From contig CALXKJ010000018.1 in assembly GCA_944388955.1 (NCBI GenBank), positions 1-40,492 on the forward strand: a DNA stretch of 40,492 bases. Direction: 5' to 3'. This DNA is from an uncultured Spirochaetaceae bacterium (lineage in GTDB: Bacteria; Spirochaetota; Spirochaetia; Sphaerochaetales; Sphaerochaetaceae). Position 1 is the first letter of the stretch, and each line of letters opens with the position of its first letter. Below, piece after piece: positions 1 through 40,492 of this stretch. The position numbers were made by a program, and so were the translations under genes. Below the pieces are notes generated by a model. The model was not told the origin of the DNA. It made no database searches and saw only the letters and a program-made list of their open reading frames with translations.

Positions 1-2
1 CG

Positions 3-686
3 CACTCCTGTCCGTCTTTCACCGCCCGACTGTCCGCCTTATTCCGCATCGCTGTCCGTTCTCAGGCGCAATTTGCAGCTTTTGATTTAGGAGCTTCTTC
101 TGGCTCAATCTATGCGATTGCGGCAACCGGTAGCGGTTCTGCTTCTGTTCCATTCAAATATGCAGAAGATAAAGTATTTGCTGAGGGCATCAAATTCAAT
201 AGCATTGCAATTCACGCAGATGAGGACGGTGTTGAGCCTCGCAAGGGCAGGGTTACTCTTGATATTGTCTTTGTTGATGATTATTCAGGGTGTTTCTCTT
301 CTGACTCATCGCTGTGCATTAAAGCTGGCAGTGAAATATTCGTAACCTTTGATTGCTCATATGGATATCTTGGGGAAGGCAATACCGGTGATAATGCGCA
401 GCTGACGATAGAGTCCTACTCGATTTCTACCGTAGATCCGAATGCTGGCATCGAGGATATGGCGGTATCTCATGAGCCAAATGGGCTTATTGTCAGAGAT
501 GATGATATTGACTACAGAATCAGCGTGTTTCCTCTTTCTGGAGAAGCAGAAGGCTATTTTGGCCTTGATTATCAAGTGGTACAGCTTGTTGCGATTAAAA
601 CTACTGTCACGCTTGAGACAATCGACATACCACTCTATGAAAGCGGCAGCGTTATAGTTGAAGTACTTGAGACTGCGGAGTTGTAA
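3..686 (+). CDS. Unrecognised beta-rich protein, 5'-truncated by the window edge
   Basis: The frame starting at base 3 stays open for 227 codons to a TAA at 684-686. There is no ATG in this frame before 459, so the true start probably lies left of the window. From about codon 22 onward the protein is rich in Gly, Ser, Asp, Val and Ile and alternates like beta strands, with few charged helices, as in secreted or surface proteins or phage virion proteins. I recognise no family. The first 20 or so codons look less protein-like and lie over three CTGTCCG motifs spaced 22 bases apart, so the junction of real coding sequence is uncertain. The stop codon directly abuts the ATG of the next gene. Confidence 0.55.
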   Translation, partial: HSCPSFTARLSALFRIAVRSQAQFAAFDLGASSGSIYAIAATGSGSASVPFKYAEDKVFAEGIKFNSIAIHADEDGVEPRKGRVTLDIVFVDDYSGCFSSDSSLCIKAGSEIFVTFDCSYGYLGEGNTGDNAQLTIESYSISTVDPNAGIEDMAVSHEPNGLIVRDDDIDYRISVFPLSGEAEGYFGLDYQVVQLVAIKTTVTLETIDIPLYESGSVIVEVLETAEL

Positions 687-896
687 ATGAGTACGCCTGA
701 ATCAAAAGAGAAAAGATGCCGTATTCCCAATAATGTCAGGAAACAATGTCTGTCCCTTTTTGCATCCGGATATGGTTACAAAGCCGCAGCTAGCAAACTT
801 GGTCTTAACAGGTATACAGTCAGAGAGTATCTCAGAAGGTATAAGGCGGGAGATGTTAGCTGGGCTGCCAGAGGACCTTCTTCCTGTAATGAATAG
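687..896 (+). CDS. Small helix-turn-helix protein (transposase-type HTH)
   Basis: This 69-residue protein is basic at the N-terminus and contains one clear helix-turn-helix: the stretch around SKLGLNRYTVREYLRRYKAG matches the HTH of IS3-type OrfA and related Homeodomain-like proteins. It ends soon after the HTH, so it has no catalytic domain and is either a stand-alone DNA-binding protein or the remnant of a transposase. The ATG follows the upstream TAA without a gap, and a GGAG about seven bases before it serves as ribosome binding site inside the end of the previous gene, which suggests co-transcription. It is convergent with glnS, with a hairpin between them. Function is inferred from the motif only. 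Confidence 0.6.
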   Translation: MSTPESKEKRCRIPNNVRKQCLSLFASGYGYKAAASKLGLNRYTVREYLRRYKAGDVSWAARGPSSCNE

Positions 897-899
897 AAA

Positions 900-921
900 C
901 GGAGCAGATTTCTCTGCTCCG
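900..921 (-). terminator. Rho-independent terminator of glnS, possibly bidirectional
   Basis: A perfect 9-bp stem (CGGAGCAGA with TCTGCTCCG) closes a 4-base loop. On the minus strand it is followed by TTTCTATT, eight bases after the glnS stop codon. On the plus strand the tail is less T-rich, so it probably works mainly for glnS. Confidence 0.8.
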
Positions 922-928
922 CGCTTCA

Positions 929-2617
929 TCATATTCCCATCTTCTGCTTCATCTTGGACCAGGAATCCTTGAGCGTTACTGTCCTGTTGAATACAGGATG
1001 CTCAGGGGTGGAATCCGGATCTGCCATATAGTAGCCATTCCTGATGAACTGGAGGTATTCGCCGGGCTTTGCGTTTACAGCTTCCTTCTCGACTCTTGCC
1101 TCGTTGAGGACGATGAGGGAATCAGGATTGAGATCATCGAGGTAATTGCCTGTCTCTGCTCCTGGGTTCTCCGCTTTGAAGAGCTTGTCATACTGCCTTA
1201 CTTCAGCAATTGCGGACTCGGATGCAGATACCCAATGGCTTGTGCCTTTGACTTTCCTTCCATCAGCTGTCGTACCGCCCTTTGACTCAGGATCATATGT
1301 GCAATGAACAGCGGTTATGTTGCCATTCTCATCCTTGTCGACGCTTACAGCTGTCACATAGTACGCATGCTTCAGTCTGATTTCATTTCCCGGATAGAGC
1401 CTGTGATAGCCCTTGACTGGATTTTCCATGAAATCTTCCTTCTCGATGAAAAGCGCTTTCGTGAAGGCGACCTTGTGTGTTCCTGCCGAAGGATCTTCCG
1501 GGTTGTTCTCAGCATCGAAGTACTCAATCTTGTCTTCCGGATAGTTATCGATGATGAGCTTGAGAGGATCGAGGACAGCCATGAGTCTCTTAGCTCTCTT
1601 GTTGAGATCCTCCCTCACGCAGAATTCCATAAGAGAGTAGTCGACAACAGATTCCACTTTCGCAACTCCGACCCTCTGCACGAAATCCTTCATTGCTTCA
1701 GGAGAGTAGCCTCTTCTTCTGATTCCCGCGATGGTAGGCATTCTCGGGTCATCCCAGCCGGAGACAAGGTTGTTGTTCACGAGGTAGAGGAGTTTTCTCT
1801 TCGACATGAGAAGATAGCTTATATTCAGTCTGGCAAATTCATACTGATGCGGAGTGTGCTCAATGCCATCGATTGATGTCGCCCAGTCGTAAGCTGGTCT
1901 GTGATCCTCGAACTCCAGCGTACATATTGAGTGTGTGATACCTTCAATTGCATCTGAGATAGGATGGGTGAAGTCATACATCGGATAGATGCACCACTTG
2001 TTTCCTGTTCTTGGATGCTCTGCGTATTTGATTCTGTAGAGCGCTGGATCACGCATGTTGATATTAGGACTTGCCATATCAATCTTCGCACGCAGCGTGT
2101 ATTTGCCTTCAGGGAACTCTCCGTTCTTCATTCTCATGAAGAGGTCAAGATTCTCCTCAATTGGTCTGTCACGGTCAGGACTGTTCTTGCCAGGCTCTGT
2201 GAGTGTTCCCCTATATTCCTTCATTTCCTCAGGAGAGAGTGAATCGACATAAGCCTTTCCTTCCTTGATAAGACGCACCGCGATATCAAAGAGCTGATCG
2301 TAGTAATCAGAAGCGTAGTAGGTCTTGTCGCCCCAATCGAAGCCAAGCCAGTGGATTGTATCCTTGATTGAATCAATATATTCCTGCTCTTCCTTCGCCG
2401 GGTTTGTGTCATCGAGACGCAGATGGCATGTTCCGCCGTATTTCTCTGCCAGTCCGAAGTTGATGCATATCGCTTTGATATGTCCGATGTGAAGATATCC
2501 ATTCGGCTCAGGAGGGAAGCGTGTTACGATTCTGTTGTCTGGTACGCGTCCGTTCTTCAGGTCATCTTCGATGATCTTCTCAATGAAATTGAGAGGTCTC
2601 TCTTCCTTGTTTTCCAT
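929..2617 (-). CDS. glnS: Glutaminyl-tRNA synthetase
   Basis: Charges tRNA-Gln with glutamine in the cytoplasm. The 562-residue product matches the usual bacterial GlnRS length (about 550). The class I signature PPEPNGYLHIGH is at residues 35-46 and the KMSKS-type loop LLMSKRK at 269-275; the C-terminal anticodon-binding beta barrels complete the protein. An in-frame extension adds 19 codons, but I place the start at 2617 because AAGGA lies nine bases before that ATG, whereas the upstream ATG at 2626 has its purine stretch touching it. Presence of GlnRS means the genome need not depend on Glu-tRNA amidation for Gln-tRNA. The hypothetical gene upstream ends 57 bases before this start and may share its transcript. 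Confidence 0.97.
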   Translation of the reverse strand: MENKEERPLNFIEKIIEDDLKNGRVPDNRIVTRFPPEPNGYLHIGHIKAICINFGLAEKYGGTCHLRLDDTNPAKEEQEYIDSIKDTIHWLGFDWGDKTYYASDYYDQLFDIAVRLIKEGKAYVDSLSPEEMKEYRGTLTEPGKNSPDRDRPIEENLDLFMRMKNGEFPEGKYTLRAKIDMASPNINMRDPALYRIKYAEHPRTGNKWCIYPMYDFTHPISDAIEGITHSICTLEFEDHRPAYDWATSIDGIEHTPHQYEFARLNISYLLMSKRKLLYLVNNNLVSGWDDPRMPTIAGIRRRGYSPEAMKDFVQRVGVAKVESVVDYSLMEFCVREDLNKRAKRLMAVLDPLKLIIDNYPEDKIEYFDAENNPEDPSAGTHKVAFTKALFIEKEDFMENPVKGYHRLYPGNEIRLKHAYYVTAVSVDKDENGNITAVHCTYDPESKGGTTADGRKVKGTSHWVSASESAIAEVRQYDKLFKAENPGAETGNYLDDLNPDSLIVLNEARVEKEAVNAKPGEYLQFIRNGYYMADPDSTPEHPVFNRTVTLKDSWSKMKQKMGI

Positions 2618-2674
2618 AAATACCATCCTTCTAGGCCTTCCAAAGGGCCCTTTGAGATAAGATGATATTATCAT

Positions 2675-3124
2675 TCAGAAGACTTCGATGTATACATCTC
2701 CTTCGCCTTCTGAGGAGACTCCGAATGAGGAAGATGCAGCGAATGCTTCCTTTTCAATGGTCAGGAGAAGCTTGCCGCTGCTGAAGAATGAGAGCTTTTC
2801 CCTCTCTTTATTCAGTGTAATCGTATCATCACGTACGATGGGCACATGCTCCTTTATGCCTCCGAATATGATGATGGCTTCATCATTTCTGAATACTATG
2901 AACTCGTCAGGTGTATGCATGAGCACGAAAGCAATCTTCGCGTTTCCTCTGCAGGTGAGCTTCATCTCACCATTTTCAGGGAGAATGAAGAATACAGAGT
3001 GCTTATTCTCAGATGCGTAGCTGAAGGAATGCAGCGTAGTCTTTATCTTCGTTGGTTTTGCAATCCAATGCGCTTTCTTCGTGTTCACAGGATGATAGTA
3101 ACAGTTTGCACATTTATTATCCAC
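2675..3124 (-). CDS. Hypothetical protein, beta-rich, upstream of glnS
   Basis: A 149-residue protein of unknown family. It starts with GTG in this reading and has a Cys pair (CANC) at residues 5-8, then mostly alternating hydrophobic strands with many Ser, Lys and Glu, and no signal peptide or membrane segment. The start is doubtful: no Shine-Dalgarno precedes the GTG, and a TATAAT on this strand ends two bases before it, so transcription should begin inside the predicted first codons. It is divergent from the PfkB-like gene with only 16 bases between the two start codons, and it runs toward glnS, so it may be co-transcribed with it. Confidence 0.55.
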   Translation of the reverse strand: MDNKCANCYYHPVNTKKAHWIAKPTKIKTTLHSFSYASENKHSVFFILPENGEMKLTCRGNAKIAFVLMHTPDEFIVFRNDEAIIIFGGIKEHVPIVRDDTITLNKEREKLSFFSSGKLLLTIEKEAFAASSSFGVSSEGEGDVYIEVF

Positions 3125-3134
3125 CGATTATATT
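3106..3134 (+). promoter_or_regulatory. Sigma70-type promoter for the PfkB-like gene, giving a leaderless mRNA
   Basis: TTGCAC at 3106-3111 and TATATT at 3129-3134 are 17 bases apart. The -10 box ends six bases before the ATG at 3141, so transcription is predicted to start at or next to the A of the start codon. No Shine-Dalgarno sequence is present. The boxes lie inside the divergent hypothetical gene. Confidence 0.6.
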
Positions 3135-3140
3135 CATGTC

Positions 3141-3704
3141 ATGATTGCTGTAATCGGGGAGATAATCCCATCATTCAGGAAAAGCGGAGATTGCTATGTC
3201 TTCTCATATGAAGGTATTGGCTGGAAATGGATTGAAAAACTCTCTCAGGAGGATAGAAAAGTCCTGTTTCTCTCGCCGATTGCCAGAGGTGAGATAGGAA
3301 GGAAAATCTGCGAGAAGCTTATTGAGCTTGGTGTGATCTTCGATCCCGACATGCTTGTACCTGCAAATCCTCCGCTCTCGGTAGATGGGGAGCATATCAT
3401 CAGGAGCAGCTCCATTTTCATGCTTGACACCGAGCATCTCACGGATGCCTTCTCTTATTTCAGTGATATTGATTCAGTGATTGTCTCATCCGTGCTTCTT
3501 TCGGCCAATCCGTCAGCTTCGGCTGTGCTTGATACGCTTTCGTTTGTATCGCCAGCGCCCAGAATCGCCATAGATACCTCAGCAGAGGAGGGGGAGATCA
3601 TGAATCATGATATACTCGAGAAGACTCTCTCTGGGTTCTCGCTGATAAAAACCTGCACGCTCTGCAAGGATGAGAGTGAGGTAAGGAAGTTCCTCTCACT
3701 CTGA
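3141..3704 (+). CDS. N-terminal half of a PfkB-family sugar kinase
   Basis: This 187-residue protein follows the N-terminal half of ribokinase/fructokinase family proteins. It has an opening strand like IAVIGEIIPSF, then a stretch like REGELGRKICEKLIELGV that aligns with the helix after the first beta-alpha unit (here ARGEIGRKICEKLIELGV), then the equivalent of the strand that normally holds fructokinase's D-P-N-x-R motif, here degraded to AIDTSAEEGE. It stops about where family members (around 310 residues) enter the catalytic half, so the GAGD anion-hole motif and ATP-binding region are missing. The Gly-rich sugar-binding motif after the first strand is also absent. It is unlikely to be an active kinase. 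Its 3' end overlaps the convergent HAD gene by nine bases. The start is supported by the promoter six bases upstream. Confidence 0.65.
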   Translation: MIAVIGEIIPSFRKSGDCYVFSYEGIGWKWIEKLSQEDRKVLFLSPIARGEIGRKICEKLIELGVIFDPDMLVPANPPLSVDGEHIIRSSSIFMLDTEHLTDAFSYFSDIDSVIVSSVLLSANPSASAVLDTLSFVSPAPRIAIDTSAEEGEIMNHDILEKTLSGFSLIKTCTLCKDESEVRKFLSL

Positions 3705-4499
3705 AAATCTTTCGAGCGCGAAAGCGATTCCATCCTCGTCGTTTGAGAGCGTGATGAAATCAGCGCTCTTCTTCGCTTCTTCAGAGCCATTTGCCATCGC
3801 AACACCTATTCCTGCTCTTCTGAGCATGCCGGCATCGTTATCCCAGTCACCGAAGGCAATTGTCTCCTCAGCCTTTATGCCAAGTTTTCTGCACACAATA
3901 GAGACTGCTTTGCTCTTGTCGATTCCCATGGGAAGTATTTCGATATTATTCCATCCGGAGCTTATGACCTGGGCTTTGCCGCCAATGAGATTCCTCAGCT
4001 CGTTTATAAGGCGGAGGATCTTGTCTTTGTCGTTATCCTTGAGAAGGATCTTATAAGGTCTTTCGCCAGTTCTTCTCTCGACTTCGTCAGGATCTGAGAT
4101 ATCCATCCTGATTCCTATATCGTTGCATATCCTGTTCTGCCTTTCATACCATTCATCATCTGCATCGATTGCGAAACGATTCTCTGTGAATGCTATAAGA
4201 GAGGAGGCTTTTCCTTTCAGAAAAGTCGCCGCCTGGCGATATGCATCCTTATCGATATGCTTTTCAATCAGATATTCATTGCCATTTTTTATCAGGGCTC
4301 CATTGAGAGCTATGAAGATAACAGGTATGCCAAGTGCTTCTGACGCCCTTTTCATCCCAGTGATGTACCGTCCTGAAGTGAGGACAATCCTCGTGCCTTT
4401 CCCGTATGCTCTGATAATAGCATCACGTGTTTTTTCAGAGACAGTCAGGGATGATGTGAAAAGCGTTCCGTCGATATCGGTGAAGAGTGCTTTGAGCAT
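3696..4499 (-). CDS. Cof-type HAD-IIB sugar-phosphate phosphatase
   Basis: A 267-residue hydrolase of the haloacid dehalogenase superfamily, expected to dephosphorylate small phosphorylated metabolites such as sugar phosphates in the cytoplasm. Motif I is D8-I-D10-G-T (nucleophile and acid/base), motif II is LTSGR near residue 40, and motif IV FGDWDNDAGML near residue 216 supplies the magnesium-binding aspartates; the large cap between motifs II and III marks class IIB. Length is typical for the family. The gene lacks a Shine-Dalgarno: instead TATAGT at 4506-4511 ends six bases before its ATG, so a leaderless message is likely. The specific substrate cannot be read from the sequence. Confidence 0.9.
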   Translation of the reverse strand: MLKALFTDIDGTLFTSSLTVSEKTRDAIIRAYGKGTRIVLTSGRYITGMKRASEALGIPVIFIALNGALIKNGNEYLIEKHIDKDAYRQAATFLKGKASSLIAFTENRFAIDADDEWYERQNRICNDIGIRMDISDPDEVERRTGERPYKILLKDNDKDKILRLINELRNLIGGKAQVISSGWNNIEILPMGIDKSKAVSIVCRKLGIKAEETIAFGDWDNDAGMLRRAGIGVAMANGSEEAKKSADFITLSNDEDGIAFALERFSE

Positions 4500-4548
4500 G
4501 GAATGACTATATACCTTTTCCGCTCTGCGGTGCTATCCTTGCTCAGTA

Positions 4549-5529
4549 ATGAAAAAGCTCCTCATCATTCTTTCTGTCCTGCTTCTATCAGTGTCATGCA
4601 CGGAGAATACTGTCTCAGATTCGCGCATTGCGATGGGGACGATAGTCTCTGTTACCTTATATGAGAGTGATGATGACAAGATTGATGATATCTTCAGCTA
4701 TATCTACTCGCTCGATTCAATGATTTCCCGCTACAACGAGAAATCTTATATAGCAATGATAAACAGCAACGCTGGTATCTCTCCTGTCACTGTTCCTGAT
4801 GAAGTGTATGGACTGGTGAAGGTGTCGCTTGAGATGGCAAAGGAGACAGACGGGCTATTCAATCCCGCAATTGGTCCTCTTTCGTCTCTTTGGGGTTTTG
4901 GTACAGAAGATGCGAGGGTGCCGTCGAGTGATGAGATAGAGAGTGTCCTGCCGCTTCTTGACTGGCGGAAGATAAAGCTTTCAGATGATGATAACTCTGT
5001 ATTTCTTGAGAACGAGGGTATGGCCATCGATCTTGGAGCTGTAGGCAAAGGCTGGGCTGCCGATATGATTGATTCATACCTTGATGAGCTTGGTGTAGAG
5101 CATGCGCTTGTGAATCTAGGAGGCAATGTTCTTCTGCACGGAGGCAAAGCCGATGGCAGTGCGTGGAGAGTAGGTATAAGGGATCCTGAAAACCTCTCAT
5201 CTTCATACGCTTCAGTGGCTATAGAAGATGGCACTGTAATCACATCTGGCGGTTATCAGAGGTATATAGAGAAGGATGGTGAGGTATATCATCACATACT
5301 CAACCCTGAAACAGGCTATCCATTCCAGACAGATATCCTCTCCGCGACTGTAATCGGGGATTCAGGCACCCTCTCTGATATGCTTTCGACAGTTATCTTC
5401 GCCTCCGGAAGCGATAAAGCAGAGGAGATTGCCGATAAACACGATGTGAGCATTATTCTCAAGCTAACAGATGGCTCTGTCATCAATACGTATAGCCCTG
5501 ACAGCCAGGTAGCAATCCTGGAGGAATGA
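4549..5529 (+). CDS. apbE: FAD:protein FMN transferase, lipoprotein
   Basis: ApbE covalently attaches FMN from FAD to threonine residues of target flavoproteins such as Rnf or Nqr subunits, outside the inner membrane. The 326-residue protein has a lipoprotein signal peptide with lipobox ending at Cys17 (LSVSC), then the family landmarks: an AMGTIVSVTL stretch near the mature N-terminus, AIDLGAVGKGWAAD near residue 164, a GGNVLLHG strand, and HHILNPETGYP near 247. No Rnf/Nqr target is present in this window. No Shine-Dalgarno is visible; a TATCCT ends nine bases before the ATG, so the leader is very short or absent. The last 66 bases overlap the convergent methyltransferase gene. Confidence 0.93.
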   Translation: MKKLLIILSVLLLSVSCTENTVSDSRIAMGTIVSVTLYESDDDKIDDIFSYIYSLDSMISRYNEKSYIAMINSNAGISPVTVPDEVYGLVKVSLEMAKETDGLFNPAIGPLSSLWGFGTEDARVPSSDEIESVLPLLDWRKIKLSDDDNSVFLENEGMAIDLGAVGKGWAADMIDSYLDELGVEHALVNLGGNVLLHGGKADGSAWRVGIRDPENLSSSYASVAIEDGTVITSGGYQRYIEKDGEVYHHILNPETGYPFQTDILSATVIGDSGTLSDMLSTVIFASGSDKAEEIADKHDVSIILKLTDGSVINTYSPDSQVAILEE

Positions 5530-6252
5530 GTCTATCGGCTCGAATGACGATACGTCGGAGAAGAAATCCACGATAGCGAATCCGCTTCGGCATAGCTTGC
5601 CGAGAATAGTGTTGAGCGTGTGCGAGTATTCCACTGTGTCATGATGGGCTATACGCTTCTTCAATTCCTTTTCAGAAAGACTTTTCTCATCGGAGAATGG
5701 AAGTGTGTACTTCACTTTCATCTTCCCTTTAGCGAGAAGCCTGTCATCAAAGATATAGAGCGCTGGATTAGCGATGCCGAATATGAATGAGCCGCCTATA
5801 CGGAGAATCCTGCTGCACTCGGAGAATACTTTCCCTATGTCATCGACGAAATTCATCGATACAGGATTGATGATTCCATCGAATGAGCCATCTGCAAAGA
5901 TTGAGAGGTCTCTCATGTCCCCTAAATGGAGCTTTGCGTCAAGTGAGTAGCGCATCAGGGCTTTCTTATCCCTTTCTATCATCACAGGGCTTATGTCGAG
6001 GCATTCTGTCTCGCAGCCGAAAGCTGAAAGGATCGGTGTCTGCTGCCCACCACCTCCGGCAAGGGATAGAACATGCTTTCCTTTCAGCGGTGCCACCCAC
6101 TCATCTGGCACGTTCTTCTCAATAGTCACTCTTATCGAGGGATGGCCGCTTACAGCTTTCTTAATCTCATCTTCAGAGACAATCTTAGCCCAGGCGCTTC
6201 TGTTCTCAGCCTCCCAGTCCCATGCTTCGCTGTTGATTCTGCCGCTTTCCAT
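5464..6252 (-). CDS. Class I SAM-dependent methyltransferase
   Basis: A 262-residue cytoplasmic methyltransferase. Motif I is HVLSLAGGGGQQTP at residues 60-73 (SAM binding), followed by the acidic ECLDISP that contacts the SAM ribose, and a GSFDGIINPVS strand in the place of motif IV. The substrate is unknown; the closest general type is the small-molecule methyltransferase Methyltransf_11. The frame is open for 12 more codons upstream, but a TATAAT at 6269-6274 lies inside that extension, and AAGGG stands seven bases before the ATG at 6252, so I use this start (the ATG at 6258 is an alternative). The 3' end runs 66 bases into apbE on the other strand; the family-typical ending LAVRAIR is within the overlap, so the overlap looks genuine. 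Confidence 0.85.
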   Translation of the reverse strand: MESGRINSEAWDWEAENRSAWAKIVSEDEIKKAVSGHPSIRVTIEKNVPDEWVAPLKGKHVLSLAGGGGQQTPILSAFGCETECLDISPVMIERDKKALMRYSLDAKLHLGDMRDLSIFADGSFDGIINPVSMNFVDDIGKVFSECSRILRIGGSFIFGIANPALYIFDDRLLAKGKMKVKYTLPFSDEKSLSEKELKKRIAHHDTVEYSHTLNTILGKLCRSGFAIVDFFSDVSSFEPIDSFLQDCYLAVRAIRIDDRAIC

Positions 6253-6295
6253 TTCCATACCCTTCAGGATTATATCATCTTCTTGCATGAAGAAG

Positions 6296-6324
6296 TTGAC
6301 GTGCCTTCTCTATAGCGGTATTTT
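6296..6324 (+). promoter_or_regulatory. Sigma70-type promoter for the HtrA-type protease
   Basis: TTGACG at 6296-6301 and TATTTT at 6319-6324 are separated by 17 bases. The ATG of the protease follows 11 bases after the -10 box, so the leader should be only a few bases long. It lies between the divergent methyltransferase and protease genes. Confidence 0.55.
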
Positions 6325-6335
6325 TCCCATAGTCT

Positions 6336-7592
6336 ATGAAGAAAAATCCAAGAACGCCGAAAGAGATCTTAGTTATAGTCATTTCAGCTGTGCTTCTTGT
6401 TGCTTCTATCATCCTGCTCGGGCTCTGGACAAAAGCCCTGACGAGAGAAGAGAGAAGCAATATGCTTCGCTTAGCGCTCTCTGAGCTTGTTGAAGAAGAG
6501 GGCGAAAGAGGACTTCTGGAAGCCGCAGGTGTTCCTGTTGATGATATCCATTACAGCTATGAGGACCTTCCTCTCTTTGCTGGAGACAGGCCCGTCTGGG
6601 AATTCACAGATGAGGAGACGCGCTCTGCCGCGATTTACCAGAAGACGGCACCATCTGTTGTGCAGATAGTCTCAGCATCCGAGCTCTCCGATGCAGGACA
6701 GGGCGCTGGTGTGATAATCTCAGGCGATGGCTATATAGCAACAAACCGCCACGTTGCAGGCTCCTCTTCATCATTCATCATCAGATTCTATGATGGAAGT
6801 ACCGCAACGGCTTCTCTGGTAGGCTCTGACCCGCTCTTGGATATTGCCGTCCTGAAAGCCGATAAAGCTGGTCTCGATGATATCGATGTTGGCTCATCAA
6901 AGGATCTTGGCATAGGCGCATCTGTCTTTGCCATAGGCCATCCTTATGGTTATACATGGTCGATGACAAAGGGCATTGTCTCCGGTCTCGAACGTATGGT
7001 TTTCAGCGATAGCGGACTTGTCATTCCGTCGCTCATACAGACGGATGCTATCATAAATCCTGGCAACAGCGGTGGTCCGCTTGTCTCTTCATCAGGCCTG
7101 ATGGTTGGACTTGTCAGCTCTATCTATTCACGCTCAGGCTCTGCTGAAGGCATTTCCTTCGCAATTCCCGCAGAGCGCGTGATGGCATCCGCTGAGGCTA
7201 TCATAGAGACAGGCTCTGTGCATCGTGGCTGGCTCGATATCCTTTCCGTGGAGCTGAATGAGCAGATTGCTGATTACTCATCCCTTGATGTCAGGAAAGG
7301 CATTCTCGTGTCACAGGTTGTCCCTGGCGGCAATGCCGATAAAGGTGGCATACGCGGCGGTAGGGAAGCTGTGCAGTACGGGCAATCAGTCATCTACCTT
7401 GGCGGTGATGTCATTACAGCGATAAACGGCAGGAAGATCGAGAGTTATGAGGATTATTTTGCGGTTCTCTTCGATACAGTTCCTGGAGAGACTGCTGATG
7501 TGACAGTCATCAGGAATGGCAGGGAGATCACTCTTAAAGGAGTAACTCTCTCTGAGCAGACGGAGGACAATTCAAGATGGCTGATCAGGTAA
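6336..7592 (+). CDS. htrA: HtrA/DegP-type membrane-anchored serine protease
   Basis: A trypsin-like S1C protease that degrades misfolded proteins outside the inner membrane. One membrane anchor lies at residues 11-30. The catalytic triad is complete: His139 in TNRHVAG, Asp169 in LLDIAVLK, Ser245 in NPGNSGGPL. A single PDZ domain follows from about residue 300 to 405. With one anchor and one PDZ domain it resembles DegS more than the two-PDZ DegP, but a substrate or sigma-factor pathway cannot be inferred. Residues 31-95 form an extra, acidic segment between anchor and protease domain. The last 16 bases overlap the start of uvrB, so the two genes are translationally coupled. Confidence 0.93.
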   Translation: MKKNPRTPKEILVIVISAVLLVASIILLGLWTKALTREERSNMLRLALSELVEEEGERGLLEAAGVPVDDIHYSYEDLPLFAGDRPVWEFTDEETRSAAIYQKTAPSVVQIVSASELSDAGQGAGVIISGDGYIATNRHVAGSSSSFIIRFYDGSTATASLVGSDPLLDIAVLKADKAGLDDIDVGSSKDLGIGASVFAIGHPYGYTWSMTKGIVSGLERMVFSDSGLVIPSLIQTDAIINPGNSGGPLVSSSGLMVGLVSSIYSRSGSAEGISFAIPAERVMASAEAIIETGSVHRGWLDILSVELNEQIADYSSLDVRKGILVSQVVPGGNADKGGIRGGREAVQYGQSVIYLGGDVITAINGRKIESYEDYFAVLFDTVPGETADVTVIRNGREITLKGVTLSEQTEDNSRWLIR

Positions 7593-9643
7593 AGAAGGAT
7601 TACACAATAGCCGGTGAGCCATTCATAAATTTCCAGGCGGGATTCTCGAAACCTTTCCATGTCGTCTCTGATTACGATCTTGCCGGAGATCAGGGAGAGG
7701 CTGTGGAGAGACTCTATCAGGGGTATCTTGCTGGTGATAGAGCGCAGACACTCAAAGGTGTAACAGGCTCTGGAAAGACATTCACGATGGCCAAGCTCAT
7801 TGAGAAAATCCAGAAGCCGACTCTTGTGCTTTCACATAACAAGACGCTTTCGGCACAGCTTTACAGGGAATTCAAGTCATTCTTCCCTGAGAATGCGGTG
7901 ACGTATTTCGTCTCCACATATGATTATTACCAGCCAGAGGCATATGTTCCCGGAAAAGATCTGTACATCGAGAAGGAAGTCGATATAAACGATGAGATAG
8001 ACAGGCTCAGGCTCAATGCTTCCTTTTCGCTTATGGAAAGGCGGGATGTTATTGTAGTGGCTACTGTCAGCTGCATCTACGGTCTTGGCAATCCTGTATC
8101 GCTCAGGGATATGCTATTCACATTCCGTGTCGGCGATGATTTCAGCCAGAATAAAATCTTCCCTCAGCTTACGAGAATGCTCTACGAAAGGAATGACATG
8201 GTTCTTAATCGCGGTACATTCAGACCTCGAGGGGAGACAGTGGAAATCTATCCCGCATATCTTGAGACCGCATTCAGGATATATCTAGACTGGGATACAA
8301 TCTCAGATATCGTGTGGTTCAACCCTCTGACAGGAGAGCGTATCTCATCTGTTGATGTTGTGACGCTTTATCCTGCAAAGCAGTTTGTGATGCCGCAGGA
8401 CCAGATCAACGCGGCTATTGATAGAATCAACGCGGAGAAGGAAGAGCGTGTACAGTACTTCCTTTCAAACGGCAAGCCTGTCGAGGCTGAGCGTATAAAA
8501 AGCCGTGTCGAATATGACCTCGAGATGCTTCAGGAAGTGGGGTATTGCTCCGGTATAGAGAATTATTCCAGACCGCTTTCAGGCCGTCAGCCAGGAGAGC
8601 GCCCAGCGGTGCTTCTCGATTATTTCCCTGATGACTTTGTCACATTCATCGACGAGTCCCATGTCACGCTGCCTCAGATAGGCGCCATGTATGAAGGTGA
8701 CAGGTCAAGAAAGCTCAATCTCGTCAATTATGGCTTCCGTCTTCCCTCCGCTCTCGATAACAGGCCTCTCAAGTACGAGGAATTCGATAATAAAGTCGGT
8801 CAGCGCATATATGTCTCAGCTACTCCCGGGGAGCGTGAGAAGAAGGAATCCGCTCAGATAGTCGAGCAGCTCATAAGACCGACAGGACTTCTTGATCCAT
8901 CGATAGAAGTCAGGGCCACGGAAGGGCAGATGGAGGATCTCTATGGGGAGATCAGGAAGACCATAGAGAAGAATGAGAGGGTTCTTGTGACAACGCTCAC
9001 AAAGAAGATGGCCGAGGATCTGACAGAGTATCTTTCGAATCTTTCGCTTAAGGTAAGATACCTTCATTCTGAGGTTGAAACCATCGAGAGAGTCGAGATT
9101 CTCCGTGACCTCAGGCTTGGCAGATTCGACGTGCTTGTCGGTATAAACCTCCTCAGGGAAGGCCTCGATCTCCCGGAAGTGTCGCTTGTCGCTATTCTGG
9201 ATGCTGATAAAATAGGTTTCCTGAGAAGTGCCACATCACTGATACAGACTATCGGAAGGGCAGCGCGAAACGCTGATGGCCGTGTCATCATGTATGCGGA
9301 CAGGGTAAGTGAGGCGATGGCGGAGGCTATCGCGGAAACAGAGCACCGCAGAAGCGTGCAGATGGCATATAACAAAGAGCATAACATCACTCCTAAGACA
9401 ATCAAGAAGGCTGTTGAGGATATCCTCGAACGCGAGAAGGCTGATGACGAAGCTGTAGCGAAGGAGGAGATGAAGATAATCTCCTCCAGCTACAATCTTC
9501 TTGTTGAACGCGACAGGAAGCGTTATATCGCGGATCTCACGCGGCAGATGACAGAGCTTGCCAAGAATCTGGAGTTCGAGAAAGCCGCGCTCTTAAGGGA
9601 TGAGATACAGCGCATCAAGGAGCGTAAGGACCTTGAGTCATGA
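7577..9643 (+). CDS. uvrB: UvrABC excision nuclease subunit B
   Basis: UvrB is the damage-verifying helicase of nucleotide excision repair; it is loaded by UvrA and recruits UvrC. The 688-residue product has Walker A GVTGSGKT at 61-68, the beta-hairpin region with STYDYYQPEAYVP, helicase motifs with the DEAD-like IDESH, the conserved GINLLREGLD and QTIGRAARN, and the C-terminal UVR motif (around FEKAALLRDEI) that binds UvrC. GGAGGA stands nine bases before the ATG, within the end of the protease gene. The stop codon directly abuts the stop codon of the convergent caspase-like gene: the six bases TGATCA hold both. Confidence 0.98.
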   Translation: MADQVKKDYTIAGEPFINFQAGFSKPFHVVSDYDLAGDQGEAVERLYQGYLAGDRAQTLKGVTGSGKTFTMAKLIEKIQKPTLVLSHNKTLSAQLYREFKSFFPENAVTYFVSTYDYYQPEAYVPGKDLYIEKEVDINDEIDRLRLNASFSLMERRDVIVVATVSCIYGLGNPVSLRDMLFTFRVGDDFSQNKIFPQLTRMLYERNDMVLNRGTFRPRGETVEIYPAYLETAFRIYLDWDTISDIVWFNPLTGERISSVDVVTLYPAKQFVMPQDQINAAIDRINAEKEERVQYFLSNGKPVEAERIKSRVEYDLEMLQEVGYCSGIENYSRPLSGRQPGERPAVLLDYFPDDFVTFIDESHVTLPQIGAMYEGDRSRKLNLVNYGFRLPSALDNRPLKYEEFDNKVGQRIYVSATPGEREKKESAQIVEQLIRPTGLLDPSIEVRATEGQMEDLYGEIRKTIEKNERVLVTTLTKKMAEDLTEYLSNLSLKVRYLHSEVETIERVEILRDLRLGRFDVLVGINLLREGLDLPEVSLVAILDADKIGFLRSATSLIQTIGRAARNADGRVIMYADRVSEAMAEAIAETEHRRSVQMAYNKEHNITPKTIKKAVEDILEREKADDEAVAKEEMKIISSSYNLLVERDRKRYIADLTRQMTELAKNLEFEKAALLRDEIQRIKERKDLES

Positions 9644-10528
9644 TCAGAAGCTGAAAAGCACGAGATCCAGCGGGAGAAGCGTTGCCTGAGGCGATGCAGC
9701 TCTCCTTAAATCTGCAGGCATGCTCTTTCTCACTTCATTCACGATATCATAGAATGTGATATCCCCTCCGTTTCCGGGAATCGTGGCTTCTTGGCTGTCA
9801 GTGTTATAGCCAAGAGCTCTGAGAAGGTAGTATGTGAACGCCCCATAATTTTCATCTGTGTAGCTATCATAGGATAACTGCTCAGATGTGGCTGCTGTGA
9901 AGGCCCAGATTTCAGTATTCTCTGCATTGGAGGAGAATGATTTTTCTATAGCTGGTATGATGGAATTGAGGATGCTGTCAGAGACAAGCTCGTTGTCATC
10001 GAATCTCTCACCGCTTGTGAGAGCTCCCTTATCCTCAATGAGATTCCCTGAATAACATGAATCGATGAAGAGGCATTTCTTGCCATCGATTAGCTTCAGT
10101 GTTTCTATAAGCTCCTCCGGATATAATCTAGCATTTTGGCTAGGTCCTGGTGCGAAAGCCCCGCTTCCTTCCTCTCCATGTCCAGAGTAGTGGAAGATGA
10201 TGAGATCGTATGATAGTGTTTCGAGGCCTATGATGGTGTTGAGTATATCATCGGAAGTCCATTCTTTTTCGATGCCGTTGACTGTCCTTTTGCCATCTGC
10301 TTCAAGAAAGAGGTACTCCTCATAGTACTCGCCGCTCTCTGTAGCAAGGATTTCTATTTCCTCAGATAGCGCTTTCTGGTCAGCAGGCGGTGTATCAAGG
10401 CTTTGGAGTCCTTCTGTGCAGGAGTAATCACTTGCGACGGAGATGAAGATTACTTTCCCATGCTGTATTTCCCCTCTGCATGATATTAGCGTAAGCATGA
10501 CTGAGATGAGTATCAGGAGCTTTTTCAT
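9644..10528 (-). CDS. Caspase-fold (C14) lipoprotein
   Basis: A 294-residue predicted cysteine peptidase of the caspase/metacaspase fold. A lipoprotein signal peptide ends at Cys17 (LTLISC), so the enzyme should sit on the periplasmic or outer face of a membrane. The catalytic His117 lies in FHYSGHG and the catalytic Cys158 in LFIDSCYSG, each after a hydrophobic strand as the fold requires; a third conserved strand, EIWAFTAATSEQLSYD, and the GAFTYYLLRAL helix follow. These are the standard landmarks of bacterial C14 peptidases, which cleave after basic or acidic residues; specificity cannot be read here. Its start overlaps the stop of the upstream barrel-like gene by four bases (ATGA), so the two are translated together. 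It is convergent with uvrB with no bases between. Confidence 0.88.
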   Translation of the reverse strand: MKKLLILISVMLTLISCRGEIQHGKVIFISVASDYSCTEGLQSLDTPPADQKALSEEIEILATESGEYYEEYLFLEADGKRTVNGIEKEWTSDDILNTIIGLETLSYDLIIFHYSGHGEEGSGAFAPGPSQNARLYPEELIETLKLIDGKKCLFIDSCYSGNLIEDKGALTSGERFDDNELVSDSILNSIIPAIEKSFSSNAENTEIWAFTAATSEQLSYDSYTDENYGAFTYYLLRALGYNTDSQEATIPGNGGDITFYDIVNEVRKSMPADLRRAASPQATLLPLDLVLFSF

Positions 10529-11058
10529 TTCCCACCTCCCAGAACAAATCTCAGCCCTATGCCAGCTGTGAAATCAAGCGCATTGCCGCCGTAGTAGAGA
10601 GTAAGAGGAATTGAGATTGCCATGAAATCAAGAGGGAAGAACAGCGCTGATAGGTTCCCGCCAATGCTCCAGCTTCCTCCGCTTGCTTTATGATACCATC
10701 TGTATCTTACGCCACCTCCGCCTTCTATGAGAAACTTCTCTGAAATGTGAAAACCATATCTGAGCGAGAGGGACGCTGTGAAAGAGTCTGCCATCTGCAT
10801 TCTGTCATTGATATCGGATGAAGGTCTGTAACCGATGGAAAAAGGCAGGGAAAACTCATGATGATTTATCTTCATCGCAAGAGGATTTGCTTCAGCCTCA
10901 AGAAATGTGGATGACCATATCGATCCTGTCCTGTCCAGTGCTTTGCTGAAGTCCGTGGCTGAATAAGACGCATTCACGCCTATGGATGGATTCCAGGAAA
11001 CTCCGGCATAGACGATTGATGTTGTCAAGAGCGTTAAAATCAAGATTACTCGTTTCAT
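10525..11058 (-). CDS. Small secreted outer-membrane-type beta-barrel protein
   Basis: A 177-residue protein with a cleavable signal peptide (about residues 1-18, ending VYA). The mature part is built of short alternating aromatic/hydrophobic strands, for example SFTASLSLRYGF and LDFTAGIGLRFVLG, and has Gly-rich turns, as in small outer-membrane barrels. There is no C-terminal Phe. I recognise no named family. A good AGGAG is five to six bases before the ATG. It is the first gene of a two-gene unit with the caspase-like lipoprotein (ATGA overlap), which suggests the two proteins act together at the envelope. Confidence 0.7.
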   Translation of the reverse strand: MKRVILILTLLTTSIVYAGVSWNPSIGVNASYSATDFSKALDRTGSIWSSTFLEAEANPLAMKINHHEFSLPFSIGYRPSSDINDRMQMADSFTASLSLRYGFHISEKFLIEGGGGVRYRWYHKASGGSWSIGGNLSALFFPLDFMAISIPLTLYYGGNALDFTAGIGLRFVLGGGK

Positions 11059-11105
11059 ATATTCTCCTGATAATCAATACGCTTTGTCCCGTCATTTATG
11101 TTTGC

Positions 11106-12089
11106 TTATTGAGCAATATTCTGCATACTTGCCGCAAGGATCATCAGCGAAACATGTTTTTTCCTTGGCTTTGTGTGGCTGAGTGAGAGCATCGGGTAGC
11201 CTTGATACTCCATGCCAAGAAGATAGCCTGATCCCATAAAGGCCTCTGATACCACCTCTAAATCGTTGAAGATCACATGCATCGGATAAAGCTCCGGATC
11301 AAGCGGCTCTTCAGAAAGCACGGCATCCTCAGGGCGGAAGAAGAGATACCCATCAGTATTCTCATAGACAAGATATGCCGGTATTGCCGTTCCCTCGCCT
11401 GTGAAGAAGGCGGTGAAAAGTGATTCAGGATGCCTGTAAAGCTCCTCGGCGTTGCCTTTTGCGACTGCTTTCCCGTCATGCATGATGAGAATGGAATCGG
11501 AAATCGTGAACGCCTCCTCCCTGTCGTGTGTGACATAGAGCATGGTAATCCCCAGCGTGTCGTGGATGCTGCGTATAGCGCTCCTTATGCTTTTTCTGAG
11601 CGGGGGATCGAGGGCTGAAAGCGGTTCGTCGAGAAGGAGCATCTTCGGCTCAGCCGCAAGGGCTCTTGCAAGCTGCACGCGCTGTGCCTCTCCGCCAGAA
11701 AGCGAAGTCACCGCTCTTTTCTCGTAGCCTTCGAGTCCTACAAGCTTCAGAAGGTTGGACGCAAAGCGTTTCCTGTCAGCTTTCTTCTCGGTCTTCATTC
11801 CATACTCGATATTCTTCTCGACATTCATCGAAGGAAAGAGCGTGAAATCCTGGAAGACAATCCCGATATTCCTGTCCTGTATTCTTTCCGATGTGATGTC
11901 CTTTCCATCGAGGATTATCGAGCCGCTTGTGGGTGTGTCTAGGCCTTCGATGAGCGAGAGCAATGTGGACTTGCCAGACCCTGAAGGCCCTATGATGCAA
12001 AGGAATTCACCTTCTTCCACAGAGAAAGAGGCTGAAAGCGTGAAATTGTCATATTCCTTTGTAATATCCTGTATTTCAAGATATGCCAT
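11106..12089 (-). CDS. thiQ: Thiamine ABC transporter ATP-binding protein
   Basis: The ATPase of the thiamine/TPP importer ThiBPQ. The 327-residue product has Walker A GPSGSGKS at 34-41, Q-loop at FQD near 79-81, the ABC signature LSGGE at 130-134, Walker B LLLLDEP at about 150-156 and the switch His in YVTHDREEA. The C-terminal third resembles the regulatory TOBE-type extension seen in Fe/sulphate/putrescine-type importers. The frame is open for 32 codons further upstream, but GGGAGG eight to ten bases before the ATG at 12089 and the start of family homology (YLEIQDITKEY) fix this start. It overlaps the permease gene by 14 bases. The thiamine assignment comes from the operon and its riboswitch. 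Confidence 0.9.
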   Translation of the reverse strand: MAYLEIQDITKEYDNFTLSASFSVEEGEFLCIIGPSGSGKSTLLSLIEGLDTPTSGSIILDGKDITSERIQDRNIGIVFQDFTLFPSMNVEKNIEYGMKTEKKADRKRFASNLLKLVGLEGYEKRAVTSLSGGEAQRVQLARALAAEPKMLLLDEPLSALDPPLRKSIRSAIRSIHDTLGITMLYVTHDREEAFTISDSILIMHDGKAVAKGNAEELYRHPESLFTAFFTGEGTAIPAYLVYENTDGYLFFRPEDAVLSEEPLDPELYPMHVIFNDLEVVSEAFMGSGYLLGMEYQGYPMLSLSHTKPRKKHVSLMILAASMQNIAQ

Positions 12090-13698
12090 TGTTTCCTCCC
12101 TTTTCCCCGATGGCAAATACGATGAGAGCTTCAGCAAGGAGAATAGTGCCAAGCGCCGCCGCTCCCTGGTAATCATATGAGCCAATAAGCCTGTATATGA
12201 GTATAGGCAGTGTTGTTATATGGCCATCCGAGAGCGTAAGCGTTGCGTTGACTTCTCCCAGCGACAGCGCGAATGAGAATGCGAATGCTTTCTTTATATA
12301 TGGCCTGAGAAGCGGCATTTCAACCCTTCTCATTGTCTTTCCCATTGAAGCGCCTAATGTGTAGGAGGCTAGAGATAGCGTTGGTGAAATCGTTCTCGCG
12401 CCAGGTGTAATCGTACGTATCGAGAAAGGAAGCACGATTATAAGATGCGCAAGGAAGACAAGAAGATATGAGACTATAGTGGATGAATGCGGTATATATG
12501 CGGCAAGCATTGAGAATCCTAAACCGAGTGTGACGGATCCAGCCGCCATCGGAAGCGTTGCCAGAAATGGCATCAGCCTTGAATTCTTTCTTGCTGAGAG
12601 CATTGCCATGGATGACGCGAGGATGATAGCTGCGGCAGATGCGAGGAATGCTATGACAAAGCTCATCACGATACCTTCCATCGCTGTTGATATCAGGCCA
12701 AAGCCTCCGCCAAGTATTTCTTCCCAGGCGCGGAGTGTGAAGACTCCGTTTTTCGTGAAGAAAGCCCTGTAGAGTATCGAGAGAAGGGGAGGAAGAAGGA
12801 AAAGGAGCATCACGATAACGCATAGATAGATTGCAAATAGCGTCTTTCCTCTGCCTTTGATAAGCTTCCTTGTCTTTCTTTCAGTCTTTATTTTCGCCCG
12901 CCCATAGCCTGAAGCGAGGAGCAGGATGCCTGTTATCGCGAATGATATGAGCGATAGTGATGCACCTCCTGCTGTATCCCCTGATATCCTCGCTCTTCTG
13001 TATATTTCCGTCTCAAGTGTCGTGTAGCTTGGGTTTCCTCCAAGCACCATGATTATCGCGAATGATGAGAAGCAGAAGAGGAAAATGAGTATGAATGCAC
13101 TGATGACGCTGCCTTTGATGGATGGCAATGTGACAGAGAAGAATGTTCTTCTTATGCTCTTGCCAAGTGTATATGAGGCTTTTTCCGCGACATCAGATGA
13201 GGCTGTCCATGCTTCTGTGATCAAAAGGAAAGCAATCGGGAAATTCAGGTAGACATGAGCGAGTATGATTGCCTTGAAGGAGTAAAGTATCTCCAGCACA
13301 GGCTCCTTTGAGCCGGAAATCCTCATGAGGAGCGTATTCAGCAATCCGTTGTTCCCGTACCATATTACAAAGCCAAGTACTACAAGAATCGTTGGAATCG
13401 TGAACGAGAGTGCAGATAGCGTCATGATAACTTTTCGCCCAGGGAAAGTGTATTTCGAGAAGATATAAGCAAATGGGAATGCCACTATCACTGCGATAAG
13501 CGCAGAGAGCCCCGCTTCTGTCACTGTGAAAAGGATAATCCTGTATGTATAGCTGTCGCTTATTGTGTTTATCAGAGCTGAGGCGTTATCTGAGAGCGCG
13601 TAGCTGAAAACGACAGCTATAGGAATAAGGAACAGCAGTAGCAGTATCAGAATACCCGGAAGGGATCTCAGTGTGTAATACGCTTGCTGTTCCTTCAT
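12076..13698 (-). CDS. thiP: Thiamine ABC transporter permease, two fused membrane domains
   Basis: A 540-residue inner-membrane permease with about twelve hydrophobic segments arranged as two BPD_transp_1 halves, as in ThiP and the iron permease FbpB. Each half carries an EAA loop that docks the ATPase: around EKASYTLGKSIRRTFFSVTLP in the first half and LASYTLGASMGKTMRRVEMPLL in the second. Length is close to ThiP of enterobacteria (about 536). It lies 12 bases after thiB and overlaps thiQ by 14 bases, so all three are one operon under the TPP riboswitch. Confidence 0.9.
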   Translation of the reverse strand: MKEQQAYYTLRSLPGILILLLLFLIPIAVVFSYALSDNASALINTISDSYTYRIILFTVTEAGLSALIAVIVAFPFAYIFSKYTFPGRKVIMTLSALSFTIPTILVVLGFVIWYGNNGLLNTLLMRISGSKEPVLEILYSFKAIILAHVYLNFPIAFLLITEAWTASSDVAEKASYTLGKSIRRTFFSVTLPSIKGSVISAFILIFLFCFSSFAIIMVLGGNPSYTTLETEIYRRARISGDTAGGASLSLISFAITGILLLASGYGRAKIKTERKTRKLIKGRGKTLFAIYLCVIVMLLFLLPPLLSILYRAFFTKNGVFTLRAWEEILGGGFGLISTAMEGIVMSFVIAFLASAAAIILASSMAMLSARKNSRLMPFLATLPMAAGSVTLGLGFSMLAAYIPHSSTIVSYLLVFLAHLIIVLPFSIRTITPGARTISPTLSLASYTLGASMGKTMRRVEMPLLRPYIKKAFAFSFALSLGEVNATLTLSDGHITTLPILIYRLIGSYDYQGAAALGTILLAEALIVFAIGEKGGNNGIS

Positions 13699-13710
13699 AA
13701 TTCAGTCCTC

Positions 13711-14718
13711 TTATCGTGTCATTGTATCAAGCCAGAGCTGAATCAGCTCCTCTGTCTTCTCTGGCGATACCTGTCCACTTGGGAAAAGCTTATCAGGCTT
13801 TGGCGCATAACGGAAGGCATCTGGAAGCTCTGCTGCTGAGGATGCGGGATACATGGAATTCGCTACCGCTATCTCCGTCTGGCCTTCGGAGAGGATGAAG
13901 TCGATGAATGCCTCGGCTTCTTCCCTCATGTCTGTGCCTTTGATGATGCCAATTCCTTCGATAGTCGCCTCATGGCCTTCTGGGAATACAAGAGCCTCGT
14001 AACGTGTCGTGTTCTCGTTCATCACATGATAAACAGGGCTGGTTGTATATGAAAGCACGATAGGAGCTTCACCTTCTGTGAAAAGGCCATATGCGGAAGA
14101 CCAGCCATCAGCTACAGTAAGCGCGTTGTCCTTCATCGCTTCCCACCAAGCCACAAACTCGTCACCATCGCCAAAGATTGTGTATGACCATAGGAGAAGT
14201 CCAAGTCCTACGGTTGAAGTGCGTGGGTCAATGAGAATCACCTTGTTCCTGTATTCTTCAGATGCGAGATCCTCAAGGGACTCCGGTCTTCTTATTTCCG
14301 ACTCACTGTCGAAAACGAAAGCGAATGCGCCATAATCGAATGGTATGAGCCTGTGTTCTGGATCGAATTCCAGCTCATCAGGTATATTCTCGAGCATCGG
14401 TGACTCATAGGGCTCCAGCAGCTCATATGCCTCATACGCCGTGTCATCTGTCACTCCGAGTATGACGTCAGCATCTGTCCTGTCTCCTTCCATCTTCACG
14501 CGGTTTATCATCTCGCGTCCGTCTCCTGCACTGACAAGATTGACTTTTATACCAGTTTCTTCCTCAAAGCGGGGTATAAGCGAGGCTCCTGGTCCCCAGT
14601 CACCGGCAAATGAGTCGTATGCATAGACTGTGAGCACATTCTCATTCTCCTTCGGTGCGTTTGCCGAAAGTGAGATTGCTGAAATGAGAATCAGCATGAA
14701 TACGAGAGTCTTTTTCAT
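13711..14718 (-). CDS. thiB: Thiamine-binding periplasmic protein
   Basis: The solute-binding component that delivers thiamine, TMP or TPP to ThiPQ. The 335-residue protein has a signal peptide (about residues 1-20) and matches known ThiB landmarks strongly: YDSFAGDWGPG near the mature N-terminus, PFDYGAFAFVFD, IDPRTSTVGLGLLLW, GWSSAYGLF, VLSYTTSPVYHV and MYPAS near the C-terminus. AGGAG stands seven bases before the ATG, directly downstream of a TPP riboswitch, so its expression is expected to fall when TPP is plentiful. Confidence 0.96.
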   Translation of the reverse strand: MKKTLVFMLILISAISLSANAPKENENVLTVYAYDSFAGDWGPGASLIPRFEEETGIKVNLVSAGDGREMINRVKMEGDRTDADVILGVTDDTAYEAYELLEPYESPMLENIPDELEFDPEHRLIPFDYGAFAFVFDSESEIRRPESLEDLASEEYRNKVILIDPRTSTVGLGLLLWSYTIFGDGDEFVAWWEAMKDNALTVADGWSSAYGLFTEGEAPIVLSYTTSPVYHVMNENTTRYEALVFPEGHEATIEGIGIIKGTDMREEAEAFIDFILSEGQTEIAVANSMYPASSAAELPDAFRYAPKPDKLFPSGQVSPEKTEELIQLWLDTMTR

Positions 14719-14743
14719 AGATTTTCTCCTGAATTGGATTATC

Positions 14744-14831
14744 CAAGGGAATGCCTTTCCTTCGCTAGAATTACCTAGAGCAGGTTCAAGGGTATTCTTC
14801 TCAGGCTATAATGCCACCCCTAGACGCCTTG
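14744..14831 (-). promoter_or_regulatory. TPP riboswitch (THI element) controlling thiBPQ
   Basis: Read on the minus strand, the leader contains the conserved TPP-riboswitch blocks in the right order: GGGGTG (14815-14820), CCTGAGA, ACCCTTGAACCTG, GGTAAT and GCGAAGGAA (ending at about 14757). A CAAGG at the 5' side can pair with CCTTG at 14744-14748 to form the closing P1 stem. Downstream, TTGGAT and ATCCAA form a small inverted repeat at 14734-14746 just before the AGGAG, so control is more likely at translation initiation than by a terminator, since no T-run hairpin is visible. Binding of TPP should switch the importer off. Confidence 0.95.
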
Positions 14832-14898
14832 ACAATAGTCCGATAGCAATCATAAGTCAACAGATGACAGAAATGGACGAGGAGAATATCATCAGAGC

Positions 14899-16254
14899 AT
14901 GTATCCAATAGCGACACCATCATCGGCAGCGAAACTCGATCATGATCTGATAACGGATAACGGACTTTCTGAAAGCGCCCTTATAGAGAGTGCCGCTTTA
15001 GGTGTCTTCAATCTTACTAGGAGCATGATAGAAGAGCCTGTAACTGTTGTCGCAGGGCCTGGGAATAACGGCTCTGACGGTATTGCCCTCGCTTCCATCC
15101 TCCATGAACATGGTTATGATGTCTCCATCCTCTATCTTTATGAGAAGGGGAATGATGAGAATAAAAGGCGGCGCGAAAGTCTTTCTTCAGACATCCCGCT
15201 TTTGCAGAGCCTTCCTGAGAAAGGGACAATCTACGATGCGGCGTTCGGCTTCAGTTTCCATGGAGAGCCTGATGAGACTTTCATATCTATCGCAGGGAAA
15301 GCGGATGCGAAGCGTGTAATCTCCATAGATACTCCTTCAGGGAATATCTTCCCATCTGCTGTGACTGTGTCACTGATGATGCTGAAGACTCCTCTTTTCA
15401 TGCCTTCTTGCACATGCTCTAAGATACTCACTTATAATCCTGGTTTTCCGGAAGCGGCGCTTTCATCATCTCCTGATTCAATCTACCTCATATCCGATGA
15501 GGACAGCACAATCAGGGATTTCAATGGAAGTGATTACAAGAACACAAGAGGGCATGTGTGCATTATCGGGGGCTCTGACAGATACACTGGCGCACCGAGA
15601 CTATCATCGCGCGCATCATTCTTCTCAGGTGCTGGGCTTGTGACTATCATGACAGAATCAGAGAAGATACGGGATGAGAATCCTGCTGTGATGATTGCCC
15701 CTCCTTCTTCTGATTTCTCCCGTTATTCCTCTCTTGTGATAGGCCCCGGCTGGGACTGTGGCAATGAGGAGCTTTTCGATAAAGCGCTTTCGTCTGGGAA
15801 AGCTATGGTTGTGGATGCTGATGGTCTGAAATTCGTACCGGGCCATAAATTCTCGCACCGTGCTGTCCTCACGCCGCACGTCGGTGAGTACAGGCGCATG
15901 ATGGCCTCGCTCTCGCTTGATGATGGCCTTTCGGATCCTGATTCTCTCCACCGCGCGCTTCTGCATCTTTCAGAGTTACTGGAAGCTGTTGTAGTGCTCA
16001 AGGCATCTTCTGTATGGATTGCCTATGAAGGGATGGTTTATATCTATCATGGCGCGAATCCATCGCTGGGGGTAGCTGGCTCAGGAGATGTCCTTTCGGG
16101 GATTATCGGGGCGCTCCTTGCTGAAGGCGAGACACCTTTACGCGCTGCTGTAGATGGTGTGATTCTCCATCAGAAGGCAGGAAGAAACGCGCATGAAAGG
16201 TATGGATTCTACTCCGCAGAGGAGCTTATACTCGAGGTTGGTAAAGCACGATGA
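14899..16254 (+). CDS. nnrD: Bifunctional NAD(P)H-hydrate repair enzyme (epimerase plus dehydratase)
   Basis: Repairs NADHX and NADPHX, the hydrated forms of the nicotinamide cofactors. The N-terminal epimerase (YjeF-N, about residues 1-205) keeps the GPGNNGSDG loop and SIDTPSGN, although the usual GNNGGDG carries a Ser for Gly. The C-terminal ADP-dependent dehydratase (residues 215-450) has HVCIIGGSDRYTGAP, VIGPGWDCG and GVAGSGDVLSG, the last holding the catalytic aspartate. Length 451 is slightly short of the roughly 500 usual; the epimerase part is compact. It lacks a clear Shine-Dalgarno at usual spacing. ATGACA at 14864-14869 and TATCAT at 14887-14892, 17 bases apart and ending six bases before the ATG, suggest a leaderless message. 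Confidence 0.93.
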   Translation: MYPIATPSSAAKLDHDLITDNGLSESALIESAALGVFNLTRSMIEEPVTVVAGPGNNGSDGIALASILHEHGYDVSILYLYEKGNDENKRRRESLSSDIPLLQSLPEKGTIYDAAFGFSFHGEPDETFISIAGKADAKRVISIDTPSGNIFPSAVTVSLMMLKTPLFMPSCTCSKILTYNPGFPEAALSSSPDSIYLISDEDSTIRDFNGSDYKNTRGHVCIIGGSDRYTGAPRLSSRASFFSGAGLVTIMTESEKIRDENPAVMIAPPSSDFSRYSSLVIGPGWDCGNEELFDKALSSGKAMVVDADGLKFVPGHKFSHRAVLTPHVGEYRRMMASLSLDDGLSDPDSLHRALLHLSELLEAVVVLKASSVWIAYEGMVYIYHGANPSLGVAGSGDVLSGIIGALLAEGETPLRAAVDGVILHQKAGRNAHERYGFYSAEELILEVGKAR

Positions 16255-16661
16255 GCCTGCAGCTGTATATCATAACTATTGTCTATATGGTATTCTCGGC
16301 ATTCCTTCTCCTTGTTGATTCATACAGGAAGGGGCTCTCTTTCATGCTCAAAGCCAAGTCGAAACTCAAAAGCGATGAGAAAAGACGCAATCAGCTGTTC
16401 CTTCTTGGTATCGTTATAGCAATCCTCAAACTATTCTTCCCTGTTGCCCCTGGACCTGTCATCATTGGCGATCTCATACCTTCGGTAACGATACTCGCAG
16501 AGGCATTCACACTTCGTATCGTATACAGGAATCTCTCTGAGGACGGGGAATTGAAAACCACATCCCGTGGTCTTGGAAAGAAGGAGACGAAGAAGTTCGG
16601 CTGTATTTTCCTTTCTCTTGCAGCGCTTCATTTCATCTTCCCTTCATTCGTGATGCTATAA
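16251..16661 (+). CDS. Small membrane protein of unknown function
   Basis: A 136-residue protein with about four hydrophobic segments: residues 3-22, 48-66 (LFLLGIVIAILKLFFPV), 70-90 and 115-135. Basic residues lie between the first two, in a loop rich in Lys and Ser. No enzyme motif and no family I recognise. Its start overlaps the stop of the NAD(P)HX repair gene by four bases (ATGA), so it is translated from the same transcript. The following Nudix gene has its own promoter at the very end of this gene. Confidence 0.75.
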   Translation: MSLQLYIITIVYMVFSAFLLLVDSYRKGLSFMLKAKSKLKSDEKRRNQLFLLGIVIAILKLFFPVAPGPVIIGDLIPSVTILAEAFTLRIVYRNLSEDGELKTTSRGLGKKETKKFGCIFLSLAALHFIFPSFVML

Positions 16662-16668
16662 TCATGGC

Positions 16669-17067
16669 ATGGAAGAACGTGTAACTACTGCAGGCATTGC
16701 GCTTAACTGTGGACATGTGCTGATTGCGAAAAGAGAGAAGGGCGGTGCGCTTTCTGGTAAGTGGGAATTCCCTGGAGGCAAGAACCGGTATGGGGAGAGC
16801 GAGGAGGAGACTCTTGAAAGGGAGTATTCAGAGGAGCTTGGCGTAAGAATCAGAGTTGGCAACCTCTTCACTTCGTTTGATTTCTCGAATGGCGATAAGC
16901 TTTATCATCTCAAAGCCTATTTCATCGAGCTTCTTGATACTGCTTTCACTCTCTCTGTCCATACAGAAGCCAGATGGGTGCGCATAGACGAGCTAGGCTC
17001 TTTCGAGATGGGCGGCTCTGATGGGAAAATCCGCGATGAATTGATGGCTTTTCTATTGAATAGCTGA
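16669..17067 (+). CDS. Nudix hydrolase, MutT/8-oxo-dGTPase type
   Basis: A 132-residue cytoplasmic pyrophosphohydrolase. The Nudix box is complete: GGKNRYGESEEE with REYSEELGV fits GX5EX7REUXEEXGU (residues about 37-59). Length and the GKWEFPGGK lead-in are those of MutT-like enzymes that cleave oxidised nucleoside triphosphates, but substrate cannot be fixed from sequence. An extended -10, TGC followed by TATAAT at 16657-16662, ends six bases before the ATG with no Shine-Dalgarno, so a leaderless mRNA is predicted. Confidence 0.9.
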   Translation: MEERVTTAGIALNCGHVLIAKREKGGALSGKWEFPGGKNRYGESEEETLEREYSEELGVRIRVGNLFTSFDFSNGDKLYHLKAYFIELLDTAFTLSVHTEARWVRIDELGSFEMGGSDGKIRDELMAFLLNS

Positions 17068-17114
17068 CACTTCGAGTCCTAACATCAGTTTAATACTATT
17101 CAGGAGGCTTCATC

Positions 17115-18140
17115 ATGGAGAAGAAGGACATAAAGTGGTCTGAAATCGGATTCGGATATATGCGTACCGATTACCGTTTCCAGGCTGAGTGGAATGATGG
17201 GAAATGGTCGGAAGGTGGTCTTATCACAGACGACAAGATAACGATTTCTGAATGCGCTGGCGTACTTCAGTATGCGCAGACATGCTTTGAGGGACTTAAG
17301 GCATATACATGGAAAGATGGCAGCATCGTCACATTCCGTCCTGACCTCAATGCTGAGAGATTGCAGCGCTCAGCGCGAAGGCTCATGATGCCTGAGGTCC
17401 CTACCGAGATGTTCATGCGTGCCCTTGATGAGACGATAAAAGCGAATGCAGCATGGGTTCCTCCATATGGCACAGGCGCAACTCTCTATGTGCGTCCATT
17501 CCTCTTCGGCTCCGGCCCGGTTATCGGAGTTGCACCGGCACCGTCATATATATTCCATATGCTTGTAACCCCCGTCGGTCCATATTTCAAAGGCGGTATA
17601 AAGCCGATAGTAATCTGCGTCTCTGATTACGATAGGGCGGCACCTCACGGAACAGGTGACATCAAGGCAGGTCTCAATTACGCGATGTCGCTTTATCCGG
17701 GACAGCTTGCACACTCAAGGGGATATGCTGAGAATATGTTCCTCGATGCGGCTACACGCACAAACGTCGAGGAGACTGGAGGAGCGAACTTCCTCTTTGT
17801 AACCAAGGATGGAAAGCTTGTGACTCCGAAGTCATCTACAATCCTGCCTTCCATCACGAGACGCTCTCTTGTCCATGTGGCAAAGGAGTATCTTGGCCTT
17901 GAGGTTGAGGAGAGAGTAGTCCCATTTGATGAAGTAAAGGACTTCGTTGAAATCGGAGTGTGTGGCACAGCTGCGGTAATCTCACCAGTCGGAGAGATTG
18001 ATAACGGCGATGAGAAAATCATGGTACCGTCTGGTATGGAAGCAATGGGACCTGTGCTCACGAAGCTCAGGGAGACGCTTGTTGGTATCCAGATGGGAGA
18101 TGTGAAGGCTCCAGAAGGCTGGATCAGGAAGATTCTCTGA
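17115..18140 (+). CDS. ilvE: Branched-chain amino acid aminotransferase
   Basis: PLP enzyme that interconverts Leu, Ile and Val with their 2-oxo acids. The 341-residue product belongs to fold-type IV; the PLP lysine is Lys184 in GDIKAGLNYA, preceded by YVRPFLFGSG and followed by NVEETGGANFLF and the phosphate-binding ICGTAA-like VCGTAAVISP. Length and the N-terminal GFGYMRTDY are those of the BCAT group of about 340-360 residues. A strong AGGAGG stands eight bases before the ATG. No other branched-chain biosynthesis gene is in the window. A hairpin follows its stop codon. Confidence 0.96.
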   Translation: MEKKDIKWSEIGFGYMRTDYRFQAEWNDGKWSEGGLITDDKITISECAGVLQYAQTCFEGLKAYTWKDGSIVTFRPDLNAERLQRSARRLMMPEVPTEMFMRALDETIKANAAWVPPYGTGATLYVRPFLFGSGPVIGVAPAPSYIFHMLVTPVGPYFKGGIKPIVICVSDYDRAAPHGTGDIKAGLNYAMSLYPGQLAHSRGYAENMFLDAATRTNVEETGGANFLFVTKDGKLVTPKSSTILPSITRRSLVHVAKEYLGLEVEERVVPFDEVKDFVEIGVCGTAAVISPVGEIDNGDEKIMVPSGMEAMGPVLTKLRETLVGIQMGDVKAPEGWIRKIL

Positions 18141-18160
18141 TAGTTAATCATGAAAATAAT

Positions 18161-18186
18161 AGAGGCGCTCGGTTCCGGGCGCCTCT
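18161..18186. terminator. Bidirectional terminator between ilvE and glgC
   Basis: An 8-bp stem AGAGGCGC with GCGCCTCT and a 10-base loop. The plus side continues TTTGC and the minus side ATTATTTTC, so it can serve both the convergent ilvE and the glgAC operon. Confidence 0.75.
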
Positions 18187-18209
18187 TTGCTGTCTGTTTG
18201 AATCCAGTC

Positions 18210-19502
18210 TTACATGACTGTTCCATCAGGAATGACAGCATTCTTATTGATAACGATGATGCCATCATGGACTGAGTACATCTCAAAATCCCCATCCGGG
18301 CGAGGAATGTTATCAATACCGATACGGCAATTGGAGCCGATGCGGGCATTCTGGTCGATGATAGCTCTCTTGATGATTGTAGCTTTACCGATACCGATAT
18401 TTGGGATGCCCCTTCTTGCATTCTCTGCCTTCTCTTCCTCTGTCTCATAGAAGGTAGCGCCCATGCAATAAACACCATCAAGGGATGCTCCTGCTTCTAT
18501 GAATGTACGGACACCGACAATCGAGTTCACGATATATGCATTCGTGATAATCGAGCCCTCAGAGGCAAGTGAGCATGAAATATTGCAGAAGTTCGCCTTT
18601 GTCGCTGGAAGGTGGCGGCGGTGTGTGTAAATAGGCATTTCCTCATCATAGAAATTGAATGCAGGCTTCTCTGAAGCAAGGTTGAGGTTCGTCTCATAGA
18701 ATGCCTTGATTGTTCCGATATCCTCCCAGAAATCATCGAAGAGATATGCTGACACCGGACGCGTCTTGATGATCTCAGGAATGATTTCCTTGCCGAAATC
18801 TGTCTTGTCATTATTGAGGGCTTCTTCCATGGTCTTCGCTGTGAAGATATAGATACCCATTGAGGCAAGATACTCATTGCTCTCATTCCTTGCCTGTCCA
18901 AGCTGATCCTTGAGACATGCTTCCGGAACTTTGTAGTCCGAGATATCCATGTCAGGAGCTGGTTTCTCATAGAACTGCCTGATCATGCCTTCATCGTCTG
19001 CTCCGATGATTCCAAGTCCTGTTGCCTGCTTTCTGGAGATAGGCTTCGCTGCGATCGTCAGCTCCGCACCAGAAGCGATATGCCTGTCGAGCATTTTCTG
19101 GAAATCCATGCGGTAAAGCTGGTCGCCAGAGAGAATGATATAGTACTCAGCATTCTGGTCATGGAAGTGCTTGAGGTTCTTCCTTACAGCATCCGCTGTT
19201 CCCTGATACCAGCTCTCGCTTGCGTATGTCTGCTCTGCAGCCAGAATCTCAACGAATCCGCCAGAGAACTGGTCAAACTGATATGTGTTCGCAATATGGT
19301 TGTGCAGTGAAGCAGAGTTGAACTGCGTCAGGACGTAGATCTGCCTGATACCGCTGTTGATACAGTTCGAGATAGGGATATCAACAAGCCTATACTTTCC
19401 AGCAAACGGTACAGCAGGCTTTGCCCTGTCCATTGTGAGCGGATAAAGACGTGTTCCACGTCCACCACCAAGGACTATCGCAATCGCTTTCTTTTTCTTC
19501 AT
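18210..19502 (-). CDS. glgC: Glucose-1-phosphate adenylyltransferase
   Basis: Makes ADP-glucose from glucose-1-phosphate and ATP, the committed step of bacterial glycogen synthesis. The 430-residue protein begins with the nucleotidyl-transfer motif LGGGRGTRLYPLT, has KPAVPFAGKYRLVDIPISN, the substrate loop around ILSGDQLYRMD and FWEDIGTI, and ends in a left-handed beta-helix with the hexapeptide repeats typical of the family. AGGAGG stands eight bases before the ATG. It lies 18 bases downstream of glgA in the same operon, with a terminator after it. Confidence 0.97.
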   Translation of the reverse strand: MKKKKAIAIVLGGGRGTRLYPLTMDRAKPAVPFAGKYRLVDIPISNCINSGIRQIYVLTQFNSASLHNHIANTYQFDQFSGGFVEILAAEQTYASESWYQGTADAVRKNLKHFHDQNAEYYIILSGDQLYRMDFQKMLDRHIASGAELTIAAKPISRKQATGLGIIGADDEGMIRQFYEKPAPDMDISDYKVPEACLKDQLGQARNESNEYLASMGIYIFTAKTMEEALNNDKTDFGKEIIPEIIKTRPVSAYLFDDFWEDIGTIKAFYETNLNLASEKPAFNFYDEEMPIYTHRRHLPATKANFCNISCSLASEGSIITNAYIVNSIVGVRTFIEAGASLDGVYCMGATFYETEEEKAENARRGIPNIGIGKATIIKRAIIDQNARIGSNCRIGIDNIPRPDGDFEMYSVHDGIIVINKNAVIPDGTVM

Positions 19503-19520
19503 TTTTCAATCCTCCTCAGT

Positions 19521-20957
19521 TTATTTCCTTTTCATCAGTGTATTGTATAGTGCAAGGTACTCACCAGCAGAGCGCTCCCAAGAGAGATTCTCAGTCATGG
19601 CTCTCCTTATTGCCTTTTTCATTCCATCTTTGTCTCCGTAGAAACATATGGCTCTTTCCACAGCATTCATGATGGTTTCGGATGAGAGATCATCCATCAG
19701 GAATCCGGTTCCATGTGCCGGATCTGATGTGAGGTCTGTTATCGTGTCTGCAAGTCCTCCGGTTCTATGCGCAACTGGCAGAGTCCCGTAATGAAGCGAG
19801 TACATCTGATTGAGACCGCAAGGCTCGTATCGTGAAGGCATGAGGAAGAAGTCAGAAGCTCCTTCCACTTCGTGCGCCGCCTTGGCACTGAAGACAAGAT
19901 TGACAGAGAGGTTGCTGTGCCTTGTCTGGAGATCAAGGAGCTTCTCTTCATAATGCTTGTCGCCTGTACCAATGACGATGAGCTGGAAATCATTCTTCTC
20001 AAGAAGCTCTTCAAGCACAGGATGATTGCCTCCAAGAAGCTCCGCATAGCCTTTCTGGTCCGCGATTCTGGAAATCATCGAGAAAAGAGGGATATCAGGA
20101 TTGATAGCAAGTCCGTACTCTTTCTGTACCCGTGCCTTCAGATTCCTCTTTCCATCCATGTCTCTCGAAGAGAAATGCTCGCTGAAGTATGAATCCTTAT
20201 GTGGATTCCATTCAGATACATCCATTCCGTTGAGAATGCCTTCAAGGTCATCCTTCCTTTCTCTCAGGAGCCAGTCGAGGCCGCAGCCGTATTCGGCTGT
20301 CTGGATCTCCTTTGCATATGTAGGGGAGACAGTTGTTATCTTATCTGAGCTCTCAAGACCTGCCTTGAGCATGTTGAGCCGTCTCTCGCTGGTCTTTCCA
20401 GCGAAGAACTCATCAGGAAACTTTGCAGCGCTGAAAACAGCGTCAAAGCGTGAGAAATCTCCCTGATACGCCAGATTGTGGATTGTGAAGACCGTGGCAG
20501 CGTTTATGCCTTCTTCCCTGATGAAGAAAGGCACGAGACCCGCTGTCCAGTCATGGCAATGGACGATATCTGCTTTCCAGCCTGAAGCCTTGATATACAC
20601 AGCCGCGGCTTTCGCGAAGAGCATGAATCTTCTGCCGTTATCTGGATAAGGCGCGAATGATGTATCGCCATAAATGCCTTTGCGCTCCGTGAAGTACGGA
20701 TGGACAAGGCCGACATATTCTACGCCATTCTCTTTCTTTGAGAGAGTGGAGACATGAACATCCTCTCCAAGGAGCGGGAAGGAGAAATCTGAGCTTTTTC
20801 TGAAGCCTTTGCGCTCGATGAAAGAATACATAGGCATGAAAATCCGCACCTCTTCTCCCATTTTCCTGAGAGCAGGAGACAATGCGCCTATAACATCAGC
20901 CAGTCCCCCTGATTTTGAAAAGGGAACAGCTTCGCTGGATACCATCAGAATGTTCAT
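19521..20957 (-). CDS. glgA: Glycogen synthase, ADP-glucose dependent
   Basis: Elongates alpha-1,4-glucan from ADP-glucose. The 478-residue GT5 glycosyltransferase shows the ADP-glucose-binding KSGGLADV near residue 15-22, the HCHDWTAGL strand, the TIHNLAYQG block and the C-terminal PSRYEPCGLNQMYSLHYGT motif. Two in-frame ATGs are possible (20972 and 20957). I choose 20957 because the family starts MNILMVSSEAVPF and because a promoter is positioned so that the RNA would begin almost exactly there. First gene of the glgA-glgC operon. Confidence 0.97.
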   Translation of the reverse strand: MNILMVSSEAVPFSKSGGLADVIGALSPALRKMGEEVRIFMPMYSFIERKGFRKSSDFSFPLLGEDVHVSTLSKKENGVEYVGLVHPYFTERKGIYGDTSFAPYPDNGRRFMLFAKAAAVYIKASGWKADIVHCHDWTAGLVPFFIREEGINAATVFTIHNLAYQGDFSRFDAVFSAAKFPDEFFAGKTSERRLNMLKAGLESSDKITTVSPTYAKEIQTAEYGCGLDWLLRERKDDLEGILNGMDVSEWNPHKDSYFSEHFSSRDMDGKRNLKARVQKEYGLAINPDIPLFSMISRIADQKGYAELLGGNHPVLEELLEKNDFQLIVIGTGDKHYEEKLLDLQTRHSNLSVNLVFSAKAAHEVEGASDFFLMPSRYEPCGLNQMYSLHYGTLPVAHRTGGLADTITDLTSDPAHGTGFLMDDLSSETIMNAVERAICFYGDKDGMKKAIRRAMTENLSWERSAGEYLALYNTLMKRK

Positions 20958-20964
20958 ACTGAAG

Positions 20965-20993
20965 ATTATCATTCCTCAGAAAGATAAACGCAA
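20965..20993 (-). promoter_or_regulatory. Promoter of glgAC, predicted leaderless
   Basis: On the minus strand TTGCGT (20988-20993) and GATAAT (20965-20970) are 17 bases apart, and the -10 box ends seven bases before the glgA ATG. A GAGGA lies between the boxes but is too far from the chosen start and touches the alternative upstream ATG. Confidence 0.6.
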
Positions 20994-21017
20994 GGAAAAA
21001 AGCATGCAGAAGGCATG

Positions 21018-21054
21018 AAAAAAGCCATTTCCAGCGAGTAGAAACGGCTTTTTT
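21018..21054 (-). terminator. Rho-independent terminator of the tsaE-tsaB-trxB operon
   Basis: Minus strand: AAAAAAGCC pairs with GGCTTTTTT, extended by GAAA/TTTC across one mismatch, with a loop of about eleven bases and a T6 tail, three bases after the trxB stop. The A/T symmetry means it could also act on the other strand, toward which glgA does not run. Confidence 0.85.
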
Positions 21055-21057
21055 CAC

Positions 21058-21957
21058 TCAGAGCGACTGGATGTATTCATCGGCGCCGTGAGCCGCGATA
21101 GCCCCGTCACCAGAAGCGGTTACAACCTGCCTGAATGGGGTGGTGCGCACATCGCCTGCGGCAAATAAGCCCGGGACTGAGGTTCGCATCATGCTGTCTG
21201 TGACAACAAAGCCTTTATCGAGCTCAGCAAAGCCCTCGAGTATCTCCGAATTCGGAATCACTCCGACGAATATGAAGACGGCATCTGCGCCGATTGTGCT
21301 TCCATCTGAGAGCGTTATCGACTCAACACCTTTGCCGTTGCCGTTTATGGATGTGATTGTCTTTCCCAGCTCGAAGCGCACATTCTTCCTTTCCCGTATT
21401 CTATCCTGAAGCACCTTCTGTGCCCTGAATTCATTTCGTCTATGGATGAGAATCACTTCACTCCCGAGTTTTGAGAGATAGATTGCATCTGTAAGTGCGG
21501 TGTCACCGCCTCCGACAACAGCAATCCTGCGGCCTTTGAAGAATGGTCCGTCACATGTAGCGCAATAGCTGACACCTTTCCCCTGATACTCTTCCTCTCC
21601 AGCACACCCAAGGTGCCTGTGTCTGGCACCTGCTGCGTAGATGACGGACTTCGCCCGGACTTCCTCTCCGCTTGTCTTTACTATGAAGATATTATTCTCT
21701 TTTCTTATCGAAAGAGCTTCCCAGTATTCAATCCTGACACCGAAATCAACAGCCTGTTTCTCAAAGCTTTCCGCAAGCGCATAGCCTGATGTCTTCTCTG
21801 TTCCCGGGTAATTCTCGATCTCATCTATGTACAATAACTGTCCGCCGGGAGCCAGCGCATCCAGTGCAAGCACGCTGTAGCCGGCTCTTGCGGCATATCC
21901 GGCAGCGGAAAGACCCGCAGGCCCGCAACCTATGACAAGGATATCACACTCAGCCAT
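21058..21957 (-). CDS. trxB: Thioredoxin-disulfide reductase
   Basis: FAD enzyme that reduces thioredoxin with NADPH. The 299-residue protein has the N-terminal FAD motif VIGCGPAGLSAAGYAARAG at residues 8-26, the redox pair Cys132-Ala-Thr-Cys135, the NAD(P)H-binding VVGGGDTALTDA and the C-terminal FAD motif GLFAAGDVRTTPFRQ. HRRNEFRA after the second glycine motif fits NADPH preference. It overlaps tsaB by eight bases and is the last gene of the operon, directly followed by a terminator. Confidence 0.96.
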   Translation of the reverse strand: MAECDILVIGCGPAGLSAAGYAARAGYSVLALDALAPGGQLLYIDEIENYPGTEKTSGYALAESFEKQAVDFGVRIEYWEALSIRKENNIFIVKTSGEEVRAKSVIYAAGARHRHLGCAGEEEYQGKGVSYCATCDGPFFKGRRIAVVGGGDTALTDAIYLSKLGSEVILIHRRNEFRAQKVLQDRIRERKNVRFELGKTITSINGNGKGVESITLSDGSTIGADAVFIFVGVIPNSEILEGFAELDKGFVVTDSMMRTSVPGLFAAGDVRTTPFRQVVTASGDGAIAAHGADEYIQSL

Positions 21958-22648
21958 TCTGTCTCTCCTTCATTTTCCTTTCCAGCGCTTCCTCGGCATC
22001 GGAGCGGCGTATATATACCGGTCCTTCACCTATATCATCCGCGCCATGCATCCTGTATTTCTCAAGGGCAAGGGTTATGAGAGCTCTTGAAAGATTTCTC
22101 GGTGACATAGAATCAATCATGAGAGGGATGGAGTCATCGATAGCCATTACCTTCTCTGCAAAGAGAAGCGCATCAGGGCCTGTGACGAGTATAGGTGATG
22201 TCTCTTTCCGAAGGATAGGGATTATATCCTCCGCATTCCCATCCCTGTCTTCTATGATGCTCTCTCCGCCTTTCTTCATCGATAGATAGAATTTCTTCTT
22301 CTTTGCGTCGATGACGGCAAGTATTGCTCCCTGATAGATTCCCACAGCTTCCGTGATGACGCTGAGAGTAGGGACTGATACGAGTGGGATAGAAAGCGCG
22401 GAAGCAATACCCTTGAGCGAGGACATCGCTATCCTTAAACCTGTGAAGGAGCCTGGGCCCTTTGTGACAGCAAGAAGCTCCAGATCCTGCATTTTTATCG
22501 ATGCCCTTTCAAGCAGTTTCCCGATTTCCTCCAGAAGATCCTCTGATGGGGAGAAGTGCCCATCGATAAGCCGCTCTTCATATGAGTTCTCCGTCAGGAG
22601 CGCCACTGAGGCAATCTGAGTTGATGTATCAACGGCAAGCGTAATCAT
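21950..22648 (-). CDS. tsaB: tRNA threonylcarbamoyladenosine biosynthesis protein TsaB
   Basis: Scaffold partner of TsaD in making the t6A37 modification of ANN-decoding tRNAs. The 232-residue protein has the ASKHA-fold opening ILAVDTST-like ITLAVDTSTQIAS, then KGPGSFTGLRIAMSSLKGIA, both diagnostic of TsaB, and VIDAKKKKFYL in the place of the conserved DAR-EVY region. It overlaps tsaE by one base (TAATG) and trxB by eight, so the three are translated from one message. tsaD is not in the window. Confidence 0.93.
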   Translation of the reverse strand: MITLAVDTSTQIASVALLTENSYEERLIDGHFSPSEDLLEEIGKLLERASIKMQDLELLAVTKGPGSFTGLRIAMSSLKGIASALSIPLVSVPTLSVITEAVGIYQGAILAVIDAKKKKFYLSMKKGGESIIEDRDGNAEDIIPILRKETSPILVTGPDALLFAEKVMAIDDSIPLMIDSMSPRNLSRALITLALEKYRMHGADDIGEGPVYIRRSDAEEALERKMKERQNG

Positions 22649-23061
22649 TATCTTCTTCCTCTTGTGATATCTATATTCCTCGAGCCATCATCCGATATCG
22701 TGATATCCACAAAGATGGTGTTGTCAGGAAGCATGTCATCGATTTTCTCTGACCATTCAATGAGGGTTATACCATCGGGATACAGGAATTCCTCTCCACC
22801 CATCGACTCGAACTCGTCATCTCCTGATAACCTGTAGAGGTCGAGATGATAAAGTTTCTCGCGACCGCTGTATTCCTGGACAATCGTGAAAGTGGGGGAG
22901 ACTATCGCCTCTGTTATTCCCAGTGATTCAGCAATGCCTTTCGCAAGCACTGTCTTTCCGGCTCCGAGTGAGCCGCGGAGGGATACGACATCGCCTTTTC
23001 TGAGGCTTTCCCCAAGTTTCCTTCCTTCCGTTTCCGTCTCAGATGCACTCAGGCTTCTCAT
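22648..23061 (-). CDS. tsaE: tRNA threonylcarbamoyladenosine biosynthesis ATPase TsaE
   Basis: ATPase that drives the TsaBDE complex in t6A synthesis. I take the start at 23061, giving 137 residues: that ATG overlaps the stop of the TPR gene as ATGA, and the extra 13 upstream codons are the Ser-rich shadow of the TPR gene end. Walker A is GSLGAGKT at residues 30-37, followed by VSPTFTIVQEY, the HLDLYRL strand and IEWSEKI, all standard for the family. Co-location with tsaB confirms the assignment. Confidence 0.94.
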   Translation of the reverse strand: MRSLSASETETEGRKLGESLRKGDVVSLRGSLGAGKTVLAKGIAESLGITEAIVSPTFTIVQEYSGREKLYHLDLYRLSGDDEFESMGGEEFLYPDGITLIEWSEKIDDMLPDNTIFVDITISDDGSRNIDITRGRR

Positions 23062-24338
23062 AGTTCTTCCTCGTGATGATGATGGTGATGGCAGCTGCAC
23101 TCTTCGGGTTCAGGGATACCGTCCTTCTCGATTTCAGCAATCTCCGCCGCGTATGCGTCGTCATCCTCATCTTCTTTATCGTGGTCGTCATGCACGATTT
23201 CCTCGTGTATGATTTCTCCGATCTTCTCACCTGTCTTCTTCTCATACTCATCGATGAGATGTTTTATGATCTCATCGTTTCCGGATAAGTATCTCGCTTT
23301 CTCCAGATACTCTCTAGCGCTATCGTAATCACCATCCTGAAGATAGAGATATGAGAGATTCGAAGCTACTGTAAGATTCTCAGGGTCAAGATCCGCCGCT
23401 GTCTCGAGGTATGTCTTCGCAAGCTCCCTGTCCCCGATTTCAAGCTCTGAGATTGAGAGCTCGTTGTAGATATCAGCGGAGCGCTCGCCAAGCTCAAGGC
23501 ATTTCATCAGATTCTTTCTCGCTTCCTCATAGCGGCCTTCTTTTCTCAGTGCCCATGCCTTGAGGAAGTATCCATTCCATGTATCAGGATTCTGATTTAT
23601 AAAGCGTTCTGCTGCCTCTATTGCTTTGCCTGTCTCCCCGAGCATGATGAAGTCATAAGCTTCCTTTATATCCTCGTCGTTCTGGAGCTGTATCTCGATT
23701 TTGTGAAGCAGCTCCTTCATCTCCTGCTTTTTTGCGCCTTCGCTGGCAATCGCCATGTACCTGTCGAGATAATCCTTTGCCTCTTCCAGATTGCCAGTGA
23801 ATGCCTCGAATGAGGAAAGCTCGGCAAGGATATCTTCATTCTCACCGAAGCGCCTGAGGCCGTCCTTTAGAGTGCCTTTGGCTCTTAGGAGATATTCATC
23901 TTCCTTCTCCTCGTCGCCTTTCTCCTCGGCGTCTACTGCCATTGACGAATAGAGCGTTGCGAGGTTTATGCATGATGCAGTCTGAGGAAGCAGATGGTAG
24001 ACAGCCAGAAAAAGCTCTTCGCTGAACTCGTAGTCCTTCTGCTCCTCCTTGGCTATCGCGGCCTTGTTGAGATTCTCAGGCAGCGTAGGATCGACAGTCA
24101 TCACGAAATCCTTGTAGTAGGAAGCATTGATGTTGTTCTCGTCATACGCGATGACAGTGAGCATTCCTGAAACAATGGCCTCAAGCGTTATGTCATCTGC
24201 CTTGAGCCTTGTCTCTCCAGTCTTGAGCTGTACAGGAAGCATGATGTTCTCATCGAGTCTGAAACCTTCGCTCTCGATTCTCATTCCCTCTGGAACCTTG
24301 ATGTATCTTAATGATCTGAGGCTTTCTTCCCTGTTCAA
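23058..24338 (-). CDS. TPR-repeat protein with acidic and histidine-rich C-terminus
   Basis: A soluble protein of 426 residues with no signal peptide. After an N-terminal beta-rich domain of about 110 residues it contains several helical TPR-type repeats, clearest near residues 270-375 (for example GYFLKAWALRKEGRYEEARKNL, cut here as one unit, and SELEIGDRELAKTYLETAA). The C-terminus is acidic and ends in CSC, six His, then EEEL, a likely metal-binding tail. The open frame extends 82 codons upstream, but this runs across the 6S RNA gene. I place the start at the TTG at 24338, since TGAGGTG lies four to five bases before it; the GTG at 24350 lacks any ribosome site. First gene of the tsaE-tsaB-trxB operon. 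Function unknown; a scaffold is the usual role of TPR domains. Confidence 0.75.
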   Translation of the reverse strand: MNREESLRSLRYIKVPEGMRIESEGFRLDENIMLPVQLKTGETRLKADDITLEAIVSGMLTVIAYDENNINASYYKDFVMTVDPTLPENLNKAAIAKEEQKDYEFSEELFLAVYHLLPQTASCINLATLYSSMAVDAEEKGDEEKEDEYLLRAKGTLKDGLRRFGENEDILAELSSFEAFTGNLEEAKDYLDRYMAIASEGAKKQEMKELLHKIEIQLQNDEDIKEAYDFIMLGETGKAIEAAERFINQNPDTWNGYFLKAWALRKEGRYEEARKNLMKCLELGERSADIYNELSISELEIGDRELAKTYLETAADLDPENLTVASNLSYLYLQDGDYDSAREYLEKARYLSGNDEIIKHLIDEYEKKTGEKIGEIIHEEIVHDDHDKEDEDDDAYAAEIAEIEKDGIPEPEECSCHHHHHHEEEL

Positions 24339-24351
24339 TTCGCACCTCACA

Positions 24352-24521
24352 GAAAAAGTCCTATAGAACTGGCTGCTGGTTGCTCTTGAACTAGTGTTCA
24401 AGGGGGGATCCTTGGTGCCCGCTTTCTGTTCCCTTCGGGAGGGAGCAATGCCGCAAAGGCTATTCCAGACCCCGTTTATATGGTTTGCTCCAAGAGGCTT
24501 CAGATGAGCCGTTCTATAGGT
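24352..24521 (-). ncRNA. ssrS: 6S RNA (SsrS-type regulator of RNA polymerase)
   Basis: 6S RNA mimics an open promoter and sequesters the housekeeping RNA polymerase. On the minus strand the ends pair as CCTATAGAAC with GTTCTATAGG plus GGCT with AGCC, forming the closing stem; the middle is a long imperfect rod capped by CTCCC-GAA-GGGA; and the 3' side carries the small hairpin CTTGAAC-ACTA-GTTCAAG, the same position and sequence type as TTGAACC...GGTTCAAG in enterobacterial 6S RNA. TTTTT follows the closing stem as terminator tail. Total length about 170 bases fits. SRP RNA, tmRNA and RNase P signatures are absent. It is read in the same direction as the TPR-tsaEB-trxB operon and sits just upstream of it. 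Confidence 0.8.
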
Positions 24522-24523
24522 TG

Positions 24524-24540
24524 CTATGATTTTATCATAG
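24524..24540. promoter_or_regulatory. Palindrome over the 6S RNA promoter
   Basis: CTATGAT-AAA-ATCATAG (minus-strand reading) is a perfect 7-bp inverted repeat with a 3-base centre. The candidate -10 box of the 6S RNA gene, TAAAAT, lies across its centre, seven bases before the predicted RNA start. It could be an operator or merely a symmetric promoter; it lies in the space shared with the divergent gene at 24588. Confidence 0.45.
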
Positions 24541-24587
24541 ATTCGTACAGGGTGGAAGTAGTGCCTTTTCTGCTGTATCATCACTCC

Positions 24588-25058
24588 ATGGAGATGTTCA
24601 TTTACGGCCTTTCAGCAGGCCTTATCATTGCTGCTATCGTATCTGTTCTCGCGCTTTCGAGGCTCTCGAGGGAAAAAGCCTCATCAAAAAACGAAGTCGA
24701 GAAATACAAGCGGATGCTTCAGGACAGGATGGAGCTTGAGGCGGAAGGTCTGAAGAAGGTAAAGGAAGAAAACGAGGAGCTTAAGAAGATCAATGAGAAT
24801 CTGCGGGTCTCGCTGATGGCTTTCCGTGACAAGCCTGGAAGAAAGGAGATGCAGAGGCTTCAGATACTCCAGAAGGCTGCGGACAGGCTCACGCTCAACA
24901 GCCCGGGATTCGGTCCCGTATGGCAGGCTGCGCTGAAAGAGAGCGAGGATGAGTTCCAGAAGATATATACAGGCTTTATACCTTTCATCAAGCGTTATAT
25001 TCCTGGCCGGAGCGATGCAGAGCTCATCGATGCTGACTCTTCCGATCAGCGTCCTTGA
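24588..25058 (+). CDS. Membrane-anchored coiled-coil protein, unknown function
   Basis: A 156-residue protein with one hydrophobic anchor near the N-terminus (residues about 4-24, YGLSAGLIIAAIVSVLAL) followed by a charged helix rich in Lys and Glu with heptad-like spacing to about residue 75 (KKVKEENEELKKINENL). The C-terminal part is helical without known motifs. RmuC and other single-span coiled-coil proteins look similar in layout, but no nuclease domain is present. I take the ATG at 24588 because TATCAT at 24576-24581 ends six bases before it; the open frame extends 36 codons further upstream into the 6S promoter region. The last 35 bases overlap the convergent outer-membrane-type gene. 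Confidence 0.65.
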   Translation: MEMFIYGLSAGLIIAAIVSVLALSRLSREKASSKNEVEKYKRMLQDRMELEAEGLKKVKEENEELKKINENLRVSLMAFRDKPGRKEMQRLQILQKAADRLTLNSPGFGPVWQAALKESEDEFQKIYTGFIPFIKRYIPGRSDAELIDADSSDQRP

Positions 25059-25821
25059 AGTATGGCAGGAGTGTACCCCTGAATGGCTCAGGCTCAGTGA
25101 TGATATAGCTGTAAACACCCTTTGAGGAATCTGAGCGGAAAGTGTGACCAAGGCTGATGTAGCCATACGCCTGCATCTTCTCCTTCTCTTTCAAAGGCAG
25201 GAACATATTCGGTATGAGGTTGATTGTGCTTCTAGGGCTTTCGCTTCCGTCCTGCTGCTGTTCTTTCTCGATATTCAGTATCACGAGAGTGTATTCGGCT
25301 CTTGCTCCGATTCTCATCGTGGTATTCTCCGACACATCGATTCTTATTCCCATATCCGCTTCCACGCCCAGTGCGACTGATAACGAGATATGCTTGGTCA
25401 TGGATGTGCTCATGCTTCGTCCTGTGTATCCGAGCTCGGAGGACGCACCCATTCCCATATACCATATCGCATCATCACCGATGAATTTCCTGAACGATGG
25501 TCCAAGCGCGAAATCAAAGACGAATGACTGCTCGAGATACCTCTCTATATCCTCGCTGCTGCTTTCCTCTCTGCTTATGATGGACATGATTGACGCAAGA
25601 GGCGCCTCGATGCCGGCTCTCAGATATATGCCGGTGTTCATGTTCCTGCCAAGGTAGCCGTATCCTGTGTAATCGAAGCTGATGATAGTATCGCTCTCTT
25701 CTGTGCTCTCCTTCGCGGGATTTGTCTTGGCGAATGTGAAGTCATAGCCGGGAAACACGGCAGACTGAGCCGAGGAGAGCAAGACAAAAGCAAGTAATAA
25801 TAGCAGGAACGGCTTCTTCAT
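25024..25821 (-). CDS. Secreted outer-membrane-type beta-barrel protein
   Basis: A 265-residue protein with a classical signal peptide (MKKP, then a leucine run, ending near AQSA). The mature sequence alternates strands with aromatic residues and short acidic turns (for example HISLSVALGVEADMGIRIDV, and MRIGARAEYTLVIL), as in small outer-membrane barrels; no specific family is recognised. The open frame runs 62 codons upstream through the tRNA-Pro gene, which is not coding, so the start is set at 25821, where the signal peptide begins. Its ribosome site is weak (AAAGAG touching the start). Transcription may read in from the tRNA only if it passes the terminator at 25856-25883. Confidence 0.75.
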   Translation of the reverse strand: MKKPFLLLLLAFVLLSSAQSAVFPGYDFTFAKTNPAKESTEESDTIISFDYTGYGYLGRNMNTGIYLRAGIEAPLASIMSIISREESSSEDIERYLEQSFVFDFALGPSFRKFIGDDAIWYMGMGASSELGYTGRSMSTSMTKHISLSVALGVEADMGIRIDVSENTTMRIGARAEYTLVILNIEKEQQQDGSESPRSTINLIPNMFLPLKEKEKMQAYGYISLGHTFRSDSSKGVYSYIITEPEPFRGTLLPYFKDADRKSQHR

Positions 25822-25855
25822 CTCTTTAATGATAATCGCACAATAGGGGGGAATT

Positions 25856-25883
25856 GAAAAACCCTCACCATATCGATGAGGGT
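25856..25883 (-). terminator. Terminator of tRNA-Pro
   Basis: On the minus strand ACCCTCA pairs with TGAGGGT around a 9-base loop and is followed by TTTTTC. It begins six bases after the tRNA 3' end. Confidence 0.85.
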
Positions 25884-25888
25884 CGTAG

Positions 25889-25961
25889 TCGGGATGAATG
25901 GACTCGAACCATCGATATCCTGCTCCCAAAGCAGGCGCCATAGCCGCTAGGCGACATCCCG
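25889..25961 (-). tRNA. tRNA-Pro (anticodon UGG)
   Basis: The minus strand folds into a cloverleaf of 73 bases: acceptor stem CGGGATG with CATCCCG, anticodon stem CCTGC with GCAGG around the loop TTTGGGA (anticodon TGG at positions 34-36, G37 next to it), and T arm GATGG-TTCGAGT-CCATT. The discriminator base is A; the CCA end is not encoded and must be added afterwards. Confidence 0.96.
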
Positions 25962-25984
25962 TACAGTGTGCGATTATATGGATT

Positions 25985-26614
25985 ATGGATAAGCCCGTCA
26001 ACGCCATTATCGTAGAAAAACTGAGATTTTTTTATCCGGAGCGCATCCGGTTCATAAAAGAGGAGGATCCTTATCGCTTTCTTATTACTGTCATGCTCTC
26101 AGCTTCCACTACCGACAGACAGGCTGAAAACGCGGCCTCCTCGCTTTTTTCTGTCTATCCTGATGCGAAGAGCGTAGGGGAGGCAGAAGTCTCATCTATC
26201 GAGAGCCTGATACGCTCAGCGGGATTGTCAAAGACAAAAGCGCCACGTATTAAGGATGTATCGCGGTATATAGCCTCAAATGGCATTCCGGATAATATCG
26301 AGAAGCTTCAGGCTCTGCCTGGAATAGGCGAGAAAACCGCAGCCTGCTATGCCCTCGATATCCTTGGTCAGGATGCCGTGATAGCCGACACCCATTTCGT
26401 GAGGACATCAAAGCGTCTTGGTTTCATAGATACGTCGGACAGGATAAAAGCCGCTCGTGAGATACGGGAGCGGTTTCCGGAGAATGAATGGGGATTCCTG
26501 TCGATGGCGGTGAATAAGCTTGGACGCGATTTCTGTCATCCCCGTCCTGATTGCAAGCAGTGCTTTCTTTCTTCTATCTGTCCTTCTTCAGAGGTCTTGT
26601 CCGGAGAATCCTGA
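25985..26614 (+). CDS. nth: Endonuclease III (DNA glycosylase/AP lyase)
   Basis: Base-excision-repair enzyme that removes oxidised pyrimidines. The 209-residue product has the helix-hairpin-helix LPGIGEKTA with catalytic Lys117, the catalytic Asp135 in IADTHFVRTSKR, and the C-terminal cluster cysteines Cys184, Cys190, Cys193 and Cys199. The first gap is five residues where the classical 4Fe-4S pattern has six (C-x6-C-x2-C-x5-C). The open frame extends 29 codons upstream into the tRNA gene; I start at the ATG at 25985, since an extended -10 (TGC then GATTAT, ending seven bases before it) lies there. The last 41 bases overlap the convergent hypothetical gene. Confidence 0.93.
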   Translation: MDKPVNAIIVEKLRFFYPERIRFIKEEDPYRFLITVMLSASTTDRQAENAASSLFSVYPDAKSVGEAEVSSIESLIRSAGLSKTKAPRIKDVSRYIASNGIPDNIEKLQALPGIGEKTAACYALDILGQDAVIADTHFVRTSKRLGFIDTSDRIKAAREIRERFPENEWGFLSMAVNKLGRDFCHPRPDCKQCFLSSICPSSEVLSGES

Positions 26615-26984
26615 AGCTGTGTCTTTCGTCATCGAAGGAAATCAATGCAAGGTCTGACACTTTTATAGCGTCTTCCGGAAAAGAATAGGAGCGAGACGCA
26701 TCGCTTGTAATGAAAAGTCCGGCTTTTTTGGAATATGCCGGAAGACTTCCTTCTACCGGAAGGACTGTGAATGACGATAACCTCACAGTATCTCCGCCAA
26801 GCCGGTATATGCCATTTCCTATGTATGTTTCCTCGCTGAAATGATCAGCTTCATCCAGAATGACGCACGGTGGAAGGGAATAGATTTCCCAGTCGCCTTT
26901 ATCATAATAGAGATTCCTGAGGATTTTCCCCCATTTCAATCTGTCATATTCAGATAGCATCAGCGCGGTCAGCAATCTCTTCAT
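26574..26984 (-). CDS. Hypothetical protein
   Basis: A 136-residue soluble protein with no signal peptide or membrane segment and no family I recognise. It is a mix of short strands (GIYRLGGDTVRLSSFTVLPV) and charged helices, with an aromatic N-terminal helix (SEYDRLKWGKILRNLYY). No catalytic pattern is visible. It is convergent with nth, overlapping it by 41 bases, and divergent from rpmB. TAAAGT at 26991-26996 ends six bases before its ATG, overlapping the -35 of the rpmB promoter, so the two transcripts may compete. Confidence 0.65.
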   Translation of the reverse strand: MKRLLTALMLSEYDRLKWGKILRNLYYDKGDWEIYSLPPCVILDEADHFSEETYIGNGIYRLGGDTVRLSSFTVLPVEGSLPAYSKKAGLFITSDASRSYSFPEDAIKVSDLALISFDDERHSFRILRTRPLKKDR

Positions 26985-26992
26985 GGGTATAC

Positions 26993-27021
26993 TTTACAAA
27001 TTTGATTGCTTCAGGTATAGT
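26993..27021 (+). promoter_or_regulatory. Sigma70-type promoter of rpmB with a 5' hairpin
   Basis: TTTACA (26993-26998) and TATAGT (27016-27021) are 17 bases apart. The leader to the rpmB start is about 70 bases. Near its 5' end AGTCAC and GTGACT (27019-27035) form a perfect 6-bp hairpin with a 5-base loop, which could protect the RNA end or take part in feedback control. Confidence 0.65.
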
Positions 27022-27096
27022 CACGTCTTGTGACTGGCATCTGGCTAATGAAGCTATGCCTCTCGGTGAAGTATTCAATATAAGGTGGATGATAAC

Positions 27097-27327
27097 ATGG
27101 CAAGAAGATGTGAGATCTGCGGCAAGGGAACTATTTCAGGCTGCATTGTACCCCGCAAAGGACAGGCAAAGAAGAAGGGTGGTGTCGGTCAGCATATCGG
27201 CGTGACCAAGAAGCGCACTTTCCAGCCTAATCTCGTCTCCGTTAAGGCTCTTATCAATGGAACTCCGAAGACAATCAAGGTGTGCACACGCTGTCTCAGA
27301 AGCGGCAAGATCGAGAAGGTCGTATAA
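27097..27327 (+). CDS. rpmB: Ribosomal protein L28
   Basis: Large-subunit ribosomal protein of 76 residues. It begins MARRCEICGKG and carries two CxxC pairs (CEIC near the N-terminus, CTRC near the C-terminus), the zinc-binding (C+) form of L28, with the conserved TKKRTFQPNL region between. GGTGG stands eight bases before the ATG; an in-frame ATG four codons upstream is not used because the ribosome site would overlap it. It is monocistronic, with its own promoter and a terminator. Confidence 0.97.
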   Translation: MARRCEICGKGTISGCIVPRKGQAKKKGGVGQHIGVTKKRTFQPNLVSVKALINGTPKTIKVCTRCLRSGKIEKVV

Positions 27328-27341
27328 TTCTTTTCAGATCC

Positions 27342-27369
27342 GAGAAAAGGCTCCCGAAAGGGAGCTTTT
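27342..27369 (+). terminator. Terminator after rpmB
   Basis: GAAAAGGCTCCC, loop GAAA, then GGGAGCTTTTC: a 6-bp GC-rich core stem extended by A/T pairs with one bulge, ending in TTTTC. It lies 14 bases after the rpmB stop and before the AK-HSD gene. Confidence 0.8.
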
Positions 27370-27390
27370 CGTGATAAAGGAGACTTTTTT

Positions 27391-29787
27391 ATGAATCCAA
27401 TCAGCGTCCATGCGCTAGAGGGTGCGATGCTCTCGAATGCAACAGATGCCGAAAGACTGCTGAGAATCGCTTCAGAAGGCTTTGTGACAACAGTCTTCGT
27501 TGTCTCACCAGTTACATCTCCCGAGCTATCGCTCGAGGGACTTCTCGCCTCCAGCCGTGATAACGACGAAAAACTCTGGAGCAGGCTTGAGAAGAGCCAG
27601 AATGCCTGGATAGAGCTCTCAGAGACGATTCTCTCCGATGCAAGCCAGGTGGAAGAATCAATCAGCCAGTCATTCTCGGAGGTCGAGGATATACTCCGCG
27701 CGGTATGGATTCTCCGCGATACTGATCAGTCGCAGTCACGCTATCTTGCGACTCTGACTAGCTCATTCATTTCACTCATATTCTCAGAAGTACTGAGAGC
27801 CAATGGTATAAAGTCTTCGACGATATCTGCACGTGAAGCTGTTGATGCAAAGGAATTGCCCGAAGGCGCTTTGTTTGTTACAGGTGATTTATTCATCCCT
27901 TCTGAGGCGTTCAATGCTGCGGGCAAGGCGATGAAAGAGGGAGGAAGTGAGTATACAGCCTCTCTCATAGCCGCAGTGCATGATGCACCGGTGACATTCT
28001 GGAACAGCAGATCCCCTCTTTGCTCTGCATCAAGACGTGATGTACCATCAGCACCTGTCATAAAGCATCTCACATATGCCGAGGCAACTGAGCTGTCGTT
28101 TTTCGGGGCTCCGATTATCCATCCGCAATCATTCCAGCCGTCAGAGAATAAAGGGCTTCCTGTTTATCTGAGATGCTGGAAGGACTATGATGAATCCACG
28201 GAAATATCATCAGCGAGCGTCTCTGATTCCGGACCGGTCAAGGCTTTCTCTGTCGTAAGGGGCGTGGCGCTTGTGAATGTCGAAGGCTCTGTTATGTCAG
28301 GCGTTCCAGGCTTCTCTTCCAGGCTTTTCACAGCGCTTAGAAATGAGAAGATATCAGTGATTCTCATATCGCAGGCATCTTCAGAATATTCAATATGCTT
28401 CGCTGTTCCCGAAAAACAGGCCGGAAGGGCGGAAAAGACACTCAGAAGCGAATTCTCATCTGAAATACAGGAAAAGGGAATATCGAAGATAGAGACAGAG
28501 CTAGGCTCTTCAATCATTGCCGCGGTCGGCGAGGGAATGCCAGGGCATCTGGGCACAGCTGGAAAGTTCTTCTCTTCCCTTGCGAGGGCGGGTGTTAACA
28601 TCAGGGCCATAGCGCAAGGCTCATCAGAGAGGAATATCAGTGCAGTCATAAAAAGCGAGGAAAGCGGAAAGGCGCTTCGTGCGCTTCATTCCTCATTCTT
28701 CCTCTCTGCCCAGACGCTGTCTATCGGTCTTATCGGGCCTGGTAATATAGGGGGAACGCTTCTTGATCAGCTGGCAAGCGAGAGCGATAGGCTCCGCAGG
28801 GAATTCGATCTCGATATCCGCGTAAGGGGGATCGCGTCATCAAAGAAGATGCTCATCTCTGAGGAAGGTATCGACATCCGTGCCTGGCGTGAGCTGTTCC
28901 AGACTACAGCCGTGGCGTATAACGAGGAGATATTCCTCTCCCATATCGCGGCACAGTACTATCCTCATGCTGTTATTGTCGATTGCACTTCCTCCTCCGA
29001 GCGCGCGATGCAATACGCAAAGCTCATAGAGCGTGGTTTCCATATCGTGACACCGAATAAGAAGGCTGGTTCCGGTCCCTATGACTATTACAGGAAACTG
29101 ATGGACACAAGCCTCAGGACGGGAAGGAAATTCCTCTATGAGACGACTGTCGGAGCTGGTCTTCCTGTCATATGCACCTTAAAGGATCTCCGTGAGACTG
29201 GTGATAGAGTCATCTCTGTTGAAGGTATGGTCTCTGGAACGCTCTGCTGGCTCTTCTCCGAGTATGATGGCACAGTACCATTCTCATCTCTGGTGAAGAA
29301 GGCGAAAAGCCTTGGATATACAGAGCCGGATCCACGTGACGATCTCTCGGGAATGGATGTCGCGAGGAAGACCGTAATTCTCAGCAGAGAGCTTGGCTAT
29401 AGCACGGAAGTCTCTGATATCGCTGTTCAGTCCCTCGTGCCTGAAAGCATGCAGAATCTCTCAAGCGAGGAATTCATGGCAAGGCTTCACGAGATGGACG
29501 AGCATATGCTTTCCCTCTATAACGAGGCAGCATCAAGAGGCATGAAACTCAGATACGTAGGACGTGTCGCAGAAGATGGAAAATGCTCCGTGAGCCTTTC
29601 AGAGTATCCTCTTGATCATCCATTCTCACAGGCAAAAGGCACAGATAATGTGATATCATTCCGTACAGCGCGTTACGATAGCCAGCCTCTTGTTATAAAA
29701 GGACCTGGTGCCGGACCGGAAGTGACTGCAGGCGGTGTATTCGCCGATATCCTCCGCTTAAGCGCGTATCTCGGCTCAAAAGTCTGA
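27391..29787 (+). CDS. thrA: Aspartokinase-homoserine dehydrogenase fusion with degenerate kinase domain
   Basis: A 798-residue protein collinear with ThrA/MetL fusions (about 820). The C-terminal homoserine dehydrogenase is complete: NAD(P)-binding GLIGPGNIGG near residue 446, VDCTSS, HIVTPNKKA, ETTVGAGLPV and GYTEPDPRDDLSGMDVARK. The middle has both ACT domains (about 285-435) with the family-typical VILISQASSEYSICF and AIAQGSSERNISAVI. The N-terminal aspartokinase domain lacks the catalytic KFGGTSV motif entirely, has KEGGSEYTAS (182-191) for GRNGSDYSA, and has lost the TDVDGVYTCDPR block, although the fold around it (YAEATELSFFGAPIIHP) is retained. So it should act as homoserine dehydrogenase with a non-catalytic regulatory half. 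AAGGAG precedes the ATG. thrC follows 12 bases downstream. Confidence 0.92.
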   Translation: MNPISVHALEGAMLSNATDAERLLRIASEGFVTTVFVVSPVTSPELSLEGLLASSRDNDEKLWSRLEKSQNAWIELSETILSDASQVEESISQSFSEVEDILRAVWILRDTDQSQSRYLATLTSSFISLIFSEVLRANGIKSSTISAREAVDAKELPEGALFVTGDLFIPSEAFNAAGKAMKEGGSEYTASLIAAVHDAPVTFWNSRSPLCSASRRDVPSAPVIKHLTYAEATELSFFGAPIIHPQSFQPSENKGLPVYLRCWKDYDESTEISSASVSDSGPVKAFSVVRGVALVNVEGSVMSGVPGFSSRLFTALRNEKISVILISQASSEYSICFAVPEKQAGRAEKTLRSEFSSEIQEKGISKIETELGSSIIAAVGEGMPGHLGTAGKFFSSLARAGVNIRAIAQGSSERNISAVIKSEESGKALRALHSSFFLSAQTLSIGLIGPGNIGGTLLDQLASESDRLRREFDLDIRVRGIASSKKMLISEEGIDIRAWRELFQTTAVAYNEEIFLSHIAAQYYPHAVIVDCTSSSERAMQYAKLIERGFHIVTPNKKAGSGPYDYYRKLMDTSLRTGRKFLYETTVGAGLPVICTLKDLRETGDRVISVEGMVSGTLCWLFSEYDGTVPFSSLVKKAKSLGYTEPDPRDDLSGMDVARKTVILSRELGYSTEVSDIAVQSLVPESMQNLSSEEFMARLHEMDEHMLSLYNEAASRGMKLRYVGRVAEDGKCSVSLSEYPLDHPFSQAKGTDNVISFRTARYDSQPLVIKGPGAGPEVTAGGVFADILRLSAYLGSKV

Positions 29788-29799
29788 AAAGGAGTTCTC

Positions 29800-31050
29800 A
29801 TGAGATTCATTTCAACACGTTCAACTGATGGTTCTTCGTTTTCCGCATCGGAAGCAATCCTGAAGGGACTTGCCCCCGATGGTGGGCTTTTCATCCCTGA
29901 TAGCATTCCACACCTCGACTCCGTGGATTTGTCAAAAGGCAGCTGGTGGGCTATGTATGAGGCTCTGAAGCCATATTTCGAAGGTGATGAGCTTGAGTCG
30001 GATCTTGAGGATATATGCAGGAATGCTTTCTCTTTTCCAGTGCCATTCCACGAGAATGGTGGGAAGGATTATCTTGAGCTCTATTATGGTCCTACTGCTG
30101 CATTCAAGGATTTCGGGGCACGCTTTCTCGCGTTCTCGATGGAGAAGCTTCTTGAAAAGAGAGGCGAGAACCTCACGATTCTTGTCGCAACCTCTGGAGA
30201 TACAGGTGGAGCTGTAGCTTCCGCTTTCCATAACAGGGCACACCTCAGTGTCAAAGTGCTTTTCCCTGAAGGGAGGGTCGCTGAAAGGCAGAGAAGACAG
30301 CTTACTGGATGGGATGGCAATGTCGAGAGTTATGAAGTCTCCGGCTCCTTTGATGATTGCCAGAGAATGGTCAAGGAAGCTTTCATGGATTCTTCTCTTT
30401 CAGGCCTTTCTTCAGCTAATTCCATCAATCTTGGTCGACTGCTGCCGCAGATGGCGTACTATGTATACGCATCGAGCATGTATTTGGCGAAGTACGGGAA
30501 GAAGCCGGTATTCATCATTCCTTCAGGCAATGCCGGAAACGCAACAGGCGCGTACTGGGCAAAGGCCATGGGAGCTCCTATAGATTCAATCGTTCTTGCC
30601 GCGAACGCGAATCGTCCTATAACAGATTATCTTGAGACTGGGCATTATGAGCCGCGTCCATCGGTGAAGACGCTCGCGAACGCTATGGATGTCGGTGCAC
30701 CTTCGAATATCGAGAGACTATTTGCAATGTTCCCCGACTATGATGCATTCCGCGCTAATGTCTCTGCCTATTCTGTTTCAGATGATGAGATACTCAGGAC
30801 TATAAAGGAAGTATACGATGAGTCCGGGTATATCATATGCCCGCATACAGCATGTGGAGAGCGTGTGAGAAGGGCCGTGGTAAGCGCTGGGAATTCAGTT
30901 GTCGTTTCAACTGCGCATCCCGCGAAGTTCAATGAGATTGTTGAGCCTCTGATTGGTTCAGCCGTGCCTATTCCTGAGTCGCTTTATGAAATCATGCAGC
31001 GTCCGTCCAAAGCAAAACGCATAAGCGCTGACTACCACAATCTCTTCTGA
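29800..31050 (+). CDS. thrC: Threonine synthase
   Basis: PLP enzyme that converts O-phosphohomoserine to threonine. The 416-residue protein has the PLP lysine Lys103 in AAFKDFGARFL, VATSGDTGGAVASAF for the phosphate loop, EGRVAERQRRQLTG, and a PLP-binding IIPSGNAGNATGAYWAK. Layout and length are of the class II (shorter bacterial/yeast) type. AGGAG is five bases before the ATG. It follows the AK-HSD fusion, making a two-gene threonine operon; homoserine kinase (thrB) is not in the window. Confidence 0.96.
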   Translation: MRFISTRSTDGSSFSASEAILKGLAPDGGLFIPDSIPHLDSVDLSKGSWWAMYEALKPYFEGDELESDLEDICRNAFSFPVPFHENGGKDYLELYYGPTAAFKDFGARFLAFSMEKLLEKRGENLTILVATSGDTGGAVASAFHNRAHLSVKVLFPEGRVAERQRRQLTGWDGNVESYEVSGSFDDCQRMVKEAFMDSSLSGLSSANSINLGRLLPQMAYYVYASSMYLAKYGKKPVFIIPSGNAGNATGAYWAKAMGAPIDSIVLAANANRPITDYLETGHYEPRPSVKTLANAMDVGAPSNIERLFAMFPDYDAFRANVSAYSVSDDEILRTIKEVYDESGYIICPHTACGERVRRAVVSAGNSVVVSTAHPAKFNEIVEPLIGSAVPIPESLYEIMQRPSKAKRISADYHNLF

Positions 31051-31087
31051 TGGAAAAGGCTGCACAGCAAGTGATTTCCAGAATATG

Positions 31088-31116
31088 AACGAGGTTCGCG
31101 AAGGACCTCGTTTTGC
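31088..31116 (+). terminator. Terminator after thrC
   Basis: AACGAGGT pairs with ACCTCGTT around a 9-base loop and is followed by TTGCTTTA. The further 160 bases up to the helicase gene hold a small CACC-GGTG hairpin with T5 near 31158-31174 but no gene that I can see. Confidence 0.8.
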
Positions 31117-31280
31117 TTTACTTCATTGTGTGAAAAGAGATTGCAATGTTATCATTCACCTGGCGGTGTTTTTGCATAGCTCACGGAAAGAATATGTGTG
31201 AACTATGAAATTGAGTCTACCATGCATATAGAATCCATGGATACCGAGCTGTTTCATGCGTAAGCCGGGGTGCCATATTG

Positions 31281-33713
31281 TCAGTCATCCATATCAAGTG
31301 CTATTGCAATGCTCTTCATAAGCGAGAGAATCCGCTCCCTGAGCTTCTGCTGCTTACGTGGAATCCTGTCAATCATCGATGAAAGCGAGAACAGTGTTTC
31401 CTTCGCCGCTGAGCCAATGGATGGCATTGGCATGAGCGCGTATTTCCCTCCGCGCTCACATAAGGCAAGGAAAGAGAATTCCTTCTTGTTTGATGCGAAA
31501 GGCACGAAGAGTGAGTCAAGCATGGCTGAAATCTCCCCGAATTCACGCCGTGACGGATCTGCTTTGCCTTTTATCTTGTTTTTCTGCGGAGACTGCACAT
31601 TCTGTATCAGTCTGAGTTCCTTATCGATTCTCGAGGCTTTGACCTGTGTCTTCGATATATATGAGCCACATCGTATATAGAATTTTATTGCCCCTGATCT
31701 TGTTCTGAGGGATTGTATCTCCTTGAGCGGTACAGCATATGTCTCTTTCTTGTTCTTTGTGATGAGATACTTCTCCATCTCACTCTTGCCATCAAGCGCG
31801 GATGCTTTCTCGCGTCTACGTGTGGAAGATGAGCGGAGGGCATCGAGAAGAGCAGGGTCCACATGTTTTATCCAGTCCTTCCTGAGAGGAGAGACAGTGC
31901 GCGCGTACATCTTTGTTGTCTGTACAATCTCGCCCGCGAGAATATAGTCCGGAGGAGTGGAGAACCATGCGGAGCCCGGATGAATGAGTATGCTGTCAGC
32001 TGTGAGTGAGCGGTATGAGAATCTGTTTATCCTCATGCACACATACTGCCTTAAACCCGATGCGAGGCAGCAGAAGTAGTCTGCTATCGAATGCCTTGAG
32101 CTTATTGGTATTCCCATCGATGAGACAATCTCTGTCAGCTGTTCCTTGATGTGGACTATCTCATCCATGGATTCCGGATCAAGATAGTGCTTCTTTGCGT
32201 AATTCTCTCTTTCCTTCTTTCCGTGGAGAGATGAGTATCTGTCTATCAGATTGAGAATCGTTACGAAATCACCATAGACAGGGTCGGATAGCGCGTGATG
32301 GGCATCCCTGGCCTGAAGCTCCTCCCCAGGTGGAAGTATGTATGGTGACTTCGCAGAAAGAAATGCTACTGCTGTCAGTACATCGGAGATGACATCGGGA
32401 TAATTCATGATCGCCTCTACTATCACTCGCGAATGGCGGGGAAGCAGCGGAAATAGCGTCATCATCTCTCCGATTTTCGTCAGATGATGATTCTTCTCAA
32501 TCGCGCCTATGATCATAAGCGTTTCTTCCGCGGAAATCAGAGCACTCTTCTTAGGCGGGGTTATAAAGGGGAATGAGTCAGTGTTGTAGATTCCAAGCTC
32601 GCTCATCCTCATCACGACTTCAGCCAGGTCGGAGTGAAGAATCTCCTCCTCAGAGTATTCAGGGCGCCGTCTGTAGTTCTCTTCAGAGTACAGCCTATAG
32701 CAGATGCCGGGGGCTGTTCTTCCCGCTCTTCCTTTCCGCTGGTTGCATGAAGCCCTTGAGATCGGCATGGGAAGAAGCGCTGAAGTGAAATTCTTCTGGT
32801 TGTAGAAGTTTATCTTCGCCATTCCAGAGTCTATGACAGTCTTTATTCCATCGATAGTCAGAGAGGTCTCCGCGACATTGGTTGAAACAACAACTTTCAT
32901 CATTCCTTCCTTTGTCGGAATGAAAACTCGTTCTTGTTCTTCCTTCGATAGTCTTCCATAGAGCGGATATATCTGATAATCACCATTGATGTCGGAGTAG
33001 GTTATTTCCTCGACACAGCGCTTTATCTCAGCCTCGCCGGGAAGAAATATAAGGACATCGCCTTCTTTCTCCTCAAAGCTTTTACGTACAAGGGAGGCAA
33101 TCTTCGCGTAGTAGTAATCCTCGTTTTCACGGGAAAGCACCATAGGCACATAGCGTACTTCCACATCGTACGGTCTCGTCTCGATTGAGATTACCGGCGC
33201 GTTGTCGAAGAATGATGAGAAGGATGAAGCGTTGATTGTTGCCGATGAGATGATAATCTTCAGATCCTTTCTCTCTCTTGTGATTTCCTTGAGCAGTCCA
33301 AGGATGAAATCTATATTCAGACTTCTTTCATGTGCTTCGTCGACCATGATGACTGAATATTTTGAAAGAAGCCTGTCCAGATTCACTTCCTGCAGCAGGA
33401 TCCCATCAGTCATGATCTTGATTCTCGTCGAGCGTGTGGATGTGTCATTGAAGCGCATCTTGTATGCGCAGTAATCATCCTTGTCATCAATCTGCTTCTT
33501 GATGAATTCACATACCGAGAGCGCTGCGATGCGCCTCGGCTGTGTTATGCCTATGATTCCTTCCTTGTCATAGCCGGCTTCTTTGAGAATGAGCGGAATC
33601 TGCGTCGTCTTGCCCGAGCCTGTCGGGCTTTCAACGATTATCGTCTGGTTCTTTTCCAGCGCTTTCAGTATCGCGCTGCGGTGCTTGTATACGGGAAGTT
33701 CCCTTGCATCCAT
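31281..33713 (-). CDS. hrpA: DEAH-box ATP-dependent RNA helicase, HrpA-like
   Basis: An 810-residue helicase. Motifs in order: SPTGSGKTTQIP (I), TQPRRIAA (Ia), MTDGILLQE, VDEAHERS (II), SSATI (III), VVSTNVAETSLTIDG (V) and QRKGRAGRTAPG (VI), then HA2/ratchet and OB-like regions. The spacing and RxNIDFILGLLKEI-like segment after DEAH resemble HrpA, but the protein is much shorter than the roughly 1300-residue enterobacterial HrpA and lacks its long C-terminal extension; HrpB is similar in length. HrpA-type enzymes rescue stalled ribosomes or process mRNA; which applies here cannot be told. Its ATG overlaps the hisS stop by one base (TGATG), so it is translationally coupled to hisS. Confidence 0.88.
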   Translation of the reverse strand: MDARELPVYKHRSAILKALEKNQTIIVESPTGSGKTTQIPLILKEAGYDKEGIIGITQPRRIAALSVCEFIKKQIDDKDDYCAYKMRFNDTSTRSTRIKIMTDGILLQEVNLDRLLSKYSVIMVDEAHERSLNIDFILGLLKEITRERKDLKIIISSATINASSFSSFFDNAPVISIETRPYDVEVRYVPMVLSRENEDYYYAKIASLVRKSFEEKEGDVLIFLPGEAEIKRCVEEITYSDINGDYQIYPLYGRLSKEEQERVFIPTKEGMMKVVVSTNVAETSLTIDGIKTVIDSGMAKINFYNQKNFTSALLPMPISRASCNQRKGRAGRTAPGICYRLYSEENYRRRPEYSEEEILHSDLAEVVMRMSELGIYNTDSFPFITPPKKSALISAEETLMIIGAIEKNHHLTKIGEMMTLFPLLPRHSRVIVEAIMNYPDVISDVLTAVAFLSAKSPYILPPGEELQARDAHHALSDPVYGDFVTILNLIDRYSSLHGKKERENYAKKHYLDPESMDEIVHIKEQLTEIVSSMGIPISSRHSIADYFCCLASGLRQYVCMRINRFSYRSLTADSILIHPGSAWFSTPPDYILAGEIVQTTKMYARTVSPLRKDWIKHVDPALLDALRSSSTRRREKASALDGKSEMEKYLITKNKKETYAVPLKEIQSLRTRSGAIKFYIRCGSYISKTQVKASRIDKELRLIQNVQSPQKNKIKGKADPSRREFGEISAMLDSLFVPFASNKKEFSFLALCERGGKYALMPMPSIGSAAKETLFSLSSMIDRIPRKQQKLRERILSLMKSIAIALDMDD

Positions 33714-34999
33714 CAGCGGTTTCTTTCTCCTATTCTCTGTATTGCCTCATCTTCTGTCATTATCTCGCGTGTGGTGAGATCCTTTACTTCAGCTTTCCCT
33801 TCTTTGAAAGTGAGCATGTATGGAATCTCTTTAGCCTCGGCATACGCATAGATCTTCTTCATCTTCGCGTCTGGTATGAGATAGACATCTGTGCTGATGC
33901 CGTTGCTTCTCAGCTTTTCCGCTTCATTAAGTGCATCTGATACCTTTCCTGTTTCAGGGATGATGAGCACTTCAGCAGCTTCGGTCTTCTCGAGAAGGGG
34001 ACTCTTCAGCTCCTCAAGAGCTGCGAGGAGACGGTCAAGCCCGATTGATGAGCCGACGCCTGGAAGCTGCTCCTTCATGTAGAGTGAAGCAAGATTGTTG
34101 TATCTGCCACCTGAGCATACTGAGCCTATTGACGGAAGATCATCAAGGAATGTCTCATAGACGATTCCTGTATAGTAATCGAGACCACGTGTGATTGATG
34201 GATCGAAGACGAATGATTTCTCGATTCCAAGGGATGAAAGGAGCTGGTAAATCTCCCTCATTCTCTCAGATGACTCATTCCTTCCTCCTGAAAGGGTTTC
34301 CAGCTTCTCCAGTGTCTCCATAAAAGAGGAATTGTTTCCAGCTGTAATGAAGCTGATGATTCCATCCGCTTTCTCTTCCGAGCCAGTGATATCAACAAGA
34401 AGACGTTTTGTCTCGTCCTCTCCGATTTTCCTGAGCTTATCTACAGTACGGAGTATCTCGATACCTGAAGAGCTGAGGCCTTCTTTCTCAAGATAGGCGC
34501 TGAACATACCTCTGTGTGAGATGTGGAAAGTGTAGCGCTCTATGCCAAGGCTCTGGAAAGATTTATGCATCATCGAGAGTATCTCGGTATCGGAAATGGC
34601 GTTATCTGCACCGACGATATCGAAATCACACTGGATGAACTCTCTGTAGCGTCCTTTCTGTGGATTCTCGCCGCGCCATACCTTAGAGATATGATAACGC
34701 TTGAATGGCACACCGACCTCGTCGTGGTGAGCGGCCATGAATCTCGCAAAGGGAACTGTGAGATCAAAGCGCATTGCGACATCGCGTCCACCATTGTCGC
34801 TGAAACGGAATATCTGCTTATCTGTCTCGCCACCGCCTTTGCCGAGGAGCACTTCCGTGTACTCAAGCACTGGCGTATCTATAGGTACAAAGCCATACGA
34901 GGAGAAAACATCCTCGAGCTTTCTCATAATCTTCTTCTTCGGAATCTCGTCCTTTGGAAGGCTGTCTCTGAAGCCTTTCAGTATTACCGGATCAATCAT
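33713..34999 (-). CDS. hisS: Histidyl-tRNA synthetase
   Basis: Class II synthetase of 428 residues, a normal bacterial length. Motif 1 lies around the N-terminal TPVLEYTEV, motif 2 is FKRYHISKVWRGENPQKGRYREF with QCDFDIVG after it, the histidine-binding peptide is TRGLDYYTGIVYE, and motif 3 is SIGLDRLLAAL. The C-terminal 90 residues are the anticodon-binding domain. No Shine-Dalgarno precedes the ATG. A minus-strand TTGTCC (35030-35035) and an extended -10 (TGA then TATCAT at 35006-35011), 18 bases apart, end six bases before the start, so the message is predicted to be leaderless. Confidence 0.97.
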   Translation of the reverse strand: MIDPVILKGFRDSLPKDEIPKKKIMRKLEDVFSSYGFVPIDTPVLEYTEVLLGKGGGETDKQIFRFSDNGGRDVAMRFDLTVPFARFMAAHHDEVGVPFKRYHISKVWRGENPQKGRYREFIQCDFDIVGADNAISDTEILSMMHKSFQSLGIERYTFHISHRGMFSAYLEKEGLSSSGIEILRTVDKLRKIGEDETKRLLVDITGSEEKADGIISFITAGNNSSFMETLEKLETLSGGRNESSERMREIYQLLSSLGIEKSFVFDPSITRGLDYYTGIVYETFLDDLPSIGSVCSGGRYNNLASLYMKEQLPGVGSSIGLDRLLAALEELKSPLLEKTEAAEVLIIPETGKVSDALNEAEKLRSNGISTDVYLIPDAKMKKIYAYAEAKEIPYMLTFKEGKAEVKDLTTREIMTEDEAIQRIGERNR

Positions 35000-35116
35000 A
35001 CGCTGATGATATCATTATTTGAAGACAATGGACAATTGCGGCTGATTCATGTTGGCCTCGGTGCCTATTTCGTGAGGAATGTTTTTTTTATGTTATCCTT
35101 TATGTAGGAGATAACA

Positions 35117-35383
35117 ATGCCCTAGATAAGCAGATTCTATGGAATAGTCACAAAGATGCTCTATGAAGCAGGCAGTGAGCATAACAAACCCCATGTTCAC
35201 GTTGAGTGTGGAGAATAAGAGGCATCAGTTGGCATTGATGGAGAAGTTTTAGCTGGCGTCTTGCCTGAGAAGCAATACAAACTTGTGGCTGCCTGGCTGG
35301 CATTGCATGAAGATGAGCTTTATGAGGCATGGAACAATGCTGTTCAGATGAAACAGCTTTCAAAAATAAGACCTCTGAGCTGA
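35117..35383 (+). pseudogene. DUF4160 family gene broken by two nonsense codons
   Basis: Read in one frame from the ATG at 35117, 88 codons align with the small DUF4160 family: SRFYGIVTKMLYE, then HNKPHVHVECGE, VLAGVLPEKQYKLVAAWLALHEDELYEAW and the ending SKIRPLS. Two codons are stops, TAG at codon 3 (35123-35125, where the family has MPT) and TAA at codon 34 (35216-35218, where the family has the aromatic of GEYEA). There is no frameshift and the ribosome site AGGAG (35105-35109) is intact, so decay looks recent. It directly precedes the DUF2442 gene, the usual partner of this family as I recall it. Readthrough is unlikely, as two different stop codons are involved. Confidence 0.85.
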
Positions 35384-35397
35384 GGAGGAGACGAAAG

Positions 35398-35691
35398 ATG
35401 TACTTTTCAAATGGGTTTGTTTATGGTGGCACTCCTGCAGAGATGATGAAGGTCATCAAGGTAAAGCCGTTGGATAACATGCTGCTTCTTCTGACATTCA
35501 GTTCAGGAGAGCAGAGACTATATGACGCAAGCCAGCTCCTTGGGTATCCAATCTTCAAGCCACTGGAAGATAAGGATGTTTTCTCACACCCTGAGCTTGA
35601 CCATGGCGTGGTCACATGGCTTGATGGAGAACTGGATATTTCCCCGGAATCTATGTATGAGAATAGTTATCCATATGTAGCCAGGGCATAG
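35398..35691 (+). CDS. DUF2442 family protein
   Basis: A 97-residue protein with the DUF2442 layout: VIKVKPLDNMLLLLTFSSGEQRLYDASQLL, then PIFKPLEDKDVFSHPELDHGVVTW, and the ending DISPESMYENSYP. I use the ATG at 35398, ten bases after GAGGAG; the longer frame starting at 35329 overlaps the DUF4160 pseudogene and is not supported. DUF2442 and DUF4160 genes commonly sit together and have been discussed as possible toxin-antitoxin-like pairs; this function is not proven. Here the partner is dead and this gene remains open. Confidence 0.85.
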   Translation: MYFSNGFVYGGTPAEMMKVIKVKPLDNMLLLLTFSSGEQRLYDASQLLGYPIFKPLEDKDVFSHPELDHGVVTWLDGELDISPESMYENSYPYVARA

Positions 35692-35978
35692 AAGAGACTG
35701 GATGCAATAGGTTGTGTACGCCTACGTCTATGCATATGCGCTTTTGCAGTAATTTGAGGTTTTATGACACTACAGCAGTGTATGGGACGATGAAATAATT
35801 GAGTGGAAGAGGTCTCAATTCAAAGTAATTCTCTATAATAGATAGAATTAAAATTCAGATTGACCCCGAATTGACCCTGTTTTGTGCAACTGATGATATT
35901 CCGAACGATTCAGTATAGAATATTCAGTTGCACATTTTTGCTGACCTCTCAAAGCTTGACACTCAGTTGGAGGGATAA
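35692..35978. other. Non-coding spacer with a long inverted repeat and GACCC motifs
   Basis: No open frame of note. TATAAT at 35834-35839 resembles a -10 box. At 35861-35878 TTGACCC occurs twice (TTGACCCCGAATTGACCC). Then TGTGCAACTGA (35883-35893) faces TCAGTTGCACA (35924-35934), and the pairing continues inward as TATTC with GAATA after a three-base bulge; the repeat is followed by TTTTTG, so on the plus strand it could be a terminator for the DUF2442 transcript. The nucleotidyltransferase gene starts 45 bases after it. Confidence 0.7.
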
Positions 35979-36620
35979 ATGGACATAAGCATATTCATGG
36001 AATCTTTCAAGGATAATCTTCTCGCTCTTTTCAATGATAATCTTCTTTTTCTCGGTATTCAGGGCAGTTATGGCAGAAGTGAGGCAAAGGAGACAAGCGA
36101 TATCGATCCAGTCATAATCCTCAAACAGTGTAGAAAAGATGAACTTCTGAGATATAGAGATTATATTGATACTCTTCCCGAAAAAGATATCCTCTGTGGA
36201 TTTGTCTCTTCTATAGATGAACTCAGAGCATGGGAAAGCGCTGACAGAGCACAGCTGGTTCTAGATACAAGGCCTCTATACGGCAACATTGAAGGGCTAT
36301 GTCCGCCGATAACAGGAGATGATATCAGAAGAGCAGTACAGCAGGGAGCTTGTGCAATATACCATGCTTCCTCTCACAACATACTTCATGCTAGAAACTG
36401 GTCAATCCTTCCAGAGCTCTATAAGAGCGCAGGATTCACGATAAGGATGAAGCATTATCTTCAGACTGATGTTTATGTATCCGCATTCAGAGATCTTGTT
36501 GCTGTCGTGGATGAGGAAGAAAGAACAATTCTCGGCGCGTACAATCCAGACACAGAAGATGATGCATTCATGCTTCTTGAATGGGCATCAAAGACAATGA
36601 AAGATATCAACGCAGATTGA
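35979..36620 (+). CDS. Nucleotidyltransferase (polymerase-beta superfamily)
   Basis: A 213-residue protein with the MNT-type active-site signature GSYGRSEAKETSDID at residues 29-43: the GS pair binds the nucleotide phosphate, and Asp41 and Asp43 are two of the metal ligands. The C-terminal 120 residues are helical, with no HEPN RxxxxxH motif. Candidates are a drug-modifying nucleotidyltransferase, an MNT antitoxin without partner, or a tRNA/protein nucleotidyltransferase; the sequence does not decide. GGAGGG stands five bases before the ATG. Its base composition and neighbours (toxin-antitoxin pair, pseudogenes) suggest an acquired segment. A TGTGCAG/CTGCACA hairpin follows at 36660-36678. 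Confidence 0.8.
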   Translation: MDISIFMESFKDNLLALFNDNLLFLGIQGSYGRSEAKETSDIDPVIILKQCRKDELLRYRDYIDTLPEKDILCGFVSSIDELRAWESADRAQLVLDTRPLYGNIEGLCPPITGDDIRRAVQQGACAIYHASSHNILHARNWSILPELYKSAGFTIRMKHYLQTDVYVSAFRDLVAVVDEEERTILGAYNPDTEDDAFMLLEWASKTMKDINAD

Positions 36621-36752
36621 TCAGAGATTCAGAACTATGTAGATGCCTTCTCTTTTGGTTGTGCAGGAAAACTGCACATGGCCGTATAAATCAGGATAGA
36701 AGGAACAATCTTGGATAGCCTCCTATTAAACATGAGGGATGTTTATTATAGT

Positions 36753-36780
36753 TGCATTATACGATAAAATCGTATAAATT
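36753..36780 (+). promoter_or_regulatory. Promoter and operator of the toxin-antitoxin operon
   Basis: TATACGAT-AAA-ATCGTATA at 36758-36776 is a perfect 8-bp inverted repeat with a 3-base centre. It lies between TTGCAT (36753-36758) and TAAATT (36775-36780), spaced 16 bases. An Xre-type antitoxin bound here would block the promoter, the standard autoregulation of such operons. The -10 ends six bases before the GTG of the toxin gene. Confidence 0.65.
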
Positions 36781-36786
36781 TAAAAT

Positions 36787-37116
36787 GTGGAAAGAGAATT
36801 CATATATACAGAACCATTTCGTAAGTGCTGGAAAGCAATGGGATTGGGTGATGATGAGCAGCATGAGCTGGAAAACATCTTGCTTGAGAATCCCCGGAAG
36901 GGTGTTGTAATAGAGGGGTTGGCTGGTATAAGGAAATTGCGGATAAAGCTCGAAGGGCGAGGCAAGAGCGGAGGGGGACGGGTAATATATCTTGACGTAC
37001 TGGAGAAAAAGAAACTCTATCTGCTGTTCGCTTATCCAAAAAATGTGCAGGAGGATCTTACTTCCGAACAGCGTAGGCTTCTTCGACGGATGGCTGAGGC
37101 CATAATGGAGGAATAG
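36787..37116 (+). CDS. RelE/HigB-type toxin
   Basis: A 109-residue basic protein of the RelE/ParE fold. It shows the pattern FRKCWKAMGLGDDE, ENPRKGVVIEGLAGIRKLRIKL and GGGRVIYLDVLEKKKLYLLFAYPKN, as in HigB-2/RelE toxins that cut mRNA in the ribosome. The reading starts with GTG; there is no Shine-Dalgarno and the -10 box ends six bases upstream. The toxin gene precedes the antitoxin gene, the order of higBA-type loci. They are separated by two bases. Confidence 0.85.
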   Translation: MEREFIYTEPFRKCWKAMGLGDDEQHELENILLENPRKGVVIEGLAGIRKLRIKLEGRGKSGGGRVIYLDVLEKKKLYLLFAYPKNVQEDLTSEQRRLLRRMAEAIMEE

Positions 37117-37118
37117 AT

Positions 37119-37493
37119 ATGGGCGATCATGTTTTCAAATCAAAATACAGCAAGGAAGAAATAGAGAGAAATTTCAAAGATGCCGATTTCTTCAATGGAA
37201 TAAGGGAAGGTCTTGAAGAGGCTCTTGCATATGAGAAGGGGAAAGCAAGCGCTGAGACTATTGCTAGAAAGAGAAGCCTTCCTGACGTGGATGTGAAAGC
37301 AGAACGCGAATCTCTTGATATGACGCAAAAGGCTTTTGCAAATGTGCTTGGGGTTTCCAAAAGAACTGTAGAAGCCTGGGAAACAGGACGAAGTACACCC
37401 TCTCCTACAGCAAAGAATCTGATTTATCTTATATCTCAGAAACCCGATCTTGTACTTATGCTGCAGGAAGCACGACGTGATTACTCAATCTGA
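37119..37493 (+). CDS. Xre-family antitoxin (HigA-like)
   Basis: A 124-residue protein. The N-terminal 55 residues are charged and helical and likely wrap the toxin; the C-terminal part (about 60-118) is a Cro/C1-type HTH with the landmarks MTQKAFANVLGVSKRTVEAWE and GRSTPSPTAKNLI. It is expected to neutralise the upstream RelE-type toxin and bind the palindrome before the operon. The start lies two bases after the toxin stop. Confidence 0.88.
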   Translation: MGDHVFKSKYSKEEIERNFKDADFFNGIREGLEEALAYEKGKASAETIARKRSLPDVDVKAERESLDMTQKAFANVLGVSKRTVEAWETGRSTPSPTAKNLIYLISQKPDLVLMLQEARRDYSI

Positions 37494-37560
37494 CCCAGAT
37501 TTAACCCCAAAAATTCTTGAAACGTCTGAGACAGGTTATACAGCGGTTATTTGAGACCAT

Positions 37561-37923
37561 GTGACACAATAGATCATCGCAGAGAGCGTGAGAACCAATC
37601 CCGGATATGTGCGGCAGCTGATGTCTGCTCTCAGAAGGGGAGGGATTATTTCAAGTACAAGGGGGCATGCAAAACCGATGCTAGCGAAAGATGCAGGAGA
37701 AATCACACTACGTGATGTATATAAGGCCATCGAGGGGGATAAGCCTCTTCTGCATCTCGATACGCATACCAATCCTGAATGCGGCGTGGGTGTGAATATA
37801 CAGCTGGCTCTCCAGGAATACTATGACAGGATCCAGATAGCTGCTGAAGCTGAGATGGCAAGGATAACACTCCAGGATGTACTTGATGGATATCATGAAA
37901 GAATAAAGGAGGATAAGCGTTGA
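37561..37923 (+). pseudogene. Rrf2-family regulator, 5' part lost and in-frame stop
   Basis: From 37588 (GTG) an open frame of 111 codons matches the C-terminal three quarters of Rrf2 regulators: TNPGYVRQLMSALRRGGII, the EITLRDVYKAIEGD block and THTNPECGVGVNIQLAL. Homology continues upstream without a start: V-T-Q-stop-I-I-A-E-S-V, where the family reads VTSEEIAESV, so a TAG at 37570-37572 stands in place of a glutamate codon (GAG to TAG is one change). A further TGA lies at 37552-37554 and the first 25 or so residues (the usual MQISSRFTIAVH-type start) are missing. The usual Fe-S cysteines are not all present; only one Cys remains. Probably dead, or a short product from GTG 37588. The junction is close to the end of the antitoxin segment. 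Confidence 0.75.
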
Positions 37924-38249
37924 AGGTTGGAATCATAAGATGCATGCAGACTGAGGATTACTGCCCTGGAACCACTGATTTCAAGATGGTTCAGGAACAT
38001 AAGGGCGCTTTTGAGAGCCAGGAAGATATTGAAATCGTTGGGTTCACTAACTGCGGAGGATGTCCGGGAAAAAAAACGGTGCTCAGGGCAAGAAAGCTTA
38101 TCGAAAGGGGCGCAGACACAATAGCATTTGCGTCCTGTATAACCAAGGGAACCCCAATTGGCTATCCATGTCCACTCAAGGACAAGATGATTGAACTTGT
38201 AAGGAAAGAAGCTGGCGAATCCGTCAATATATTGGATTATACTCATTGA
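37920..38249 (+). CDS. CGGC-domain protein
   Basis: A 109-residue protein of the CGGC family, a small domain with conserved cysteines proposed to bind metal or zinc. The name-giving motif is at FTNCGGCPGK near residue 44-52, with two more conserved cysteines in ASCITKG and PCPLK, and one in the N-terminal strand IIRCMQ. The start is TTG at 37920, seven bases after AAGGAGG, and overlaps the Rrf2 stop as TTGA, so the two were co-translated. Rrf2 with a CGGC protein suggests an iron- or redox-related unit. A nested inverted repeat (ATTGGATT with AATCCAAT, CTCAT with ATGAG) spans its stop at 38231-38276. Confidence 0.88.
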   Translation: MKVGIIRCMQTEDYCPGTTDFKMVQEHKGAFESQEDIEIVGFTNCGGCPGKKTVLRARKLIERGADTIAFASCITKGTPIGYPCPLKDKMIELVRKEAGESVNILDYTH

Positions 38250-38363
38250 TAGTGATGAGAACAGGAACAATCCAATGAGTTGTGAAAGTTTACACTGTAT
38301 TATGCCTCAGATTATTTCTCCCGTGTGAATGATCTGTTAATTGCTTATTCGTTGATATGTGAC

Positions 38364-38394
38364 AAAAAGAGGCGGGGTAGATGGCTCCGCCTCT
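38364..38394 (-). terminator. Terminator of the secreted-protein gene
   Basis: On the minus strand AGAGGCGG pairs with CCGCCTCT around an 11-base loop and is followed by TTTTTGTC. It lies about 20 bases after the stop codon at 38416. Confidence 0.85.
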
Positions 38395-38415
38395 TGAAGA
38401 ATATTCATACTTTGT

Positions 38416-38931
38416 TCAGTACCTGAATCCAATTGACAATATCGGTGATACATAGAAATCACCAGAGAATCCAGTATCACCTGTGTCAAGATTCACGCCA
38501 AGCATGCCGTATCCCAAATTGCATCCGATAAGCAGTGCTATGGCATTATTCAGATAATAGGTTGCTCCAATGTATCCTCCGATTCCAAGATCGAATATCC
38601 CTGTACCGATATACTGCTCTGCGAGAGATGCTCCGATGGCGACATCAATTGACATCGGCACGTTTGAGAGCAGGTAACGATAGCTCGGCCCGACAAGCAT
38701 CCCAATCGCCATCGCATTGTCAGCAAGATTGAAATCAGCATTCACCGATACCATATACCCGACAGGGCAGTCATTGACATAGCCGAAAGTCTGGGATGCA
38801 AGCCCTCCCATATGCTCCCCATCTCTGAACTCATAGTTCACACCGATGCTTGTGAGACCGTCAAAAGAGGCGAAGGCTGCGCTGGCGGCTACGATTGTGA
38901 CGATTGCAATAATCAAAATTCTTTTTTTCAT
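38416..38931 (-). CDS. Small secreted barrel-like outer-membrane protein
   Basis: A 171-residue protein with a signal peptide (about residues 1-21, ending AAFA). The mature part is Gly-rich with alternating strands (IGGYIGATYYL, IALLIGCNLGYGML) and ends in an aromatic, IGFRY, as outer-membrane barrels do for recognition by BamA. GGAG is seven bases before the ATG. No specific family. It shares its general character with the protein at 10525-11058 but no clear sequence match is visible by eye. Confidence 0.75.
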   Translation of the reverse strand: MKKRILIIAIVTIVAASAAFASFDGLTSIGVNYEFRDGEHMGGLASQTFGYVNDCPVGYMVSVNADFNLADNAMAIGMLVGPSYRYLLSNVPMSIDVAIGASLAEQYIGTGIFDLGIGGYIGATYYLNNAIALLIGCNLGYGMLGVNLDTGDTGFSGDFYVSPILSIGFRY

Positions 38932-38949
38932 TTTCTATCTCCTAGCAAT

Positions 38950-39186
38950 TTATTTGTTACGTATTTCCTGTTCTTCTCTCTTGAGCCGCTCTTTTGCCTC
39001 TTCAATGCTCTCACCTTCCCTCTGGAGGTAACGGCTGATGAACGAATCCTCTATTTTTGTGAATCCTTCCACGACTCCGTTCTCGATTTTCTTATACCCA
39101 TTCACGACACCATCCTGAATCTTCTGGAAACCTGTCGTGACATCCTCTGCAATCTTCTCATTTGCTTCTACGATTTTTGATTTCAT
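38950..39186 (-). CDS. Small amphipathic repeat protein
   Basis: A 78-residue protein without signal peptide. Residues 16-48 hold three 11-residue repeats of the form G-F/Y-x-K-I-x-D/N-G-V-V-x (for example GFQKIQDGVVN, GYKKIENGVVE, GFTKIEDSFIS), giving an amphipathic helix with an 11-residue (hendecad) period. The C-terminus is a charged helix (EEAKERLKREEQ). Proteins of this type occur in many Firmicutes and spirochaetes, function not known to me. The ATG at 39186 follows GGGAGG by five bases; it overlaps the upstream membrane gene by 29 bases. Confidence 0.75.
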   Translation of the reverse strand: MKSKIVEANEKIAEDVTTGFQKIQDGVVNGYKKIENGVVEGFTKIEDSFISRYLQREGESIEEAKERLKREEQEIRNK

Positions 39187-39787
39187 TAGTCCTCCCATAT
39201 AGAATCATTGAGATTCCTGTAGCTGCTATGAAAAGGCATACTGTGCTTCCGCAGATAATATTCATCAGTAATGCCCATTCATGATTTTCATTTCCGAATG
39301 AGACTATCATCGAACGCTGGAGGCTGAGCAACGAGGCCGCAACCTCAGCATAGGTGATACACCTGATTGTTCTGGGTATCGGCCTGCTGTCGTTTCTGGC
39401 ATTAACTGCTCTGACAATTGCGAATCCGAGCTTCGTGAAGGTATATGCAGCGACGGTTATCATGATGATCTCACCGTGTCCCTTCGTAACCTGTCGTATT
39501 GAAGAGACATAGACGATTGCTGCAATCTGCATATCCAGAAGAAGCAGGATGATGCCGGAGAAAAACAGTATTCCATGCCCATCCTGGGCAGCTCCATCTT
39601 TCTTCCAGAATATGAGAATCCGGAACCGGATGATGCACAGCGGTGCAAGGAATGCAGCCATCATCAAATACCATTCAGACTGAAAAATCCATGCCAGAGC
39701 CAGGTTGAACACCGCATAACTGGCATTGAATACCAACGAAAGGCTGGTTTTCAGGATATCTCTGTTGACCTGTCTATCTTCAGCCAT
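39158..39787 (-). CDS. Multi-pass membrane protein, unknown function
   Basis: A 209-residue protein with about five hydrophobic segments: near residues 20-55, 72-92, 103-123, 143-158 and 170-197. Loops are basic on the predicted cytoplasmic side (RRSK at the C-terminus, RQVTKGHG). No transporter or enzyme motif is visible. GGGAG lies nine bases before the ATG. It precedes the repeat protein and follows another membrane protein, so the three may form one transcript. Confidence 0.7.
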   Translation of the reverse strand: MAEDRQVNRDILKTSLSLVFNASYAVFNLALAWIFQSEWYLMMAAFLAPLCIIRFRILIFWKKDGAAQDGHGILFFSGIILLLLDMQIAAIVYVSSIRQVTKGHGEIIMITVAAYTFTKLGFAIVRAVNARNDSRPIPRTIRCITYAEVAASLLSLQRSMIVSFGNENHEWALLMNIICGSTVCLFIAATGISMILYGRTNEIKNRRSK

Positions 39788-39819
39788 CTCCAGGATTCTC
39801 CCAGCGACATGTCTTTGCC

Positions 39820-40191
39820 TCAGTCTTCAATTCCTTTCACAAGCGGAATGAGCATCAGCAGGATGATTATCCCGACAAGGCCGAGGATGATGCCCAGAAT
39901 CATGTTGTTCCATATCATCGTGAAGCACATGCCGCAGCCAAATATCAGGGTTCCCAGAATGCCTGCGATGACTGTAAGGATCATACGCTTGGAAATCTCG
40001 ATTGGTTCCTTATTCGTCAATCTCCTGTAGACAATGATTGTTACCAATCCCAGAACTAGACCTATGACACCGAATACAATCCCTTGTCTGAATGCATGCC
40101 ATTCCGGAATCAGTGCCATACACATTCCGAGTGCGAAGAATACGACGCTTATTGTCGTCAACACTATAGTGATAAAAGTAGTTTTCTTCAT
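39820..40191 (-). CDS. Small four-helix membrane protein
   Basis: A 123-residue protein with four hydrophobic segments in two hairpins (residues 5-27, 36-55, 70-93, 94-117), and short loops. Lys/Arg in the central loop (YRRLTNKEPIEISKR) place it inside. No family recognised. The ATG is preceded by AGGAG at a long spacing of about eleven bases. It is divergent from the TetR-type regulator and probably controlled by it; a minus-strand promoter TTGTAC-18-TATAGT lies across the inverted repeat at 40245-40285. Confidence 0.65.
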   Translation of the reverse strand: MKKTTFITIVLTTISVVFFALGMCMALIPEWHAFRQGIVFGVIGLVLGLVTIIVYRRLTNKEPIEISKRMILTVIAGILGTLIFGCGMCFTMIWNNMILGIILGLVGIIILLMLIPLVKGIED

Positions 40192-40244
40192 AATTCGATG
40201 AACTCCTATAACTCAACAGTTGTTGTTTTAATCTGGCTGCACTA

Positions 40245-40285
40245 TACTGTTAGTTGTCGGAAAGGTACAACGACAATTAACAGTA
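40245..40285. repeat. 15-bp inverted repeat between membrane operon and TetR gene
   Basis: TACTGTTAGTTGTCG (40245-40259) faces CGACAATTAACAGTA (40271-40285), matching at 14 of 15 positions, with an 11-base centre. It lies between the divergent starts at 40191 and 40307 and overlaps a TATACT/TATAGT -10-like site. It is a good candidate for the operator of the adjacent TetR-family regulator. Confidence 0.65.
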
Positions 40286-40306
40286 CATTTGTTGAGATAA
40301 AGAAAA

Positions 40307-40492
40307 ATGAATACAGCGAACAATAAGAGAAGAAGAGAGACACTCGAGGTAATAAAGAAAGCATTTGTGGAGTTGATACAAAACCAGGATCTTGATCAGA
40401 TCTCAATATCCCAGCTGTGCAAGAAAGCAGGTATCAACAGGACAACTTTCTATGCCTGCTATGATAACCTCCATGACATTGCGGATTCGATA
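40307..40492 (+). CDS. TetR-family transcriptional regulator, 3'-truncated by the window end
   Basis: 62 codons are visible. They contain the N-terminal HTH of the TetR family: EVIKKAFVELI, then QISISQLCKKAGINRTTFYACYDN, then LHDIADSI, i.e. helices 1 to 4 with the recognition helix around NRTTFYACY. The ligand-binding domain lies beyond the window. No clear Shine-Dalgarno is seen before the ATG. The gene is divergent from the membrane-protein operon, with a 15-bp inverted repeat between. Confidence 0.85.
   Translation, partial: MNTANNKRRRETLEVIKKAFVELIQNQDLDQISISQLCKKAGINRTTFYACYDNLHDIADSI

Follow-up and report, generated by a model that had tools for sequence, protein, structure and literature searches.

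Two adjacent genes in a spirochaete contig, one for an exported caspase-fold protease and one for a small barrel protein, are proposed to encode an outer-membrane protease module that is most often deployed in vitamin uptake; we assign this reading a probability of roughly 0.4. The genes lie in the 40,492-nucleotide stretch of DNA analysed here (the window), which is contig C18 of a 2.1-Mb spirochaete assembly, and they form the 3' end of a five-gene unit with the order TPP riboswitch-thiB-thiP-thiQ-barrel-caspase, a setting that was absent from the first reading of the window. The genes, their folds and export signals, the intact catalytic dyad, the pairing, the operon order and the riboswitch are established by computation; the anatomy of the pair is held with high confidence and its outer-membrane location with moderate confidence. 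For most caspase homologues of bacteria, no function is known to us.

The caspase-fold lipoprotein

The caspase gene (9644..10528, minus strand) encodes a C14-type protein of 294 amino acids that passes the Pfam cut-off for Peptidase_C14 (PF00656; 39.7 bits against 21.4, E 5.8e-10). Peptidase_C13 (legumain, PF01650) is also matched, at 25.9 bits against 22.8, through residues 105-166 only, and C14 scores better; the cut-off of the NCBIfam model for the EACC1-associated caspase (NF047832) is not reached (28.4 bits against 140). The signal, MKKLLILISVMLTLIS immediately followed by Cys, contains the lipobox LISC and so marks the protein as a lipoprotein. The initial annotation had placed the pair at 9644-11058 and had credited the caspase with a His117/Cys158 dyad and a lipoprotein signal, all of which agrees with our analysis.

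Conservation was read from 41 aligned caspases, namely the window's copy and 40 relatives from an alignment-based search that returned 98 sequences, of which the best 80 of 98 were kept; a single-sequence search of genome contigs with the caspase gave no match. The lipidated Cys17 (codon 10478..10480, minus strand, as are the following), the catalytic His117 in the motif HYSGHGEE (10178..10180) and the catalytic Cys158 in the motif DSCYSG (10055..10057) are each present in 41/41 rows, and Leu44, Asp108 and the Gly116-His117-Gly118 run are likewise invariant. The invariance of Cys17 is partly circular in alignment A1, because gene starts there were chosen with the lipobox as a criterion; in alignment A3, whose starts were chosen without reference to the Cys, it is still found in 41/41 rows. 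Alignments A2 and A3 exclude genes cut short by a contig end, the L144 and L162 caspases among them, as well as the third L165 barrel match and the L167 barrel; A3 also excludes the L147 and L140 fragments. The residue after the lipidated Cys is Glu in 22/41 rows, Asp in 4/41 and Arg in 2/41 (window included).

The predicted model of the caspase (pLDDT 90.1, pTM 0.87) has the plant metacaspases 4 (Z 21.9) and 9 (Z 21.3) as its nearest solved folds, followed by legumain and MALT1; metacaspase 4 superposes with an rmsd of 2.5 over 214 aligned residues, and a metacaspase profile matches with an E value of 2e-14. The structural-neighbour lists from Foldseek and VIA are likewise headed by metacaspases, and the absence of any C25 enzyme among the matches listed carries little weight. 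The protein thus presents features of the orthocaspases (C14B): a His-Cys dyad in a p20 fold, seen in 41/41 rows and in the model, the DSCYSG motif, and a predicted acidic S1 pocket with two Asp residues. One of these, Asp156 (10061..10063), is invariant (41/41) and corresponds in the alignment to the Asp in the DSCHSG motif of metacaspases; the other, Asp50 (10379..10381), is present in 40/41 rows and coincides with the Asp in their LRGC-ND motif, an equivalence drawn from profile alignments and not from superposed coordinates. The roles of the two acids in the metacaspase pocket are taken from the excerpted text of PMC6426788. Since Asp50 and Asp156 align with these pocket acids, cleavage after Arg or Lys is predicted, and the caspase is probably an Arg/Lys-specific protease. 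What sets the family apart from the orthocaspases is the invariant lipobox, the outer-membrane barrel partner and the vitamin-importer operon, none of which was met with in the open-licence literature searched. Among 16 caspases checked apart, five from three genomes (L082, L084, L086, L087 and L088) are without both predicted S1 acids: Asp50 is replaced by Asn and Asp156 by Leu or Asn, and the lipid Cys, His and Cys are kept. These paralogues, of which L087 and L088 have barrel partners, probably have an altered specificity.

The barrel partner and its coupling to the caspase

The partner gene (10525..11058, minus strand), which begins 47 nt after thiQ, encodes a protein of 177 amino acids with a Sec-type signal peptide. 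Its match to OMP_b-brl (PF13505) is below threshold (23.2 bits against a cut-off of 28.7); the AlphaFold2 model (mean pLDDT 95.0, pTM 0.83) has eight barrel strands, the transmembrane fold of OmpA and OmpX, and finds its structural neighbours in an OmpA model (Z 19.3), NspA (Z 18.7), OmpW (Z 17.8) and Ail. Sequence identity to these small barrels is about 9-14%. The description of the partner as barrel-like in the initial annotation is therefore upheld by the predicted model, and the structure prediction it had recommended for each protein yields a metacaspase-like fold beside an eight-stranded barrel. Most eight-stranded barrels whose structures have been solved do not form open pores. Elsewhere in the window (38416-38931, minus strand) lies the gene of a further small protein that is exported and barrel-like and for which NCBIfam gave no match. 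Relatives also have a gene for an S41 peptidase, with a lipoprotein-like signal, that overlaps the gene of an OMP_b-brl_2 barrel (L111:5057-7143 and L090:3502-5645, both minus strand), which suggests that the pairing of proteases with barrels extends more widely.

The overlap that the initial annotation had noted between the caspase start and the barrel stop is 4 nt long (ATGA), and it is exactly 4 nt in 30/40 of the barrel-to-caspase junctions listed. Profiles and position together place the two genes next to each other in 35/36 genomes of the genus, window included (36 genomes of Candidatus Ornithospirochaeta, a genus assigned by inference). In the sole genome without the pair, G007, the contig stops 226 nt beyond thiQ. 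When the window's own sequences served as queries, a caspase match was obtained in 35/36 and a barrel match in 31/36 of these genomes. Damaged copies were also met, each with one in-frame stop (the G344 caspase and the G031 and G342 barrels). Across the family, a barrel match adjoins 105/150 caspase places among the matches listed, and a share of the other 45/150 are second copies of tandem caspases or lie at contig ends. Caspase matches outside Spirochaetia (Saprospiraceae, Cyclobacteriaceae, Clostridia and others) cover only part of the query, and no barrel profile match was found in those loci. The initial annotation had named a failure of the two genes to co-occur in relatives as the outcome that would tell against its reading; that outcome did not arise, because the pair is conserved together.

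That the two genes are chance neighbours with no shared function is accordingly a most improbable explanation. Besides the adjacency in the genus and among the listed family places, the order is reversed to caspase-barrel in G018 and G025, and the pair stays unbroken in both. What can be said for chance comes from the mirror-tree comparison of caspase and barrel (r 0.486 over 36 pairs), in which the correlation falls once species distance is removed: the partial r is 0.13 with uvrB, 0.23 with thiQ and 0.28 with thiP removed, the drop being from about 0.52 to 0.13 over 29 pairs with the uvrB control and from 0.54 to 0.28 over 30 pairs with the thiP control. Co-evolution of caspase and barrel beyond the species phylogeny is thus weak in these sequences.

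The coupling of the two genes also bears on the proposal that the barrel is a substrate, clipped or activated by the caspase. Translational coupling at most junctions and shared export would fit such a relationship, against which stand the compactness of the predicted barrel (mean pLDDT 95) and the lack of a well conserved basic residue in its mature part: no position stands out as a cleavage site, the best ones being basic in at most 19/38 rows. We regard this explanation as unlikely.

Linkage to vitamin importers

Upstream of the pair, the window encodes on the minus strand a thiB-like substrate-binding protein (13711..14718; TIGR01254, 254.6 bits against a cut-off of 93.4), a thiP-like fused permease (12076..13698) and an ABC ATPase in the position of thiQ (11106..12095). 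The assignment to a thiamine importer rests on the ThiB subfamily match together with a TPP riboswitch, and none of the three proteins reaches a ThiB, ThiP or ThiQ equivalog cut-off: the first scores 213.9 against 317 with the thiB equivalog TIGR01276, and the best NCBIfam matches of the second are ThiP equivalogs, all below their cut-offs. The third is named by position; its best matches are ATPases of the 2-aminoethylphosphonate, ferric and polyamine types, below equivalog cut-offs, and ThiQ is weaker. An 8-kb search with RF00059 detected the riboswitch aptamer ahead of thiB (14740..14831, minus strand) at 52.0 bits and an E value of 3.3e-8, against a gathering score of 54.3; when the entire window was scanned, RF00059 gave no match at gathering level. 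Because the window match is 2.3 bits below gathering and comes from the restricted search only, the claim for the window leans on the relatives, where the riboswitch lies above gathering in 7/8 homologous loci. The convergent neighbour on the other side of the pair, uvrB (7577..9643, plus strand), is outside the unit. Elsewhere in the window (23058-24584, minus strand), a protein judged TPR-like by eye has the C-terminus ECSCHHHHHHEEEL, with a natural His6 run.

Within the genus, the thiQ-position ATPase precedes the pair in 33/35 genomes, the exceptions being G016 (contig end) and G018 (thiBPQ lost). The gap between thiQ and the barrel gene is 30-56 nt in most of the genus, 506 nt in G015 and 1248 nt in G023. 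A terminator scan gave no excess over shuffled sequences and, in the gap that separates thiQ from the barrel gene, no minus-strand terminator. The five genes may be co-transcribed.

The family was sampled evenly with 110 genomes, which hold 104 thiB places in 103 genomes. A caspase lies downstream of thiB within 9 kb, on the same strand and contig, in at least 62/104 of these places, 21 in the genus and 41 outside it; among the matches listed, a barrel match lies between thiB and the caspase in 61/62 linked places, and in 60/62 thiB is preceded by a TPP riboswitch no more than 400 nt away. The count used 104 thiB and 150 caspase rows among the matches listed, together with 114 listed barrel rows, from which weak ones not next to a caspase were omitted, and 97 listed riboswitch rows, from which most of those distant from thiB were omitted. 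Of the 42/104 places unlinked among the matches listed, several are contig ends (among them G274, G231, G430 and G404) and many are real. The same order extends beyond the family to G038 and G065 (family f4) and G101 and G064 (f3), with barrel profile matches, and to G057 (f23) and G092 (f17), in which the barrel is recognised by size, signal peptide and place only. In the class as a whole, counted separately and not as linkage, a caspase match (E 1e-10) occurs in 199/394 genomes and ThiB (1e-40) in 246/394. Two named Sphaerochaeta assemblies (L153 and L157) have the order thiBPQ-barrel-caspase-caspase with a TPP riboswitch.

A second vitamin, biotin, is touched in G202 (L220:2729-7127), where caspase-barrel comes after BioY (PF02632, E 1.1e-39), an ATPase of the ABC type and a small gene that matches no Pfam model, and in G225, where BioY, identified by similarity, heads the same order up to the caspase, after which the contig ends (L232:1817-5163). 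This linkage is probably one event, because both genomes belong to one genus (g32). Three tandem TPP riboswitch matches about 136 nt apart, all below gathering, were observed at G317:C2:472693-473063, G403:C1:835639-836009 and G219:C1:649115-649485, and also in G303, G231 and G358.

The pair is found in other surroundings as well. It lies beside typA in G407, G342, G366 and G328 and beside nifS in G292 (typA and nifS named by eye), and elsewhere too, and no riboswitch match was found at typA, nifS or other non-thi pair sites of the family; paralogous pairs sit in unrelated places. In G018 thiBPQ is lost and the pair kept, uvrB-htrA lies beside the caspase without thi in G036, G054 and G166 (the whole pair in G166), and in the one-contig genome G172 thiBPQ runs straight into uvrB with no pair. 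These five cases point to a pair that functions independently of the importer and to an importer that functions independently of the pair. A TPP riboswitch match in G018 (L130, G018:C56:3673-7446) lies ahead of a different vitamin or precursor importer, as judged by eye. Since the functionally unrelated uvrB and htrA are equally persistent neighbours, slow rearrangement could explain much of the thi linkage.

This distribution also fits a general envelope-processing pair, in which a barrel-tethered caspase trims or anchors surface proteins and its place behind thiBPQ is inherited gene order. We consider such a role nearly as likely as one in vitamin uptake. The pair persists in many non-thi contexts and duplicates as a unit, the tandem pairs in L158 and in L166 being each other's nearest relatives for both proteins, and the S41 peptidase-barrel operon of relatives is built alike. 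A further parallel is the type IX pair PorU-PorV, in which PorU is a C25 gingipain-type enzyme with a CTD and PorV is a larger barrel. As is proposed for the window's pair, the surface protease there binds an outer-membrane barrel protein and is held by it, according to the portion of PMC5562754 consulted, whereas the window's protease is a C14 lipoprotein. An inherited position accounts less well for a linkage to vitamin importers that is met again and again, in several families and also with a second vitamin, and for the short, co-directional gap that separates the pair from thiQ.

Bacterial caspases are often discussed in connection with cell death and defence, and a surface device of this kind would have the caspase act on phage or bacteriocin proteins or on its own cell. 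We consider this very unlikely: a PADLOC search gave no match up to E 1 for caspase or barrel, conservation is vertical and housekeeping-like, and the operon is shared with a vitamin importer. Surface action of caspase homologues is discussed in the part of a 2012 survey available to us (PMC3501461), which reports that a share of the caspase homologues of prokaryotes have N-terminal helices, maybe signal peptides, and that some are encoded in cell-surface operons, and in that part makes no link to thiamine. In the light of these helices, the statement in the initial annotation that most of the bacterial caspase-like proteins studied work in the cell interior should be qualified; its picture of an exported lipoprotein caspase coupled to a secreted barrel-like protein stands.

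A proposed role in vitamin uptake

In the preferred reading, a protease module serving vitamin uptake, the caspase would be exported, lipidated and held at the outer membrane beside its barrel partner, possibly in physical contact with it, and would cut after Arg or Lys. In its commonest deployment the pair would form the last two genes of a thiamine importer controlled by a TPP riboswitch, and it is proposed to be made when TPP is scarce, because of that control. It would then help the cell obtain the vitamin at the envelope: the caspase may free it from protein carriers or TPP enzymes, or may process or gate the vitamin's way in across the outer membrane, and the barrel would serve as anchor or port. 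A precedent for a TPP-controlled outer-membrane component is found in Bacteroides thetaiotaomicron, in which the product of a gene under a TPP riboswitch is a putative thiamine transporter of the outer membrane; deleting the gene has an effect in sensitised strains (PMC5613172, in part). Known thiamine uptake operons under TPP riboswitches, thiBPQ as well as OMthi and pnuT of Bacteroides, are the closest counterparts of the importer part of the unit, with the TPP riboswitch and the ABC importer as shared features; OMthi is a TonB-dependent transporter, and the text of PMC5613172 consulted mentions no protease. None of the titles and abstract beginnings listed from the open-licence PMC literature connects a caspase homologue to thiamine uptake, to a TPP riboswitch or to a barrel from spirochaetes.

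More tentatively still, vitamin acquisition may include an exported caspase-family protease as a functioning component: a TPP riboswitch would set its synthesis, a dedicated barrel would be its partner at the outer membrane, and its genes would have been coupled to thiamine and biotin importers. The operon position in gut spirochaetes hints that the caspase family can serve nutrient uptake at the bacterial surface. A whole caspase family is found here in a setting where the signal, the level of TPP, can be read and the outcome, growth when thiamine is limiting, is easy to measure; the named Sphaerochaeta assemblies belong to this lineage. If the link to vitamins is true, a family known mainly from cell death and defence would gain a nutritional, extracytoplasmic role, and a new kind of outer-membrane vitamin scavenging would be open to test; if it is false, the widespread protease-barrel pair would be a minimal surface-processing device.
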